NCBI GenBank assembly: GCA_015486075.1
Contig: WFSG01000044.1
Span: 1-64,000, forward strand
Source: Deltaproteobacteria bacterium
GTDB taxonomy: Bacteria; Desulfobacterota; Desulfomonilia; UBA1062
DNA: 64,000 nucleotides
Reading direction: 5' to 3'
The notes under the pieces are model-generated. The model searched no databases. It worked only from the letters and a program-made list of their open reading frames with translations, and was not told where the DNA came from. This document shows positions 1-64,000 of this stretch, piece after piece. The position numbers were made by a program, and so were the translations under genes. Each line of letters opens with the position of its first letter. Positions within the stretch are counted from its first letter, which is position 1.

Positions 1-129
1 GGTATCGGGTGAAAAACCTGAAGGCTGAGAACTGAAAGCTGATGACTCTTTCAACAGGTAAGCCCCGTAGGTTTGGGCTGAGTATAAGCGTTACCCAACA
101 AGACATTTTAAAGACTGGAGGACAAAGTT

Positions 130-948
130 ATGGTTATTGATACGCATTCACAGCTGTTTACAAAGGAGGCCATAGAGAGTCTACCCGAGGAGATGGCCCG
201 TAGCTACCAGTTCATGTTCAAGGACCTCAAGTTCCCAGAGATAGAGGATACCATAAAGGACATGGACGAAGCCGGGGTTGACAGGGCCGTAATTGTTGCC
301 ATAGATGCAGAGACCACGTTCAAGTACAGGGTTTCGAATGATCTTGTTGCAGATACCGTGAAGAAACACCCTGACAGGTTCATAGGGTTTGCAAGTGTTG
401 ATCCCCATAAAGGGGTCTTGGCCTTGGATGAACTAGAAAGGGCCATAAAGGAACTAGGCATGAAGGGCTTAAAGCTTTTACCCCATCTCCTAGAGCTTAA
501 CCCGAACGACCCCGTGATGTATCCGGTGTACGAGCTAGCCCAGGATCTGGGTATACCAGTCCTGTTTCATACAGGCACTCAGTTTCATGCGGGCACGAAG
601 ATAAAGTACTGTATGCCCGTATATCTAGACGATGTAGCTGTTGACTTTCCAAGGTTAAAGATTGTAATGGCGCACTTTGGCTACCCCTGGTTTTACGAGG
701 GCATGTCTGTTGTCCTGAGGAACCCTAATGTCTACTTCAACATAGCGGGCTGGGCACCTAAGAGGATTCCGCCGGACGTGATCAGGCAGATGAACGGGCC
801 GGTGTCTACAAAGGCACTTTTTGGCAGTGATTACCCGCTTATATCCAGAGTCAGGATAATGAAGGAACTTGACCAGCTCCCGCTCAAGGATGGGATAAAG
901 GATCTACTTGTATCAGAGAACCCGAAGAGGCTTCTCGGGATGCAATGA
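130..948 (+). CDS. Amidohydrolase family 2 (ACMSD-like) protein
   Basis: This 272-residue TIM-barrel protein belongs to the amidohydrolase-2 family, metal-dependent hydrolases and decarboxylases related to ACMSD. The family metal ligands can be placed at His6 (IDTHSQ), His147 (LFHTG), His182 (MAHFG) and Asp234 (GSDYP). The usual N-terminal His-x-His is His6-Ser-Gln8 here, so one metal ligand is replaced by glutamine. Start: ATG at 130 has a good GGAGG site at 117-121. The substrate cannot be told. The next gene follows closely and is probably co-transcribed. The 129 bases upstream show no recognisable gene, only a weak GCCC/GGGC inverted repeat near 62-77. Confidence 0.85.
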   Translation: MVIDTHSQLFTKEAIESLPEEMARSYQFMFKDLKFPEIEDTIKDMDEAGVDRAVIVAIDAETTFKYRVSNDLVADTVKKHPDRFIGFASVDPHKGVLALDELERAIKELGMKGLKLLPHLLELNPNDPVMYPVYELAQDLGIPVLFHTGTQFHAGTKIKYCMPVYLDDVAVDFPRLKIVMAHFGYPWFYEGMSVVLRNPNVYFNIAGWAPKRIPPDVIRQMNGPVSTKALFGSDYPLISRVRIMKELDQLPLKDGIKDLLVSENPKRLLGMQ

Positions 949-1006
949 TCAAGGCTAGGGATCTTGAAAGAAGGCTTCTGGCCGAAGATACGCTTGTTGC
1001 CTAGGT

Positions 1007-1216
1007 ATGCCTGTGATTATGTGCAAATGGTATCCTGTATGTCCAATGAAGGTGTACTATGAAGCAGGCAAGCTTGACAGGAAATGGGTTGAAACCTACT
1101 GCTGGGGAGACTGGGAGAAATGCATCAGGTACCAGATGGAAGAAAGGGGTGAGTGGCACCCCGATTGGATGTTACCTGATGGTAGCATAGACGAAGGCCT
1201 TAAGGATGCGGGGTAG
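1007..1216 (+). CDS. Small four-cysteine conserved protein
   Basis: This 69-residue protein has cysteines at 6, 12, 32 and 39 (C-x5-C and C-x6-C) and many aromatic residues. Its C-terminal half contains the patterns RYQMEERGEWHPDWMLPDG and IDEGL. I recall similar small proteins in archaea and strict anaerobes, but not with a known function. The cysteines could bind zinc or an iron-sulfur cluster. It starts 58 bases after the amidohydrolase with no clear ribosome site, so translation may be coupled to upstream translation. A second ATG at 1019 would give a protein four residues shorter. Confidence 0.7.
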   Translation: MPVIMCKWYPVCPMKVYYEAGKLDRKWVETYCWGDWEKCIRYQMEERGEWHPDWMLPDGSIDEGLKDAG

Positions 1217-1250
1217 GGACATCTCTCGGGGGGTTATGTAACCTTTAGTC

Positions 1251-2228
1251 TTATCTCTTTATTTTTCCGGGCAGTATGTAAACGTAAGGCCTATGGAGTA
1301 TCCTTGTCATCAAGAAGCGATCCAATCTCCTCAGTGCAAGGTATAGCCTCCATATCATGGCATCCTCCCTGTAGTAGGAGCGTACTTCTTTAGCGTTTAT
1401 AGGCTTTACGTCAAGTTCTTTTGCCTCGATTGATATAAAATTATTTGCCCTCTCTATGAAGTCAGGGATCAAGTCAGGCCTCTGTTCCTTGTATAGGTTT
1501 GCTATGAGGTCCACTATGACCATGTGGAGGTCATAGTACCTTGTTACAACGTCCTCCAAGAATAGCCACTTTATAAGCCAGACAAGAAACGATGGCGCAC
1601 TCCTCAAGAAAAGGTCAGGATTGATTTGCTCATGGCCGTCCACCCTGAAGAGGGGTGTGCTTGTATCAAAATACAGGAGCTTTGAATCAGGTGCTATAGC
1701 AGCAGGTCTTGATTCAACGAAGTCCTTTAGTGCCCAGTTGGATATTTGCCCATCAATCCCTATCTCCACACCTGTCATCTTCCTATTGAAAGACCAAACC
1801 TTTTTAAGTTCCTTTAAGACTAGCTCGAACAGGATCAGACAATCAGTGTCACTCATGGTATGCAGGAGCTTATTTCCTATAGAGGCCGGGGGTAGCATTC
1901 TCTGTACATTGTATACCACCATGTTACCTTCATTAGGTATGATCTCTACAAACCCGTGATCAGGCACCTCAATACCAACCTCCTCGTTCAATAACCTATT
2001 ATATTCATTGTATATGCTTTCATACTGGTCCATCTCTGACCTTGACTTGAATATGGGTAGCCTCTTGTAGGCAAGGCCTTTCTGAGTTTGATCCTGTATC
2101 TCGAATATGGTGCTTATCTCGCCGTAGCCTATTATTTTGGCAGGTATTTTGCTTCTTTCTGGATGCCTGGGATCGAGCCCCTTCTCAAATTCCTCTAGCA
2201 GGGATTTGTTTATGCTTAACGTACCCAT
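1251..2228 (-). CDS. Protein-kinase-like (DUF6206-like) protein
   Basis: This 325-residue protein is probably cytoplasmic, as no signal peptide is visible. It carries degenerate protein-kinase-like motifs in the right order: a glycine-rich loop near 33-40 (IGYGEIST), a candidate ATP-binding Lys55, a D-x4-N catalytic-loop pattern at Asp159-Asn164, and a DFG-like Asp188 (YFDTST). It resembles proteins labelled DUF6206 in deltaproteobacteria; that family name is from memory. The target is unknown. It lies 23 bases downstream of the class III aminotransferase and has its own AGGAGGT site, so the two form an operon and may act on the same amino-containing metabolite. Confidence 0.7.
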   Translation of the reverse strand: MGTLSINKSLLEEFEKGLDPRHPERSKIPAKIIGYGEISTIFEIQDQTQKGLAYKRLPIFKSRSEMDQYESIYNEYNRLLNEEVGIEVPDHGFVEIIPNEGNMVVYNVQRMLPPASIGNKLLHTMSDTDCLILFELVLKELKKVWSFNRKMTGVEIGIDGQISNWALKDFVESRPAAIAPDSKLLYFDTSTPLFRVDGHEQINPDLFLRSAPSFLVWLIKWLFLEDVVTRYYDLHMVIVDLIANLYKEQRPDLIPDFIERANNFISIEAKELDVKPINAKEVRSYYREDAMIWRLYLALRRLDRFLMTRILHRPYVYILPGKIKR

Positions 2229-2251
2229 ATATCTTACCTCCTTGCATTACA

Positions 2252-3508
2252 CTACAGACCAAGGATTTTCTTGGCATCATCAAGGGCTAGGTCCACCCTT
2301 TCAACGATTTCTTCAGCAGTTGATTCATCTATAATAAGAGGTGGAAGTAGTTGGCTTATACGCTTGTCATTGTTTGCGTATACGGATAATATCCCGTGAT
2401 CATAGCATGTCTTTGACATGATTGGGCCACACTGGTCATTTACCATCTCTATACCCATCATAAGACCGAGCTGGCGGAGCCCAACAAGGATCTCGGGGTG
2501 TTTTTCCTTGAGCCCTTTAAAACCCTTTTTAAATATGGACGATATTGACCTCACGTGTTCCAGAAACTCTGGTCTTGATGACTCTTCCAGAACTGAGAGT
2601 GCAACAGGGCAACCTACCTCTGCACCTCCAAATGTGGATACATGGATAAAGGGATTGGCATGGAAGAATGATTCGTATTCTGGCCTGAAGCATGTGGCGG
2701 ATATGGGGTAAATACCCCCTGAGAGACCTTTTCCTATGACCATTATGTCAGGTACAACATCGAAATGTTCTATTGCCCATAGTTTGCCTGTGCGACCAAG
2801 TCCTGTCTGGACCTCGTCTATTATGAGTAATGCCTTGTTCTTCCTGCATAGCTCGAGGGCATTTTTGTAGAAATCCTTAGGTGGTATGGGTATACCATAG
2901 GTCGCAGGTATGGTCTCGAATATAACTGCGGCAGTATCCTTGTTAACTGTCCTTGAGAGTGCATCTATGTCACCAAATGGCACCTGTATAAAACCAGGTG
3001 GATTGGGTCCAAAGGGTTTTCTATACTGTTCATCACCTGTTGCTAGTGCAAGGCCAGTATGGCCATGGTATCCTCCCCTGGCAGAGATTATGTTCAGCTT
3101 GCCCGTGTAACCCCTTGCTAGCTTTATTGCAAGGTCTATGGCCTCGCCACCACCGACACCAAAGACCGTGTATCGTATATCCCCCGGAGTAAGCTCGGCC
3201 AACCTTTCGGCAAGGATTGCCCTTTGCTCGCTTATCAGGTGGTGATTGCCTATGTCCAGTTCATCAAGGCTCTTCTTCAGCGCGTCTACGATTTTGGCGT
3301 TCCTGTGTCCCAGGTTAAAGACGCCGCCGTTACAATGGCAGTTTATGAGCCTCTTTCCAGATGTTGCATCCCAGACATAGGGGCCTTCCCTCCTACCAAA
3401 GACAAAATCAATGCCAACAGAGGTAAGAAACTCTGCCTTTCCAGAGGACACATAGTCTTTGAACCTCTTTACAATACCTTTCTTTGTGTCAGTTCCTATG
3501 AAATGCAT
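2252..3508 (-). CDS. Class III PLP-dependent aminotransferase
   Basis: This 418-residue enzyme is of the ornithine/4-aminobutyrate/putrescine aminotransferase class. The PLP lysine is Lys260 (VIGKGLSGG), and Asp231 (DEVQTGLGRTG) is the pyridine-nitrogen aspartate. The N-terminal WDATSGKRLIN segment is typical of the class. The donor cannot be assigned: putrescine, 4-aminobutyrate or another omega-amine are possible, and the distant polyamine operon is only circumstantial. Start: ATG at 3508 has a GGAGGT site just upstream. It leads a two-gene operon with the kinase-like protein, and a 26-base tandem repeat lies directly upstream. Confidence 0.88.
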   Translation of the reverse strand: MHFIGTDTKKGIVKRFKDYVSSGKAEFLTSVGIDFVFGRREGPYVWDATSGKRLINCHCNGGVFNLGHRNAKIVDALKKSLDELDIGNHHLISEQRAILAERLAELTPGDIRYTVFGVGGGEAIDLAIKLARGYTGKLNIISARGGYHGHTGLALATGDEQYRKPFGPNPPGFIQVPFGDIDALSRTVNKDTAAVIFETIPATYGIPIPPKDFYKNALELCRKNKALLIIDEVQTGLGRTGKLWAIEHFDVVPDIMVIGKGLSGGIYPISATCFRPEYESFFHANPFIHVSTFGGAEVGCPVALSVLEESSRPEFLEHVRSISSIFKKGFKGLKEKHPEILVGLRQLGLMMGIEMVNDQCGPIMSKTCYDHGILSVYANNDKRISQLLPPLIIDESTAEEIVERVDLALDDAKKILGL

Positions 3509-3516
3509 ACAAGACC

Positions 3517-3568
3517 TCCGTAGTAAATTACAAACAAAGATATCCGTAGTAAATTACAAACAAAGATA
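3517..3568. repeat. Exact 26-bp tandem duplication upstream of the aminotransferase
   Basis: The unit at 3517-3542 is repeated without a mismatch at 3543-3568. It contains GTAGTAAATTAC, an imperfect palindrome. The first copy ends inside the ribosome site of the aminotransferase, so the duplication extends its leader or promoter region. It could be a doubled operator or a recent slippage event. Confidence 0.9.
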
Positions 3569-3690
3569 ATTATATTAATTAACATGTGTATTTGCAAGAA
3601 CTTGATTGTTATTTACGCCAAGGGGTTTTTAAGATATTATTAGATAAGAGTAACATCATTAAAAAAGTGAAATAACATCAGGGGGTATAT

Positions 3691-5607
3691 ATGGCGTCCA
3701 GGTACAAGGGATACATGGGTAAGGTGCTTGAAATCGATCTTACAACGGGAAAGATCGGTGAGTATGAGATAAGTGACGATGAGAGAGAGGCATTTGTGGG
3801 TGGCAAGTACCTGTCCACGAAGATCCTGTGGGATAGGTTAAAACCAGGTACTGATCCGCTAGGAGAGGATAATATCCTAGTTGTCATGACCTCTCCTTTT
3901 ACTGGATCGGGCGCGCCCAGCACCAGCCGGTATGACATATCGGCCAAGAGCCCACTTACTGGTGCCATAGGACATTCCAACAGTGGGGGCAATTTTGGCA
4001 TACATCTCAAGAGGTCGGGGTTCGATGGCATTATCATACGCGGTAGAGCAAAGAATCCTGCCTATGTCGAGATAGACTTTGGTGATGTGAGGATAAAGAA
4101 TGCAGAGGAATTATGGGGTCTTGATACAGAGGAGACCCAGAAGAGGTTGGGTCGGGGAGGAAAGATGGTAATTGGACCTGCTGGCGAGAACCTCGTGCTT
4201 TATGCAGCCATAGTATCCGAGGAAAGAGCGCACGGCAGGTGTGGACTAGGTGCTGTTATGGGATCAAAGAACCTAAAGGCCATTGTGGCCAGGGGTGCTA
4301 AGAAGGTCCCTGTTTATGATGAAACCTTGTTCAACGAGCTAAGGAAAAAATGGTTTCAGGTAATAAAATCACATCCATACACGGGGGACATGCTACCTAG
4401 GTACGGTTCAGCCTCGTTTCTCAGGTTTATAAATAGCGGAAACACCCTCCCAACCCATGATTTTACGAAGGGCAATTTCGACAGGGCAGATAGTATATCG
4501 GGCGAGACGCTTGCCAGGAAGTACATGACAAGGAATTACGGTTGTGTGTCCTGTCCAATACGCTGCGGCAGGAGGGTCATGGTAGACGGCAAGGAGGTCA
4601 AGGGCCCTGAGTACGAGACATTGGCTCTTTTTGGTTCCAACCTGGACCTTGATGACATGGAAAGGATTATTGAATGGAATCACAAGCTGGAGCTCCTTGG
4701 CCTAGATTCCATAAGTACAGGTACTACCATTGGCTTTGCAATGGAATTAAATGAGAAAGGGTTGTGGGACAGTGGCCTATCCTTTGGAAATCCTGATGGC
4801 ATAGGCCAGGTAATAGAAGACATAGCCTACAGGAGGGGGATCGGCGACGAACTCGCAGAAGGTACTAAAAGGCTTGCGAGAAAATATGGTGGGGAAGACT
4901 TTGCTCCGCATGTAAAGGGGTTGGAATTACCTGCGTATGAGCCAAGGGGTAGTGTAGGCCATGGCCTTGGGTATGCCACTGCAAGCAGAGGTGGGTGTCA
5001 TCTGGATGCAGGTTATATTGTTATGTATGAGAGGGTAATACCTAGCCATTGGGATCCCTACGACACGAAAAGTAAGCCTTCGCTCGTGGTCTTAAGTCAG
5101 TCTCTTTTGGGCGGGGTAAGCGCGATGGGTTCATGCCTGTTCTCAGCCCTTACCGCGTTTCCCAAGCCCATGTTGAGTTTGGATCCTGGTGGCACTATAT
5201 CAAGGCTAATATCGAAAATTTTTACGCTTTCCTACAGAATAACAGAGTCTCTGCTTAGACTACCTGTAAATATGCTACCCTTTCACATGCCTTTTTCCAT
5301 GTTACCACATACAAAGACCTTTGAGGCGCTTACAGGCATGCGCATGCGCCTAGGAGACTTGCTTTACGTGGGTTACCGTGGGTACACGCTGGAAAGGATG
5401 TTCAACATCAGGGAAGGCATTACTAAGGATGATGATACCCTGCCTAGGCGTTTTACAAGTGTACCCCAACAGCCACTCAACCATGGTTCAAGGGTAAGAC
5501 TAGGTGAAATGATACCACGTTACTACCATCTTAGGGGATGGAACGAGAATGGCGTGCCAAGGGATACAGAATTGAAGAGATTGGGTCTTTCGAGATATTT
5601 GGCTTGA
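3691..5607 (+). CDS. Aldehyde:ferredoxin oxidoreductase (tungsten/molybdenum)
   Basis: This 638-residue protein has normal length for the AOR family, cytoplasmic enzymes with a bis-pterin tungsten or molybdenum centre that oxidise aldehydes to carboxylates and reduce ferredoxin. The N-terminus GYMGKVLEIDLTTGKI is diagnostic. Pterin-contact motifs include GPAGEN (162-167) and ERAHGRCGLGAVMGSK. The [4Fe-4S] ligands are C285-x2-C288-x3-C292 and Cys482. All expected ligands are present, so it should be active. No dedicated ferredoxin gene is adjacent. Start: ATG at 3691 follows a CAGGGGG stretch. It may also serve to recycle acids or detoxify aldehydes; the substrate is not predictable. Confidence 0.93.
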   Translation: MASRYKGYMGKVLEIDLTTGKIGEYEISDDEREAFVGGKYLSTKILWDRLKPGTDPLGEDNILVVMTSPFTGSGAPSTSRYDISAKSPLTGAIGHSNSGGNFGIHLKRSGFDGIIIRGRAKNPAYVEIDFGDVRIKNAEELWGLDTEETQKRLGRGGKMVIGPAGENLVLYAAIVSEERAHGRCGLGAVMGSKNLKAIVARGAKKVPVYDETLFNELRKKWFQVIKSHPYTGDMLPRYGSASFLRFINSGNTLPTHDFTKGNFDRADSISGETLARKYMTRNYGCVSCPIRCGRRVMVDGKEVKGPEYETLALFGSNLDLDDMERIIEWNHKLELLGLDSISTGTTIGFAMELNEKGLWDSGLSFGNPDGIGQVIEDIAYRRGIGDELAEGTKRLARKYGGEDFAPHVKGLELPAYEPRGSVGHGLGYATASRGGCHLDAGYIVMYERVIPSHWDPYDTKSKPSLVVLSQSLLGGVSAMGSCLFSALTAFPKPMLSLDPGGTISRLISKIFTLSYRITESLLRLPVNMLPFHMPFSMLPHTKTFEALTGMRMRLGDLLYVGYRGYTLERMFNIREGITKDDDTLPRRFTSVPQQPLNHGSRVRLGEMIPRYYHLRGWNENGVPRDTELKRLGLSRYLA

Positions 5608-5671
5608 CATACCTAAAACTTGTAATATATTCAGGTTTCATATTGTAACTACAGGAAGGGGAAGGTTACGC

Positions 5672-5917
5672 ATGGCAGTATCTATCAGGTTAAGCCGTAG
5701 AGGTGCTAACAAGAAGCCGTTTTACAGAGTAGTTGTGGCTGATTCCAGGTTCAAGCGTGATGGCAGGTTCCTAGAGATAGTTGGTTATTTTGATCCCAGA
5801 AAAAGAGCAGAGACTGTGAATCTGAAGATGGACAGGATAAAATACTGGGCAGAGAAGGGTGTTAGAATTAGTCCTGCCGTTAAGAAGTTGGTAAAAGAAA
5901 AGGGGTTCTCGATTTAG
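5672..5917 (+). CDS. rpsP: 30S ribosomal protein S16
   Basis: This 81-residue protein is a full-length S16 with the hallmark start MAVSIRLSRRGANKKPFYRVV and the GYFDPRK motif. It is needed for 30S assembly. ATG at 5672 is preceded by a strong AGGAAGGGGAAGG site. It heads a tightly packed run of RNA and ribosome genes that continues to about 10.8 kb, in the order usual for deltaproteobacteria. A TTGTAA/TATTGT pair near 5620-5646 might be its promoter, but the spacing is short. Confidence 0.97.
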   Translation: MAVSIRLSRRGANKKPFYRVVVADSRFKRDGRFLEIVGYFDPRKRAETVNLKMDRIKYWAEKGVRISPAVKKLVKEKGFSI

Positions 5918-5949
5918 TCTAAAAAATATTGTTGATGCGAGGGTAAACC

Positions 5950-6180
5950 ATGAAAGAGTTGATTGAGTACATAGCCAAAGCCTTGGTAGACAATCCAGAT
6001 GAAGTCCAGGTTAGAGAGGTTGAAGGTGAGGTTACATCCGTAATAGAGTTAAGAGTGGCAAAGTCGGACCTTGGCAAGGTTATTGGCAAAGAAGGTAGAA
6101 CCGCGAGGGCCATGCGAACCCTGCTTACAGCAGCATCCACAAAGATAAACAAGAGGGCAGTACTTGAAATCATTGAGTAA
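5950..6180 (+). CDS. khpA: KH-domain RNA-binding protein KhpA
   Basis: This 76-residue single KH domain has the GxxG loop as [15 protein letters not shown]. KhpA (YlqC) proteins bind RNA, usually with KhpB/Jag, and affect cell division and small-RNA function in firmicutes; the role in this organism is inferred. It sits between rpsP and rimM, its conserved position. Its stop codon abuts the rimM start directly, so the two are translationally coupled. Confidence 0.92.
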
Positions 6181-6687
6181 ATGACAAATTTACTCGTCTC
6201 AATCGCCAGGGTAAAGGGTCCAAGAGGCCTAAAGGGTCAGGTCTGGCTCAAGCCCTATGGTGATTCCTTTGAACAGTTTCAGGCATATCAGTATGTAATA
6301 ATAGGTAAGGCCCGCAATCCACTTGAGATAATATCCAGCCAACAGAAGGGTAATATGTACATTGTTGAGCTTAAGGGCCTGACAACTAGGGAGCAGGCGG
6401 AGGGTATCAAAGGCGAGGAGGTTTTTGTCAAAAGGGAATGGCTACCTCCCCTAGAAGGGGATGAATATTACTGGTGCGATCTCATAGGTATACAGGTTTT
6501 TGACCTCGAAGGCAATAACCTGGGAGAACTGGTTAATATCTTCAGAACCGGAAGTAATGATGTGTATGTCGTGAACGGAGAAAAGGAATACCTCATACCT
6601 GCAATAAAGGATATCGTTAAGGAAGTTTCTATAGAAGAATCCAGGATGGTGGTTGATATCACCCCGCTGGAAGGTCTGAACGACTAA
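6181..6687 (+). CDS. rimM: Ribosome maturation factor RimM
   Basis: This 168-residue protein has the two RimM parts: an N-terminal RimM beta-barrel (VARVKGPRGLKGQVWLKPY-like start of the family, LTTREQAEGIKGEEVFV) and a C-terminal PRC-barrel with YYWCDLIGIQVFD and YLIPAIKDIVKEV. It binds S19 and helps 16S rRNA 3'-domain maturation. The ATG follows the khpA stop with no gap. The neighbours S16, TrmD and L19 are the classic context. Confidence 0.95.
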   Translation: MTNLLVSIARVKGPRGLKGQVWLKPYGDSFEQFQAYQYVIIGKARNPLEIISSQQKGNMYIVELKGLTTREQAEGIKGEEVFVKREWLPPLEGDEYYWCDLIGIQVFDLEGNNLGELVNIFRTGSNDVYVVNGEKEYLIPAIKDIVKEVSIEESRMVVDITPLEGLND

Positions 6688-6709
6688 TAGTTGAGATACC
6701 TGCCTTGCC

Positions 6710-7426
6710 ATGATTGTACATATCATAACCCTTTTCCCTAGCATGTTCGGAGGTTTCCTTGAAAATAGTATAATATCAAGGGCTATAGAAAGAGGTATAG
6801 TAGATATCCGGCTTGTTGACTTAAGGCCCTTTGGCCTAGGTCCCCACAGGATGGTTGATGATACCCCCTATGGAGGAGGTGGTGGCATGGTAATGAGAGT
6901 GGAACCCATACATAATGCCCTCAAAAGCATTGGAAAAGACACCGGCCACGTTATACTGACCACACCAAGGGGAAAACTTTTTACACAAGGGGATGCCTTC
7001 AGACTAAGCAGGGAAGGTTCTATCACAGTAATATGTGGCCACTACGAGGGTGTGGATGAAAGGGTAAGTGAACTCTTCGTGGACGAGGAACTTTCCATTG
7101 GTGACTACGTACTCACTGGAGGCGAGATACCTGCGATGGTAATGATAGATGCAATAGTAAGGCTTGTGCCTGGTGTCCTAGTAAAGGATACGCTAGTAAG
7201 CGGTGATTCACATTACAATGGTCTTCTTGAGCACCCCCAGTACACAAGGCCGAGACAATACATGGACAGGGCAGTTCCTGAAGTGCTATTAGGAGGTAAT
7301 CACAAGGAGATACAGAAATGGCGTAGGATCATGTCCCTGAAGGCGACTATGCGCAGGAGACCGGATCTCCTTGACAAGGTAAGTCTTAGTAAAGAAGACA
7401 TCATGGTTCTTGGAGAAGAGGATTAA
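6710..7426 (+). CDS. trmD: tRNA (guanine-N1)-methyltransferase TrmD
   Basis: This 238-residue SPOUT enzyme makes m1G37 in tRNAs to prevent frameshifting. The knotted AdoMet site shows GHYEGVDERV and SIGDYVLTGGEIPAMVMIDA. The N-terminus ITLFPSMFGGFLENSIISRA and the DDTPYGGGGGMVM segment are typical. Length is normal. It lies 22 bases after rimM. Confidence 0.97.
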   Translation: MIVHIITLFPSMFGGFLENSIISRAIERGIVDIRLVDLRPFGLGPHRMVDDTPYGGGGGMVMRVEPIHNALKSIGKDTGHVILTTPRGKLFTQGDAFRLSREGSITVICGHYEGVDERVSELFVDEELSIGDYVLTGGEIPAMVMIDAIVRLVPGVLVKDTLVSGDSHYNGLLEHPQYTRPRQYMDRAVPEVLLGGNHKEIQKWRRIMSLKATMRRRPDLLDKVSLSKEDIMVLGEED

Positions 7427-7439
7427 GGAACTAAGGTAG

Positions 7440-7967
7440 ATGGTATACGTGGTCCTGCTACATTGGCCTTGCCTTGACGTGAAGGGCAGGGAGGTAGCAA
7501 CGGCAATTACCAACATGGATATACACGATTGTTCAAGAGTTTGCTTGACATATGGTGTCAAGAAGCTTTATATCGTTCATCCATATCAGTCCCAGCTGGA
7601 CCTCGCAGCCAGGATAATGGAACACTGGCTGAACGGTGCTGGGGCTGAGCATAATCCTTTGAGAAAGAGGGCATTTGAGGTGGTAAGATTGGCTAGAGAT
7701 ATGGATGAGGTCAGGAGTGAGACCAATGCCTATTCCATAGCCACTTCAGCGCACAAGAGAGATGACTGTATAAATTGGGGCAGTGTAAGAAGGCTGTCAG
7801 GGCAGAAGGATATACAGCTCGTGTTTGGTACTGGTTGGGGACTTGCACCTAGTGCACTTGAGGCCATGGATGCCGTGGTCGAACCAATAGAGGGCTCGGG
7901 TAAATATAACCATCTTTCAGTCAGGTCTGCCATGGCTATAGCCTTGGATAGGGTACTCGGGAGGTAG
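7440..7967 (+). CDS. SPOUT-fold RNA methyltransferase (COG4752-like)
   Basis: This 175-residue protein matches the small SPOUT-type family that accompanies trmD in deltaproteobacteria and Thermotogae-like organisms. Its C-terminal knot motif is LVFGTGWGLAPS followed by GSGKYNHLSVRSA, as expected for AdoMet binding. The RNA target is not known for this family. It starts 13 bases after trmD and ends 3 bases before rplS. Confidence 0.88.
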   Translation: MVYVVLLHWPCLDVKGREVATAITNMDIHDCSRVCLTYGVKKLYIVHPYQSQLDLAARIMEHWLNGAGAEHNPLRKRAFEVVRLARDMDEVRSETNAYSIATSAHKRDDCINWGSVRRLSGQKDIQLVFGTGWGLAPSALEAMDAVVEPIEGSGKYNHLSVRSAMAIALDRVLGR

Positions 7968-7970
7968 GAG

Positions 7971-8312
7971 ATGAATATAATTGAAAATTTTGAGAAGTCG
8001 CAGATGAAGGCAGACGTTCCGGAAATACGAATCGGCGACAAGGTAAGGGTGCATATAAAGATAGTGGAAGGTAACAGGGAGAGGCTACAGGTGTTCGAGG
8101 GCATTGTTATTGCTAGGCACAAGGGAAATCACCGTCAGACCATAACCGTAAGGAAGGTCTCTTACGGTATTGGGGTGGAAAGGGTACTGCCCGTACATTC
8201 CCCCATTATAGAAAAGATAGAGATAGTAAGTCACTCCAGGGTTAGGAGGGCCAAGCTTTACTACCTTAGAGAGAGGAGAGGTAAGGCAGCGAGAATGAAG
8301 GAGATATGGTAG
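7971..8312 (+). CDS. rplS: 50S ribosomal protein L19
   Basis: This 113-residue L19 carries the usual features: [27 protein letters not shown], and the C-terminal [21 protein letters not shown]. It lies at the 30S-50S interface. ATG at 7971 is preceded by GGGAGGTAGGAG. It is the last ribosomal protein gene of the run. Confidence 0.97.
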
Positions 8313-8319
8313 CCTAGCC

Positions 8320-8913
8320 ATGTCAGTAGAGGATGATCTTCTGTCTCAGGGTGTCTGGCCCTTGTGCGGTATGGACGAGGCAGGTAGAGGACCATTGGCA
8401 GGACCTGTTGTTGCGGCAGCCGTGGTGCTACCACCAGGAAATCCCCTCAGAGATATCGTCAAGGATTCTAAAAAGCTCAGTCCTAGGAAGAGGCAGGAAA
8501 TATTCGATCGTATAAAGCGCCATCCGGATGTTGCAATAGGCGTTGGGGCGGTGGGGCCGGATATAATAGACAGGATGAACATACTCGAGGCAACTTTTCT
8601 TGCAATGAGGAGGGCAGTAGATGCACTCGGGATGGAAGTTGAGTATGCCTTGGTTGATGGTAACATGGCTCCAAGGCTTAACTGCAGAAGCATCCCGGTA
8701 ATAAAGGGTGACTCCAGTGAACCCTCGATCTCAGCGGCGAGCATAGTTGCAAAGGTCATCAGGGACAGGTACATGTTGGCCATGGACAGGCTATACCCGG
8801 GATATGATTTTGCGTCTCACAAGGGCTATCCAACCCCCACTCACTTTAGGGCAATAAAAACTCTTGGTGCCTGTCCTCTGCACAGAAGGTCGTTTAAAGG
8901 TGTCTCCCCGTAA
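8320..8913 (+). CDS. rnhB: Ribonuclease HII
   Basis: This 197-residue enzyme removes RNA, including single ribonucleotides, from RNA/DNA hybrids. Motifs include GMDEAGRGPLAGPVVAA with the catalytic Asp-Glu, KDSKKLSPRKR, YALVDGN, and the C-terminal SHKGYPTPTHFRAI. It starts 7 bases after rplS. Its 3' end overlaps the start of the YraN-family gene. Confidence 0.95.
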   Translation: MSVEDDLLSQGVWPLCGMDEAGRGPLAGPVVAAAVVLPPGNPLRDIVKDSKKLSPRKRQEIFDRIKRHPDVAIGVGAVGPDIIDRMNILEATFLAMRRAVDALGMEVEYALVDGNMAPRLNCRSIPVIKGDSSEPSISAASIVAKVIRDRYMLAMDRLYPGYDFASHKGYPTPTHFRAIKTLGACPLHRRSFKGVSP

Positions 8914-9277
8914 GAGTACGCATGATAAGGGTGTTAAAGGAGAGAGGGTTGCGTTGGAGCACCTGAGACTAAAGGGTTACAAGGTAGTTGAAACCAATTT
9001 TCGAACCAGGGTAGGAGAGATTGATATTATTGCTAGGGATGGCAATGTACTCGTGTTTATAGAGGTGAAGTCAGCTACAAGTCCAAGGTTTGGTGATCCT
9101 GTTGGATGGGTTACTAGATATAAACAGAGGCGTATTATACGAGTATCTCAAATATACATCAAGGACACGTGTAAAGATACATGCCCTGTAAGGTTCGATG
9201 TTATTGGGATTGACACTAGTGGTAGGATTAATCACGTAAAAGATGCATTTAGACCCGAGGGTGACTTTTTTATGTGA
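8900..9277 (+). CDS. YraN-family (UPF0102) nuclease-like protein
   Basis: This protein is about 125 residues and has the restriction-endonuclease-like core of UPF0102: GERVALEHLRLKGYKVVE, VGEIDIIARDGNVLVFIEVKS, with the D-x-ExK catalytic pattern. The biological role is unresolved; a link to Holliday-junction or DNA processing is suggested for the family. I chose GTG at 8900 because AGAAGG lies at a suitable distance and the N-terminus then matches the family. An in-frame ATG at 8864 would add 12 residues inside rnhB. It follows rnhB, the usual order. Confidence 0.88.
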   Translation: MSPRKSTHDKGVKGERVALEHLRLKGYKVVETNFRTRVGEIDIIARDGNVLVFIEVKSATSPRFGDPVGWVTRYKQRRIIRVSQIYIKDTCKDTCPVRFDVIGIDTSGRINHVKDAFRPEGDFFM

Positions 9278-9710
9278 TCAGAATTTGGGTCGTCTCGCAA
9301 GGTGGCTCAGGTTGATGGGCTTTGATACTACCTACATGAAAAGGTGGGATGAGGAAGTGGTATTAGATGAAACCAAGTCCGGAAGAATTTTACTCACGAC
9401 CAGTCGTCGAAAAAAGATTCCTTACCCTACAGCCATTGTAATTGATACCGACGATGTCCATGGACAGTTAAAGCAGGTGCTTAAGGAACTGAACCTAAGG
9501 GATAAGATAATGCCCCTGACCAGATGCATCATATGCAATAGACCTCTTGTGGAGGTTAAGCCGGAGGCGGTCAAGGATAGGGTGCCAGAATACGTGTATC
9601 TCACCCAATCCTCTTTTGCCAAGTGCCCCAGTTGTTCCAGGGTATATTGGGAGGGTACACATTCAAACAATATTCTTAAAACCATAAACAAGCTTCTGGA
9701 GACAGGATAG
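9243..9710 (+). CDS. Mut7-C (PIN-like) RNase domain protein with zinc ribbon
   Basis: This 155-residue protein begins with the Mut7-C/DUF5615-like PIN fold: FLCDQNLGRLARWLRLMGFDT, an acidic residue after DTTYMKRWDEE, and LLTTSRRK. It ends in a zinc ribbon with two CxxC pairs (CIIC at about 99-102 and CPSC at about 132-135). Such proteins are predicted ribonucleases and are common in archaea and anaerobes. The start overlaps yraN by 35 bases. A GTG at 9261 is also possible but its purine-rich stretch sits too close. The following gene begins directly at its stop. Confidence 0.85.
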   Translation: MHLDPRVTFLCDQNLGRLARWLRLMGFDTTYMKRWDEEVVLDETKSGRILLTTSRRKKIPYPTAIVIDTDDVHGQLKQVLKELNLRDKIMPLTRCIICNRPLVEVKPEAVKDRVPEYVYLTQSSFAKCPSCSRVYWEGTHSNNILKTINKLLETG

Positions 9711-10784
9711 ATGTCAGTTACTAAGAGCGACTTGGAAAAACTTCTCTCAATGGTCAAAGGAAAAAGGAAGGTACTTATTGTCTGCCATGAAAACCCCGAT
9801 CCGGATACCATTGCTGCTGCATTCGGACTCAAGTACATATTCCGTAAGGTAACCGGGATCCAGTCCATTATAGCCTATGGAGGCATCATAGGTAGGGCCG
9901 AGAACCAGAATATGGTGAGACTCCTTGGAATAGAAATGGTTCCATTCTCTAAGATAACACCTAAAAACTACTCTGTTATTGCATTGGTGGATTGTCAGCC
10001 GCATACCGGGAACGTTTTGCTTCCCAAAGGAGTAAAGCCAAGTATTGTAATTGATCATCATCCATTAAGGAAGTCTTCTTTAAGTGCTGAGTATGTAGAT
10101 GTACGCAAGGACGTGGGCAGTGCATCCACCATTATCACGCAGTACATCAGGCAATTGAATATACCCATAGACCGCAAGGTAGCAACAGCACTTTTCTATG
10201 GCATAAAGTCAGACACAAGGGACCTTGGACGGCAGACAACAGATGCAGACATAAGGGCATCCGTTTTTTTATTTCCCTACATAATGCAAAAGAAACTCTC
10301 CAAGATAGAGCATCCAAAGCTCCCTAGGGAGTACTTCGTGGAGTTGTTCTCTGTCCTGAAGAATGCAAGGATATATAAGGACGTAGTCGTTGCAAGGCTA
10401 GAGATGCTTACTTGGCCGGAAATCATAGGAGAAATAGCGGATGAACTCATCCAGATGGAAGGCATTAAGTGGTGCTTTGCATACGGTAAGTACAACGGGT
10501 CCATACTTTATTCCATAAGGACCGTAAAGTCGCGTTACATGGCAGGTGTACTCGCCCACAAGATAAGCCTCGGCATTGGAACGGGTGGTGGTCACGAGAC
10601 TTTTGCCGGTGGTAAAATAGACCTAGATTACGCAAACAAGAAGGTAAAAGACCCTGAAGAGCTGATACTAAAGAGGTTCCTGAGGGAAGTGAACTGCAAG
10701 GATGTTGAACCAGAGACCCTTATAGAAGGCGATCATGCCTACAAGGAAGAATCAAAGAAGGCATTACAAAGTAATTCCAAGTAG
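9711..10784 (+). CDS. DHH/DHHA1 phosphoesterase (NrnA-like)
   Basis: This 357-residue protein has the DHH metal motifs: HENPDPDT (His26, Asp30, Asp32), VDCQP (Asp94), DHH at 115-117, and the DHHA1 GGGH signature at 292-295. The family includes nano-RNases, pAp phosphatases and cyclic-dinucleotide phosphodiesterases; NrnA-type hydrolysis of short oligoribonucleotides or pAp is the likeliest role. It starts directly after the Mut7-C gene, so two nucleases are coupled. Its last 21 bases overlap the convergent amidotransferase gene. Confidence 0.88.
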   Translation: MSVTKSDLEKLLSMVKGKRKVLIVCHENPDPDTIAAAFGLKYIFRKVTGIQSIIAYGGIIGRAENQNMVRLLGIEMVPFSKITPKNYSVIALVDCQPHTGNVLLPKGVKPSIVIDHHPLRKSSLSAEYVDVRKDVGSASTIITQYIRQLNIPIDRKVATALFYGIKSDTRDLGRQTTDADIRASVFLFPYIMQKKLSKIEHPKLPREYFVELFSVLKNARIYKDVVVARLEMLTWPEIIGEIADELIQMEGIKWCFAYGKYNGSILYSIRTVKSRYMAGVLAHKISLGIGTGGGHETFAGGKIDLDYANKKVKDPEELILKRFLREVNCKDVEPETLIEGDHAYKEESKKALQSNSK

Positions 10785-11759
10785 ATCGGCGGCATATTTT
10801 ACCATCTTCATGTCTTCTTCCTTGGTAACCTTTTTCATACCTTCATCCCTTTCCATGTATCCCATCCTTACTATGCCTGCTATCTCCCATGCATAGGGAT
10901 GAAACCCGAAGCGTTTCCTGTGAATGTAGTTGGCCAGTGCATTCAGAAGGCAGTTTGTTGAATTGGGATCTGTATCCTCTGGTTTTACCCAACCAAGACC
11001 TTTTATTGTCTTGTAGATCTCTTCCTCGTTATACTCTGTGAATGCAAGCGGGTGTATGTTGGTGGGCCAGAAAGACTTGTGCACTGTAAGGTCGTCATCC
11101 GTAAGAAAGTATGGTCTTATCTCGTCTCCAACGTTTTTTATAAGAGGATCCCGTATTGTTTTGTGTGTTATTACCTGTAATCTCGGATTCGTTCTCATTA
11201 TGGCCGAGGTGATGGGTGCCTGGCCAGGAGACCAGCCAAAGGCAACTAGGGGAATCTTCATGTTAAGTGCTGCCTTGAGTACAATGGACTTTATAATGCC
11301 TATGCAAGAAGTACATATTGAGCTGGCCCTGTCGAGCGCCTTAATGCTATATATGTCCTTTGTGGCAGAAAGCCTAAATACCCTTTTCATCAGTTCAAAT
11401 GGTGGAGCTAGTATAAGCCTTGCAGCACCAACCTCTGTGGTCATTCTATCTATGTTGCGTTTTGCCTGTTCAGAGATAAAACCGTTGTCAAACGTGACTG
11501 CAAGAATAGAGAGATTGTACCTCTGTTTTAACATGAGCATGGTGTAGGTTGAGTCCTTTCCCCCGCTGTACGCCATTATCACGTCAAATGGTCCTTTCCC
11601 CCTTGATTCTTCCACGAGTTCGTTGAAACGGTCTAGATACAGCTTCCTGGTCTCCTTATCAGGTGCGGGGTTATTCCTGCAATAGTTACAAACGCCTTTC
11701 TCGTCGAAGGATATTCCAGGAAAGGTGTCCGGAAGAACACATCTTGAACAAAAATTCAT
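10764..11759 (-). CDS. PP-loop N-acetyl sugar amidotransferase-like protein
   Basis: This 331-residue protein resembles WbuX/WbpG/PseA-type amidotransferases, which make an acetamidino group on a sugar using ammonia. Visible features are the N-terminal CSRC (4-7) with FDEKGVC (18-24) and C27, the ATP-pyrophosphatase loop SGGKDS at 65-70, and a second pair at Cys149/Cys152. Its ATG overlaps the ligase stop by 4 bases (ATGA), so it is the last gene of an ACP-ligase-amidotransferase operon. Wild-type sugar substrates are inferred from family members in O-antigen loci. Other PP-loop thiolation roles cannot be excluded. Confidence 0.75.
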   Translation of the reverse strand: MNFCSRCVLPDTFPGISFDEKGVCNYCRNNPAPDKETRKLYLDRFNELVEESRGKGPFDVIMAYSGGKDSTYTMLMLKQRYNLSILAVTFDNGFISEQAKRNIDRMTTEVGAARLILAPPFELMKRVFRLSATKDIYSIKALDRASSICTSCIGIIKSIVLKAALNMKIPLVAFGWSPGQAPITSAIMRTNPRLQVITHKTIRDPLIKNVGDEIRPYFLTDDDLTVHKSFWPTNIHPLAFTEYNEEEIYKTIKGLGWVKPEDTDPNSTNCLLNALANYIHRKRFGFHPYAWEIAGIVRMGYMERDEGMKKVTKEEDMKMVKYAADLLGITL

Positions 11760-13255
11760 ACCCTAAGTGCCTCCTTGTCTATCTTGCCAGAGGCTTTCTT
11801 TGGTAGAGACCTAAGCACCTGCCAGTGCCTCGGCAGCTTGTGTATGGAAAGTCTCTTCTTCATAAAGCCCTTGAGCTCATCAAGGTTAAAGGTCTCTGGA
11901 TTCAAAGGAACTACATAAGCCTTTGGAACCTCGGAAAGGTATTCGTCAGGTACTCCTATTACTGCAGCCTCGTGCACCATTGATGACTCTATAAGGGCGT
12001 CTTCTATCTCCCTTGGTGATACCCGCTCTCCCCCTACCTTTATCATCTCTTTTTTTCTTCCAGTTATATAGATGAAGCCTTCATTGTCCTTGTAACCTAT
12101 GTCACCTGTGACAAGCCCCCATGGCTTTAATGACTTTGCTGTCTCAGTGCTGTCTTTCCAGTAACCCTGCATGATATTGGATCCCCTGGCGCATATATTT
12201 CCAATCTCGTAAGTATCCAGCATCCTCCCTGTATCATCCCTTATGGTAATCTCACAATTTGGCACGGGGATACCTGCAGATCCAAGTTTATGCGGAAGCC
12301 TTTCCGGTGGTAGGAACGTGAGCCTAGGTGAAGCCTCAGTTGCACCATACATTATGAAGAGCGAGATACCTGGCTTGGCTTCCATTATCCTCTTGGTAAG
12401 TGCAGGTGCCATCATGCCACCAGCCTGGGTCATATATCGGAGCGATGTTATATCCCTTTTGGGAAAAATTGACCTGTTCATCAGTATTGCAAAGGTTGAT
12501 GGTACACCTGCAAATCCCGTAACACGCTTGTTATACATGTCTTCTACCACGGAATTAGGGAATGCAAAACGGTTATTTATTACAACTGATGCCCCAACCA
12601 TAAAATGGGTGTTAAGGAGCGACTTGCCGTAAACATAGTAAAATGGTAGTACAACCATTATTCTGTCATCAGGACCTAGGCCTAGGTATGACACGATAGA
12701 GGACGTGTTGGAAAGGACATTCCTGTGTGTAAGCATTACACCCTTTGGTTTTCCAGTGCTACCAGAGGTGTATATTATGCTTGCAAGATCCAGATCAATA
12801 ATAGGCATGTCAGGATCGGTATCCGGCATACCTTCTAGTTCTGTCATAATGAGGCTATCCTTCTCTATATGATCAAGCTCTATTATCGTACTGGCAGGAA
12901 TATTTCCCTTGAGGCGCCTGGAGCTCATCCTTGATAGGATGCATACATCAGCCTCGGCATCTTTTATGAAATAGCTTATCTCGCTGGACGTGGACTTGTC
13001 CGGTACTTCTATTGATATACAGCCTGATTTCAACACAGCGTAATATGCCACTACGGATGCAATGGAATTTTCCATTGCAATTATAATCCTGTCTCCCCTT
13101 TTTGTGCCCTTTTCCATAAGGAGATGAGCCAGTCTGTTTGAAAGCCTGTTTATCTCAAGGTAGGTGGCTGTATCACTTCCGTGGAATACTGATGTCTTTT
13201 GCGGATAATTGAGAGCAGCCCTTTCAAGTAGATGGTGTATAAGGTATGGTTCCAT
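11756..13255 (-). CDS. AMP-forming acyl-CoA/acyl-ACP ligase
   Basis: This 499-residue ANL-superfamily enzyme adenylates a carboxylate and passes it to CoA or a carrier protein. Core motifs are IIYTSGSTGKPKGVMLTH, YGATEASPR, TGDIGYKDNEGFIYITGR and the C-terminal lysine region KKASGKIDKEALR. It is coupled to the ACP gene (stop and start share one base), so the carrier is probably its partner. Such ligases mark exosortase-A-associated polysaccharide loci. The carboxylate is unknown. Confidence 0.88.
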   Translation of the reverse strand: MEPYLIHHLLERAALNYPQKTSVFHGSDTATYLEINRLSNRLAHLLMEKGTKRGDRIIIAMENSIASVVAYYAVLKSGCISIEVPDKSTSSEISYFIKDAEADVCILSRMSSRRLKGNIPASTIIELDHIEKDSLIMTELEGMPDTDPDMPIIDLDLASIIYTSGSTGKPKGVMLTHRNVLSNTSSIVSYLGLGPDDRIMVVLPFYYVYGKSLLNTHFMVGASVVINNRFAFPNSVVEDMYNKRVTGFAGVPSTFAILMNRSIFPKRDITSLRYMTQAGGMMAPALTKRIMEAKPGISLFIMYGATEASPRLTFLPPERLPHKLGSAGIPVPNCEITIRDDTGRMLDTYEIGNICARGSNIMQGYWKDSTETAKSLKPWGLVTGDIGYKDNEGFIYITGRKKEMIKVGGERVSPREIEDALIESSMVHEAAVIGVPDEYLSEVPKAYVVPLNPETFNLDELKGFMKKRLSIHKLPRHWQVLRSLPKKASGKIDKEALRV

Positions 13256-13500
13256 TAAACAGCCTTGGTCTTAAGGAATCTCACTATGTTATCTATGGTC
13301 TCAAGGTTCTCTGGTATCAGTTCCTCGTCATCTATAACTATGTTGAAGGTGCTCTCCAAGAATTCTACTAGTTCAAGGACACCCGTGGAATCCATGATGC
13401 CTGCTTCTATAAGCGATTCATCGCTGGCAAGTGAGATGTCGGTCCTGCCTGCTATAAAATTCTCCCTGATGAACTTGATTATCCTCTCCTTAATTTCCAT
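13255..13500 (-). CDS. Acyl carrier protein
   Basis: This 81-residue four-helix carrier has the phosphopantetheine attachment Ser38 in the motif MDSTG, where housekeeping ACPs have DSL. The remaining sequence is acidic. ATG at 13500 has a good AGGAGGA site. It leads the operon and is directly followed by an acyl ligase, which suggests a dedicated rather than a fatty-acid-synthesis carrier. Confidence 0.9.
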   Translation of the reverse strand: MEIKERIIKFIRENFIAGRTDISLASDESLIEAGIMDSTGVLELVEFLESTFNIVIDDEELIPENLETIDNIVRFLKTKAV

Positions 13501-13528
13501 GATGGTCCTCCTGCGTATTGGATCGGCA

Positions 13529-13580
13529 TGTCACGTGACAATTTTGAGTCTTAATACAACATAGCGCACAAGTATTTCAA
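13529..13580 (-). promoter_or_regulatory. Putative promoter and operator of the ACP operon
   Basis: Read on the minus strand, TTGAAA (13575-13580) is followed after 18 bases by TATTAA (13551-13556), or after 16 by TGTATT. Just downstream, at 13529-13540, lies the perfect 12-bp palindrome TGTCACGTGACA. Its place at the start of the transcript suggests a repressor site. No regulator gene is adjacent. Confidence 0.4.
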
Positions 13581-13684
13581 CCTAAGATATAGAATAAACA
13601 CTTAGGCAGAAGGCCCGCCCTTTAAGTTTTAGGGCTTAATGATTTGCGTTGTGTTTACCGTATCTAATTGGTAGAGGTGGATGT

Positions 13685-15586
13685 ATGTGTGGAATAGCAG
13701 GGATCTACGGCAGTCTTGCAAAAGACAGGGATCTGGTGGAGAGGATGATTGCCACCATGATCCACAGAGGACCTGATGATGGGGGCATATTTCAGGATGA
13801 CCTTGTCAGCCTTGGTCACAGGAGGCTTTCCATCATTGACCTGAAGACAGGAAGGCAACCAATATCCAACGAGGACAAGACATTGTGGGTTGTAGCCAAC
13901 GGGGAGATCTTCAACTACCTTGAGATAAAGGAGGATCTTGCAAAGAAAGGCCACAGGTTTTACACCAATTCTGACATAGAAGTGCTTCCCCACTTGCTTG
14001 AAGAATACGGACTCGATCTTTTTGATCACATTAACGGGCAGTATGCATTTGCAATGTGGAACAGTAAAACAGCCGAGCTTTACCTCGCAAGGGATAGGTT
14101 TGGAATAGCACCGTTGTTTTTCACAAGGGTCAAAGATTCTTTTGTTTTCAGCTCTGAGATTAAGGCAATGTTGCCACTTAAAGGTAGGCTTGAAATAGAC
14201 CCCAAGGGCCTGAAACAGGTCTTTACGTTTTGGAACGTTCTTGCACCTAGGACCATTTTTAAAGATATACAGCAACTTAGGCCAGGCGAGTGCATGGTGT
14301 TAAAGAACTCAGACATTAAGTCTTTCATGTACTGGGACCTAGCGTTTCCTCAACAGGGAGAGCATGACATTGCTGACGTAGAAAAGGCCAAGCAAGGTAT
14401 AAGGGATCTGCTGGATAACTCAGTCAGCATAAGACTGAGGGCAGACGTGCAGGTTGGCGCATACCTAAGTGGTGGCCTTGATTCCAGTATACTGGCAGCC
14501 CTTGTAAGAGACCATGCATCCTCCATGGAGACGTTCTCTGTTAGTTTCGATGATCCAGCATACGATGAGTCGCGGTTTCAGCTGACTATGGGTAGGCTCC
14601 TTGGGACAAGGCACCACGTAAAGACCATTTCTTACAGCGACATAGGAAGATCATTTAAGGACGTGGTGTGGCACGCGGAGACAACCCTATTGAGGACAGC
14701 ACCTGCCCCCATGTTTTTGCTTTCAGGGCTTACTCATGACCATAGCATAAAGGTGGTGCTTACCGGAGAGGGTTCTGACGAGCTTTTTGGGGGCTACGAT
14801 ATATTCAAGGAGGCGAAGGTCAGGAGATTCTGGGCAAGGGATCCTTCATCACATATCAGGCCTTTACTATTATTTAGGCTTTATCCATATTCCCCCGTAA
14901 ACATGAGTCATACCGGTAAGATGTTGATGTCCTTTTACAAACGAGATCTACTCATGCTGGAGCATCTGGGATACTCCCACTTGCCAACATGGAGAAATAC
15001 GGCCCAGTTACAGTCATATCTATCAGAGGATATAAAGAACGAGGTAATGGACTATGACCCGGTTGAAGACCTAATCTGCTCGCTTCCAAAGGAATTTGCA
15101 TACTGGGATCCTTTGAACAGGGCACAGTACCTTGAGATAAAGATACTGCTTGCCGGATACCTGTTATCGTCCCAGGGCGAACGAATGGCAATGGCTCACA
15201 GCGTTGAAGGAAGATACCCGTACCTTGATCACAAGCTGGCGGAATTTGCCGGAAGAATTGATCCGAGGTTGAAACTTAAAGGACTGAAGGAGAAGTTTGT
15301 TTTAAAGGAGGCCTTTAAAGACACACTCCCAGTAGAGATATTCAAGAGGGTAAAACAGCCTTATGGTGCACCGAACAAGGAGAGTTTCTTCCAGGAATCC
15401 AGGCTTACGTCTGGCATAGCAAGCTATCTTGGAAGAGATTCCATAACAGCAAGGCGGGTTTTCAACCCCGAGATGGTACTAAGACTTGTCGAGAAGTGTT
15501 CCAGGTCCTCCAGGCTAGGCTTTAGGGATAATAGCGCCTTTGTGGGTATTCTTTCCACACAGATACTTATGGACGAATTCTGCTAG
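13685..15586 (+). CDS. Glutamine amidotransferase/asparagine synthase-like (XrtA-type)
   Basis: This protein is about 633 residues. It has an N-terminal class II glutaminase (MCGIAGIYG, catalytic Cys2; RGPDDGG; GHRRLSIIDL; NGEIFNY) and a C-terminal asparagine-synthase PP-loop domain (YLSGGLDSSILAALV; LTGEGSDELFGGY). I start at ATG 13685 because Cys2 must become the N-terminal nucleophile and GAGGTGG lies just upstream; an earlier GTG-type start at 13649 would bury it. Length and neighbours match the amidotransferase of exosortase-A loci rather than housekeeping asparagine synthetase. It is divergent from the ACP operon. It probably amidates a polysaccharide precursor. Confidence 0.87.
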   Translation: MCGIAGIYGSLAKDRDLVERMIATMIHRGPDDGGIFQDDLVSLGHRRLSIIDLKTGRQPISNEDKTLWVVANGEIFNYLEIKEDLAKKGHRFYTNSDIEVLPHLLEEYGLDLFDHINGQYAFAMWNSKTAELYLARDRFGIAPLFFTRVKDSFVFSSEIKAMLPLKGRLEIDPKGLKQVFTFWNVLAPRTIFKDIQQLRPGECMVLKNSDIKSFMYWDLAFPQQGEHDIADVEKAKQGIRDLLDNSVSIRLRADVQVGAYLSGGLDSSILAALVRDHASSMETFSVSFDDPAYDESRFQLTMGRLLGTRHHVKTISYSDIGRSFKDVVWHAETTLLRTAPAPMFLLSGLTHDHSIKVVLTGEGSDELFGGYDIFKEAKVRRFWARDPSSHIRPLLLFRLYPYSPVNMSHTGKMLMSFYKRDLLMLEHLGYSHLPTWRNTAQLQSYLSEDIKNEVMDYDPVEDLICSLPKEFAYWDPLNRAQYLEIKILLAGYLLSSQGERMAMAHSVEGRYPYLDHKLAEFAGRIDPRLKLKGLKEKFVLKEAFKDTLPVEIFKRVKQPYGAPNKESFFQESRLTSGIASYLGRDSITARRVFNPEMVLRLVEKCSRSSRLGFRDNSAFVGILSTQILMDEFC

Positions 15587-15665
15587 TACCTAGCCTGTCC
15601 TGCTCTAGATTCCTGAGATTTCATTGTACGATATCGGGTAGATGAGACATCACCGGCCCCGGGGT

Positions 15666-16499
15666 TTAAAGGAGTTCCTCTCCTGCAAGTACATCTCTTG
15701 CTGTGGTAAAATCGAAGTCGTCAATAAGTCTTCTAAACCTCTCGAGCGTCTTTGATAATCCTGTATAGGTCCTGAAACGAGATAGTGCCGAGAGTCCGGA
15801 AATCCTCGGTGTACCGGGCATGAATTCCCATGGGTGTACGTAGAATATGAATGGTTTTCCCTCCTTGTTAATGGATCTAAGCCCATTGCACGTTATAATG
15901 TACGGTAATATGCGGAAGTAACCACCACCCGAGACAGGCAGGTTGTGGCCCAGGACCCTTGCGGTTGATATGGGAAACTCCACAAGCCTCATGGTCTCTA
16001 TCCTATACGGAAACCTTGGGGCTCCGGGTATGCCATAGTTGTCATGGTAGATGGGAAAAATGCTGGAGTCGTATTTAAAGCCAAGGTCTTCCAGCACGTT
16101 TAGTGCCCACAAGGTGTTAGATGTGATAGAGTATGTCGGTGCCCTGTAGCCTAGGACCTTTACGCCTGTTATGTCTTCTAGTATGTCCCTTGCCTGAGCT
16201 GTATATTCTCTAAATATCATGGGCGATAGTTCTGTGATTGGTCTGTGCATAAGGCCATGGCACGCTATCTCGTGGCCATGGGATGATATTTTTCTTATAA
16301 GTTCCTTGTGGCGGCTGGCAACCCACCCAAGGCAAAAGAAGGTGGCCTTGATAGCCCTTTCCTGTAGTAGGTCAAGTATTATCCCAGTACCTTCCTCAAC
16401 ACCCGACGGTATACTGTTCCAATCCTGGGTAGATATTACCCCGGATAAGGCTTGGATCTGGAAGAATTCTTCAAGATCTATGCTAAGAGCATTGCGCAT
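15666..16499 (-). CDS. Polysaccharide deacetylase, exosortase-A-system type
   Basis: This carbohydrate-esterase-4 protein is about 277 residues. It has the catalytic region NALSIDLEEFFQ, the HxxxH zinc motif (CHGLMH), RAPTYSIT, and the DUF3473-like C-terminal part with FYVHPWEF and LSRFRTYTGL, as in XrtA-associated deacetylases. It removes acetyl groups from an exported polysaccharide or its precursor; no signal peptide is seen. I start at ATG 16499, which gives the family N-terminus. ATG 16508 also works, while a longer in-frame start at 16682 would run into the divergent gene. Confidence 0.85.
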   Translation of the reverse strand: MRNALSIDLEEFFQIQALSGVISTQDWNSIPSGVEEGTGIILDLLQERAIKATFFCLGWVASRHKELIRKISSHGHEIACHGLMHRPITELSPMIFREYTAQARDILEDITGVKVLGYRAPTYSITSNTLWALNVLEDLGFKYDSSIFPIYHDNYGIPGAPRFPYRIETMRLVEFPISTARVLGHNLPVSGGGYFRILPYIITCNGLRSINKEGKPFIFYVHPWEFMPGTPRISGLSALSRFRTYTGLSKTLERFRRLIDDFDFTTARDVLAGEELL

Positions 16500-16568
16500 G
16501 TATGGCATAATAACACACAGTCCAGCACATACAAATGTTATTTTAGGCCTTGTTTGGTATGTTAGAGA

Positions 16569-17288
16569 GTGGATAAAATTAAGGGTATGAGGGGAAGCGT
16601 AAAGGACAAAGATCGGAAGATCAGGATGCTGGGTGTACTGGCAACTATATGCATGTTCGCGGGCTTGTATTTCGCTGTCCATACCCTATACGGGTCCCTG
16701 TCTATTGCAAGCATGAGGGCAATTATAAACAGTATGAGCTGGGCAGGTGTCCTGTTTTACATTTTTTGTTTTACACTTGGGGTTATGTTCTTTTTACCTG
16801 CGGCCCCTATTGCCCTTATTGGTGGAGTCATTTTTGGCCCTTGGCTGGGCTTTGTCGTATTGCAGACGGCCTCAATTGTTGCGGCATTAACAATATTCAT
16901 TATGGTCAGGGTTGGCCTTGTCTTAATACTTGATAGAGAAGAACTCTCAGGCCTCCTTCCTACAAACATATACTCCAGGTTTTCCAGGAACGGGGTTCTT
17001 CTTATAGTATATGCCAGGACATTCATGATCCCGGCTGCTGCCATAAACTACTCGGCTTCTGCCCTCGACATAGGTCTCAATGAATACCTGATTGGCACCC
17101 TTCTTGGATCTCTGCCGCACAACCTGGCGGTAGCACTGGTTTGCGGAGTTGCTCATGATGTAATCCTTACAGGTAATATAGAACTGGTATTGCAGTGGAA
17201 ATTGATACCCGTGGTTTTACTTGCTGTCTTTAACGTCTGGCTTGCACATGTCTTTAACAGCAGGATAAAAAAACAAGATATGTCCTAG
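16569..17288 (+). CDS. TVP38/TMEM64 (DedA-superfamily, VTT) membrane protein
   Basis: This 239-residue inner-membrane protein has about six hydrophobic helices and the VTT core: FFLPAAPIALIGGVIFGPWLG, ARTFMIPAAAINYSASA and GTLLGSLPHNL. The superfamily includes DedA, linked to lipid-carrier flipping and membrane homeostasis. The start is GTG at 16569; ATG at 16587 is an alternative, with an AAGGG too near to be useful. It faces the deacetylase and may support lipid-linked sugar recycling in this locus; that is inference. Confidence 0.87.
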   Translation: MDKIKGMRGSVKDKDRKIRMLGVLATICMFAGLYFAVHTLYGSLSIASMRAIINSMSWAGVLFYIFCFTLGVMFFLPAAPIALIGGVIFGPWLGFVVLQTASIVAALTIFIMVRVGLVLILDREELSGLLPTNIYSRFSRNGVLLIVYARTFMIPAAAINYSASALDIGLNEYLIGTLLGSLPHNLAVALVCGVAHDVILTGNIELVLQWKLIPVVLLAVFNVWLAHVFNSRIKKQDMS

Positions 17289-17345
17289 GATGGATGCTAA
17301 ACACGATTTTCATGTTATGGGCATCAAATATGTTGCCGTTGTTAC

Positions 17346-18125
17346 TTAGTTGGAATCGGACGCAATGATTGCAGCACCGAATGCACCTGTGAACTGTGGG
17401 TGATCAGGAACATGTATCTGATGGCCCAGTGCAAGTTCCATTGCCTTAACAATGGTCCCTGCCTGGCATACCCCACCTGTCATGAAAACAGGGTCTATGA
17501 TTGTAAGACGCGCGGCCATGGATGCCACTCTAGATGCGATGGCAGCGAATACGGCAGAGGCTATGTCTTCTCTGGGTGTTTTCCTGGATATAAGGGAAAT
17601 AACCTCACTTTCGGCAAATACTGTGCACGTGGACGAGATCTTAAGATTATTCTTTGACTTAATAGCCAGCTCATTAAGGCCGTCTATGTCCATACCAAGT
17701 GCATGAGCCATGACCTCAAGAAACCTACCTGTACCAGCAGCACACTTGTCATTCATTATAAAGTCTGCCACTTTACCTGCTTCAGATATGGATATGGCCT
17801 TTGAGTCTTGTCCACCTATGTCAATTACTGTTGATCTCCCGGGGTGAAGAAAAGATATACCCCTTGCATGGCATGTTATCTCGGTTACCGCTGTGTGGCT
17901 AATCCCTACTGAGTGTCTTCCGTAGCCTGTTGTAAGTACCGCAACAGGGTTTTTACCAAGCGTATCACTAGCCTTGTCCAGCAATTTCCTTGCGGTCTCG
18001 TCTGGGTCGTATCCTGATGGTACCATGGTCTTGTAGACCATGTGTCTTGTGCCATCAGGGAGTCGTTCAAGTACGACCAGCTTTGTAGCAACAGAACCTA
18101 TATCAATACCGGCAAAAAGTGGCAA
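17346..18125 (-). CDS. HgdC/BadF-type [4Fe-4S] activator ATPase
   Basis: This protein is about 259 residues, the usual length for HgdC-like activators that use ATP to drive electrons into 2-hydroxyacyl-CoA dehydratases or benzoyl-CoA reductases. It has the ASKHA nucleotide motifs GIDIGSVATK and VIDIGGQDSKA, and the cluster cysteines in NDKCAAGTGRF and STCTVFAESE. I choose TTG at 18125 since GGAGGA lies 8 bases upstream and the family begins at this point; GTG 18215 would add an unrelated 30-residue leader. No dehydratase component is seen in the window, so it is an orphan here. It follows the NifX-like gene. Confidence 0.87.
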   Translation of the reverse strand: MPLFAGIDIGSVATKLVVLERLPDGTRHMVYKTMVPSGYDPDETARKLLDKASDTLGKNPVAVLTTGYGRHSVGISHTAVTEITCHARGISFLHPGRSTVIDIGGQDSKAISISEAGKVADFIMNDKCAAGTGRFLEVMAHALGMDIDGLNELAIKSKNNLKISSTCTVFAESEVISLISRKTPREDIASAVFAAIASRVASMAARLTIIDPVFMTGGVCQAGTIVKAMELALGHQIHVPDHPQFTGAFGAAIIASDSN

Positions 18126-18259
18126 TCTTGCCTTCCTCCGTTCTTCTAGGTGCATCAGTTGCCATGACATATCCAGGAGATGCAACCTTATGGTTATATA
18201 CTCCCCTTTGCACACCTATGAACCGTTCCTAGTTTTTAAGAGTGTTTATTACAAGGGGG

Positions 18260-18613
18260 CTAGTCATTGCAAGTGCTAAAGCCTCTTAATCTCCCTGATA
18301 TGTACATATCAAGTGCATCGCTAATCCTACCCGATGCACCGGTTATAGGCTCGATGCCAAATTGCTGGAAAAACTGTATGGCCCTACCTCCCATACCACC
18401 TGTTATCATTACCTCTACACCTTGCTGGTTTATAAAACCCGGGACCTCCCCTGGTGCACCGTGGGAACTGTAGAAAGGATTCTCTATGACATCTACACCC
18501 TTTATATCCTTGGCTTCCATGTCCACTATAACGTAGAAAGGACAACGTCCAAAATGCTGGCTTATCTGGGCATTTAGGCCCTCGTTGGATTCTGCTGAGA
18601 ATGCTATACGCAT
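18260..18613 (-). CDS. NifX/NifB-like dinitrogenase cofactor-domain protein
   Basis: This 117-residue protein belongs to the MTH1175-like branch of the nitrogenase cofactor-binding family: MRIAFSAESNEGLNAQISQHFGRCPFYVIVD is the recognisable start (positions 1-31), then a glycine-rich GGMGGRAIQFF. Members bind metal-sulfur clusters; nitrogen fixation is not implied as no nif genes are present. It lies 21 bases after the ArsR regulator and precedes the HgdC-like activator, so the three may form a regulated iron-sulfur operon. A related domain is fused to a metal transporter at 32115-33305. Confidence 0.88.
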   Translation of the reverse strand: MRIAFSAESNEGLNAQISQHFGRCPFYVIVDMEAKDIKGVDVIENPFYSSHGAPGEVPGFINQQGVEVMITGGMGGRAIQFFQQFGIEPITGASGRISDALDMYISGRLRGFSTCND

Positions 18614-18634
18614 AACTACCCTCCTAGTAATTTC

Positions 18635-18985
18635 TTATTTGTACCTGTTCATGGTTTCTCTTGCTCTATCCCTCAATATCGAGATCGCATCCTCAAGTAT
18701 TGAGAATATCCTTTTGTCTGCCACGGAATAGTAACTGTTGGTTCCTTCCTTCCTGCTCCTTATAAGGCCAGCATTCTTGAGTACCTGTAGGTGTCTGGAG
18801 ACGACCGAGATGTCAATTCCAAGCTCTGGTGTGATCTCACTCACGCACTTCTCAGAATTCTGGAGCAGCCTGAGTATTTCAAGCCTTTGGCCGCATGCAA
18901 GAGCAGCGAACAAACCTATCCTTGGATCATCCAAATACTGGTTAAGTTTTTTGCAAAAACCATTCTTTTTTTTTCTACCTGGCAA
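18635..18985 (-). CDS. ArsR-family winged-helix regulator
   Basis: This 116-residue DNA-binding protein has the ArsR helix-turn-helix: LACGQRLEILRLLQ, VSEITPELGIDISVVSRHLQVLKNAGLI, and the wing RKEGTNSYYSV. Single cysteines occur in the ACGQR and KCVSE segments and one near the N-terminus, so metal or redox sensing is possible but not shown. The start is TTG at 18985 with AAGG nine bases upstream; no ATG is available in that region. It heads the operon, and a 24-bp imperfect palindrome just upstream is its likely operator. Confidence 0.88.
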   Translation of the reverse strand: MPGRKKKNGFCKKLNQYLDDPRIGLFAALACGQRLEILRLLQNSEKCVSEITPELGIDISVVSRHLQVLKNAGLIRSRKEGTNSYYSVADKRIFSILEDAISILRDRARETMNRYK

Positions 18986-18996
18986 TTTTCGTAACC

Positions 18997-19025
18997 TTGC
19001 ATAATTGTATAATCGTGCAAATAAT
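18997..19025 (+). promoter_or_regulatory. Candidate ArsR operator overlapping a divergent promoter
   Basis: Bases 18997-19020 form an imperfect palindrome with outer arms TTGCA and TGCAA and partly matching inner arms. On the plus strand TTGCAT (18997-19002), a 17-base spacer and AATAAT (19020-19025) make a good sigma-70-type promoter. It would start transcription only two or three bases before the small gene at 19035. The ArsR gene lies on the other side, so autoregulation is plausible. Confidence 0.45.
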
Positions 19026-19034
19026 TACATTTAT

Positions 19035-19178
19035 ATGTCAGGTATGTCAAGGATAAACAAAGGATATGTAAAACCATGGCAGGTTCCAGATTATGGGTAT
19101 GAGCTTCAATCTGCCAAGTTTCATGTAACAGGTGCCAGCGGAAGAATGCTGAACATGATCAGGCCAAGACATAGATAG
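19035..19178 (+). CDS. Possible 47-residue small protein
   Basis: This open frame encodes a basic peptide beginning MSGMSRINKGYVKPWQ and ending MLNMIRPRHR. I do not recognise it. In its favour: codon choice (AGG, ATA) is like the neighbours, and a promoter lies at a distance that would make the transcript leaderless. It is also divergent from the ArsR regulator, a common arrangement for controlled genes. Against it: no ribosome site and a short length. No transmembrane segment or cysteine is present. Confidence 0.35.
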   Translation: MSGMSRINKGYVKPWQVPDYGYELQSAKFHVTGASGRMLNMIRPRHR

Positions 19179-19363
19179 TGGAATGTATTCAAGACATTAG
19201 GCAAATAGTGTGTTTAAGACAGAATGGTGTCTGTGCCCTGTTTGTTAGTTGAGAATCTGACGTTGAAACCTGATCGCCTGATTAATAAAGACCTTGAGAT
19301 AGGTTCGTACATGTTATATGTCTCTGTCGTCAACAAGAACACATTCAATAGGAGGATGATACC
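19179..19363. other. Leader region of the acyl-CoA synthetase gene
   Basis: No convincing gene is seen here. A TTGAAA at about 19264-19269 followed after 17 bases by TAAAGA is only a weak promoter. The AGGAGG site of the next gene is at 19351-19356. An open frame that begins at 19224 runs out of frame into the synthetase and looks like chance. Confidence 0.4.
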
Positions 19364-21169
19364 ATGGGATTCAACGAAAAGTCCATTCCGGCAATTTTTT
19401 ACAACAGGGCGGAGAAGTACAGGTATGAACCATTTCTTCGCTATAAGGAGAACGGATCGTACAAGGACATGACCTGGCTTGATGCCCAGAGAAAAGTAAG
19501 GGCACTTGGCCTTGGCTTGGTTTCACTTGGAATCAAACCAGGCGATATGGTTGCAATATTTTCAGAGAATTCCTGGGAGTGGATTATCGCAGATCTTGCC
19601 ATTATGTCCATAGGTGCAGCTGATGTGCCCATATATGCAACCAATTCCGGTGAGGAAGCAGCTTACATTATAAATGACTCAAAGGCAAAGGCCTTATTCG
19701 TCTCGGACAGGGATCACCTTGATAGAATTCTCCATTTGGAGACAAAGCTAAAGGGCCTAAAGAATATTATTACGTTTGATGACCTTGATACAGACGAGAA
19801 GTATGTAACGAACCTTGGTAAGCTACTTGAAATGGGTGATGATACCAGGGACACAGGCGGGTCAGACTTTGAGAATATGATCGATTCTATTGATCCTTCA
19901 AACATTGCAACCCTTATATACACCTCAGGTACCACAGGCCCACCCAAGGGTGTGATGCTGACACATGCCAACTTTGTCTCTAATGTAATGCAGTGTTATG
20001 CGACTCACCCGATAATCGGGCACAGTGACTCAAGCCTTTTGATATTACCTTTAAGCCATTCCTTTGGTAGAACAGTCGGTCTCTACCTTATGACTCATAT
20101 AGGCGCTCAGATAAGCCTTGCTGAGAACTTCTCAACAGTACTGCAGAACCTAAAGGAGACAAGGCCCACACTTATTGCGAGTGTACCTAGGTTGTTCGAA
20201 AAGGCCTACAGCGGGATACTTTCCCAAGTAGAGGCATCACCGCAATTCAGAAAAAAGATTTTCTCCTGGGCCAGGGATGTTGCGCTAAGGGCAGTTGATT
20301 ATATAGTTCATAACAATAAGATGCCACGTGTCCTTGAGTTGCAATACAATGCAGCGGATAGGCTTGTCTTTTCCAAGATAAGATCTGCAATGGGCCTTGA
20401 CAGGATAAAGGTTGCCATAAACGGAGGGGGACCGCTTGCAGTGGACATAGACAGGTTCTTTAATGGCATTGGTGTGCCTCTACACAATGGCTACGGGCTG
20501 ACAGAGACAAGCCCGGTTACCAATGTGAATACGTTCGAAGTTTTTGAGTTTGGCTCTGTTGGTCCCCATGTGCCAGATACAAAGATTAGGATCGCTGAAG
20601 ACGGAGAGATCCTCGTAAAGGGTCCGCAGGTCATGAAGGGCTATTACAACCAACTAGAGGCAACGAAATCAGTTTTCACCGAAGATGGCTGGTTTATGAC
20701 AGGTGATATAGGTTTTGTAGATGAGAAGGCATGTCTTCACATCACTGACAGGAAGAAAGATATAATAATCACAGCAGGCGGAAAGAATATCTCTCCCCAG
20801 AACTTAGAGAATGCGCTGATAACTGACCAATACATAGAACAGGCCGTGGTTATAGGCGAGGGAAAGAAATTCCTGAGCGCCCTTATCGTCCCCAACTTTA
20901 CCGATCTCAGGGAGTATGCAAGGCAGAAGGGTATATCCTTTGCTGAAGACGAGGAACTTATAAAGAAACCAGAGATAATCGACTTTTACGACGAGAGAAT
21001 AAAATCTATAATGAAAAACTTTGCTAGGGTAGAACAGATAAGGAAGTTTACTCTCATGCCAAAAGAGTTCTCACAGCAGACAGGGGAGCTTACACCGACC
21101 CTCAAGCTGAAGCGAAAGATAATCAATGAAAAATATGCAGATATAATAGAGGCTATGTACAAGGAATAG
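19364..21169 (+). CDS. Long-chain acyl-CoA synthetase (AMP-forming)
   Basis: This 601-residue FadD15/ACSL-type ligase activates fatty acids with ATP and CoA. Motifs are LIYTSGTTGPPKGVMLTH, the linker YGLTETSPV, GWFMTGDIGFVDE, and DRKKDIIITAGGKNISPQ. The C-terminus carries the ACSL-like PTLKLKRKII. Start: ATG at 19364 has AGGAGG upstream. It is a single gene ended by a strong hairpin terminator. The likely role is import or recycling of fatty acids for lipids or beta-oxidation. Confidence 0.93.
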   Translation: MGFNEKSIPAIFYNRAEKYRYEPFLRYKENGSYKDMTWLDAQRKVRALGLGLVSLGIKPGDMVAIFSENSWEWIIADLAIMSIGAADVPIYATNSGEEAAYIINDSKAKALFVSDRDHLDRILHLETKLKGLKNIITFDDLDTDEKYVTNLGKLLEMGDDTRDTGGSDFENMIDSIDPSNIATLIYTSGTTGPPKGVMLTHANFVSNVMQCYATHPIIGHSDSSLLILPLSHSFGRTVGLYLMTHIGAQISLAENFSTVLQNLKETRPTLIASVPRLFEKAYSGILSQVEASPQFRKKIFSWARDVALRAVDYIVHNNKMPRVLELQYNAADRLVFSKIRSAMGLDRIKVAINGGGPLAVDIDRFFNGIGVPLHNGYGLTETSPVTNVNTFEVFEFGSVGPHVPDTKIRIAEDGEILVKGPQVMKGYYNQLEATKSVFTEDGWFMTGDIGFVDEKACLHITDRKKDIIITAGGKNISPQNLENALITDQYIEQAVVIGEGKKFLSALIVPNFTDLREYARQKGISFAEDEELIKKPEIIDFYDERIKSIMKNFARVEQIRKFTLMPKEFSQQTGELTPTLKLKRKIINEKYADIIEAMYKE

Positions 21170-21178
21170 AACCTCATG

Positions 21179-21216
21179 GATGGCCAGGTCATCAGTATCT
21201 GGCCATCGTTTTTTTT
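21179..21216 (+). terminator. Rho-independent terminator after the acyl-CoA synthetase
   Basis: GATGGCCAG (21179-21187) pairs perfectly with CTGGCCATC (21199-21207) around an 11-base loop and is followed by a run of eight T at 21209-21216. It lies 10 bases after the synthetase stop codon. Confidence 0.9.
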
Positions 21217-21261
21217 CATTAGGTCTTTATTTAATTTTTCGCCTTGCATCTTTGTTAAATT

Positions 21262-21306
21262 AGCTATATATAGTACTTATGTCTAGACGTAATACTATAT
21301 ATAGTA
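21262..21306 (+). promoter_or_regulatory. Tandem NrdR boxes upstream of nrdD
   Basis: Two near-identical palindromic elements lie at 21262-21275 (AGCTATATATAGTA) and 21293-21306 (TACTATATATAGTA). They are 31 bp apart, centre to centre, about three helical turns. This matches the known architecture of paired NrdR repressor sites in front of ribonucleotide-reductase genes. The second box ends 19 bases before the nrdD start codon. Confidence 0.8.
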
Positions 21307-21325
21307 GTATGAATGGAGGTGGTAC

Positions 21326-23449
21326 ATGTTTGACAAGATAAAAAAGAGGGATGGAAGGGTTGTTAGCTTTGATGCAAATAAGATAACCGTTGCCATTGCC
21401 AAGGCAGGCAGGGCAACGGGGGAATTCGACGAACATATAGCCAGCAACCTCACGCTGAAGGTACTGAGCCTTGCACAACAGGTTATCTCCGATATACCTA
21501 CGGTTGAGCAGATACAAGACATAGTGGAGGAGATACTTCTTTCTTCAGTATACAGGAAAACGGCAAAGGCCTACATCATATACAGGGACCAGCACGCAAA
21601 GATAAGGGAGATCAAGAATAGGACGGGGGTTGATCTCGTAGAGCAATACCTAGACAAGCTTGATTGGCAGGTAAACGAGAATAGCAACATGGCTTACTCT
21701 CTCCAAGGTCTTAACAACTATATTTCTTCTGAGATCAGCAAGATATACTGGCTGAACAAGATATATCCGCCTGAAATAAGGGCTGCCCATACCCATGGAG
21801 ACTTTCACATTCATGACCTCAACATACTCTCCGTGTACTGCGTGGGATGGGACCTCTATGACCTTCTACTCAAGGGATTCAGGGGTGCTCCTGGAAAGGT
21901 TGAAAGCAAGCCAGCAAGGCATTTCAGGACTGCACTTGGCCAGATTACGAACTTCTTCTACACACTGCAGGGCGAGGCAGCAGGTGCGCAAGCCTTCTCA
22001 AATTTTGATACATTGCTTGCCCCATTCATCCGCTACGATGGACTGGACTACTACCAGGTAAAACAAGCATTGCAGGAATTTATATTTAACATAAACGTAC
22101 CTACGAGGGTAGGGTTTCAGACCCCGTTTACAAATATTACCCTGGATCTCAAGGTCCCTTCCTACTATAGGGACCAAGGCGTGATAATAGGGGGGGAGAT
22201 AAGAAACGAAACCTATGGAGAGTTTCAGGAAGAGATGGATCTTTTTAACAGGGCCTTCGTAGAGGTCATGGAGGAAGGTGATGCCTTAGGCAGGGTCTTT
22301 ACCTTTCCAATACCTACGTACAACATAACAAAGGACTTTGATTGGGATGATGAAAATCTAAAGGGTCTCTGGGAGATGACAGCAAGGTACGGCGTTCCCT
22401 ATTTCTCCAACTTCGTGAACTCAGATATGAATCCAGAGGATGCCAGGAGCATGTGTTGTAGGCTGCGCATAGATAACAGGGAACTGGTAAGAAGGGGAGG
22501 AGGTCTGTTCGGATCGAATCCTTTAACAGGTTCCATAGGTGTTGTTACAATAAACATGCCCAGGCTTGGCTATTTGAGTAAGAACAAGGAAGAGTTTGTT
22601 GATGGGCTGATAAGGCTCATTGATCTGGCCAGTAGCAGTCTGGAGATAAAGCGGAAGGTTCTGGAGAAATTCACCCAGGGTAACCTCTATCCATACACCA
22701 AGTTCTACCTATCAGGCATAAAGCAACGCTTTGGCGAGTACTGGAAGAACCATTTCTCAACAATAGGCGTGATTGGCATGAACGAGGCCTGTCTCAACCT
22801 TATAGGCAAGGACATAGGAAGCGACGAAGGCAAGGCATTTGCACTGGAGATAGCGGACATAATAAGAAAAAAACTCTTGGAACTCCAGGAGGCTACTGGT
22901 AATAACTATAATTTCGAGGCCACCCCTGCAGAGGGTACCTCCTACAGGCTTGCAAGGATAGACAAAGACAGATACCCGGACATTATATGTGCAAACGAGG
23001 ATGACTACCTGAACGGTGCAGAGCCCTTTTACACAAACTCCACGCAGCTGCCTGTGAATTACACAGACGACGTGTTCGAGGCCCTTGACCTGCAGGACGA
23101 GATCCAGACCAAGTACACAGGTGGTACTGTGTTGCATATATTTGCAGGCGAGCAGGTTGCTGACTGGAAGGTGATTAGGGACCTTGTGAAGAAAATATGC
23201 AATAATTATAGGCTTCCATACTTTACCTTCAGCCCTACCTTTAGTGTATGTCCGAGCCATGGTTACATAGCAGGTGAACATGAGACCTGCCCTAAGTGCG
23301 GTGAGCCCTGCGAGGTATACTCAAGGGTGGTTGGTTACCTTAGACCTGTTTCCCAGTGGAATAAGGGCAAGAAGGAAGAGTTCCAAAAGAGAAGAACCTT
23401 TGCAATGGACAAGGAAAGAGTTGCAAACTTCAAGGTAGCTGTAAGATAG
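21326..23449 (+). CDS. nrdD: Anaerobic (class III) ribonucleoside-triphosphate reductase
   Basis: This 707-residue glycyl-radical enzyme makes dNTPs without oxygen. It begins with an ATP-cone (KKRDGRVVSFDANKI, to about residue 95). The core includes HTHGDFHIHDL and MCCRLRIDNREL, with IGVIGMNEACLNL further on. The C-terminus has a zinc site (CPSHG and CPKCGEPC) and the radical glycine Gly670 in RVVGYLRP. ATG at 21326 has GGAGGTGG upstream. No NrdG activase gene is adjacent, so activation must come from elsewhere. Regulation by NrdR is indicated by the two upstream boxes. Confidence 0.95.
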   Translation: MFDKIKKRDGRVVSFDANKITVAIAKAGRATGEFDEHIASNLTLKVLSLAQQVISDIPTVEQIQDIVEEILLSSVYRKTAKAYIIYRDQHAKIREIKNRTGVDLVEQYLDKLDWQVNENSNMAYSLQGLNNYISSEISKIYWLNKIYPPEIRAAHTHGDFHIHDLNILSVYCVGWDLYDLLLKGFRGAPGKVESKPARHFRTALGQITNFFYTLQGEAAGAQAFSNFDTLLAPFIRYDGLDYYQVKQALQEFIFNINVPTRVGFQTPFTNITLDLKVPSYYRDQGVIIGGEIRNETYGEFQEEMDLFNRAFVEVMEEGDALGRVFTFPIPTYNITKDFDWDDENLKGLWEMTARYGVPYFSNFVNSDMNPEDARSMCCRLRIDNRELVRRGGGLFGSNPLTGSIGVVTINMPRLGYLSKNKEEFVDGLIRLIDLASSSLEIKRKVLEKFTQGNLYPYTKFYLSGIKQRFGEYWKNHFSTIGVIGMNEACLNLIGKDIGSDEGKAFALEIADIIRKKLLELQEATGNNYNFEATPAEGTSYRLARIDKDRYPDIICANEDDYLNGAEPFYTNSTQLPVNYTDDVFEALDLQDEIQTKYTGGTVLHIFAGEQVADWKVIRDLVKKICNNYRLPYFTFSPTFSVCPSHGYIAGEHETCPKCGEPCEVYSRVVGYLRPVSQWNKGKKEEFQKRRTFAMDKERVANFKVAVR

Positions 23450-23460
23450 TAGTTCTATAC

Positions 23461-23496
23461 GGGGCAATGGCCTGATATAAAAGGTGCAGTTGCCCC
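23461..23496. terminator. Weak inverted repeat between convergent genes
   Basis: GGGGCAA (23461-23467) pairs with TTGCCCC (23490-23496) across a 22-base loop, in the gap between nrdD and the convergent transporter gene. The position suits a two-way terminator, but no T-run follows on either strand. Confidence 0.3.
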
Positions 23497-23527
23497 GGTT
23501 GTGGTGATTTGGATTGCCTAAAGCATG

Positions 23528-24892
23528 TTAGAACCTTGGGGGGCCCAAAAGTTTAAGTGCCTTTATAAGTGATAAGGACAGGGCCAGTATTGCAAGGAAG
23601 ATCAGGACAGTAAATCCAAGACCCCAGTTCCACAACACTGGTGCACTTACCAAGAGCATGCTGCCCAGGATGATGGGCGCGGCAAATATGTTCATAAGCC
23701 CAAGTTCCACCGCTACTGTGGTCTTAAATTCAGGGTCAGCCACCCTCAACAAAAGTAGTCCACTTGATACCGTCCCTGTTACAGTACCGTATATGGCTGA
23801 TGTCCTCTCCAGGTTATAGGACCATATCCTGTTTCCAAGATATAACACCACCAAGGTGGTTAAGATTCCACTGGTGATGGCTATTAGTGATATGGGAATA
23901 ATGTAATTCCATACAATTACTATCTGTACAGACATGACCGTTGAGACTATCAAGAAATCCACTGATCCGCCTGTAATTCTACGCTGCAAGCCTGGGTCGA
24001 TCAGGTGCTGTATATTGAATTTTCCCATGAGCCACCTTACCATGAATGCTATTACCATGCCGAAGAAGAAAAAAAAGCCCCATAACATACTGGCAAGCTT
24101 TGGAGGCATGAACTTACCCACCATTAATATAAAACCATAGGTAAGAACATACACAAGCCCTACCAGTGCTATATGAAAGGCAAGTGCATCCACGTTACCG
24201 GAGTGAGTGGTGAGCTTGCCAATTGTCTCTCCTGGATGCTCCTTTGGGATTATGCCTGTTAACAGGTCGTCAGATAGGCCTCTAGGGGTGTAAGTAGCAC
24301 GGCCTTTACGTATTCCGTAGTTTACAAGGGGTACTCCCACGAAGAATGCAAAGAGAAAACCAATTGTTGCAAAAGTCAGTCCTATTGTTGCCGCATGCGC
24401 AAAACCAAGGCCTTCCCAGACCTTTCCAATTGACAGGGCCTGGCCAGGACCCTCTGTAAAGCCAAGAGGTACAAGGAAACCAAAGGTTGGGAAAAGCCTA
24501 AGGCCTAATAGATTAAGCAATATTACAAAGAGACCACCGATGATGGCCTGCATGGAAATGGTTACGCCTTCTACTAGGCCCATCCACAATGGTCCCCTTA
24601 AAAGATCCTTTGATGCCGCGCCTGCTTCCTTTCTTGCTCCGGTATACGTTAGTCCTACAGAGATGAACGATATATTAAAGAAATGATAGGTGAATGTTTC
24701 AAGGAGAGAGCTAGATGGATGTATGATACCTGTGCTGATAAATACAAGGCCTAGTATACCTCCTATAAGGCAGCTGGGAATCAGAAAATGCTGGAAAAAC
24801 CTGAACTTAGCCCTAAGGTAAACCCCTGACAAAAGGAAAATTGCTAGGTAGCCGAATACAATAAACGGCTCAAACGGGAATGGAATTTTCAT
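23528..24892 (-). CDS. Sodium/glutamate symporter (GltS family)
   Basis: This 454-residue polytopic membrane protein has about ten to twelve hydrophobic segments and the repeated GltS-type signature, one copy being FLVPLGFTEGPGQALSIG. The family imports glutamate with sodium; here GFTEGPG replaces the more common glycine-histidine form, so the substrate may differ. ATG at 24892 is preceded by AGGAGGT. It stands alone and converges with nrdD. Confidence 0.8.
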   Translation of the reverse strand: MKIPFPFEPFIVFGYLAIFLLSGVYLRAKFRFFQHFLIPSCLIGGILGLVFISTGIIHPSSSLLETFTYHFFNISFISVGLTYTGARKEAGAASKDLLRGPLWMGLVEGVTISMQAIIGGLFVILLNLLGLRLFPTFGFLVPLGFTEGPGQALSIGKVWEGLGFAHAATIGLTFATIGFLFAFFVGVPLVNYGIRKGRATYTPRGLSDDLLTGIIPKEHPGETIGKLTTHSGNVDALAFHIALVGLVYVLTYGFILMVGKFMPPKLASMLWGFFFFFGMVIAFMVRWLMGKFNIQHLIDPGLQRRITGGSVDFLIVSTVMSVQIVIVWNYIIPISLIAITSGILTTLVVLYLGNRIWSYNLERTSAIYGTVTGTVSSGLLLLRVADPEFKTTVAVELGLMNIFAAPIILGSMLLVSAPVLWNWGLGFTVLIFLAILALSLSLIKALKLLGPPRF

Positions 24893-25227
24893 CTCAATAC
24901 CTCCTAGATATTATAATTTAAACCAAACAATGCGTGAGGACATGTCGTCGCAATCCACCTTGCACAAATCATATTAATTCAATATGAACTAAGGCACACA
25001 GCAATCTTTATGTCCTTCATTATGCACTATTTCTTTATCCCTTATTAAGGGCCGATTATCAACGGTTTTTTAAGTATTGCAAGCAACCTATAAGGTTCAA
25101 GGTGCTGGGCTTAAGGAGTAAGGCTGAATAGGTAAAACATACATAGAGGCAAGGGTTGAGATTCTAGGTATTATACCATATCTTGGGATCACATGCCTCT
25201 CTCGGTCTTCTCTTTTTTCCACCAGCC
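24893..25227. other. Gene-free region with several palindromes
   Basis: No open frame of interest is present. Palindromes seen are CATATT/AATATG (24970-24986), CCCTTATTAAGGG (25039-25051), AACCT/AGGTT (25085-25097), and a nested set centred at 25172. That set has GGTATTATACC at 25167-25177 inside AGAGGCA (25145-25151) and TGCCTCT (25194-25200), and a CT-rich stretch ending in six T follows to about 25217. This may be a small RNA or a structured terminator. Confidence 0.4.
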
Positions 25228-25256
25228 TTGACTTAGAGGGAGCGAATTGGTATTCT
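25228..25256 (+). promoter_or_regulatory. Putative sigma-70 promoter of the CarD gene
   Basis: TTGACT (25228-25233), a 17-base spacer and TATTCT (25251-25256) precede the CarD gene by 22 bases. The spacing is ideal; the -10 element matches four of six consensus bases. Confidence 0.55.
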
Positions 25257-25278
25257 AATACGATTAAAGAGGATAGAT

Positions 25279-25776
25279 ATGCTTAAATTCAAGGTAGGCG
25301 AGATAGTTGTTTATCCAGCACACGGAGTAGCTAGAATAGAGGCCATTGAGGAGAGGGAGATCTCGGGGCACAAGGCATCCTTTCTGATCTTGAAGATTCT
25401 GGGTTCAGAGATGACCGTGATGGTACCTATGTCCAATGCTGGTAACGTTGGCATACGTGAACTTGTTGACGACAAGGCAATAGATAAAATCATGGCCATT
25501 ATATCCCAGAGAGACGTACAGATAGATACACAGACATGGAACAGGCGATATAGGGAATATATGGATAAGATAAAGAGTGGATCACCGTACGAGATAGCCG
25601 AGGTGTTAAGAGACCTTGGCATAATAAAGCGGGGTAAGGAATTATCCTTTGGCGAGAGGAAGATGTACGATACTGCCAAGAACCTGCTAGTAAACGAGAT
25701 ATCCATAGCCAAGGGCAAGAAAAAGTCAGATATAGAGAAGATGATATTAGAGGCCACAGCAGGAAAGAGTTCCTGA
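25279..25776 (+). CDS. CarD-family transcription regulator
   Basis: This 165-residue protein has the RNA-polymerase-interacting domain of CarD/CdnL (FKVGEIVVYPAHGVARIEAIEER) and a basic alpha-helical C-terminal half. CarD proteins bind the beta subunit and stabilise open promoter complexes, often at rRNA genes. ATG at 25279 is preceded by AGAGGAT. It is 28 bases from the PIN-TRAM gene and starts a plus-strand run to 33.3 kb. Confidence 0.92.
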   Translation: MLKFKVGEIVVYPAHGVARIEAIEEREISGHKASFLILKILGSEMTVMVPMSNAGNVGIRELVDDKAIDKIMAIISQRDVQIDTQTWNRRYREYMDKIKSGSPYEIAEVLRDLGIIKRGKELSFGERKMYDTAKNLLVNEISIAKGKKKSDIEKMILEATAGKSS

Positions 25777-25803
25777 CCTTACAGGAGATAGTCGGTATTT
25801 ACT

Positions 25804-26799
25804 ATGGGATTGATAGTAAAGATATTATCCGCATGCGTGGCCTTTTACGGGGCCTACAAGTTTTCGCTCTTACTTCCCGGGCATATATGGGTATACATTA
25901 TACCCCCTGTTGCCTTGTTGATCCTGATCAGTATATTCTTGAAGGAAAGGTTCGGATATAGCCGTGCTGCAGGATCATACCTCGGCGCATCCATTGGTAC
26001 CCTGATAGGGTTTGTAATGGCAGCCTTTCTTACACGTGTCCTTGCCAAGGCTGTTCCTAGCGAAGGCGGCCTGTACCTTGGTCTTATCACTTATGCTATC
26101 CTCGGCTATCTAGGTTACTCGGTTGGACTTGAGAAGGGAGATGCCCATGGCATGGGGGAGGTCAAGCACCGGACTGCTGATACTAAAAATGCCCCATGCA
26201 ATATAAAGATACTAGATACGAGTGTTATTATAGATGGAAGGATACCGGATATATGCGATGCAGGCTTTATAGAAGGTGTTTTACTTGTGCCACAATTCAT
26301 ATTGAACGAGCTTCAGCACATAGCAGATGCGAGTGATCCCTTGAAGCGTGCCAGGGGACGCAGGGGACTAGATGTGCTCAAGAGGTTAAAGAAGCATCCA
26401 CACGTGGAGGTTGAGATAACGGACCGTGATTTCCCGAGGATAAAGCAGGTGGATTCAAAGTTGATTGCACTTGCAAAGGAACTGGGTGCAACAATACTTA
26501 CGAATGACTACAACCTCAACAAGGTAGCACAGATTCAGGGAGTGAACGTGTTAAACGTAAATCAGCTGGCAGACGCGGTGAAACCCATTGTCTTGCCTGG
26601 TGAGAATATAAAGGTAAGTATAACCAAGGAAGGCAGGGAAAGAGGACAGGGGGTTGCATACCTCGAGGATGGTACAATGGTGGTTGTAGAAGGTGGAGAG
26701 CAGATGCTTGGTAAAGAGGTAAACGTAGTTGTGACCTCAATCCTTCAGACACCTGCCGGACGCATGATATTTGCTGCGCCAAAAAATGGATCCAATTGA
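25804..26799 (+). CDS. PIN-TRAM membrane protein (YacL-like)
   Basis: This 331-residue protein has about four N-terminal hydrophobic helices (to residue 110), a PIN nuclease-like domain with the acidic residues in ILDTSVIIDGRI, NELQHIAD and TILTNDYNLNKVA, and a C-terminal TRAM RNA-binding domain (REGRERGQGVAYLEDGTMVV region). YacL-like proteins sit next to ispD in many bacteria, as here. The target RNA is unknown. The 3' end overlaps ispD by 14 bases. Confidence 0.9.
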   Translation: MGLIVKILSACVAFYGAYKFSLLLPGHIWVYIIPPVALLILISIFLKERFGYSRAAGSYLGASIGTLIGFVMAAFLTRVLAKAVPSEGGLYLGLITYAILGYLGYSVGLEKGDAHGMGEVKHRTADTKNAPCNIKILDTSVIIDGRIPDICDAGFIEGVLLVPQFILNELQHIADASDPLKRARGRRGLDVLKRLKKHPHVEVEITDRDFPRIKQVDSKLIALAKELGATILTNDYNLNKVAQIQGVNVLNVNQLADAVKPIVLPGENIKVSITKEGRERGQGVAYLEDGTMVVVEGGEQMLGKEVNVVVTSILQTPAGRMIFAAPKNGSN

Positions 26800-27469
26800 T
26801 GCAATCATCGTTGCCGGAGGTGCCGGAAGGCGCTTTGGCGGTAAAAAGCAATTTTCCGAGATAATGGGCGTTCCCGTCTTAAAAAGATCTGTGTCCGTAT
26901 TCCAGAACCATCCACTGGTTAAGCACATAGTAGTGGTGGTGCCTGATGAGGATATTGTAAGGGCGAGGGAGATAATGTACGGCATGGATAAGATCTCTTG
27001 CATTGTACCTGGTGGAGATTCCCGTCAAATGTCGGTGTGGAAGGGCCTATCATGTATATCAGGTGATTACTATGTTGTAATACATGACGGTGTACGACCC
27101 ATTGTCAGCAAGAAGCTCATAGACAGGGTTATTGAAGGAATCAAGGGCTTTGATGCGTGCATACCAGTGCTTCCTGTATCGGACACCATAAAGTATGTGA
27201 ATGGAGGCATTGTAAAGAGGACCGTCCAAAGGGAAAACCTCTACAAGGTACAGACACCGCAGATCTTTAACTACAAAGTGCTAGTGAAAGCACACAGGAT
27301 TGCAATGGATAATGGTATATCAGGTGCGAGCGACGACAGTCTTCTCGTGGAGTCCATTGGTGGCCATGTCAGGGCTGTGGAGGGAGAAGCCTTTAACGTA
27401 AAGATTACCTTCGAAGCTGACATGGTTATTGCCGAGGGGATTTTGATGTGTCTTTCAGGGTTGGTATAG
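26786..27469 (+). CDS. ispD: 2-C-methyl-D-erythritol 4-phosphate cytidylyltransferase
   Basis: This 227-residue MEP-pathway enzyme joins MEP to CTP. It has the nucleotide-binding start IDAIIVAGGAGRRFGGKKQF, VIHDGVRPIV, and TVQRENLYKVQTPQIFNY, and ends with the family ITFEADMVIAE. I start at ATG 26786; a TTG at 26771 lies farther inside the upstream gene. It overlaps ispF by 22 bases. Confidence 0.95.
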   Translation: MDPIDAIIVAGGAGRRFGGKKQFSEIMGVPVLKRSVSVFQNHPLVKHIVVVVPDEDIVRAREIMYGMDKISCIVPGGDSRQMSVWKGLSCISGDYYVVIHDGVRPIVSKKLIDRVIEGIKGFDACIPVLPVSDTIKYVNGGIVKRTVQRENLYKVQTPQIFNYKVLVKAHRIAMDNGISGASDDSLLVESIGGHVRAVEGEAFNVKITFEADMVIAEGILMCLSGLV

Positions 27470-27930
27470 GTTACGACATACACAGGCTTGTAGAAGGTAG
27501 GCCCCTAGTACTTGCAGGAGTACACATACCCTATGACAGGGGACTGCTTGGTCATTCTGACGGTGACGTTATAACGCATGCTATATGCGATGCCCTTCTT
27601 GGTGCAGTGGGAAGTCCTAGTGATATAGGAGACCTTTTCCCTGACACTAAACAGGAAACACTCGGCATGAATTCTCTAGAAATGCTAAGAAGCATAGTAA
27701 AAGATATCCATGTTGACTATTCTATTGTGAATATAGATATAAATTGTATATGCGAAAGGCCTAAACTATGGGCATTCAGGGACAAGATGATAGGAAGGAT
27801 TTCAACTACATGCAACATATCAAAGGACGTAGTATCCATAAAGTTCAGAACCAACGAGGGGCTTGACGAGGTTGGGAGAGGTAATGCAATATCGTCGCAG
27901 GCGGTGGTTCTCTTAGAGAGGAGACATTGA
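27448..27930 (+). CDS. ispF: 2-C-methyl-D-erythritol 2,4-cyclodiphosphate synthase
   Basis: This 160-residue trimeric enzyme makes the cyclic diphosphate of the MEP pathway. It has the zinc motif in VGIGYDIHRL, the LLGHSDGDVITHAICDALLGA segment of the family, and IGDLFPDT. The start is GTG at 27448, with GAGGGG about eight bases upstream. The stop overlaps the cysS start by one base. Confidence 0.96.
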   Translation: MSFRVGIGYDIHRLVEGRPLVLAGVHIPYDRGLLGHSDGDVITHAICDALLGAVGSPSDIGDLFPDTKQETLGMNSLEMLRSIVKDIHVDYSIVNIDINCICERPKLWAFRDKMIGRISTTCNISKDVVSIKFRTNEGLDEVGRGNAISSQAVVLLERRH

Positions 27931-29360
27931 TGGCAATCGAGATCTTCAATACCCAGAACAGGAGAAAACAGGAGTTCATCCCGCTTAAGGGAAGCAAGGT
28001 AGGTATGTATGTATGTGGGGTAACCGTGTACGACATGTGTCATATTGGGCATGCAAGGTCCATGATCGTTTTTGATGTAATAGCACGTTACCTACGCCAC
28101 AAGGGATATGACCTCACCTATGTGAGGAACTTTACAGATGTCGATGATAAGATCATTGCAAGGGCCAACAAGGAAGGCGTGAGTTACAAGGCCCTCTCGG
28201 AGAAGTATATCCACGAGTTTTACACTGACATGGGATACCTGGGTATAGAAAAGGCCGATGTGGAACCAAAGGCATCTGAGCACATCCCTCAAATAATAGA
28301 TATGGTGAAGGCCCTCATGGACAAGTCCTATGCTTACGAGGCAAACGGGAGTGTGTATTTCAGCGTGGAGAGATTCAAGGGGTATGGCAAGCTGTCAGGC
28401 AGAAAAATAGATGATATGATAGCTGGCGCAAGAGTAGAGGTAGACAATAGTAAGAGAAATCCCCTTGATTTTGCCTTGTGGAAAAAGAGCAAACCAGGGG
28501 AACCATGGTGGGATAGTCCATGGTCAAGGGGCAGGCCAGGTTGGCACATTGAGTGTTCAGTAATGAGTACCCATTACCTTGGGCCAACTTTAGACATACA
28601 CGGTGGCGGTAAGGACCTGATATTTCCACACCATGAGAATGAGATAGCGCAGTCCGAGGCTACCTACGATGTCCCATTTGTCAGATACTGGATACACAAC
28701 GGTTTCGTGACCATCAACAATGACAAGATGAGTAAATCCCTTGGTAATTTTCTTACCATAAGGGAACTCTCAAAGGAGGCACATCCCGAGGTCCTGAGGC
28801 TGTTGCTTCTCTCTAGGCATTACAGGAGTCCAATAGATTTCTCCATGGATACGATTAAGGATGCAAGGGCAGGCCTTACAAGATTTTATGAGATGCTCTT
28901 AAGGGTGCACAATGTACCAAAGAATGCAACTAAACCGAGACTTTCTGGCATCGTGTCAGGGTTCAGGGAGAAACTGGATGAAGCCATGTCCGATGACTTC
29001 AATACAGCAAGGGCGATAGCCCATATACACGAATTGACAACCGAGGTAAACAAGCTTCTCGATGCCAGGCCTGAGGTGGCACAAGCAGATGTTGAGACCA
29101 TTGAGTCAGCCATGGGTGAAGTAAGGGATATACTGGGCATAATGAAAGAAGACCCTGTGAAGTTTCTCGAGAGCATGAAACACAGGGGTCTTGATGAGAT
29201 TGGAATTGATCTGGCCGAGCTCGAGGACCTTATCAGGCAGAGGGAGCAGGCAAGGAAGGTAAAGGATTTCAAGAAGGCCGACTCGATCAGGGATGAGCTT
29301 AAGGCAAGGGGCATTGCCTTAAAGGATACCCCTGACGGGACACTATGGGAAAGAATATAG
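27930..29360 (+). CDS. cysS: Cysteinyl-tRNA synthetase
   Basis: This 476-residue class I synthetase charges tRNA-Cys. It shows the zinc and HIGH region ([18 protein letters not shown]), the KMSKS loop ([10 protein letters not shown]), WHIECSVM and the C-terminal coiled-coil ([21 protein letters not shown]). The ATG at 27930 overlaps the ispF stop and follows AGAGGAG. Coupling of ispDF with cysS is common. Confidence 0.97.
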
Positions 29361-31363
29361 TCTCCTCAAGGGTCTTTCAGCTCGAATCCAGCTATAAGCC
29401 TACTGGAGACCAACCACAGGCTATAGACAGGCTGTGCGAAGGTATAGAAAAAGGCATACGTGACCAGGTATTGCTCGGTGTTACAGGTTCGGGTAAAACC
29501 TTTACCATGGCATGTGTTATCGAGCGTATGGCAAGGCCCGCACTTGTTATTGCCCCAAACAAGATCCTTGCAGCCCAGCTATACGGAGAATTCAAGACGT
29601 TGTTCCCAGATAATGCCGTTGAGTACTTTGTAAGCTATTACGACTACTATCAACCAGAGGCATATGTACCTTCCAGGGACCTTTACATAGAGAAGGACTC
29701 CTCAATAAACGAGGATATAGACAAGTTACGCCATAGGGCAACAAGGGCCCTATTCGAAAGAGAGGATTGCATAATAGTAGCATCTGTGTCGTGCATATAT
29801 GGACTGGGTTCTCCAGAGGCATACCAGGGTATGCTGCTGTACCTGGAGAGGGGTGCTACCATTGGTAGGGATGACATACTTAGAAAACTTGTGGAGATAC
29901 AGTACATAAGAAACGATTACGACTTTCACCGCGGTACGTTCAGGGTAAGGGGCGATACCATAGATATATTCCCGGTGCACGAGGAGGATCGTGCTATAAG
30001 GGTACAGATGTTTGGGGACGAGATCGATGCTATATGGGAGATTGATGCCCTTAGGTCCAGGAAGATACGTCCACTCAACCATTTCCCGGTATATCCTGCA
30101 TCTCATTATGTAACCCCAAGGTCAGAGACCCTGAGGGCTATAGAGGCCATAAAGAAAGAACTTAAGGATAGAATAGAGTATTTCAGAAAGAGAAACAGGC
30201 TTGTCGAGGCTCAACGTATAGAGGAAAGAACAAATTACGACCTTGAGATGCTAATGGAAACAGGGCAATGCAAGGGTATAGAGAACTATTCAAGGCATCT
30301 AACAGGTAGGAAACCTGGACAACCACCTCCGACGCTTATGGACTACCTTCCCAAGAACGCGATCGTATTCATAGACGAATCGCACATAGCCATACCCCAG
30401 CTTATTGGCATGTATAGGGGAGACCATTCTAGGAAGTCAACACTAGTAGAGTACGGGTTTAGGCTGCCTTCTGCGCTTGACAACAGACCACTTAAGTTTG
30501 ACGAATTCAATTCAAGGGTAAACACATTGGTATACGTGTCTGCAACGCCGGGTGAATACGAAATTAAAGAGGCGGCTGGTAGAGTCATAGAACAGGTTGT
30601 AAGACCAACAGGGCTTCTGGACCCAGAGATAGAGGTAAGGCCTGCATCCAAGCAGGTGGACGATCTTTACATGGAGATAAAGAAAAGGATATGCGATGGG
30701 GACAGGATCCTTGTTACAACGCTTACAAAGAGGATGGCAGAGGAGCTTACCAACTACTACCAAGATCTCAACGTAGGGGTACGTTACATGCATTCTGACG
30801 TGGATACACTTGAGCGGATAGAGATAGTAAAAGAATTGAGGGAAGGAAAGTTTGACGTGCTGGTTGGTATAAATCTTTTGAGGGAAGGTCTTGACCTTCC
30901 AGAGGTTTCACTCGTTGCCATACTTGATGCAGACAAGGAGGGTTACCTGAGATCCGAGAGATCCCTCATACAGACATCAGGAAGGGCGGCAAGGAATGTA
31001 AGGGGGAAGGTTATCATGTATGCAGACACCGTCACCAAATCCATGCGTGCTGCCATCGTCGAGACCAGGAGAAGAAGAGAGAAACAGATGGCATACAACA
31101 AGGCACATAATATCACGCCAAGGACCGTAGAAAAAAACATCAGAGATATACTTTCTTCGATATACGAGAGGGACTATGCAGACATCTCAAGCGAGGTAAA
31201 GACATCCATGGGCACGGTTCCTGTAAAGGATCTGGAGCCCATGATCAAGAAACTGCAGAAAAAGATGTATGATGCTGCAAGGGACCTTAGATTCGAAGAG
31301 GCAGCAGATTACCGTGATGAGATAAAAAGATTAAAAAGGATATACCTTGCAGTAAAGGACTAG
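29345..31363 (+). CDS. uvrB: Excinuclease ABC subunit B
   Basis: This 672-residue protein is the damage-verifying helicase-like subunit of nucleotide excision repair. It has Walker A ([10 protein letters not shown]), the beta-hairpin ([12 protein letters not shown]), the DESH-like FIDESHIA, motif VI ([10 protein letters not shown]), and the C-terminal UVR domain ([20 protein letters not shown]). Length is normal. It overlaps cysS by 16 bases and is followed closely by the kinase-like gene. Confidence 0.97.
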
Positions 31364-31364
31364 T

Positions 31365-32078
31365 ATGTACCAAGGTTTGAAGGACATGGGCTACTTAATC
31401 CACAGTAGCGGAAGCTCCACGGTTATATACCTGCGTAACAGGGATGACATCCTTGAGAAGATCCCGCTTAATGGAGAGATCGGGGTTATATCCACGCTCA
31501 AGGGCAGGTCGTACATATATACCCTGGAAGAAGGCATGGTTGTGAGGCATGTGGTCCATGGTGGTATATTCAGACACATAACAGGAGACAGGTTCTGGGG
31601 TGTAAATAGGAGCTTAAGAGAAATCAAGGTAAGCCATTACCTTATCAAGAATAATGTGCTGACACCTGAAATCATTGCTGTGAGGCACATAAAGACGGGC
31701 ATGTTCTATAGGATATGGGTTATCTCCAGGTTTGTCCCGGAATCTAGAGACCTTTTGGAATATCTCAACGCATATAAGGAAGATGTAATCACCATGATGG
31801 AGAAGACAGGGACATTCATAAGGCGTATTCACGATCTCGGTGTATTTCATCCTGATCTGCAGGTAAAAAACATCTTGGTTGATTCTTATTCAAGGTTATG
31901 GATTCTGGACCTTGACAAGGCAAGGTACATGAACCATCTGCCTAGGTTTGCGAGAAGCATGAATATAAAAAGATTTCTCAGGTCCTGCAGGAAGAGAATA
32001 GCCATGGGAGAGGTGCTGCTTCCAGAAGGCTGGGAGCAGGCATTTCTTAATGGCTATACAGGGGGTATGGATATCTGA
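31365..32078 (+). CDS. Kdo-kinase/LPS-kinase-like protein
   Basis: This 237-residue protein has the KdkA/WaaP-type fold: VVRHVVHGGIFR (about 59-70), a catalytic loop FHPDLQVKNILV with Asp164 and Asn169, and LDLDKAR with the metal-binding Asp182 or Asp184. The family phosphorylates Kdo or heptose in lipopolysaccharide core. It is soluble and would act at the inner face of the membrane. It starts one base after uvrB. The kinase fold is sure; the sugar target is by analogy. Confidence 0.85.
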   Translation: MYQGLKDMGYLIHSSGSSTVIYLRNRDDILEKIPLNGEIGVISTLKGRSYIYTLEEGMVVRHVVHGGIFRHITGDRFWGVNRSLREIKVSHYLIKNNVLTPEIIAVRHIKTGMFYRIWVISRFVPESRDLLEYLNAYKEDVITMMEKTGTFIRRIHDLGVFHPDLQVKNILVDSYSRLWILDLDKARYMNHLPRFARSMNIKRFLRSCRKRIAMGEVLLPEGWEQAFLNGYTGGMDI

Positions 32079-32114
32079 CGTATTTGCCTTACAGTGAAGC
32101 ATGGGTGTAAAATT

Positions 32115-33305
32115 ATGAGCAGAGATAACAAGGTGGCCATACTTTCAGTATGCCTAAACCTAGTATTGTTTTCCATTAAGTACATCTTTGCCCTTTTCTC
32201 TGGTAGCATAGCCCTCAAGGCAGAGTCCTTTCACTCGTTGGCAGACGTTGTTGCTTCATCCACTGTATTTATTGGTCTAGTCCTTAGCAAGCGAAGGTCA
32301 AGGTCCTTTCCATACGGCCTGTTCAAGGTGGAGAACATGGTATCATTATTTGTAGCCTTCGCAATACTGTATGCAGCCTACGAGATCGTGATAGAGGTCT
32401 TGAGAGGTGGGTCCAGAGTGCCTCACCACGTAATACCGGCTGTAGCAAGTGTCTTTTTTGTAATCATTATTGCATACCTTTTTTCACGGTACGAGGCCAG
32501 GGTGGGTAAGGAGATGGGTTCACCAAGCATTAAAGCAGATGCTGAGCACGTCAGAGTAGATGTGTTTGCTAATCTGGTTGTACTGGCAGGATTGTGCTCA
32601 GCATATGTCGGTATTAACCTAGACCGGGCTGCTGCCCTCGTGGTTGTTGTATTCATAAGCATATCAGGCATAAGGATACTAACTGATGGCATAAGGGTTT
32701 TACTGGATGCGTCACTGGATTATAAGACACTTAGTGCTGCAGAGAAAATGATAGCATCTGAAGCGCAGGTACTTGAGATAAAGGATCTCACAGGTAGGAG
32801 TTCAGGACGCTACAAGTTTATCGAGTCAAGTATAGTCCTCAAGACACACGATCTGGACAAGGCACACTTTATTGCAAGTAGGATAGAGGAAAACATAAAG
32901 GAACACATAAAAAATGTTGACAGGGTCTTGATACACTATGAACCTACAAGCAAGGAGTTCCTGGTGTATGCTGCACCAGTGGAGGATAGAGATAAGCTTG
33001 ATATATCTCACCACTTTGGCGAGGCTCCGTACTTTGCACTTGCAAAGGTCCATATAAATAACAAGAGGATAATCGAGACGCGGGTCATAGAAAATCCGTT
33101 TATAAAGATAGAAGAATCAAAGGGTATTCTGGTTGCGGAGTTCCTAGTAAAGCAGTCCGTGGATGTGATCTTGGCGAGAGAGAATTTTGGTAGAAAGGGA
33201 CCATTCTACGTATTCTCAAGTGCGAGCGTGGAGATGATATCAACAGATAAGGACACATTCATGGAGGCGTTAAGGTCTATGGGCATTGTGCACAAGGACT
33301 CTTAA
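32115..33305 (+). CDS. Cation diffusion facilitator fused to NifX-like domain
   Basis: This 396-residue protein is a fusion. The first part has six transmembrane helices and a CDF metal-exporter domain with AESFHSLADV (His40, Asp44) and EHVRVDVF (His145, Asp149). Family members usually have Asp where Glu37 stands. The last ~115 residues are a NifX/MTH1175-like cofactor-binding domain with DISHHFGEAPYFALAKV. The combination suggests export of Zn, Fe or Mn under control of a metal-cluster sensor domain. I use ATG at 32115; GTG at 32094 would add seven residues. Confidence 0.85.
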   Translation: MSRDNKVAILSVCLNLVLFSIKYIFALFSGSIALKAESFHSLADVVASSTVFIGLVLSKRRSRSFPYGLFKVENMVSLFVAFAILYAAYEIVIEVLRGGSRVPHHVIPAVASVFFVIIIAYLFSRYEARVGKEMGSPSIKADAEHVRVDVFANLVVLAGLCSAYVGINLDRAAALVVVVFISISGIRILTDGIRVLLDASLDYKTLSAAEKMIASEAQVLEIKDLTGRSSGRYKFIESSIVLKTHDLDKAHFIASRIEENIKEHIKNVDRVLIHYEPTSKEFLVYAAPVEDRDKLDISHHFGEAPYFALAKVHINNKRIIETRVIENPFIKIEESKGILVAEFLVKQSVDVILARENFGRKGPFYVFSSASVEMISTDKDTFMEALRSMGIVHKDS

Positions 33306-33329
33306 GTAAGATGTCCGGCCTTATTATGA

Positions 33330-33782
33330 TCAAGCTTGAGATGATTTGACCGTTGGTCTTACCGCTAGAACAGGACACATTGCCTTTTTAACAACCTTCT
33401 CAGCCGTGCTTCCAAACAATATCTCCTTTAACCCTGTCCTGCCCCTGGTCCCCACGACAATAAGATCTACTCGTTCAGTTTGTGCGAACTTGATTATCTC
33501 ATTGAATGGGGTTCCATGCACAACATGGCTTTCGTGTGGGGTATCAGAAGGTATGCTTGACTCCAGTTCCTCCAATCTTTTCCACGCGTTTTCCTCGAAC
33601 GTTGCATATATTTCAGGTATTACTGTAGGACTCAGGTTAAGCTCCGAGAAATCAGTGAGCTCCTGGATTACGTGAAGCAAATACAACTTTGCCTTCAGTA
33701 GTTTGTTCAACTCAACGGTATAACTAAATGCCTCCATGGATGGTTCGCTGAAGTCGGTTGGTATGAGTATTCTCTTGATCAT
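33330..33782 (-). CDS. Universal stress protein (UspA family)
   Basis: This 150-residue protein has the Usp fold with an ATP-binding signature GTRGRTGLKEILFGSTAEKVV and the starting strand RILIPTDFSEPS, so it is probably an ATP-binding UspA. The precise role is unknown. ATG 33782 has no ribosome site; the promoter appears to give a leaderless transcript. A 14-bp perfect palindrome lies at its promoter. Confidence 0.9.
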   Translation of the reverse strand: MIKRILIPTDFSEPSMEAFSYTVELNKLLKAKLYLLHVIQELTDFSELNLSPTVIPEIYATFEENAWKRLEELESSIPSDTPHESHVVHGTPFNEIIKFAQTERVDLIVVGTRGRTGLKEILFGSTAEKVVKKAMCPVLAVRPTVKSSQA

Positions 33783-33812
33783 ATTAAGAATTTAGACCTT
33801 TATATTCTTTTG

Positions 33813-33826
33813 TCAAGCATGCTTGA
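33813..33826 (-). promoter_or_regulatory. Palindrome overlapping the UspA promoter
   Basis: TCAAGCATGCTTGA is a perfect 14-bp palindrome. On the minus strand its end forms part of a TTGACA -35 element; TAAATT follows after 16 bases, which puts the start of transcription at about the ATG. The site is well placed for a repressor. Confidence 0.45.
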
Positions 33827-34033
33827 TATATGTAACAGCTTTTGTTTACCTAGATAGTAAGTATTACAATGGGGGTGTCCAAGAAGAGCAGGTTATTAAA
33901 GTAAATTATTTTGATTGGAAACAAAATGTGTATATGCAATACAAGAAGGCAATAGTTATGATGAGGCATTGTTCTACCTTTGTTGTGCAGGGCATTTAAT
34001 AATGGCAATCTGTACTCAGGACAGGCAAATAAC

Positions 34034-34615
34034 ATGAGGCATAAGAACTGGGTTTTCCTAGGCATTGTCTTTATTCTGATAATCAGCGGTTGTGCATCTA
34101 TCCGCATTAATGAAAGTAATGGATACCCGTTCAAGGCAGGATTTAAAGTGAGAGGTGTCTTGAATTCACGGCCCATCATGATGGATGGTGCACTTGTTGT
34201 AAACTCGTCAGCTAGCGCTGTAGCAGAATTTTACACGCCGGGTGGACTGGCTGCATACAGCGTGAGCATATCGGATGGAAGACTTACTGTAATGGACATG
34301 TGGGGGAGGGTTATCTCAGAAAGTACACTACCGGTGAGGTATGTGCCTGGACTACTTGCAGGTTTCCCGCCAAGCGGTTTGTATATCTTCAAGACTAGGA
34401 AAGCCAGGTGGACAATCGTCCACTATCTTTGGGGCAGAGTATACCTTGACTCATTGCTGAGACCTGTGAGGGTTAATACATCATTTGATAACAAGCCAGT
34501 TATAGTCAAATGCGTCAGCGAAAAGAGGCAGTCTGGAAATATCGAGTTGCGTATCAACGTGGGCTCTGATAGAATCTTAATTGTGTTTCAGGTTATCTGT
34601 GGCGGAAGATGGTAA
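34034..34615 (+). CDS. Putative outer-membrane lipoprotein (LolB-like?)
   Basis: This protein is 193 residues, with a signal peptide and lipobox ending at Cys20 (LIISGC). The mature part is beta-rich: FKVRGVLNSRPIMMDGALV, then AEFYTPGGLAAYSVSI. It faintly recalls LolB-type lipoprotein-binding folds, but I cannot assign it. I use ATG 34034 because it sets the signal peptide correctly and has an AGGACAGG region upstream; a start at 33980 would add 18 hydrophilic residues. Confidence 0.6.
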   Translation: MRHKNWVFLGIVFILIISGCASIRINESNGYPFKAGFKVRGVLNSRPIMMDGALVVNSSASAVAEFYTPGGLAAYSVSISDGRLTVMDMWGRVISESTLPVRYVPGLLAGFPPSGLYIFKTRKARWTIVHYLWGRVYLDSLLRPVRVNTSFDNKPVIVKCVSEKRQSGNIELRINVGSDRILIVFQVICGGRW

Positions 34616-34658
34616 TTCAATCTAGAAAACAGTTTCTCGTCAACAAGGTGAGTAGACC

Positions 34659-34991
34659 ATGATAATAGTGAAATGTCCAGACTGCGGCAGGAAAATAATA
34701 TGGGATGATTTTCAGCCTACGACAATCAAGTGTCCAGACTGCGGCAGAGAGTTTGACGTTAAAGAGGCATTAAGGGAGAATATAAAGAAACGTGAAGAGG
34801 GACTACAGGCAAGGGTATTTAGGTGCCCACACTGTAATGCCATCTTGGACCGCGCCTGGTTCATAAAATGTAGTAACTGTGGTTACTGGGTATTCGGTAG
34901 TTTCTCCATAAGTTCGAAGGTTCTTTTTATAGGAACTGTGATACTGGGCTACTTACTTTTGAGCTGGTACTTTTTTCACCTGATGCACTAG
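34659..34991 (+). CDS. Two zinc ribbons plus one transmembrane helix
   Basis: This 110-residue protein carries four CxxC knuckles: CPDCG (6-10), CPDCG (25-29), CPHC (about 57-60) and CSNC (about 71-74), giving two likely zinc ribbons. A transmembrane helix at about 85-105 (VLFIGTVILGYLLLSWYFF) places it at the membrane. The first two knuckles come from an exact 17-base repeat in the DNA (TGTCCAGACTGCGGCAG). Its function is not known. Confidence 0.7.
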   Translation: MIIVKCPDCGRKIIWDDFQPTTIKCPDCGREFDVKEALRENIKKREEGLQARVFRCPHCNAILDRAWFIKCSNCGYWVFGSFSISSKVLFIGTVILGYLLLSWYFFHLMH

Positions 34992-34997
34992 GTTGAT

Positions 34998-35028
34998 CCA
35001 TATGTTGCATTAAGTAGCAACAGCATGG
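34998..35028 (+). promoter_or_regulatory. Hairpin upstream of the hsp20-lon operon
   Basis: CCAT and TGTTGC pair with GCAACA and ATGG, separated by a small bulge, around an 8-base loop ATTAAGTA. No T-run follows, so it may be an operator or an inefficient terminator. It does not match the CIRCE element of HrcA. Confidence 0.3.
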
Positions 35029-35063
35029 TGATTGCATAGGTGCCATCTTTGCTCAAGACAATC

Positions 35064-35091
35064 TTGACTTTATCCATACTGAACATATAAA
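35064..35091 (+). promoter_or_regulatory. Putative sigma-70 promoter of hsp20-lon
   Basis: TTGACT (35064-35069), a 16-base spacer and TATAAA (35086-35091) stand about 50 bases before the Hsp20 start. No clear sigma-32 (CTTGAA/CCCCAT) pair was seen. Confidence 0.6.
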
Positions 35092-35139
35092 GATAAATAT
35101 AGATAAGTTGTTGTTATAACGATACGGGGAAATATTGAG

Positions 35140-35541
35140 ATGTTCGATCTTAAACTCCAGGAGATAGTGAGTTTCCTTTTCGGGTCCGACATGGGTCAAG
35201 AGAGCCTTAGTGTTCATTATCCACCTGTTGACGTGTACGAGAACCCGGAGACTTTGTGCATAGAGATGGAGATACCCGGGATGGACCCGGATGAAATAGA
35301 TATATCGATACTAGGTAGGAGGCTAAGGATTTCTGGCATTAAGAAGGAACGTCTTGGCAATAAGGGCGTTCGGTATCTCCGCATGGAGAGGAGCTTTGGC
35401 AGGTTCGAGAGAGAGCTTGAGATACCAGAAAGGTTTGATCTTGAGAACGTGGATGCAAGGTTCAGCGATGGTGTGTTGATTATCAAGATACCAAGGGTTA
35501 ATTCTGGGACAGAGATCGTTAAAAGGGTTATAGTAAAGTAG
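35140..35541 (+). CDS. Hsp20-family small heat-shock protein
   Basis: This 133-residue protein has the alpha-crystallin core: VDVYENPETLCIEMEIPGMD, the LRISGIKKER strand, and GVLIIKIPRV. These chaperones hold unfolding proteins in an ATP-independent way. It is 10 bases before lon, so the two quality-control genes are co-transcribed. ATG at 35140 has a GGGGA site upstream. Confidence 0.93.
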   Translation: MFDLKLQEIVSFLFGSDMGQESLSVHYPPVDVYENPETLCIEMEIPGMDPDEIDISILGRRLRISGIKKERLGNKGVRYLRMERSFGRFERELEIPERFDLENVDARFSDGVLIIKIPRVNSGTEIVKRVIVK

Positions 35542-35551
35542 GAGCTGACAT

Positions 35552-37930
35552 ATGGATGAGAATAAGAAAGAGGAAGACAAACAGCAGGATGTAGACATAC
35601 CCACTACCATACCCCTGTTGCCAGTAAGGGACGTGGTTATCTACCCCTACATGATATTGCCGCTCTTTGTGGGCAGGAACCTATCCATCAAGGCGGTTGA
35701 CGAGGCCTTGAATAAGGATAGGTACATATTCCTTGCAACGCAGAAGGATTCCTCGATAGAAGAGCCCACCGAGGATCAGATATACACCGTGGGAACAGTG
35801 GCAATGATCATAAGGATGCTGAAGCTTCCTGACGGCAGGGTTAAAATCCTGGTGCAGGGGGTTGCCAAGGCGCGTATCAAGGCCTTTCATAAGGAAGAAT
35901 CCGGGTTTTACAACGTCGACATTGAGAAGATAGATGAACCAGAGGTTAAGGAGATAACAGTAGAGATAGAAGCACTGATGCGTTCTGTCAAGGAACAGTC
36001 AGAGAGGATCCTTCAGCTCAGGGGGATCGTATCACCAGATGCCATCTCCATACTTGAAGCCATTGATGACCCGGGTAGACTTGCCGACTTGGTTGCATCC
36101 AACCTGAGGCTAAAGGTGGACGAGTCACAGGAGGTGCTCGAGATATTTGACCCGGTGGAGAGACTAAAACATGTAAACAGCCTTCTTGCCAGGGAAATGA
36201 CACTATCCGAGGTGCAGGCAAAGATACAGTCCCAAGCAAAGGAAGAGATGAACAAAACCCAGAGGGAGTATTTCCTGAGGGAACAACTGAGAGCAATACA
36301 GCAGGAACTGGGAGAGATAGACGAAAAAGGCAAGGAGATTGAAGAATACAAGGCTAGGATCGAAAAGGCAGGGATGCCCGAGGAGGTAAGGAAAGAGGCT
36401 GAAAAACAGCTTGATCGCCTTGGTATGATGCACCAAGACTCGGCCGAGGCCAATGTGATAAGGACATACCTTGACTGGATGGTTGATCTTCCATGGAGCT
36501 ATTCCACCGATGACAACTTGGACATAAAGGCCGCTGCAAGGGTCTTGAACGAGGACCACTATGGTCTAGAGAAGGTAAAAGAGAGGATACTAGAGTATCT
36601 GGCTGTGAGGAAGCTGAATCCTGAAAAGAAAGGCGCTATATTGTGTTTTGTCGGTCCCCCGGGTGTGGGTAAGACGTCACTCGGAAGGTCCATAGCAAGG
36701 GCGCTAGGTAGGAAATTCTACCGCCTTTCCATTGGAGGTGTAAGGGACGAGGCCGAGATAAGGGGACACAGGCGTACATACATAGGGGCAATGCCAGGCA
36801 GGATTGTACAGGGCATAAAGAACGCGGGTTCAAACAACCCAATATTCATGATAGACGAGGTTGACAAGATAGGATCGGACTTCAGGGGCGACCCATCATC
36901 TGCCCTGCTTGAAGTGCTAGACCCAGAGCAGAACTTTTCCTTCCAGGACCACTACCTCAACGTTCCCTTTGATCTATCAAAGGTAATATTCATAACAACA
37001 GCAAACCTTATTGATCCCATCCCATCACCACTAAGGGATAGGATGGAGATAATAGAAATTCCAGGTTACACGGACCAGGAAAAGCTTCAAATAGCAAAAC
37101 GGTACTTGGTGCCTAGGCAGATAAAGGAAAATGGCATAGATAACTACGTTGTGAAATTTTCCGACGAGGCCATTCTGGACGTAGTGAATCACTACACCAA
37201 AGAGGCAGGTGTCAGGAACCTGGAACGGGAGATAGGTTCCATATGCAGGAAGGTGGCAAGAGACATAGCCGAGAGTAATGGCAAGAAAAGAAGGGCCTAC
37301 CGTATAACGGCAAAGGGTGTTCATAAGTACTTGGGCGTGCAAAAGTACCTTCCTGAAAGGGAGAGGACAGAACACGAGGTGGGCGTATCAACGGGTCTCG
37401 CTTGGACACAGTTCGGGGGAGAGGTACTTTATATAGAGGCATCCGTGTTGCCGACCAAGAATGGCAAGGGATCCCTCGTACTCACAGGCCAGCTAGGCGA
37501 CGTGATGAAGGAATCTGCTCGGGCAGGCATTACCTACATAAGGTCAAGGGCAAAGGAACTAGGTATATCACCCACCTTTAACCAGGACAGAGATGTACAC
37601 ATCCATGTCCCTGCCGGGGCTATTCCAAAGGATGGACCTTCTGCAGGCATAACAATGGTGGTTGCAGTGATATCGGCTTTAACCAACCGAGCAGTAAGGA
37701 AAGACATCGCCATGACCGGGGAGATAACCCTAAGGGGTAGGATTTTACCCATAGGCGGTCTGAAGGAAAAAACCCTGGCAGCTCACCGTAACAAGATATT
37801 CGATGTCATTATACCAAGGGACAATGAAAAGGACATCGAGGAGATACCACACGCCATAAGGAAGAGGGTTAGATTCCATCCAGTGACCACCATGGACGAG
37901 GTCTTAGACATGGTGTTTGTTGGTAAGTAA
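35552..37930 (+). CDS. lon: ATP-dependent protease Lon
   Basis: This 792-residue LonA protease has the N-terminal substrate domain ([21 protein letters not shown]), an AAA+ module with Walker [14 protein letters not shown] and Walker [11 protein letters not shown], and the serine-lysine catalytic pair in DGPSAGITM and [11 protein letters not shown]. It degrades misfolded and regulatory proteins. ATG at 35552 has AGGAG upstream. Length is full. Confidence 0.97.
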
Positions 37931-37941
37931 GAAGACCTATC

Positions 37942-38769
37942 TCAGCCTTTTAGCTGAAGCAGTATGCTTCTGAAAAGTCCCATGATCAGAGGTGCGGTCT
38001 TGTTTGCTATCCTTAGTATATCTTCCAGTGGGGCAGGGGTGTAGTTGGAGGGGTCATTATAGTTGGTTATGGACGAGAGTGCCAGCACTTCCATGCCTGC
38101 TTGCGAGGCTTGTATCACCTCCATCACGGTCGACATGCCTACAGCGTCAGCACCTAGGATCTTGAGCATTCTTGTTTCTGCTGCTGTTTCCATGGATGGA
38201 CCCAGCACCTGTACATATATACCCTGCTCAAGGCTTATCCCATTAGTTGTTGCGGCCTTGAGGCAGAGATCAATAAGCCTTAAGCTATACGGTCTTGTCA
38301 TGTCAGGGAAACGTGGGCCAATCTCGTCATAGTTGGGACCAACGAGGGGATTACGGCCTGTAAGGTTTATGTGATCTTTGATTACCATGACCGTACCTGG
38401 GCTCAACCCCTTTTTTAAGCCTCCTGCTGCGTTGGATATAAAAAGTCTCCTTATTCCCATCATCGAGAAGATCCTTATAGGCAATGTCACGTCCCTTGCG
38501 CTGTAGCCCTCATACAAGTGAAACCTTCCGCTCATTACAACGACCGGATGCTCGCCAAGTTCTCCAAATATGAGCTTACCATGGTGCCCCTCTACAGAGG
38601 ACACTGGAAACCCCGGGATATCCTTATAAGGTATGGTGGCATGTACAGACGTAAGCTCATTCTCTGCAACACCTAGGCCTGTGCCAAGTATTATTGCAGT
38701 ATCAGGCTCAATCTCTGTAAAACGAGACAGTATCTTTAACGCTGTCCTTTCTCTATCAAGCTTGCTCAT
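37942..38769 (-). CDS. Purine nucleoside phosphorylase, possibly methylthioinosine type
   Basis: This 275-residue trimeric-PNP-family enzyme cleaves purine nucleosides with phosphate. Compared with human PNP, Glu194 (GPSMETAAE) and Asn236 (SITNYND) keep the 6-oxopurine-binding residues. The position of His257, which holds the ribose 5'-OH, is Leu248 (TPAPLEDIL). A hydrophobic 5' pocket with a 6-oxopurine site fits methylthioinosine phosphorylase better than plain PNP or MTAP. The alignment was made by eye. It is the last gene of the polyamine operon. Confidence 0.88.
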   Translation of the reverse strand: MSKLDRERTALKILSRFTEIEPDTAIILGTGLGVAENELTSVHATIPYKDIPGFPVSSVEGHHGKLIFGELGEHPVVVMSGRFHLYEGYSARDVTLPIRIFSMMGIRRLFISNAAGGLKKGLSPGTVMVIKDHINLTGRNPLVGPNYDEIGPRFPDMTRPYSLRLIDLCLKAATTNGISLEQGIYVQVLGPSMETAAETRMLKILGADAVGMSTVMEVIQASQAGMEVLALSSITNYNDPSNYTPAPLEDILRIANKTAPLIMGLFRSILLQLKG

Positions 38770-38783
38770 GAGAACAATATTAT

Positions 38784-38963
38784 CTATTCCGTTTCATCTA
38801 TCTTTATGGCCTCGTCTATCAACATTATGGGTATGTCGTCCTCTATGGGGTACTTAAGCTTGCAGTTGTTGCATACAAGCCCACTCTCGTCTTCTAGTAG
38901 CACAAGTTCACCCTTGCACTTAGGGCAAACAAGTATATCCAGTAATTCCCTGTCTAGGGCCAT
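38784..38963 (-). CDS. Trm112-family protein
   Basis: This 59-residue Trm112-like protein has two CxxC pairs (CPKC and CNNC) around a zinc site, and the family start MALDRELLDILVCPKCKGEL. Trm112 proteins are partners of methyltransferases in eukaryotes and archaea, and of unclear role in bacteria. I start at ATG 38963 since AAGGAGGT lies upstream; an upstream start at 39020 lacks a ribosome site. It lies between speB and the phosphorylase. Confidence 0.88.
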   Translation of the reverse strand: MALDRELLDILVCPKCKGELVLLEDESGLVCNNCKLKYPIEDDIPIMLIDEAIKIDETE

Positions 38964-38988
38964 GACAAACCTCCTTGATCGTTTGTTT

Positions 38989-39819
38989 TTATACTTCCTT
39001 ATTGAGTATCTTTTTTCCAATGGCCAACAAACATTCCCTTACCACTTTTGCAGCAACAACGGAAGAGGAACCGGTGATATCTATGTTGGGTGCAAGCTCC
39101 ACTATATCCATGCCTACTATATTGAGATTGTACGTTAGTTCTAGGAGGATACTCACTAGTTCGTTGAATGACATCCCACCTGGTTCAGGTGTGCCCGTAC
39201 CAGGTAATATTGAGGGATCAAGGATATCTAGATCACAAGTAATGTAGCATGGATGCTCTCCTGCCCAGTCTACAACCCCACCCACAGTATTTACCCTGAG
39301 CCTCTCTACAAGGTCCAGCTCTTCGCGTGTGAACGAGCGGATCCCTATTTGCCTCAGGCAGTCACCTCCGATTGTCTCAATTGCCCTCTTCATCACAGTT
39401 GCATGTGATAGTTCTTCACCTAGGTAATTATCTCTCAGGTCTGCATGGGCATCTAACTGTACTACCTTTAGATCAGGATATGACTTTGCCATGGCCTTAA
39501 GGCAACCAAGGCTTACAGTGTGCTCACCACCTATTAAAAAAGGTGTCTTCTTTTCTTTCATGCATGCTTTTATCCTGGTTTCAACCATGTCAATCATGAC
39601 ACTGGGATTTCCTGGTGGAAGCTCTATGTCACCTGAGTCCACGAAGGGTATATCTTCCAGGGAAAGGCCCTGGCCAGGTGAGTACATCTCGAGGCAGTAA
39701 GATGCCTCTCTTATGGCACTTGGCGCAAACCTGGCGCCAGGCCTGAATGATGTGGTCGAATCAAAGGGAGCACCTACTATGCAAATATCTCCTTGATCCC
39801 TTGCGCCCATAAAGAGCAT
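38989..39819 (-). CDS. speB: Agmatinase
   Basis: This 276-residue ureohydrolase hydrolyses agmatine to putrescine and urea. Its binuclear manganese ligands are in GGEHTVS, DAHADLR, and CDLDILDPS. It starts two bases after speE. In the operon it takes the product of arginine decarboxylase, so the pathway is arginine-agmatine-putrescine. Confidence 0.93.
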   Translation of the reverse strand: MLFMGARDQGDICIVGAPFDSTTSFRPGARFAPSAIREASYCLEMYSPGQGLSLEDIPFVDSGDIELPPGNPSVMIDMVETRIKACMKEKKTPFLIGGEHTVSLGCLKAMAKSYPDLKVVQLDAHADLRDNYLGEELSHATVMKRAIETIGGDCLRQIGIRSFTREELDLVERLRVNTVGGVVDWAGEHPCYITCDLDILDPSILPGTGTPEPGGMSFNELVSILLELTYNLNIVGMDIVELAPNIDITGSSSVVAAKVVRECLLAIGKKILNKEV

Positions 39820-39821
39820 GA

Positions 39822-40670
39822 CTAAAGTCCCTGGATAATGAAGTTGGGTAGTGCAAATGATGAACTGTGTATGTTTGGATTATAGTATCTCGATAACCTT
39901 GCAACGTACTTTGCCCTGTTAAGGTCAAATTCTCTTGAAGGATCTCTGTCCTTCATTAATGCAATGGTGAATGACCAGAGTCCTGAAGGATAGCAAGGTG
40001 TTGGTGAGATGTAGAGGTAAGCGTTGCCGAATGCTTTGTGTATGTTCTTTTTTATACCTGCCACCTCATGCAGACTCCACGCAGGTGACTCACTCTGTGC
40101 ACTCATGCACCCCCCGGGCCTTAATGCCTTTTTCACATCACTGTAGAAATCAAGAGTAAACAGTTTTTTACCAGGACCTATCGGGTCAGTAGAATCTATA
40201 CATATACAATCAAAACTTTCCTGGAATTGCCTTATGTATGTACTACCATCCTCGTTCACTATCTCAACCCTCTCATCATCAAGGGAAACTGACAGTGATG
40301 GAAAGTATCTCCTTGCTACGTCTATGACCATTGCATCTATCTCGCATAGAACCACCCTTTTAACACCGGGATGCTTTAACACCTCTCTTACACTCCCTCC
40401 ATCGCCGCCACCTATGACCAAAACATCTTCTGGGTCTTCAGCACATACCATGGGTACGTGAACAAGCATATCATGGTAATAGAACTCGTCTAGCTCGCTA
40501 AGCATGACGATGTCATCTAGTAGGAGTATCTTTCCCAGAAAAGAGTTCTCAACGACCTTTATGTTCTGATAAGGGCTTTGTCCCTCGTAGAGTACGCTAT
40601 CTATCCTGAAACTCAGTCCACCCACCTTTCCTTCAAAATCCTCAATGAACCAGTCGTTTATTTTATGCAT
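39822..40670 (-). CDS. speE: Spermidine synthase
   Basis: This 282-residue aminopropyltransferase uses decarboxylated AdoMet and putrescine to make spermidine and methylthioadenosine. Motifs are VLVIGGGDGGSVREVLKH, the aspartate-rich region CIDSTDPIGPGKKLF, and YHDMLVHVPM. It is in the middle of the polyamine operon. A wider amine range, such as agmatine, is possible. Confidence 0.94.
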   Translation of the reverse strand: MHKINDWFIEDFEGKVGGLSFRIDSVLYEGQSPYQNIKVVENSFLGKILLLDDIVMLSELDEFYYHDMLVHVPMVCAEDPEDVLVIGGGDGGSVREVLKHPGVKRVVLCEIDAMVIDVARRYFPSLSVSLDDERVEIVNEDGSTYIRQFQESFDCICIDSTDPIGPGKKLFTLDFYSDVKKALRPGGCMSAQSESPAWSLHEVAGIKKNIHKAFGNAYLYISPTPCYPSGLWSFTIALMKDRDPSREFDLNRAKYVARLSRYYNPNIHSSSFALPNFIIQGL

Positions 40671-40682
40671 GTATAGATCGCC

Positions 40683-41150
40683 TCAACCCCAGAGTACCAC
40701 CGCTGCAAAGGCACACCCACATCTGCTTACGGTATGCTCAACGGCAATACTTTTTATTTCTTTTATCTTCTTCTTTCTTATATTCATCCCGTACTCAGCC
40801 ATCTTCCTCACGGTCTGTTCTACTTCATCTTTTCCAGCCCTTGCAGCGTGTTCCATTATTAGCCCTGCCTGTTCCTCGTCTTCGGGTATTGCTATTGCAA
40901 CCCCCGCAGAGATAACTTCCCCAGGCTCTGTGGATGTAATGTATGCATATGCAACTGGTACAAGGGCACCTTGCGGAAGCTTTATCGGGCATATCTCTTC
41001 TGCATGGGGCGGACAGATGCTGCTCATCTTTACCAGGTTCGTGTTGCCCACGCCTGCATCAATTAGAGCACCGTCAAACGCGTTGAGCGGCATGAAGCCT
41101 TCAGACTGCCCTGTTGTCATAAAATACTTTGTCGGGGTCTTCATAATCAT
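40683..41150 (-). CDS. Pyruvoyl-dependent arginine decarboxylase
   Basis: This 155-residue proenzyme decarboxylates arginine to agmatine. It splits itself between Ser43 and Ser44 (VKMSSICPP) to make the pyruvoyl group. The family signature GVGNTNLV precedes the site; Glu100 is the likely catalytic acid. ATG at 41150 has AGAGGT upstream. It overlaps the AdoMet decarboxylase gene by 50 bases. This type is common in archaea and some bacteria. Confidence 0.92.
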
Positions 41151-41565
41151 GATATACCTCTGTTATGTTATCTGGTTTGCACCTTGACCTTGGCATGTGG
41201 TCCTTGACTGTCCTCAAAAGGCCTCTTTTCATTTCCATTGTGGAGAAATCAGAGCTCATGAGCTTATCCTTCAGGTATGTATATGCCTTCCAAGGGTCCA
41301 CTGTCTCGCCACAGGTAAAGATGTCGACTGCAGCATAACCATATTCAGGCCAGGTGTGTATGCTCAAGTGACTCTCGGCTATTACAACTACTCCACTTAC
41401 ACCATATGGGTTGAAACTGTGAAATGCCGATGCCACAACGCTTGCCCCAGCGATCCTTGCTGCCTCGTTAAGGTATTGCTCTATCTTGTTTCTGTCATTT
41501 AGTATATTGTTGTTGCAGCCATAATACTCGGCCAGTATATGAACCCCTAGCGCTTCCATCTCCAT
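41101..41565 (-). CDS. speH: S-adenosylmethionine decarboxylase proenzyme
   Basis: This 154-residue class 1b proenzyme makes decarboxylated AdoMet. It cleaves itself at Glu64-Ser65 ([12 protein letters not shown]), with His70 and Cys85 as processing and catalytic residues. The 5' end follows the regulator by 13 bases. The C-terminal ~30 residues ([20 protein letters not shown]) extend past the normal core and overlap the next gene. Confidence 0.94.
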
Positions 41566-41578
41566 GCTACCCCCTTTC

Positions 41579-42115
41579 TCAGAAACTTGGCGGTGCAGAG
41601 ATCCATAGGATCACTGCCTTTCTCTTTGACCTGTTTTCAATCCAATGTTGCCTGTTTGCCGTATAGTAAAAGGCGTCACCCTTTGAGGCCCTGTGCACGT
41701 CTTTGCCTAGCATGATCCATATCCTGCCTGAGATCACAATGCCGCACTCGTCTCCAAGGTGTGCATCCTCCTTTTTTGTTCTCGAATTGGGTTCCAAGGT
41801 CACCAGCATTAGATCCATTTCCCTGTCCTGTGCACCCGGGATCAAGACCTCTTTTTCCACCCCGTCTTCATCATCTATGGCTACCCTGTTTTCTTTTGTG
41901 AAGACAACGGTTGTCGGACCCTTGTCCGCGAAGAAGTCGCCCATGCTTGTATCAAGCGCGTTCAAGATAAGTTCCAGGGTATCAAGGGAAGGTGAAGTCA
42001 GGTCTCTTTCAAGTAGGGAGATAAATCCCTTTGTCAGGTCAGCCCTGTTTGCAAGCTCTTCCTGGGTAAGTTCCTGGGCTAGTCTTAGGTTTCTCAGCTT
42101 TTCACCTATCTTCAT
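41579..42115 (-). CDS. XRE-cupin transcription regulator
   Basis: This 178-residue regulator has an N-terminal helix-turn-helix ([32 protein letters not shown]) and a C-terminal cupin of the PuuR type. The cupin may bind a polyamine or precursor. It is the first gene of the polyamine operon, so it probably controls the operon including itself. A palindrome at its promoter is its likely site. Length is normal for PuuR-like proteins. Confidence 0.92.
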
Positions 42116-42169
42116 AAATCACCCTGGACATATTAAAGTGTTATGTTTTGTTTACAATAGCTAAACTGT

Positions 42170-42207
42170 AGGTGCACCTCTATATGTCAAGGATTCCTGC
42201 ATGTCAA
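42170..42207 (-). promoter_or_regulatory. Promoter and palindrome of the polyamine operon
   Basis: Read on the minus strand, a consensus TTGACA (42202-42207) and TATAGA (42179-42184) are separated by exactly 17 bases. Immediately downstream, at 42170-42179, is the perfect palindrome AGGTGCACCT, where a repressor would block transcription start. The upstream side repeats ATGTCAAG as a direct repeat 16 bases apart. Confidence 0.65.
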
Positions 42208-42293
42208 GCGTTGATTTATTTACATGGAACGGAATGCAGGTGCGGGGGTATAGGGCTTGGGAGGATTGAAATGGAGAATTTAGCGGGATTGTA

Positions 42294-42321
42294 TTGACTG
42301 GCAAGAAATCAGAGATATATT
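42294..42321 (+). promoter_or_regulatory. Putative promoter of the cupin gene
   Basis: TTGACT (42294-42299) and TATATT (42316-42321) are 16 bases apart. TATTAT two bases further on is an alternative -10 with an 18-base spacer. It is divergent from the polyamine-operon promoter, and they are about 90 bp apart. Confidence 0.5.
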
Positions 42322-42362
42322 ATTTCAATATAAGAACTTAACCGAGGAACACAGGAGGGGAT

Positions 42363-42683
42363 ATGCCTTTTATAGATCTTGCAGATATTGATGGCAAGGA
42401 AATGTTGCCAGGCTACAAGGGCAAAATAATACATTCCGAGAGTATGAGCGTAGCGTATTGGAAAATCAAGGGTGGCTATCCCCTTCCAGAACACGAGCAC
42501 CCTCACGAGCAGATAGTAAATATGATTGAAGGTGAATTTGAATTGGTCGTGGATGGTACACCGTATAGGATGGGTCCTGGAACTGTAATGGTCATACCCC
42601 CAGGTGTAAAACATTCTGGAAGGTCAATTACAGATTGCAGGATAATAGACATATTTCATCCTGTTCGGGAGGATTATCGTTGA
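42363..42683 (+). CDS. Single-domain cupin protein
   Basis: This 106-residue protein has a complete cupin metal site: HEHPHEQ in motif 1 (three His and one Glu) and the histidine in PPGVKHSG of motif 2. The function is not predictable from a single cupin. It has a strong AGGAGGGG site. It is divergent from the polyamine operon, whose regulator also carries a cupin, so a common ligand is possible but only inferred. Confidence 0.88.
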   Translation: MPFIDLADIDGKEMLPGYKGKIIHSESMSVAYWKIKGGYPLPEHEHPHEQIVNMIEGEFELVVDGTPYRMGPGTVMVIPPGVKHSGRSITDCRIIDIFHPVREDYR

Positions 42684-42739
42684 TCTAGCTTTTGAAGACT
42701 AGAGATAAACCTTGTCTCCATATAGATCAAGTTCGTGCG

Positions 42740-43567
42740 TTACCTTTTAAGCCTTGGATCTATGGCATCCCGTATGCCTTCGCCCAGGAGATTGTAGCCC
42801 AGCACGGTTAAGAGTATTGCAAGGCCCGGAAATACCGAGAGCCACCATGCAATCCCAAGCACATTCTTTCCCTCTGCAAGTATGTTCCCCCAGCTAGGTG
42901 TTGGTGGTTGCACTCCTATACCCAGGAAGGATAGTGCAGACTCAGTAAGGACTGCGGAAGCCACGCCCAGTGTTGCGGCAACCAGCACAGGAGCCATTGC
43001 ATTTGGCAGGATGTGGTAGAATATAATCCTGAAGTCTGATGCGCCAAGGGCCTTTTCTGCCAACACAAAGTCTCTTTCCTTTAGGCTCATAAAGTCGGCC
43101 CTTACTAGGCGTGCAATGCCCATCCACGATGTAATACCTATCACAGCCATGATGTTTGTTATGCTAGGCTCCAGGAAGGCTATCACAGCAAGTATCAGGA
43201 AAAAGGATGGAAAGCAAAGCATTATATCGACCAGTCTCATTATCAGTACATCCACCCAGCCTCCGTAGTATCCAGCCAGCGCACCTAGTATGATACCTAT
43301 GGCAGAGGCAATACCAACTGAAACTATCCCGACCTTCAAGGAAACCCCGGCACCGTACACCATTCGCGAGAACACGTCTCTGCCAAGCTCATCAGTGCCG
43401 AACAGGTGCGATGCAGATGGAGGGGAGAGTATATGATTTACGTCTATTACTGAGGGATCATATGGTGCTATAAAGGGGGCAAAGATGTAGGCAAGGAACA
43501 GCATTATGACTAGTACCAGACCCATAACAGCAAGCTTGTCCTTAAGCAACCTTGACCAAAAACTCAT
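42740..43567 (-). CDS. Peptide/nickel ABC transporter permease (DppC type)
   Basis: This 275-residue membrane permease has the DppC/OppC domain with GTDELGRDVFSRMVYGA near the N-terminus and the ATPase-contact loop ADFMSLKERDFVLAEKALGA. It has about six transmembrane helices. It is the last gene of an operon (binding protein, DppB-like, DppC-like) and lies 2 bases after the other permease. No ATPase gene follows. Confidence 0.94.
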   Translation of the reverse strand: MSFWSRLLKDKLAVMGLVLVIMLFLAYIFAPFIAPYDPSVIDVNHILSPPSASHLFGTDELGRDVFSRMVYGAGVSLKVGIVSVGIASAIGIILGALAGYYGGWVDVLIMRLVDIMLCFPSFFLILAVIAFLEPSITNIMAVIGITSWMGIARLVRADFMSLKERDFVLAEKALGASDFRIIFYHILPNAMAPVLVAATLGVASAVLTESALSFLGIGVQPPTPSWGNILAEGKNVLGIAWWLSVFPGLAILLTVLGYNLLGEGIRDAIDPRLKR

Positions 43568-43569
43568 GC

Positions 43570-44544
43570 CTACTGCACCCTTATCCTGGGATCTGCTATA
43601 CCATAGGCTATATCAGCTATGAGGTTTCCCAAGAGTGTTAAGAAAGCACCTATGGTAAGGCTTCCCATGATCATATTATAGTCCCTCATCATGATGGCCT
43701 GGTAAAACAGCTGACCAAGACCCGGGATGGAAAATATGCTCTCGAATATGACACTACCTCCTATGAGTCCTGGTATCGATAGTCCAAGGATGGTTATTAC
43801 TGGTAAAAGTGCGTTTCTCATTGCATGCTTGTAAATGACCACGCGTTCTGGCAGACCCTTTGCCCTTGCCGTTGTTATGTAGTCCTGCCTTATTATCTCC
43901 AACATGCTGGAACGCATGTATCTACTCAACCCTGCAAGTGAACCCACGGCAGATATGGTAACAGGTAGGAATAGGTGCCTTGCCAGGTCAAGCATCTTTG
44001 CTCCTGGTCCCATGTAATAATAAGATGGTGAGTGTATGCCGGATATGGGCAGGAGGCCCAACCTTAGGCCAAATGTGTCCATGCATATAAGGGCGAGCCA
44101 GAAACCCGGTATGGAAAACCCGATGAATACGATAACAGTTATTACCCTGTCTATGAGACTGTTGTGTTTAACCGCGGAGATCACACCTAGAGGAATGGCT
44201 ACAAAAAATATTATGATCATGGAGGCCATGTTTATGCCGAGTGTTATGGGTAGCCTCTGCTTTATCTTCTCCCATACTGGTCTTTCATCCGAGGATATGG
44301 AATTGCCGAAGTCAAGGTGGGAGAGGTTTCTGAGCCATATTAGGTACTGGATCCCGAGCGGCCTATCTAGACCGTAATGATGCCTCATCTGTTGGATGGC
44401 TTCAGGAGTTATATTTGGATTGAGCTCTGCCTGCAGTGCGGTTGGCTCACCAGGTGCTAGGTGTATTACGAAAAAGCATACGATAGTAATTCCAATAAAC
44501 GTTGGAATCAGTATGGATATGCGCTTTACAAGATAGCTTATCAT
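43570..44544 (-). CDS. Peptide/nickel ABC transporter permease (DppB type)
   Basis: This 324-residue protein has the DppB pattern: an N-terminal helix [20 protein letters not shown], a periplasmic loop, and the ATPase-contact EAA-like motif [16 protein letters not shown]. The end [17 protein letters not shown] is typical. Six helices are expected. It is 3 bases after the binding-protein gene. Confidence 0.94.
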
Positions 44545-44547
44545 GAT

Positions 44548-46200
44548 CTAGGGCAACACGTGGTATCTCTGAAGGTCTCTAGGCACGTACCAGTCCTCAA
44601 TGTTATACATGATGCCAGCAGGTGCTGGTTTTATACCCCTGAACCTTGAGCTTACAGCAGGCAGACTGTAAGGCACGTAGAGAAACACGTAAGGTTGGTC
44701 TTGCGCCAGTATTTCCTGTATTCTGAAGTAGCACCTTTTTCTTTTCTCATTGTCAAAGGTGTGTCTACCTTCTTCAAGCAACCTGTCCACCTCTGGGTTG
44801 GAGTAGCCAACAAAATTGAGTCCCCCGGGTCCAGTATTGCTAGAGTGCCAAACCGTGTAAAGATCAGGGTCCTGTGTTATGTTCCAGCCAAGTATCACGG
44901 AATCGAAGTTTCTCTTGTCAATGAATTCCTTGAGAAAGACCGTCCATTCCACTATTCTTATCTTTACCTTTATCCCTATCTTTGCAAGTCTCTGTTGTAT
45001 TATTATCGCAGCCTTTTTCCTCATTCCATTGCCTTGGTTTGTCATTATGGTAAACTCAAATGGTCTGCCATCCTTATCCAGTATGCCGTCTCCATCGTGA
45101 TCCACGTATCCTGCCTTGGCGAGTAGCTCCAGTGCTTTTTCCCTGTTGTATGGGTATTTTCTTACGTTTGGATTATACCAAAATGTACCTGGCTTGTATG
45201 GTCCAGTTGCAACCTTGCCCAAGCCTAGTAATACACCCTTTATTATCTCTTTCTTGTCTATGGCATAGGCTATTGCCTGCCGCACCCTTCTGTCATCGAA
45301 AGGCTTTCGTCTAAGGTTAAACCCGAGGTATGTGTAGCCATCGGCAAGGTACCTGTATTTGTGGTACATGGTCTTGAATTTTTTGGTGTTTGTCTGCCTG
45401 AGATACTGTAGGGGACTCAATCCCATTATATCAATATTACCTGCCTTCAATTCCATAAACTGTGTTGTCTGATCAGGTATGATGACATAGGATATGCCAT
45501 TTAGGTAAGGTCTCTTCATGAAGTAATCCTTGTTTGCCTCAAGTACTATCCTGGAGCCCGTATCCCATCGCCTGAACTTAAATGGCCCTGTGCCAACCGG
45601 CGCATGGGTAAGTGGAGACTTTGCAACTGGTATACCTTTCAAGAGATGTTCGGGCAATATCTCAAGCCCCCAGCTTATGAGTGCAGGTGCAAAAGGCTTT
45701 GCATAGGTCACCTCGAAGGTATACTTGTCTATTACCCTTGCCCTTTTCACTAGCTTATATTTGCCTGCATAAGCGGTCGGAGTTGATGGATCAATGATGG
45801 TTTTGTAGGTGAACATGACATCATGTGACGTGAAAGGTGCACCATCGTGCCACCTTACATTCTTTCTCAAGTGGAATATTATTCTCTTGCCTCCGTCTTT
45901 GATTTCCCATGATTTTGCAAGGTCACCCACTATGTGATAATCCTTGTCGTATTTTACAAGGCCGTTGTATATAAGGCTACATACCTCGTGCGATGTGCTG
46001 TCCGACGCTAGCATTGGTATGAGATTGGATGCATCACCTATGGAAGACTCAACAAGTACGTCCCCATATGCGGGGACGTCAGTATTTTCTTTGGTTATTA
46101 CATGATGCTTGTGATTGCCGTCTGAACATGCTACTATTGTTGTTACCAAGGCAATGATGGCAAAAAGACACCGTACTCTTTTCATATACTTAGGACGCAT
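44548..46200 (-). CDS. ABC substrate-binding lipoprotein (family 5)
   Basis: This 550-residue protein has a signal peptide with lipobox IVAC ending at Cys25, then the SBP family-5 region: AKSWEIKDGGKRIIFHLRKNVRWHDGAPFTSHDVMFT. It captures oligopeptides, nickel chelates or another ligand for the permeases downstream. The start at 46200 has a TAGGA upstream; a later ATG (46185) would still give the signal peptide. It leads the operon. Confidence 0.93.
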   Translation of the reverse strand: MRPKYMKRVRCLFAIIALVTTIVACSDGNHKHHVITKENTDVPAYGDVLVESSIGDASNLIPMLASDSTSHEVCSLIYNGLVKYDKDYHIVGDLAKSWEIKDGGKRIIFHLRKNVRWHDGAPFTSHDVMFTYKTIIDPSTPTAYAGKYKLVKRARVIDKYTFEVTYAKPFAPALISWGLEILPEHLLKGIPVAKSPLTHAPVGTGPFKFRRWDTGSRIVLEANKDYFMKRPYLNGISYVIIPDQTTQFMELKAGNIDIMGLSPLQYLRQTNTKKFKTMYHKYRYLADGYTYLGFNLRRKPFDDRRVRQAIAYAIDKKEIIKGVLLGLGKVATGPYKPGTFWYNPNVRKYPYNREKALELLAKAGYVDHDGDGILDKDGRPFEFTIMTNQGNGMRKKAAIIIQQRLAKIGIKVKIRIVEWTVFLKEFIDKRNFDSVILGWNITQDPDLYTVWHSSNTGPGGLNFVGYSNPEVDRLLEEGRHTFDNEKRKRCYFRIQEILAQDQPYVFLYVPYSLPAVSSRFRGIKPAPAGIMYNIEDWYVPRDLQRYHVLP

Positions 46201-46286
46201 TTTCCTAACAGGATAGCAGAACCTTATGGCAAGGACAAGACACTATTTCTTACATATCAGGGAGTGCAGGTTTTTCGTAAGGGCCG

Positions 46287-49217
46287 ATGAAATTTTTAGC
46301 TGACCTACATGTCCACTCCAGGTTCTCAAGGGCTACTAGCAAGGATCTTACCATTCATTCGCTCGCCGTTGGCGCTAAGAAAAAAGGTATAGATGTACTG
46401 GGTACAGGAGACTTTACTCATCCACTCTGGATACAGGAGATTGAAGAAAACCTTGAGGAGGCAGAACCTGGATTATACCGCCTGAAAGAACGGGATTCTG
46501 GCGTGAGATTCGTGCTTACATCAGAGATAAGCACTATATACAAGCAAGGCGGTAAGGTTCGCAAGGTACATCACCTTATAGTTGCTCCCAGCCTTGAGGT
46601 TGCACGCAAGATAGGTTCTTCATTGGCAAGGGTAGGTAACATAGTGTCGGACGGTAGGCCTATACTTGGGATTAGCTCGAGGGACCTTCTCGATATTGTG
46701 TTATCGGCCGATAGCAGTGCATTTCTAATCCCTGCTCACATATGGACGCCATGGTTCTCAGCGCTTGGGTCCAAGTCTGGGTTTGATTCCATAAAGGAGT
46801 GTTATGGTGACCTTGAACCATACATATTCGCCGTTGAAACAGGTCTTTCGTCAGACCCCCCAATGAACTGGCGGGTGAGCTCTCTAGACAGATATCACCT
46901 TGTCTCGAACTCTGACGCTCACTCGGCTGCGAAGATAGGGAGAGAGGCGACCATATTCTCGTGCGATATGAACTATTACTCCATGATGGATGCCATGAAG
47001 ACAGGGATTTCGCTGGAGGGCACGGTAGAATTCTTTCCAGAAGAGGGAAAGTATCACCTTGATGGCCACCGGGCATGCGGCATTGTGCTGAAACCCGAGG
47101 AAACCAAGGAACTCGGAGGCATATGCCCGGTATGTTCAAAGCCCCTTACGGTGGGTGTACTAAACCGAGTGATAACGCTTGCTGATAGGGATAGCGGGGT
47201 AAGGCCAAAAAGCGCTAGGCCATTCTATTCTCTTATACCGCTTGCAGAGATCCTTGGCGAGATAATGGGGGTTGGTCCTTCCTCGAAAAAGGTGCAGACC
47301 CTGTACGAAAGACTGGTAAATCATTTGCATGGCGAGTTGAGACTGCTCATGGATGCAGACCTGGAAGAGGTAAAATCTGAAGCCGGAGAGATCCTTGGAC
47401 TAGCAATAGAAAGAATGCGTTTAGGAGACGTATACAAGGAACCAGGGTATGACGGTAAGTTCGGGAAGGTGAAGGTTTTTCATGAGAGCGAGATGCGCTC
47501 CTTGTTTGGAGGTCTCTCATCGTCTCGGGTCAGGGACAGTGCCTTATTTAAGAACAAAGCACAACCAATGGCAAAGAAAAAAGACAAAGAAGATGTTCGG
47601 GGTTTACTTACGGCTAATCAGGCTGACGTGGTGAAGTTCACAAAGGGCATGCTTGTCGTGCGGGCAGGTCCTGGTACAGGCAAGACAAGGGTACTGACCG
47701 AACGTATCCTTTACCTCTTAAACAAAGGTGTAAGGCCTGACTCTATACTTGCTCTTACGTTTACAACAAAGGCGTGCGATGAGATAAAACAAAGAGTTTC
47801 GAGGAATGGCCTGAATGTATATACCTTTCATTCACTGGCTGCCCGCCTGCTGAGGGATGCAGGTAGGACATTTAGAGTGGCTGACGACGACATACTGTCA
47901 AGTGAGTTTCCAGATAGAAAGGATTTGGTTGAAAAGGTCATGGCTAGCCTAGCAAGGTCTGAGGACCTGTATGATAACGCTCAGGCCGTGATGGATGAGC
48001 TCAGACTTAAGGGTTTGTATCCATTCGAGATGCTCATCTATGAGGCCATGGGAGTAGTATCGTCCTCCAGGATAGAGATCCATTGGGACCATGTAATGGT
48101 GGACGAATTTCAGGACACTAGCCCCTTGCAGTATTCGTTTTTAAAGTTGATTGCTAGGAAAGCCGAGAGTGTGCTTGTGATAGGAGATCCACGTCAGAGC
48201 ATTTACGCGTTTAGGGGTTCTGATCCAAGGATATTCGATCATCTGTGTGATGATTTTAGTGGAACAATGGAGGTCAGCTTAAAACGCTCATATCGCTTAA
48301 ATAGCACTGTAGCTAGTGCATCCAACAGCCTTATTGGCGAGGATGCAGTGGATGGTATGAGGCAAGGCATGCCTATAGAGGTAGTGAAAACCCCTTGGCC
48401 TGCCACATTCGTTGCCAGGGAGATAGAGCTCTTATCGGGTGGGCTATCACACAACAGCGCTGGAATGGCAAAGGCAGATTATGCATTGAGCCAGATAGCT
48501 GTTATAGTGCGTACAAGGGCGCATGCTAAGGCAATAACAAGGGCCTTGTCAGATGCATCCATACCGCACGAGGTTGCCTATGAAAGGCCATTCTCAGAAG
48601 TGAACGGTATCAGAGAACGGCTAGCCATATTGGATGATGGCGACTGGATACCCTGCGTAAGGGGTGTCGGTGAAAAGGCACTGGTTAAGCTTAATGCAGG
48701 TCAGGACATAGGTAGAGAGCTAAGCCAGAGGATAGAAAAGGCAAGAGTGCTTGTTGAGTCTAGGGACATCCCCATAGAGCAGAAGATACGCATGGTTGAG
48801 GAGTCCAACCTGTTTAACCTGGCTCCACTCCCGCAGGACCATGAGTTCTACAGGTATGCGATCTTGTTCGGGAACGACCTCGATGGCTTTATCCAGTGGT
48901 GCAGGCTGAAAAGGGATCACGAGGGTATGGGAGGAGAAAAGGTAAGGGTGCTCACGGCGCATGCAGTAAAGGGAATGGAGTTCAGGTGTGTGTTTATAGT
49001 TGGGCTTGAAAAAGGATTGTTCCCGTTGGCCAAAGAGCCTTTAAGAGATGAGGAAAACCTGTTCTATGTTGCCATGACCAGGGCAATAGACAGGTTATAT
49101 CTTGTGTACTCCCATGAACCGTCATGTTTCATTGAAAGAATTCCAGAGGTGCTAAAGGTGTTTCACGGTATTGAAGATAAAAATAAGGCTCCCAGGCAAA
49201 TGATGTTGTTCGATTGA
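46287..49217 (+). CDS. EndoQ-like PHP nuclease fused to UvrD helicase
   Basis: This 976-residue protein joins two DNA-repair modules. Residues 1-400 match endonuclease Q: PHP motif ADLHVHSRFSRATSKDL (His8, His10), GTGDFTHP, Glu80, His95/His96, AHIWTPWF, NSDAHS (Asp210, His212), and a zinc segment with C264 and CPVC at 280-283. EndoQ nicks DNA 5' to deaminated bases such as uracil and hypoxanthine. Residues 440-976 are an SF1A helicase: Walker A AGPGTGKT at 460-467, VDEFQDTS (605-612), GDPRQSIYAFRG, SYRLN, HAVKGMEF and YVAMTRAIDR. Both halves keep their motifs, so nicking and unwinding would be coupled. A short Lys/Gln-rich linker lies at about 420-440. Confidence 0.92.
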   Translation: MKFLADLHVHSRFSRATSKDLTIHSLAVGAKKKGIDVLGTGDFTHPLWIQEIEENLEEAEPGLYRLKERDSGVRFVLTSEISTIYKQGGKVRKVHHLIVAPSLEVARKIGSSLARVGNIVSDGRPILGISSRDLLDIVLSADSSAFLIPAHIWTPWFSALGSKSGFDSIKECYGDLEPYIFAVETGLSSDPPMNWRVSSLDRYHLVSNSDAHSAAKIGREATIFSCDMNYYSMMDAMKTGISLEGTVEFFPEEGKYHLDGHRACGIVLKPEETKELGGICPVCSKPLTVGVLNRVITLADRDSGVRPKSARPFYSLIPLAEILGEIMGVGPSSKKVQTLYERLVNHLHGELRLLMDADLEEVKSEAGEILGLAIERMRLGDVYKEPGYDGKFGKVKVFHESEMRSLFGGLSSSRVRDSALFKNKAQPMAKKKDKEDVRGLLTANQADVVKFTKGMLVVRAGPGTGKTRVLTERILYLLNKGVRPDSILALTFTTKACDEIKQRVSRNGLNVYTFHSLAARLLRDAGRTFRVADDDILSSEFPDRKDLVEKVMASLARSEDLYDNAQAVMDELRLKGLYPFEMLIYEAMGVVSSSRIEIHWDHVMVDEFQDTSPLQYSFLKLIARKAESVLVIGDPRQSIYAFRGSDPRIFDHLCDDFSGTMEVSLKRSYRLNSTVASASNSLIGEDAVDGMRQGMPIEVVKTPWPATFVAREIELLSGGLSHNSAGMAKADYALSQIAVIVRTRAHAKAITRALSDASIPHEVAYERPFSEVNGIRERLAILDDGDWIPCVRGVGEKALVKLNAGQDIGRELSQRIEKARVLVESRDIPIEQKIRMVEESNLFNLAPLPQDHEFYRYAILFGNDLDGFIQWCRLKRDHEGMGGEKVRVLTAHAVKGMEFRCVFIVGLEKGLFPLAKEPLRDEENLFYVAMTRAIDRLYLVYSHEPSCFIERIPEVLKVFHGIEDKNKAPRQMMLFD

Positions 49218-49220
49218 TTG

Positions 49221-50528
49221 GTGGTATGTGAAGTGGATGTAAACATCAAGGTTACCCTATATACGTTACTGCTCTTTGTACTCGTATTTCTTTCTGCATT
49301 CTTCTCGGGAAGCGAGACCGCGCTCATGAGATCCAACAGGTTCAAGATACGTCACCTGGCAGAAAAGGGTAACAAGAAGGCCTCCACTGTAGAGGATATA
49401 TTGAAGGAACCCGGGCAGCTAATAAGCTCCATACTGCTCGGTAACAATTTCCTGAACGTACTTGCCTCTGCCATTGCCACGGCACTTTTCATAAAGGTAT
49501 TTGGAGATAGGGGAATAGTGTATGCCTCTATTGCAATGACTGTGATACTTCTTCTCTTTGCAGAAATTACCCCAAAGACAATTGCAGCCTATAGGGCTGA
49601 CAAGATGTCCATGGCTGTGGCACGGCCACTCAAATGGATCATACTCTTTTTTAGCCCGGTGGCATCGATACTTACAGCTATATCAAGAAGTATGCTCTCT
49701 ATCTTCGGGGTACGCATGGAAAAAGAGGACAGGATTACAGAGGAAGACATAGGCTCTGTTATCGTGATGGGCAGAAAAGAGGGCTTTATACAGGAACCAA
49801 AGGCCAAGATGCTTATAGCAATAATGGACATGGATTCTGTCCCGGTTAAAAAGGTAATGATTCCGCTGAATAGCGTTATCTCCTTGCCAAAGGAGAGTAG
49901 CTTTGATGATGTGGTAAAAACCATAAGGTCAAGGAACTATTCCCGTTATCCTGTCTATGAAGGCAACCCTGATAATATAATTGGATATCTCCACATACGG
50001 GATCTATGGCAATATGTGAACAAAAGGAATGATTTCAGCATGGACAAGTGCTTGAGAGAGGCCATATTTATACCAGAAACAAAGTCCATACTAAAACAGC
50101 TTGTAGACTTCCAGAACATGCATGTTCACATGGTATTTGTGGTTGACGAATATGGTTCGCTCAAAGGTATGATTGCCCTTGAGGACATATTAGAAGAGAT
50201 AGTTGGAGAGATAGTGGATGAGCACGACGAGACGTTAAACCCCGTAGTACCAGTAAGACCTGGTACGTACCTGGTAAGGGGCAACATAGGGCTCAGGGAC
50301 CTAGGTAGGTACATGAAAAGGGATTTTCCCGAGGACTTTGATACGTTGGGAGGTCTTATCTTCAATATACTTGACAAGATCCCAGAGGAAGGAGACCAGG
50401 TGGAATGGGATGGTATGGTCTTTAAGGTAGAGCGCATGCGTTCCAACCGTATTGCAAGGGTAAAGATAATAGTAACAGGGAATAGAGATAAAGAGGGCAG
50501 CTCTGATACGGATAATATGGATAGTTAG
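49221..50528 (+). CDS. CNNM/HlyC-CorC family membrane protein
   Basis: This protein is about 435 residues. It has a DUF21 membrane domain (SAFFSGSETALMRSNRFKIRHLA, three to four helices), a CBS pair (PKESSFDDVVKTIRSRNYSRYPVYEG and VHMVFVVDEYGSLKGMIALEDILEEIVGEI), and a C-terminal CorC domain. The family is linked to Mg/Co efflux. Start is uncertain: TTG 49218, GTG 49221 and GTG 49236 are all in frame, and no ribosome site decides. It begins right after the helicase gene. Confidence 0.88.
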   Translation: MVCEVDVNIKVTLYTLLLFVLVFLSAFFSGSETALMRSNRFKIRHLAEKGNKKASTVEDILKEPGQLISSILLGNNFLNVLASAIATALFIKVFGDRGIVYASIAMTVILLLFAEITPKTIAAYRADKMSMAVARPLKWIILFFSPVASILTAISRSMLSIFGVRMEKEDRITEEDIGSVIVMGRKEGFIQEPKAKMLIAIMDMDSVPVKKVMIPLNSVISLPKESSFDDVVKTIRSRNYSRYPVYEGNPDNIIGYLHIRDLWQYVNKRNDFSMDKCLREAIFIPETKSILKQLVDFQNMHVHMVFVVDEYGSLKGMIALEDILEEIVGEIVDEHDETLNPVVPVRPGTYLVRGNIGLRDLGRYMKRDFPEDFDTLGGLIFNILDKIPEEGDQVEWDGMVFKVERMRSNRIARVKIIVTGNRDKEGSSDTDNMDS

Positions 50529-50576
50529 ATTGACCCAATACCTGGATTCTCGGGTGTTTTGATGAGAGGATAATAC

Positions 50577-51248
50577 CTATACCTTGTTTTTCCTTAGTAG
50601 AATCGTTGCATCTGAAGCACGTACATAGATCGGCTGTACATCAGTCTTGCCATCCACACGTTCTTTCATGCCCAGGATCCCTATTATGTATGCCCTTGGA
50701 AACCAGAGGGACATTGGACCCTTATGAAAGAGTTTACCGAGACTGCTTTCAAGGATATCCGAGTAAATAACAAGCCCGTCTCCTATGAAAAGGCTGTCTG
50801 TGGAACAGATATGTACCATGTCTTGGGGCCTTAGATTAAAGTAGGGACTCAATATTTCTCCATCCGGCGAGTATATTGAGCAGAACACCTCTTTTTTTCT
50901 CGCATCCATCACAGGGATTATTTGCATCTCTTGGGGGCATGCATTATAAGCGAGTGCATCTAGGGTACATACACCCACCATTGGAGAGTTTACTGCCTTG
51001 GCTATACCGCTGGCAGTGGCAATACCTATTCTTATCCCTGTAAATGATCCTGGGCCACGGCCCACTGCAACCAGATCTATGTCATCAAGTCTTATTTCTG
51101 CCATGTTCAGTGCATGATCTATAATGTTGAGGAGTGTTTCAGCGTGCCCCTTGTGGAGGTTCGCAGTTATTTCGCATACGTTTCTTCCATCTTTCAACAC
51201 TGCAACGGATGCAATGGCAGTGGATGTATCTAATGCCAGTATGTTCAT
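50577..51248 (-). CDS. tsaB: tRNA threonylcarbamoyladenosine protein TsaB
   Basis: This 223-residue ASKHA protein lacks the metal-dependent active site of TsaD and is the TsaB partner for t6A37 synthesis. Motifs: ILALDTSTAIASVAVL, KGHAETLLNIIDHAL and VGRGPGSFTGIRIGIA. The start overlaps rseP by 4 bases. It ends the five-gene minus-strand operon. Confidence 0.94.
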   Translation of the reverse strand: MNILALDTSTAIASVAVLKDGRNVCEITANLHKGHAETLLNIIDHALNMAEIRLDDIDLVAVGRGPGSFTGIRIGIATASGIAKAVNSPMVGVCTLDALAYNACPQEMQIIPVMDARKKEVFCSIYSPDGEILSPYFNLRPQDMVHICSTDSLFIGDGLVIYSDILESSLGKLFHKGPMSLWFPRAYIIGILGMKERVDGKTDVQPIYVRASDATILLRKNKV

Positions 51249-52330
51249 TGCTTGCCCTTGGAGAATATCCTTATGATGTCACTGTAGAATGCAAGCAGGG
51301 TAAGTAGGGTGAGCAGAAATATCCCTATTTGCTGTGCTATTTCCCTTGGCCTACCAACAACCGGTCTTCCTGTGATCCATTCTATGCAAAGGAGAAGCAG
51401 GTGGCCTCCATCTAGTATGGGGATGGGGAGCAGGTTTATCAGGCCTAAATTGATACTTATGAAGGCTATCATGGAAAGGAAGGGGAGCCATCCCTCTCTG
51501 AATGTCTCTCCTGATATCTGTGCTATCATGATAGGCCCGCCCAGGCTTTTCCGTATATCAATGGATCCGTTCAAAACCTTCCAGAAACCAATACAGGTGA
51601 TCTTGAGAACTCTGTAACTTTGTGCCATTCCCCAGTACATGCCTTTAAAGGGCCCATACGTTTGTATCATTGTACTACCCATTGGGCTTATACCTATTAT
51701 AGGCCTCATTATCCTCTCTCCGAATATATCTTTCGTAGTCTTCATCTGGGGCATAACATGTATGATTAAAGACCTAGATTCTCTCTTTACGGTTATTTCA
51801 AGAGGTTTATTTTTCTTGTATGCCTGCTGTATCACGGGCGAGATATCTTTCCATAGCTTTATGCCTTTGCCGTTTATTGATATTATTGTATCCCCTTTAG
51901 ATATCCCCGCGGAATACGCCGGTGATTGTCTTTGAACCTCCCCAACAACGGGTAAAAGCCTAGGTATGCCTGACCATGCAAGGACTGTGTATATGATAAA
52001 TGCCAGCACCAGGTTTGCCACTGGACCTGCTGCCACGATGGACGCCCTTGAGAGTAAACTTTTCCTTGAGAATGATTTCTCTGGTTCAATGTGGGTTAGT
52101 TCTTCGTCTTCCTCGATATTTTCTCCAAGTAGTTTTACATAGCCCCCAAGAGGGACGACCGAAAGCGCATACTCTGTCTCACCGATACGCTTTTTCACAA
52201 TTGCAGGGCCAAAGCCAAGTGAAAACTTAAGCACCCCCACCCTGTTTAACTTTGCAAGAGTGAAATGACCAAGTTCGTGGAAGAAGATGAGTATGCCAAG
52301 AACTATGATAAATGCGAGTAACGTGTTCAT
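51245..52330 (-). CDS. rseP: Site-2 protease RseP
   Basis: This 361-residue inner-membrane zinc metalloprotease has the catalytic HELGH at 18-22, a PDZ domain (about 110-200, SPAYSAGISKGDTIISING), and the second-motif LLPIPILDGGHLL near residue 300. RseP cuts anti-sigma factors and signal peptides. The neighbours dxr, cdsA and uppS are the classic context. It overlaps dxr by 4 bases. Confidence 0.95.
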   Translation of the reverse strand: MNTLLAFIIVLGILIFFHELGHFTLAKLNRVGVLKFSLGFGPAIVKKRIGETEYALSVVPLGGYVKLLGENIEEDEELTHIEPEKSFSRKSLLSRASIVAAGPVANLVLAFIIYTVLAWSGIPRLLPVVGEVQRQSPAYSAGISKGDTIISINGKGIKLWKDISPVIQQAYKKNKPLEITVKRESRSLIIHVMPQMKTTKDIFGERIMRPIIGISPMGSTMIQTYGPFKGMYWGMAQSYRVLKITCIGFWKVLNGSIDIRKSLGGPIMIAQISGETFREGWLPFLSMIAFISINLGLINLLPIPILDGGHLLLLCIEWITGRPVVGRPREIAQQIGIFLLTLLTLLAFYSDIIRIFSKGKQ

Positions 52331-53454
52331 TTGATCAATTTCCTCGTGTATTCACGGGTCTTTTTGTCCAACATAACTATATCCTCGGGCGAGTGTATCT
52401 CCTCATTGTAAAGACCCTCCATGGAGGCCTCTACAATCTCTATTATCTGGTCAAAGTGTATGCGCCGTCTAAGGAAGGCATCAACGGCAACCTCGTCTGC
52501 AGCGTTCATTATGCAGGCTAACTGTGGTTTTGCAGCTGCTTGCCTGGCCAGTCCAAGTGCAGGAAACCTATCTGGGTCGGGCGGGAAGAATTCTATTGCA
52601 GGCACATTGCTAACCTCTAGAGAAGGCAGGTCTGTTGGCAACCTAAAAGGCCATCCAAGTGCATATGATATAGGTATTTTCATATCAGGGAATCCCATCT
52701 GTGCTTTTATACTTGTATCTTCGAATTCAACCATAGAATGGATTATACTCTGCGGGTGTATCCATACATCTATGTCTTTTACATCCATGTCAAAGAGCCA
52801 CGATGCCTCTATGATTTCGAGGCCCTTGTTCATCATGGTTGCTGAATCTATTGTAATCCTTTTTCCCATGCTCCACGTGGGGTGTCTTAAGGCCATCTCT
52901 GGTGTTACTCCACCCAATTTTTCTTTTGGTATATCCCTGAATGGACCGCCTGATGCAGTGAGAATTAGGCGTTTTACACTATTTGATGCCTCGCCTCTCA
53001 GACACTGGAATATGGCTGAATGTTCTGAATCGACCGGTATTATCTGAACATCATTCTTAGCTGCTTCTTCCTTTATAAACCTGCCCCCAATGACCATGGA
53101 TTCCTTGTTCGCGATGGCAAGGGTTATACCCATACGTACGGTCTCCAATGAAGGTAGGAAACCAGCGCTTCCTGATATGCCATTAAGCACTATGTCGGGC
53201 TTGGTGTGTCTTATGAGTTCAACTTGGGCATTTTGTCCTGTTATAATGCCTTCGTGTTTATCAACGGTTCCTTTGGGGCTCGAAACTGCAATCATGTCAA
53301 CATTGAACTCTTTTGCCTGTTTCATGAGCAGCTCAATGTTTGCATTGGCAGATAGGCCAACAACGTTGAATCTAGACCTGTGCATCCTTATGACTTCAAG
53401 CGTTGACCTTCCTATGGACCCGGTTGAACCAAGTACTAGAACATTTCTCTTCAT
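52327..53454 (-). CDS. dxr: 1-deoxy-D-xylulose 5-phosphate reductoisomerase
   Basis: This 375-residue MEP-pathway enzyme has the NADPH site VLVLGSTGSIGRSTLEVI, ANKESMVIGG, the metal region VDSEHSAIFQCL, and the HPTWSMGKRITIDSATMMNKGLE-type segment of the family. I start at ATG 53454, which shares one base with the cdsA stop; an in-frame start at 53631 runs back through cdsA and gives no homologous sequence. Confidence 0.96.
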   Translation of the reverse strand: MKRNVLVLGSTGSIGRSTLEVIRMHRSRFNVVGLSANANIELLMKQAKEFNVDMIAVSSPKGTVDKHEGIITGQNAQVELIRHTKPDIVLNGISGSAGFLPSLETVRMGITLAIANKESMVIGGRFIKEEAAKNDVQIIPVDSEHSAIFQCLRGEASNSVKRLILTASGGPFRDIPKEKLGGVTPEMALRHPTWSMGKRITIDSATMMNKGLEIIEASWLFDMDVKDIDVWIHPQSIIHSMVEFEDTSIKAQMGFPDMKIPISYALGWPFRLPTDLPSLEVSNVPAIEFFPPDPDRFPALGLARQAAAKPQLACIMNAADEVAVDAFLRRRIHFDQIIEIVEASMEGLYNEEIHSPEDIVMLDKKTREYTRKLIK

Positions 53455-54263
53455 CAATAGAGGGCCTTTGTAAGGAAATATAGTACCATGCCGACAGGTA
53501 CTATTCCATCCATTCGGTCTAGCATACCACCGTGTCCGGGTATCAGGTTGCCCATATCCTTGACCTTGCGGTCCCTCTTTATCATTGATGCCGTAAGATC
53601 CCCTGTAAGATCGAGTAAAGCTATACAACAACCTATTGTCCCTAGCGTAACCAGTCCTAGCCCGGCATTAAACGGTAACCAGATCTTCCAGGTAAGAGCA
53701 AGGAGGATTGCTGCAACTGCGCTAAAAAAAACACCGCCAAACAGTCCTTCCCAGGTTTTCTTGGGGCTTAATATCGGTGCTATGCCATGGCGGCCAAGGG
53801 TTTTACCCACATAGTATGCACCGATATCGGATGCAAAGGTGCATAGCAAGCCAAATATCATCCAAAATCTACCATCTTCGCCATTACGTAGAAGTATCCA
53901 GAAACAGAGCAAGCCAGAGGGGTAAATCATGCCAGATACTGCAAATATGACATCCTTGAGGTCTGAGCTTTTTCTTTCGTACAGGTACAGACCAAGTATT
54001 ATAATAACCAGCGAGACAATTGAGATTGAGAAATATACAAGGTCAAGTCTTAGGATATATGCAGACCACATAAGTGCTGTGGCACCAACGATGCCGGTCC
54101 ACATCAAGGGTCTTGAACCCCTGTCCAGGCATACGTTGTAGAACTCAAAAAGGCTAACATATATAACCACGTGAGCTGCTGCAAAGAATACCCACTGAGG
54201 CCCAATTATCACTGGTACTGCCAGGATTAAGACAAGGGCTAAAGCACTCAGGATCCGCTTCAT
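53454..54263 (-). CDS. cdsA: Phosphatidate cytidylyltransferase
   Basis: This 269-residue polytopic membrane enzyme forms CDP-diacylglycerol. It ends with the CdsA signature KDMGNLIPGHGGMLDRMDG and has SPKKTWEGLFGG, plus about eight hydrophobic helices. The ATG overlaps the uppS stop by 4 bases. Confidence 0.95.
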   Translation of the reverse strand: MKRILSALALVLILAVPVIIGPQWVFFAAAHVVIYVSLFEFYNVCLDRGSRPLMWTGIVGATALMWSAYILRLDLVYFSISIVSLVIIILGLYLYERKSSDLKDVIFAVSGMIYPSGLLCFWILLRNGEDGRFWMIFGLLCTFASDIGAYYVGKTLGRHGIAPILSPKKTWEGLFGGVFFSAVAAILLALTWKIWLPFNAGLGLVTLGTIGCCIALLDLTGDLTASMIKRDRKVKDMGNLIPGHGGMLDRMDGIVPVGMVLYFLTKALY

Positions 54264-54967
54264 TCAATCACCTGTTCACTCGTCATTCCAAATCTTCTCT
54301 GCCTGCCCGAGAACCAGTTTATGGCGTTATCTAGTTCCTGCTCGTTGAATTCTGGCCAGAGCACATCCGTGAAGTATATCTCGGTATATGCGAGTTGCCA
54401 TAGTAGAAAATTACTGATTCTCTTCTCACCTCCTGTACGGATAAGGAGATCTGGATCAGGGATGTCACTTGTGTCAAGAAAATCCGGGAAGCTCTTCTCG
54501 TTGATCTCCTCCGGTGGTATGGACTCCATTATTATCTTCTTTGTGGCCCTTATTATCTCGTCTCGTCCGCCGTAGTTAAGTGCAATGGATAGGACCAGGT
54601 CGCGATTTCCTGATGTCTCAACTATGCTATAATATATTTTTTGCCTTAGTCTACTGTTAAACTTGTCTAGGTCTCCTATTACCCTCAATTTTACGCCATT
54701 ATCCTTGAGTTCCTGGATCTCTGTTTCAATGAACCTTTCCAGCAGCCTGAAAAGGCCTTCAACTTCATCTTTTGGCCTTTTCCAGTTCTCGGAAGAGAAA
54801 GCATAGAGCGTTAGATACTTAATGTTTCTTGCCTTTACTGCCTTGGTGATATCCTTTGCAACCCTTGCTCCCTTTTCATGGCCTTTTAACCTCATCAGGC
54901 CATTTCTTTGGGCCCACCTCCCGTTACCGTCCATTATAATGGCAACATGGGTTAAAGGATTTTGCAT
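54260..54967 (-). CDS. uppS: Undecaprenyl diphosphate synthase
   Basis: This protein is about 235 residues and has the cis-prenyltransferase motifs VAIIMDGNGRWAQRNG, LYAFSSENWKRP, and DLLIRTGGEKRISNFLLWQ. It makes the undecaprenyl carrier for cell-wall and polysaccharide export. Start choice: ATG 54967 gives the family N-terminus, with ATG 54985 and 55006 also open; none has a good ribosome site. It leads the operon uppS-cdsA-dxr-rseP-tsaB. Confidence 0.93.
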   Translation of the reverse strand: MQNPLTHVAIIMDGNGRWAQRNGLMRLKGHEKGARVAKDITKAVKARNIKYLTLYAFSSENWKRPKDEVEGLFRLLERFIETEIQELKDNGVKLRVIGDLDKFNSRLRQKIYYSIVETSGNRDLVLSIALNYGGRDEIIRATKKIIMESIPPEEINEKSFPDFLDTSDIPDPDLLIRTGGEKRISNFLLWQLAYTEIYFTDVLWPEFNEQELDNAINWFSGRQRRFGMTSEQVIE

Positions 54968-55136
54968 AGGGAGTTGATACCACATGGAAGATACACGGGT
55001 CAACATCCAAGGTTTGATGCGTGCTGGAATAGATGGCAGCATTCTGTTTTAGTCTGGTTTATTAGCCTTGACTACGCAAGGCCATTACAATAATACTTTG
55101 TTGGGATCAAGATATCCAATCAAGGGAAGGTTTCTA

Positions 55137-55754
55137 ATGGACATTACATCTATAAAGGGCTTTCTTTCCGAGAAGGAGGGAGAGCGCTTGAGAGAACTTG
55201 CAAAGCAGGCCTCAAGATTGGGACCTTGCCTAGAGATAGGTAGCTATTGTGGTAAGTCGGCTGCGTATATAGGTTCAGGCTGCAAGGAAACTGGTGGCGT
55301 CCTGTTCTCTATAGACCATCACAGGGGATCAGAGGAGCAGCAACCCGGGGAAGAATACTTCGATCCAGAGCTGTTTGATGAAAGATATGGCAAGGTGGAT
55401 ACCTTCAGGTTTTTCAGGGAAACCGTAGAAAAGATGGGACTTGAAGATACTGTAATCCCAATAGTGTCGGCCTCCAGCGTTGTGGCAAGATTCTGGAATA
55501 CACCCCTGTCAATGGTATTTATCGATGGTGGCCATAGCTATGACACGGTGTTCACGGATTACAACTGTTGGGCACACCACATAATTCCTGGCGGATACCT
55601 TGCCATACACGATATATTCCTTGATCCATCAAAGGGAGGCCAAGCACCCTACAAGATCTATAAACTTGCACTGGCATCTGGACTCTTTAAAGAGATGCCC
55701 ATGGTAGAGACATTAGGTGTCCTCATCAGGCTAAGGCCCGGGGAGAAACCATAG
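55137..55754 (+). CDS. Class I SAM-dependent methyltransferase (Methyltransf_24 type)
   Basis: This protein is about 205 residues with the AdoMet-binding start CLEIGSYCGKSAAYIGSG, an acidic loop SIDHHRGSEEQQPG, and MVFIDGGHSYDTVFTDY. The pattern fits the Methyltransf_24 group, some of which act on glycan or small molecules. I start at ATG 55137 because GGAAGG is upstream; an earlier start at 55068 lacks one. It converges with the radical SAM gene and lies near the glycan cluster. Confidence 0.85.
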   Translation: MDITSIKGFLSEKEGERLRELAKQASRLGPCLEIGSYCGKSAAYIGSGCKETGGVLFSIDHHRGSEEQQPGEEYFDPELFDERYGKVDTFRFFRETVEKMGLEDTVIPIVSASSVVARFWNTPLSMVFIDGGHSYDTVFTDYNCWAHHIIPGGYLAIHDIFLDPSKGGQAPYKIYKLALASGLFKEMPMVETLGVLIRLRPGEKP

Positions 55755-55757
55755 TAT

Positions 55758-57368
55758 CTAGCAGACTGCTTCTCTGTAGGGACCAGTCTCATTTCTTGTA
55801 TTGTGCGTCCAGTACCAGACAAGCTTGTTTTTTATTTGCCTTGACCTTATGTATCCTTTGTCTGCGAATAGCCTCATTGTCCTTTCAATGGTATCCGCGT
55901 CCATGCCCGTAACATCAAGTATCTTTCGGTTTAGTAGGTCCAGAGGAGAGAGGGCCTTGGTCTTTTCTATAGGGAATATGCAGTGTTCTTCTATTATGTC
56001 TTCTGATAAAAGGCGATAGACAAGTTGCATCTTCTTATAGCCCTCTACCCTTAGGTATTCGTCTGGCCCGCATTCACCTTGGGAGCATCTCCTCTCCGTC
56101 TCTTTCCACTCTTTCTGGTTTTTTCTCTCGAACTCGGCCACAAATTCATTTATTTCCTCTGGACTTAGGCTGGACGTCCTTACAATGGCACTGTTGGCAT
56201 CGTATCTGGACCAGTTGTCGGTCAGTATCTCTAGGTCGTATTTGTCTATCTCATCCCTTACCGTGGTGCCAGGAAATGGTGCCAGAAAGTGATATCCGTA
56301 AGCGATATCCAGACTTTCTGCAAACTCGCTCGAGTCTCTCAATGTCTCGCGGGTCTCACCAGGGAGGCCCACGATAAAGGATGCATGGGCTATTATGCCC
56401 ACTTGCTTGCACGCCTTTACGGCTTTTCTCGCATGCTCCAGGGTTATACCCTTTTTTATCCTTTTCAGCATCTCTGGATTACCCGATTCTATACCAAAAC
56501 TCACGGTATCGCAGCCTGCTTCCTTCATTATCTCAAGCAGTTCACGGTCCACAGTATTCACCCTGGCAAATGCGCTCCATGAGAACTTGAGAGAGCGTCT
56601 CTTTATCTCGGTACATAGATCTGTGACCCACCTCCTATTCGCTGTAAACAGATCGTCTGCTATGTTTATTCTTGAAAAGCCATAAGACAGGATCTGCTCA
56701 ATCTCATCAGCCACTGAAGATGCTTTCCTTACCCGAATCCTATTGCCGACCATGCGCCTGCCTACGCAGAAAATGCATTGATAGGGGCAGCCCCTGCTTG
56801 TTGTTATGCTAACAGGGAAACCTAATGCCAAATACCTAGAGACAGGTAGTATCTCCCTATCAGGCATGGGTAGCGAGTCTAGGTCCTTAATGAGCTCGCG
56901 TGGCCTTGTTACGACTACCTCACCATCCTTTCTGAATGCAATACCATCTACCTTACTCCACGAGTCCTTATCTTGTATGCATTGCATTAGTTCCATTACG
57001 GTCTTTTCACCTTCGCCCATGACTATTATGTCGACCTCTGGATATTTCGCTAATGTGTTTGCTGCGTCGAAGGACACGTGAGGGCCGCCCATCATGGTTA
57101 TTATGGATGGATCATAGGCCTTTGTTGTTTTAACAATGTCAATAGCCTCAGGGAAGTTCATGGTCACGGATGTAACACCAACTATGTCAGGCCTGAAATT
57201 TCCAAGTTCCCTAGTAAGTTTCTCACGGCTGTACCTTGAGACAATGTAATCGATAAGGATCACCTCTGCACCCATAGCCTCAAAGCTTGATGCTATGTAG
57301 CAAATGCCCAAAGGAGGAGAAGGGGCCTCTTCAAGAGGATACGGTGGTGCAACTAATGCAACTTTCAT
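55758..57368 (-). CDS. B12-domain-like radical SAM protein
   Basis: This 536-residue protein has an N-terminal Rossmann domain of the B12-binding type (residues 1-140, lacking the DxHxxG base-off motif), then a radical SAM domain with C194-x3-C198-x2-C201 (SRGCPYQCIFCVG), and a C-terminal extension ending in TRNETGPYREAVC. Such enzymes act in methylation, lipid and cofactor chemistry. The reaction is not predictable. ATG 57368 has GGAGAT upstream. It ends the glycan operon. Confidence 0.88.
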   Translation of the reverse strand: MKVALVAPPYPLEEAPSPPLGICYIASSFEAMGAEVILIDYIVSRYSREKLTRELGNFRPDIVGVTSVTMNFPEAIDIVKTTKAYDPSIITMMGGPHVSFDAANTLAKYPEVDIIVMGEGEKTVMELMQCIQDKDSWSKVDGIAFRKDGEVVVTRPRELIKDLDSLPMPDREILPVSRYLALGFPVSITTSRGCPYQCIFCVGRRMVGNRIRVRKASSVADEIEQILSYGFSRINIADDLFTANRRWVTDLCTEIKRRSLKFSWSAFARVNTVDRELLEIMKEAGCDTVSFGIESGNPEMLKRIKKGITLEHARKAVKACKQVGIIAHASFIVGLPGETRETLRDSSEFAESLDIAYGYHFLAPFPGTTVRDEIDKYDLEILTDNWSRYDANSAIVRTSSLSPEEINEFVAEFERKNQKEWKETERRCSQGECGPDEYLRVEGYKKMQLVYRLLSEDIIEEHCIFPIEKTKALSPLDLLNRKILDVTGMDADTIERTMRLFADKGYIRSRQIKNKLVWYWTHNTRNETGPYREAVC

Positions 57369-57371
57369 CTC

Positions 57372-58094
57372 TTAATCTCCTTTTCTCGGAAAAACTAGGG
57401 ATCTCAACCAATCGCTTATTGTATTACCCTCGAGTTTTTCCCTGTCAAGCTTATCAATCCTTGACTGTAGGTCCCCATAATCTGAAAACCAGTGTGCCCT
57501 TGTCCTTAGTTCCTCTTTGTTATCTAGCTCCCTTATAACAACTGCAGGATTACCCGCTGCAATGCAGTTTGGTGGTATGTCGCCCGTAACCACTGCGCCT
57601 GCGCCAATTATACTGTTTTCTCCTATGCTGACACCTTTGCAGATGATCGAGCTATCTCCTATCCACACGTTATCACCGATGTTGACCTCCTTGGCCTTGC
57701 CCACAGGTAGGCTTCTGTCGTATATGCCGTGCCAGTCAGCATCGGTGATATACACTGAACTTGCTAGCATACAGCTATTACCTATGCTTATCTTTCTTGC
57801 ACAACTTATCCTTACACCCGGACATATGAGACAGTAATCACCTATGATGATACCTTCTATATCGTCTATTTCCGACCATATGGTAAGCCTGACCTTTTGG
57901 TCCTTTGTAGCTATCACGTTAGCATACCTACCCATTTTTATTGGCTCACCGAAGACATCCACATGCCATGGTTTGAAAAAAGTAAATCCTTCTCCAAGTC
58001 GTTCGAACTGCGGTGTCAGGAAATGCCTTACATACCAATCCTCGAACTGTAGCTTGCACTTCTTGATGAGATACGGACGATGATCTCTCCTCAC
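57372..58094 (-). CDS. Left-handed beta-helix acyltransferase
   Basis: This 240-residue protein has hexapeptide repeats of the LbH fold: IGDYCLICPGVRISC, IGDNVWIGDSSIICKGVSIGENSIIGAGAVVTGDIP and AAGNPAVVIREL, plus DADWHG. It probably acetylates a sugar. The start is GTG 58094 with AAGGA about 8 bases upstream. It lies between the toroid protein and the radical SAM gene in one operon. Confidence 0.87.
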   Translation of the reverse strand: MRRDHRPYLIKKCKLQFEDWYVRHFLTPQFERLGEGFTFFKPWHVDVFGEPIKMGRYANVIATKDQKVRLTIWSEIDDIEGIIIGDYCLICPGVRISCARKISIGNSCMLASSVYITDADWHGIYDRSLPVGKAKEVNIGDNVWIGDSSIICKGVSIGENSIIGAGAVVTGDIPPNCIAAGNPAVVIRELDNKEELRTRAHWFSDYGDLQSRIDKLDREKLEGNTISDWLRSLVFPRKGD

Positions 58095-58106
58095 CCCTTC
58101 ATATCC

Positions 58107-59228
58107 TTACTCAGGTATCTCTTCAAAAAGCTGCGGTGCAAGTGATGCATACTCATGATCTCTTTGGTAGATATTATATTGTATATTTTGAGGTACACCC
58201 TCTACAGACTGCCAGAAGGAATGTTTAAACAGACTACTAGCTGGTGTTATTCCATAGAGCGTGTCTAGGGCAATTAATACAGCTGCTGCTGTCCACGTGA
58301 TTTTCTCCTCAGGCCAAATCACGCCTTCTGGGAAGGTTACTCCACACCAGTAAAACCCGTCCTCGTATTGCTTGTCCAGTACCCAGCTAAATACCTTCTC
58401 TGCCTTTTTTTTAAGCCCTGCACCAGCAAGTGCTATTGTAAGTTCCGAGGTTTCAGCAATGGTTACCCATGGCTGGTCTGAAACGCACCTAACCCCTAGA
58501 CCTTCGACAATGAAATCTTCCCATTTCCTTCTTATCCTCATCACTGCATCAATGCCAGTTAATGCGCCACACATTACCGGATAGTACCAGTCCATCGAGT
58601 AGCGTGACTTGCTCATGTCGAACAAGTATTGTTTGTACCTTATTGCTGCGCCAAGCCTGTCTAAAGCATGTTCCCATCTAGGTTTTTTTATCCCCATGAG
58701 GGATGCTATTCCCAGCCCGCACTTTAGGCTCATGTATATGGAACTGCAGCCCGTGAGTAGGGCCATTGGATCTATCCTACCCAGACGGTCTCGTGCCCAG
58801 TATATTTCTCCTTCCTCGGTCTGTAGCCCCAAGGCATAATCCAGGCCTGAACTTAATGTTGGCCACATTTCCCTGACAAAGGCCATATTATTAGTTATTA
58901 AGTAATGGTGGAAGACTCCGACGGCTATATAAGAGCTCATGTTTGTTTCCCGTGTAAAGTCTTCTATCTTGCCGTCACGGTATGATGAGTACCAGCTGCC
59001 GTCTTCAAGCTGCATCCTTGCCATCCATTCGTAGGCAAGCTCAGCCTCCCTGAGATAGCCCCCAATGCTCAGACCCATAGCCGACTCAACGTGGTCCCAA
59101 GGATCTGTCTTGCCATCCACATGCCAGGGAATTTCGCCGTTTTCTTTCTGCACGCTAGCTATCGATGATGCAATAAGCTCCACGTCAACAGGTGTAGTTA
59201 CTATGTTACTGGTTAGGTTTAGTTCCAT
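58107..59228 (-). CDS. Alpha/alpha-toroid (prenyltransferase/glycosidase-like) protein
   Basis: This protein is about 373 residues and has repeats of paired helices with motifs such as QKENGEIPWHVDGKTDPWDH and QLEDGSWYSSYRDG. These resemble the six-hairpin toroid of prenyltransferases and of some glycosidases; databases call similar proteins prenyl- or phenyltransferase. I start at ATG 59228, behind AAAGGTGG; GTG 59237 would overlap the methyltransferase stop. The reaction is unknown. A role in glycolipid or polysaccharide modification is inferred from the cluster. Confidence 0.7.
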   Translation of the reverse strand: MELNLTSNIVTTPVDVELIASSIASVQKENGEIPWHVDGKTDPWDHVESAMGLSIGGYLREAELAYEWMARMQLEDGSWYSSYRDGKIEDFTRETNMSSYIAVGVFHHYLITNNMAFVREMWPTLSSGLDYALGLQTEEGEIYWARDRLGRIDPMALLTGCSSIYMSLKCGLGIASLMGIKKPRWEHALDRLGAAIRYKQYLFDMSKSRYSMDWYYPVMCGALTGIDAVMRIRRKWEDFIVEGLGVRCVSDQPWVTIAETSELTIALAGAGLKKKAEKVFSWVLDKQYEDGFYWCGVTFPEGVIWPEEKITWTAAAVLIALDTLYGITPASSLFKHSFWQSVEGVPQNIQYNIYQRDHEYASLAPQLFEEIPE

Positions 59229-59229
59229 C

Positions 59230-59943
59230 TTAACCACCTTTCTTTAGGTAAAGGACGATGCTTTTAGAGATGAAAGGATTCAGTACATTTTCCAGCGTCC
59301 TTGTTAGTAAAGGCTTCTTGATGATATCCCACACAAGAAACCTATGGTATGCCTTAACTAGCCAGAAATCGTCATTCTTGTGTCCAACAAGGCACTTAAG
59401 CCACCAATAGGGGCTGTGAAGCGCATGTGCATTTGCTTTGGACACGCACCTAGTCCCCGCAGATTCAAGGAGTCTCACCAGTTCTCTTTTCTTGTATATC
59501 CTTATGTGTCCCCCTGCCTCATTATGGTAGGACTCTGAAAGTGCCCAGCATATACGCTCGGGTAAGAACCTCGGAACACTTACTGCTAGAGACTTGCCCC
59601 TTTTTAGTACCCTTACTATCTCTCTTATTGCCTTGGTATCTTCAGGTATGTGTTCAAGTACCTCTGAACAAATGACACAGTCGAATGCTTCATCAGGGAA
59701 GGGTAGGTTGGTTACGTCGCTTGATGCTACAAGCCATGAACCTCCACCTGATTCACCTTCTTTTTCCATAATCTTGAGCGTGTTTTTCGCAGTTATAAGG
59801 TCATGTTTCTTAAGGTCAATTCCAACCACACTTACCCCGGTTAGCCTAAAGGCCTCGGATAAGTGCCGACCGGCCCCACAGCCTGCATCAAGGACCCTTG
59901 AACCTCTGTCCAAATCTAACCTTTTTAAATCAACCGTGATCAT
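59230..59943 (-). CDS. SAM-dependent methyltransferase (Methyltransf_11)
   Basis: This protein is about 237 residues with the AdoMet motif VLDAGCGAGRHLSEAF, VIGIDLK-type acidic loop (VVGIDLKKHD), and FDCVICSEVLEHIPED. It probably methylates a sugar or lipid in this pathway. I start at ATG 59943 because AGAGAGG is just upstream; ATG 59964 lies deeper in the glycosyltransferase. It overlaps that gene by 14 bases. Confidence 0.9.
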   Translation of the reverse strand: MITVDLKRLDLDRGSRVLDAGCGAGRHLSEAFRLTGVSVVGIDLKKHDLITAKNTLKIMEKEGESGGGSWLVASSDVTNLPFPDEAFDCVICSEVLEHIPEDTKAIREIVRVLKRGKSLAVSVPRFLPERICWALSESYHNEAGGHIRIYKKRELVRLLESAGTRCVSKANAHALHSPYWWLKCLVGHKNDDFWLVKAYHRFLVWDIIKKPLLTRTLENVLNPFISKSIVLYLKKGG

Positions 59944-61213
59944 TAATTGCCTCTCTGTACACATCCAAATGCTTCAACGCGGCATTTCTCCATGTAAAAT
60001 GTTTCATAACCCTGTTATAACCTTTTTCTGCAAGTCTTTTCCTTTCCTCAGGGTGATCTAGGAGGAAGAGGATGGCTTTTTCGAGTTCTTTCGCATTACC
60101 CGGCGGAACGAGGATTCCTGCATCCCCGACCACTTCGGGTAGGGCTCCCCCGGTGGTGCTGATAACAGGAACCTTGCAGGCCATGGCCTCCCCAGCTGGC
60201 AAGCCAAACCCTTCGTATAGTGAAGGGACAACGGCAATGGTTGCCTTGGCATAGTAGTGGGCAAACTCATCGTCGCGGATACGCCCCGTGAAATGCACGT
60301 TCGATGAAACTCCAAGGTCACGTACAAGCCTTTCTATTACACCGCCTTTCTTGGGTTTACCGATTACGGTTAACCTGACATCCCGCTTTGTCTTTCTAAT
60401 GGCAACCAGCGCTTCAAGTAGAAATCTAAGTCCCTTTAGAGGCGTGTCAGCGCTGTTGGTGACCATTATATGGTTTTCATCACGCTTGATACCATTAAGG
60501 GGATAAAATATATCGGTGTTCACGCCATTGGCTATCACCCTAAACCTGTGGGTAGGAACACTAAACTCTTTGCTTATGTCTTGCTTGGACCTGTCAGAGA
60601 CCGTTATGATATGGGACAATCTTTTGGTGACCCTCTTTTGCATGCCTATGAACGTATACCATCTCATGACCTTGAGTTTTTTCCACCACACTTCCGCTGA
60701 CTTGATTTCTGTTTCCCTGTCAACAGTTATGGGATGATGAATGGTTGCAACAGTAGGAAGGCCCATTTCTTTTATCTTTAGTATACCATATGCAAGACAC
60801 TGATTATCGTGTATTATGTCATAGTAACCAGGCCTCTGCCTGAGGAACCTGTATGCCCTTATGCTGAAAGTTAACGGTTCTGGAAAACCTCCACTAGATA
60901 CATCAAGCCATTCGAGTAGGTTAATAGGTGATGTCAGCTCCCTGAGCGTAGGTACACGGAAGAGGTTCTCAGGGTTGTAAAGGTCCAGGCTGGGTATACG
61001 GTGAAGGGTTACCCCGTCTTCGAGGTTGGGATAGGGTGGACCCGATACAACATCCACGTTATGGCCGAGTTCTCTTAGTGCTTTGCTTAGGTGCTTTATA
61101 TAGATTCCCTGGCCTCCGCAGGATGGATTTCCTCGGTAGGTCAAAAGACATATGTTAAGCGGTTCACCATTACTTTTTGTTTTTGTTTTTCTTGATAAGA
61201 CGTGAGCTTCCAT
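59930..61213 (-). CDS. GT4-family glycosyltransferase
   Basis: This 427-residue GT-B enzyme has the acceptor-side loop GGQGIYIKHLSKALRELGH and the donor-side EGFGLPAGEAMACKVPVI with the E-x7-E retaining pattern. The donor is a nucleotide sugar. It is the first gene of a five-gene operon with the methyltransferase, toroid protein, acyltransferase and radical SAM gene. The start is ATG 61213; no ribosome site is clear. Confidence 0.92.
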   Translation of the reverse strand: MEAHVLSRKTKTKSNGEPLNICLLTYRGNPSCGGQGIYIKHLSKALRELGHNVDVVSGPPYPNLEDGVTLHRIPSLDLYNPENLFRVPTLRELTSPINLLEWLDVSSGGFPEPLTFSIRAYRFLRQRPGYYDIIHDNQCLAYGILKIKEMGLPTVATIHHPITVDRETEIKSAEVWWKKLKVMRWYTFIGMQKRVTKRLSHIITVSDRSKQDISKEFSVPTHRFRVIANGVNTDIFYPLNGIKRDENHIMVTNSADTPLKGLRFLLEALVAIRKTKRDVRLTVIGKPKKGGVIERLVRDLGVSSNVHFTGRIRDDEFAHYYAKATIAVVPSLYEGFGLPAGEAMACKVPVISTTGGALPEVVGDAGILVPPGNAKELEKAILFLLDHPEERKRLAEKGYNRVMKHFTWRNAALKHLDVYREAINDHG

Positions 61214-61492
61214 GCGCTAAGGTTAAAAGCCTCCATATCTACTTGTATGTAAAGGAATCTTTTTATTCACTCCTCTGAGTTTAGAGATCAATATCAGCAA
61301 AACCGGAATATACCAATTATAGATACATAAATCAATTCTTAAATCACTAAAAATATTACATAGCCGGCACAAAACGTGCGAATTTACAACATGTCATTTT
61401 ATAATTTGGTTGTTTTGTTGTATTTTATAGGCTAAATATGCCGTATTATAGATATTTATCATACTTATATATACTAGGTAAAGGAGGTAGGT
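61214..61492. other. AT-rich divergent intergenic region
   Basis: No gene is seen. The region is strongly AT-rich and holds the 5' sides of the glycan operon and the dehydrogenase operon. A short GCAC/GTGC repeat occurs near 61365-61380. TTGTTG/TATGCC-like sequences at 61415-61442 are too weak to call a promoter. Confidence 0.4.
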
Positions 61493-62602
61493 ATGAAGGT
61501 TCTTGTACTAGGTGGCGCTGGAGACATGGCTGTTGATGCGCTTGATGAGCTTTCTAAGGAAAAGGACGTGAGCATGGTGACCATAGCTGACCTTAACATT
61601 GAAAGGGCGAAGAAGGAGGCCGATGCTAGGGGTGACCGATTTGTGGCAATAAGGCTAGATGCTACTGATCACGCTCAGCTTGTAAACATCATGAAAGATC
61701 ATGACATCAGCCTTGGATTTGTAGGACCTTTTTATTTCTTTGAAAAAAGAATGGTTGCTGCTGCGCTTGAAGCTGGTGTGCCATATGTGTCTATATGCGA
61801 TGACTATGAAGCATACCTTGAGATAATAAAGATGGATGAAGAGGCACGGAAAAAGGGGATTCATATACTAACGGGTTGGGGTAATTCTCCAGGTCTTACT
61901 CAGGTGCTTGCCCGTAAGGGTTATAACTCCATGGGACAGCCTAGAAGGATAAACATACATTGGGCTGCGGGTTCTAACGAGTCGGTTGGTCCTGCCAATC
62001 TGGCTCATCTGTTTAACATATTTCATGGTACGACTCTACAGACCATAAGGGGAAAGGAGATTGAGGTGCCAACAGGTGGTGGGCGAAAGGTAGTTAGATT
62101 TCCGTTTCCAATGGGTGATCTTCCAGTCTACTATACTGGTCATGCAGAATCTGTATCCATACCGAGGAACCTCAAGGGACTTACCGAGGTCACGCTACAT
62201 GGTGGAGTGCAACCTGCCTACATACCCATACTTTTAAAGGTGCTAAGGATGAGCGGGCTCTTTAGTACCCATGAGAGGCGTACGGCTTTTGCCAGGTTCA
62301 TAATAAAGATGGAAAGTATATTTGCCTCGGGTGGGCTGGACAAGTCGGTGGGAAGGGTAGACGTGTATGGCTTTGACAAGGGTGGGACCGTGCATCGTAC
62401 ATACACATACATTGGGCATATTGGTGTTATTACCTCTATACCTTGCGTCACAGCAGCGCTCTGGGAACTGAATGGTAGGTTTAAGTCAGTACCTGGGGGC
62501 GTGTACTCTGCAGAGAGACTCCTTGAAGACCCTGATCCCTTCCTTGAGGAACTCATGAGACGTGGAGTAGAGATCTTCTTTTATGACAAAGGGCTGGATT
62601 GA
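61493..62602 (+). CDS. Saccharopine dehydrogenase-like NAD(P)-binding protein
   Basis: This 369-residue protein has a Rossmann start VLVLGGAGDMAVDALDEL and the saccharopine-dehydrogenase middle (VSICDDYEAYLEI, GWGNSPGLTQVLARKGYN). Related proteins act on amino acids or lipids, and the substrate here is unknown. ATG 61493 has a strong AAAGGAGGT. It is followed by two short-chain dehydrogenases, which suggests a redox pathway, possibly of lipids. Confidence 0.85.
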   Translation: MKVLVLGGAGDMAVDALDELSKEKDVSMVTIADLNIERAKKEADARGDRFVAIRLDATDHAQLVNIMKDHDISLGFVGPFYFFEKRMVAAALEAGVPYVSICDDYEAYLEIIKMDEEARKKGIHILTGWGNSPGLTQVLARKGYNSMGQPRRINIHWAAGSNESVGPANLAHLFNIFHGTTLQTIRGKEIEVPTGGGRKVVRFPFPMGDLPVYYTGHAESVSIPRNLKGLTEVTLHGGVQPAYIPILLKVLRMSGLFSTHERRTAFARFIIKMESIFASGGLDKSVGRVDVYGFDKGGTVHRTYTYIGHIGVITSIPCVTAALWELNGRFKSVPGGVYSAERLLEDPDPFLEELMRRGVEIFFYDKGLD

Positions 62603-62659
62603 TGGTCTGAAAGGTAAGAGTGATATTAACACAAATGGATTGAATGGAGGTAGTCTTGT

Positions 62660-63460
62660 ATGAAGGATAAGGTTGTCATAATTACGGGTGCAGCAGGTGG
62701 TATTGGTTCAGCCATAGCCAAGAAGTTCTCTACTGCAGGAGCAAGGCTTGTACTGTCAGATATAAACAGGGAAAGGCTGGATGATATCCTCGGCATTCTT
62801 GGCAAGGGGCATATAGGCGTAACTTGTGATGTCACGAAGGTGGATGACATAAAAGGACTTGTTGCGCGGGCACTCGAGTATGGGAACAAGATAGACGTCA
62901 TGATCAACAACGCTGGTATAATAAGACCAAACTTTTTGGATGATTCTCCTTACGTTGATATAAGAGACCAGATAGATGTAAACCTTTTCTCAGTAATAGC
63001 AGGCTCAAGGGAAGTAATTCCGGTTATGAAGGATCAGGGTTATGGACACATAGTAAACATATGCTCCCTTGGAGGTATTGTACCAGAGGCAGGGTCATCC
63101 GTTTATACTGCCACCAAGTTCGGTGTCAGGGGCTTTAGCCTTGCTCTTGATCTTGAACTCAAGAGGTTCGGAATTAACGTGTCAATTATAAACCCTGACT
63201 CTGTTGAGACCCCAATGCTAAAATACGAGGCAGAATGTGGTATATCGGGCGTTGCCTTCGCAAATAAGCCGTTGAGGCCTGAAGATGTTGCAGATGCAGT
63301 GTTTAGGGCTGTGGTAAGGAAGAAATTAGAGGTATGTGTACCATATAGCGAGGGTATAATGGCAAGGCTTGCGCTTGTATTGCCATGGGTTCTTAGGTAT
63401 GTTCTCCCGGTGTACGAGAGAAAGGGCAAGAAGAATCTCTCAAGGAGGAAGTCTGAATAA
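62660..63460 (+). CDS. Short-chain dehydrogenase/reductase
   Basis: This 266-residue SDR has the cofactor motif TGAAGGIGSAIAKKF, the structural NNAGI, and the catalytic Ser-Tyr-Lys in SSVYTATKFGVRG. The C-terminus is basic. ATG 62660 is preceded by GGAGGT. The stop shares one base with the next gene start. Confidence 0.93.
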   Translation: MKDKVVIITGAAGGIGSAIAKKFSTAGARLVLSDINRERLDDILGILGKGHIGVTCDVTKVDDIKGLVARALEYGNKIDVMINNAGIIRPNFLDDSPYVDIRDQIDVNLFSVIAGSREVIPVMKDQGYGHIVNICSLGGIVPEAGSSVYTATKFGVRGFSLALDLELKRFGINVSIINPDSVETPMLKYEAECGISGVAFANKPLRPEDVADAVFRAVVRKKLEVCVPYSEGIMARLALVLPWVLRYVLPVYERKGKKNLSRRKSE

Positions 63461-63888
63461 TGGACGTAGATGGCAAGATAAAGCTGGTTGCCTTGTTGGA
63501 GATCGTCTCAGGTATTGGCACTCTAATGTTCTGGGTACTCTTCTTTACTGTTGGCCTGGCACCTGAGGTACCGCCGCAATGTTATCTTGCATATGAACTT
63601 TCTTTCCCTGTTGCCGATACTATGATGTCCATTGTCCTTATTATTGCTGGAATACTTATAATAAAAGGACATGTAAGTGGTATTGCCTATTCACTTACCG
63701 GAGCTGGTGCCTTTGTATTTCTGGGTATACTTGACGCGAGCTTTAACTTTAGGAACGGTATATATGCCTCTGGAGGACCTGACCTGTTCTTGAATGCCTT
63801 TATAAACATGTGGTGCATGATATTTGGTGTTATTGTAGTGATTGCGATGTCAAAAAGACTCATAGGTTTAAAGGGAGGTAAAGGATGA
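63460..63888 (+). CDS. Four-helix hypothetical membrane protein
   Basis: This 142-residue protein has four likely transmembrane helices (about 13-35, 55-75, 78-98 and 118-135). No family is recognised. It stands between two short-chain dehydrogenases and is coupled to both by overlapping start and stop codons, so it probably belongs to the same pathway, perhaps anchoring it to the membrane. Confidence 0.75.
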   Translation: MDVDGKIKLVALLEIVSGIGTLMFWVLFFTVGLAPEVPPQCYLAYELSFPVADTMMSIVLIIAGILIIKGHVSGIAYSLTGAGAFVFLGILDASFNFRNGIYASGGPDLFLNAFINMWCMIFGVIVVIAMSKRLIGLKGGKG

Positions 63889-64000
63889 GGTTTGTCGGAA
63901 AGAAGGTCATAATAACCGGTGGTTCGAGTGGCATAGGGAAGTCAGCTGCAAAGATTTTTGCCAAGGAAGGTGCTGACATAACCATAGTAGCAAGGCGTGA
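63885..64000 (+). CDS. Short-chain dehydrogenase, 5' part (cut by window end)
   Basis: The visible 38 codons give an SDR start: VGKKVIITGGSSGIGKSAAK with the TGxxxGxG motif, then EGADITIVARR. The ATG overlaps the upstream stop by 4 bases (ATGA). The pattern recalls 3-ketosphinganine-reductase-like SDRs, but too little is seen to assign it. Confidence 0.85.
   Translation, partial: MRFVGKKVIITGGSSGIGKSAAKIFAKEGADITIVARR

Follow-up and report, generated by a model that had tools for sequence, protein, structure and literature searches.

A bacterial protein uniting an EndoQ nickase-like domain, an SF1A helicase, and a clamp-type C-terminal tail

Whether a bacterium can carry a nickase for deaminated DNA and a DNA helicase in a single polypeptide, and what such a protein might do, is the question raised by an open reading frame (ORF) at positions 46287 to 49217 on the forward strand of the window, a 64,000-nucleotide stretch of contig WFSG01000044.1 from the genome of a Deltaproteobacteria bacterium (GCA_015486075.1). 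EndoQ is described in the literature as a mainly archaeal enzyme with homologs in a few bacteria. The initial annotation, made from the sequence alone, read this ORF as a fusion of EndoQ with a UvrD helicase that could repair lesions which rise with temperature. The domain identities and the intact catalytic residues of that interpretation stood up to the analysis; rarity of the fusion and the heat rationale were not supported. The breadth of the fusion, the adjacent gene pairs and unlinked compact helicases, and the C-terminal clamp motif go beyond that annotation.

The gene and its parts

The gene is a single uninterrupted ORF with an ATG start, encoding 976 amino acids followed by a stop codon. 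It comprises an EndoQ domain (residues 1 to 410; 46287 to 47516), assigned by profile, PDB, alignment, and Foldseek matches, a disordered linker (residues 411 to 438; 47517 to 47600), a UvrD/PcrA/Rep-like SF1A helicase with short 1B and 2B regions (residues 439 to 962; 47601 to 49172), and a disordered C-terminal tail (residues 963 to 976; 49173 to 49214), all on the forward strand. In the AlphaFold model, which was built with 47 family members and has a mean pLDDT of 87, the two halves form confident bodies, while the linker and the tail are disordered, with pLDDT values below 50. The pTM of the model is 0.55, so the placement of the EndoQ and helicase bodies relative to each other is undefined, and no fixed interface between them is predicted. 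Eight related assemblies carry the fusion within the same gene order, so the frame is not a product of two genes put together by misassembly; dozens of other genomes also have the fusion, and an assembly or frameshift artifact is ruled out. Sequence and structure matches to both halves confirm that an EndoQ nickase-like domain and an SF1A helicase are present in one bacterial protein.

The EndoQ half

The assignment of about 400 N-terminal residues to EndoQ is borne out by several searches. Residues 5 to 400 match the Pyrococcus furiosus EndoQ (PfuEndoQ) structure 5zb8 in a PDB sequence search (E = 6.3e-53) and the EndoQ structures 7k30 and 7k31 with E values from 3.2e-52 to about 4e-52. No PHP protein other than EndoQ in the PDB reaches an E value of 1e-3 against this region; EndoQ is thus its sole PHP match in the PDB, and another PHP family as its identity is ruled out. 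A Foldseek comparison of the AlphaFold model with 5zb8 recovers the full-length EndoQ fold (TM score by target, 0.89 to 0.90; 31% identity). TIGR00375, an NCBIfam model with control hits in B. subtilis, M. jannaschii, and M. acetivorans, is matched end to end (2 to 374 of 374; E = 7e-52), and the score of 177 bits lies below the curated cutoff of 326.6 bits, which is reached in none of the 297 genomes drawn from the host phylum. We call this cutoff a naming threshold and regard the domain, on its sequence, as a bacterial branch of the EndoQ family rather than a TIGR00375 equivalog.

When PfuEndoQ is aligned with 51 sequences from bacteria, the catalytic residues H8, H10, D42, E80, H95, H151, D210, and H212 (in PfuEndoQ, in order, H8, H10, D42, E76, H84, H139, D193, and H195) are invariant, and the PHP catalytic metal ligands (Pfu H8, H10, E76, H84, H139, D193, and H195) are all kept in the 51 bacterial sequences. 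The pocket for uracil and hypoxanthine, formed by H151, G186, and S188 (Pfu H139, G169, and S171), is likewise invariant in these sequences. The exchanges E76A, H84A, and H139A each abolish PfuEndoQ activity, and PfuEndoQ H139, G169, and S171 exclude normal bases (PMC8307549). The putative zinc site H261-x2-C264...C280-x2-C283 (47067 to 47135, forward strand) aligns with Pfu C249, C252, C268, and C271; His261 (47067 to 47069) replaces the first zinc cysteine, Pfu C249, in 51 of 51 bacterial sequences, and the other three cysteines are kept. An HCCC site of this kind is able to bind zinc. The histidine at the first position may be a signature of the bacterial branch, as judged from the 51 aligned sequences.

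Archaeal EndoQ (PfuEndoQ, 5zb8/7k30; TkoEndoQ) shares with the fusion the PHP fold, the catalytic and pocket residues, three of the four zinc cysteines, and a C-terminal motif of the sliding-clamp type, but it is about 30% identical, and the fusion differs in its first zinc ligand and in the attached helicase. Stand-alone bacterial EndoQs (those of Bacillus pumilus, B. subtilis, and members of the host phylum, the last about 50% identical to the EndoQ domain of the fusion) have the same domain and, in most cases, a QxxLF-type tail, but no helicase in the chain; in some of their genomes a helicase is encoded by the next gene or at an unlinked site.

The helicase half

That the C-terminal part carries a full set of SF1A motifs is likewise upheld. 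Residues 441 to 943 match the UvrD-helicase (1.7e-49) and UvrD_C (4e-22) profiles, UvrD and PcrA are also matched in the PDB, and the helicase half of the AlphaFold model aligns with UvrD (2is1) with a Foldseek TM score by target of 0.66. Residues 440 to 960 make up a complete SF1A helicase, including the Walker A lysine, DExQD, and the motif VI arginine. Conservation across the 85 fused helicases is at or near 100% for the Walker A lysine, DExQD, motif III, YR in motif IV, H..KG.E, and TRA in motif VI; in the Walker A motif GPGTGKT (residues 461 to 467; 47667 to 47687, forward strand), G463, G465, K466, and T467 are invariant, as are D606, E607, Q609, and D610 in motif II, DEFQD (residues 606 to 610; 48102 to 48116, forward strand). 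Judged by these residues, the halves of the fusion protein look CATALYTICALLY intact.

The fused helicase shares all SF1A motifs and the overall fold with UvrD, PcrA, and Rep but differs from them in several respects. Compared with Escherichia coli UvrD, its 1B and 2B regions are shorter, an insert is present around G718-G719, and a clamp-type tail stands in place of the UvrD-type C-terminal extension. Its equivalog scores are below the cutoffs for both PcrA (194 versus 911 bits) and UvrD (193 versus 1144 bits), and the UvrD/PcrA/Rep branch contains no fused helicase in either of the helicase trees. By these measures it does not qualify as a UvrD/PcrA/Rep orthologue. A search with the helicase half at E values of at most 1e-40 recovers mainly the host's own family, because these helicases diverge fast, and two regular-expression patterns meant to capture a helicase insert specific to the family failed to tell the groups apart.

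The clamp-type tail

The protein ends in APRQMMLFD, in which QMMLF (residues 971 to 975; 49197 to 49211, forward strand) fits a QLxLF-type motif and lies within the disordered terminus; Q971 is 98% and L974 is 94% conserved. The ending is QLSLF, QLKLF, or QLDLF in other fusions, which come from many phyla, and QLRLI or QLRLL in those of actinomycetes. The strict pattern Q[LM]xL[FIL] occurs in the last 14 residues of 76 of the 84 complete fusions, 19 of the 39 stand-alone EndoQs, and none of 1771 background ORFs, and a relaxed pattern occurs in 80, 32, and 33 of them, respectively; the background consists of the other ORFs of at least 200 amino acids from the same loci, which are mechanical ORFs and not all genes. 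When the fusion tails are shuffled, 0.2 of 84 are expected to match the strict pattern. Each of the five complete paired helicases has QLTLF, QLKLF, or QLKFF no more than 4 residues from its end, and the clamp-type tail is absent from the canonical UvrD/PcrA-type helicases of the genomes sampled for the helicase tree. In the fusions, the motif stands after the helicase, at the new C terminus.

The QMMLF tail agrees with the established consensus for clients of the bacterial sliding clamp and is likely to be a beta-clamp-binding motif, as predicted from its sequence. The C-terminal PIP box of archaeal EndoQ binds PCNA with a KD of 55 nM, and PCNA stimulates nicking; beta-clamp-like motifs in bacterial EndoQ homologs were already noted by Shiraishi et al. 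in 2016 (PMC4858679). By analogy, the tail of the fusion would mirror the archaeal PIP box, with the difference that it fits the bacterial QLxLF type and is placed after the helicase.

Distribution and evolution of the fusion

The survey does not support rarity of the fusion. TIGR00375 has a match in 194 of the 297 genomes drawn from the host phylum; among 150 listed matches, 51 lie in frames of at least 850 amino acids and 99 in frames of up to 700 amino acids, some of the short ones being truncated by contig ends. Among the genomes of named species, at least 586 confirmed relatives were found, and in 72 of the best 80 EndoQ and the helicase occur in one frame, a proportion that is not an unbiased rate because these loci are the top matches to a fusion-rich set. 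The nearest named relatives among the matches listed are Deltaproteobacteria bacterium SpSt-1167 and Syntrophaceae bacterium UBA6087. Within the best 80 of the at least 586 relatives, fusions span at least ten phyla, the records belonging to Thermodesulfobacteriota, Myxococcota, Actinomycetota (Micromonospora, Salinispora, Frankia, and Actinoallomurus), Gastranaerophilales, Elusimicrobiota, Planctomycetota, Chloroflexota, Gemmatimonadota, Binatota, Fibrobacterota, and Pseudomonadota; metagenome bins carry their depositors' labels, and binning errors may account for single cases. In the phylum of Asanoa, EndoQ occurs in 4 of 101 genomes, three times in a fusion-length frame. The EndoQ family is therefore broad across phyla and scattered within them. 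Fused or paired versions occur in mesophiles such as Micromonospora, Frankia, gut Gastranaerophilales, and the termite-gut Endomicrobiellum, and with many hosts being mesophilic, the thermal rationale is not supported and thermophily is ruled out as a general cause. One Micromonospora parastrephiae locus (L116, 777 to 4108) has a broken fusion frame, with the helicase end and a QLRLI tail in a second overlapping frame, which is either a sequencing error or a real frameshift.

At six loci, EndoQ and the helicase are consecutive genes on the same strand, with gaps of -60 to +201 bp between stop-to-stop frames. In the EndoQ tree, all 80 fusions cluster with four pairs and five apparent helicase losses in one well-supported group (89 rows; SH-aLRT, 99), and most stand-alone forms and two pairs fall outside it. 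This topology fits an order from stand-alone EndoQ to gene pair to fusion, with later splits, losses, and horizontal spread; because the outgroup branch is very long and SH-aLRT values are the only support, neither the root nor a single origin of the fusion is proven. Four genomes with a stand-alone EndoQ encode an unlinked UvrD-like helicase of 506 to 576 amino acids with a QxxLF tail. In the tree, these compact helicases group outside the UvrD/PcrA/Rep branch, their nearest rows being paired or fused helicases, and they (L198, L211, L213, and L214) are possible trans partners of the stand-alone EndoQ. A helicase of the same type was not found in many of the stand-alone-EndoQ genomes examined, and most of the basal stand-alone EndoQ clade has none nearby.

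The host locus

The fusion gene is flanked by genes for a divergent peptide-type ABC transporter and a CNNM/CorC protein, and beyond corC the other strand carries genes for a TsaB-like protein, an M50 protease, and Dxr. The order opp-fusion-corC-tsaB-rseP recurs at eight related loci; three of the eight contigs or sequence stretches end before tsaB, and the order is kept as far as they reach. The listed TTG start of the dxr ORF (52327 to 53631, reverse strand) adds about 60 residues that overlap the neighboring cdsA-like ORF, and the true start is probably downstream, because the Pfam match begins only at residue 64.

The host genome has a single TIGR00375 match. It also has a canonical UvrD/PcrA-type gene, a longer RecB/AddA-like gene, one gene of the uracil-DNA glycosylase (UDG) superfamily, and one endonuclease V (EndoV) gene, and because of the last two the fusion is probably not the host's only route for uracil or hypoxanthine. 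In another genome of the host's family (L137, 2739 to 4112), the helicase part and the clamp-type tail are gone and corC directly follows EndoQ, with synteny otherwise conserved; the EndoQ half can therefore persist without the helicase.

Proposed role and alternative explanations

We favor, with some reservation, the reading that the fusion is a clamp-tethered excision-repair enzyme for uracil, hypoxanthine, and abasic (AP) sites, which would nick 5' of the lesion and then peel off the damaged strand. The QMMLF tail would hook the protein to the beta sliding clamp, and the EndoQ domain would flip out the uracil, hypoxanthine, or AP site and cleave on its 5' side, so that the undamaged side would end in a 3'-OH and the lesion would come to lie at the newly made 5' end. 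The attached SF1A helicase would load at the nick, move 3' to 5' on the intact strand, and peel away the lesion-bearing 5' end, after which a 5' flap nuclease and a polymerase (for example, Pol I) would trim and fill and ligase would seal. The clamp tether would keep the two activities together at a single site, from which the polymerase would take over. From the features described above, we infer the enzymatic activity, lesion range, helicase polarity, clamp binding, and order of steps. UvrD-type helicases translocate 3' to 5'. EndoQ cuts 5' of the lesion (PMC4357722, PMC8307549), and its products carry 3'-OH and 5'-phosphate ends (PMC4357722). With a 5' cut and a 3'-to-5' motor on the intact strand, the motor would therefore run towards the lesion and displace the damaged 5' end as excision needs, and unwinding from an EndoQ nick fits this geometry. 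For archaea, the steps depicted after EndoQ are hypothetical, and one version includes a helicase (PMC4357722). In outline, the proposed route resembles methyl-directed mismatch repair, in which SF1A unwinding likewise comes after a nick and the clamp is also contacted, but the latter uses separate proteins, whereas the fusion is one polypeptide whose nickase would read the lesion itself. In mismatch repair, MutH makes the nick and UvrD unwinds.

The excision-repair reading is favored by the EndoQ match with its catalytic and pocket residues, the near-invariant SF1A motifs, the six tandem pairs, the unlinked helicases of the same kind in four genomes, and the conserved clamp-type tail. Against it count the TIGR00375 score under the cutoff, the changed zinc ligand, the EndoQ without a helicase at L137, the UDG and EndoV genes of the host, the many stand-alone-EndoQ genomes in which no same-type helicase was found, and the unpredicted placement of the two bodies. 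The order of the two activities may also be reversed, the helicase moving with the clamp or the fork and opening the duplex for EndoQ, which would then examine the single strands and cut at deaminated bases exposed in them. The efficient cleavage of uracil and hypoxanthine in single-stranded DNA by PfuEndoQ (PMC11354406) and a tail that would put the protein at replication sites speak for this reversed order, but cutting exposed single strands at a fork would make breaks and the nick geometry favors action after the cut; the sequence does not tell the two orders apart, and we regard this possibility as unlikely. Slightly more doubtful is the idea that the fusion is a physical convenience, EndoQ making a nick that any nuclease or polymerase could take up and the helicase serving a separate, general UvrD-like role. 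The disordered linker without a predicted fixed interface, the loss of the helicase at L137 with EndoQ retained, and the basal stand-alone clade, most of which has no such helicase nearby, would suit it, but the one large fused clade, the recurrent tandem pairs, and the position of the helicases outside the UvrD/PcrA/Rep branch speak for a shared task, and the hosts examined also carry canonical UvrD-type helicases for general roles.

Two further readings seem to us highly improbable. The enzyme might be coupled to replication and use uracil or hypoxanthine in fresh DNA as a strand mark, a clamp-borne EndoQ nicking the new strand at dU and the helicase removing a tract, which would give strand-specific entry nicks for mismatch repair in bacteria lacking MutH; ribonucleotides can supply strand-specific entry nicks in eukaryotes. 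The least probable, by a little, is a defense against phages or plasmids in which the protein would nick and unwind foreign DNA that is rich in uracil or modified in another way, in analogy to Gabija, where GajB is partnered with a nuclease. PADLOC GajB models match the helicase half (best, 1.7e-60), and a review has raised an antiviral function for Bacillus EndoQ (PMC8307549), but GajB models match UvrD-type helicases in general, none of the six neighboring genes (transporter, CNNM/CorC, TsaB-like, and M50 protease) has a PADLOC match, and the locus lies in conserved core synteny of the family, unlike typical defense islands. One scan with six narrow peptide patterns found no viral relative, which is weak evidence against a viral origin. 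Although the UvrD-type helicase profile is shared with GajB, a PHP EndoQ domain stands where the GajA nuclease would, and with a helicase score only and neither GajA nor another defense neighbor in the six genes, identity with Gabija is ruled out.

Meaning of the fusion

The papers searched contain no description of an EndoQ-helicase fusion and, in line with the initial annotation, no biochemical study of one; most subscription journals were outside the coverage, and the architecture may already be listed in domain databases. Each part is of a known kind, and as far as we can see, there is no earlier description of their combination and how widely it occurs, of the helicase branch being a separate one, or of a clamp-type tail at the helicase end. 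In bacteria of many phyla, EndoQ and a dedicated helicase that bears a clamp-type tail come as one chain or as a tandem pair, which names a likely downstream partner of the EndoQ nick. Culturable hosts such as Micromonospora, Salinispora, Frankia, and Desulfonema open the pathway to direct tests, and in them the fusions may be passed over as ordinary UvrD-like helicases.
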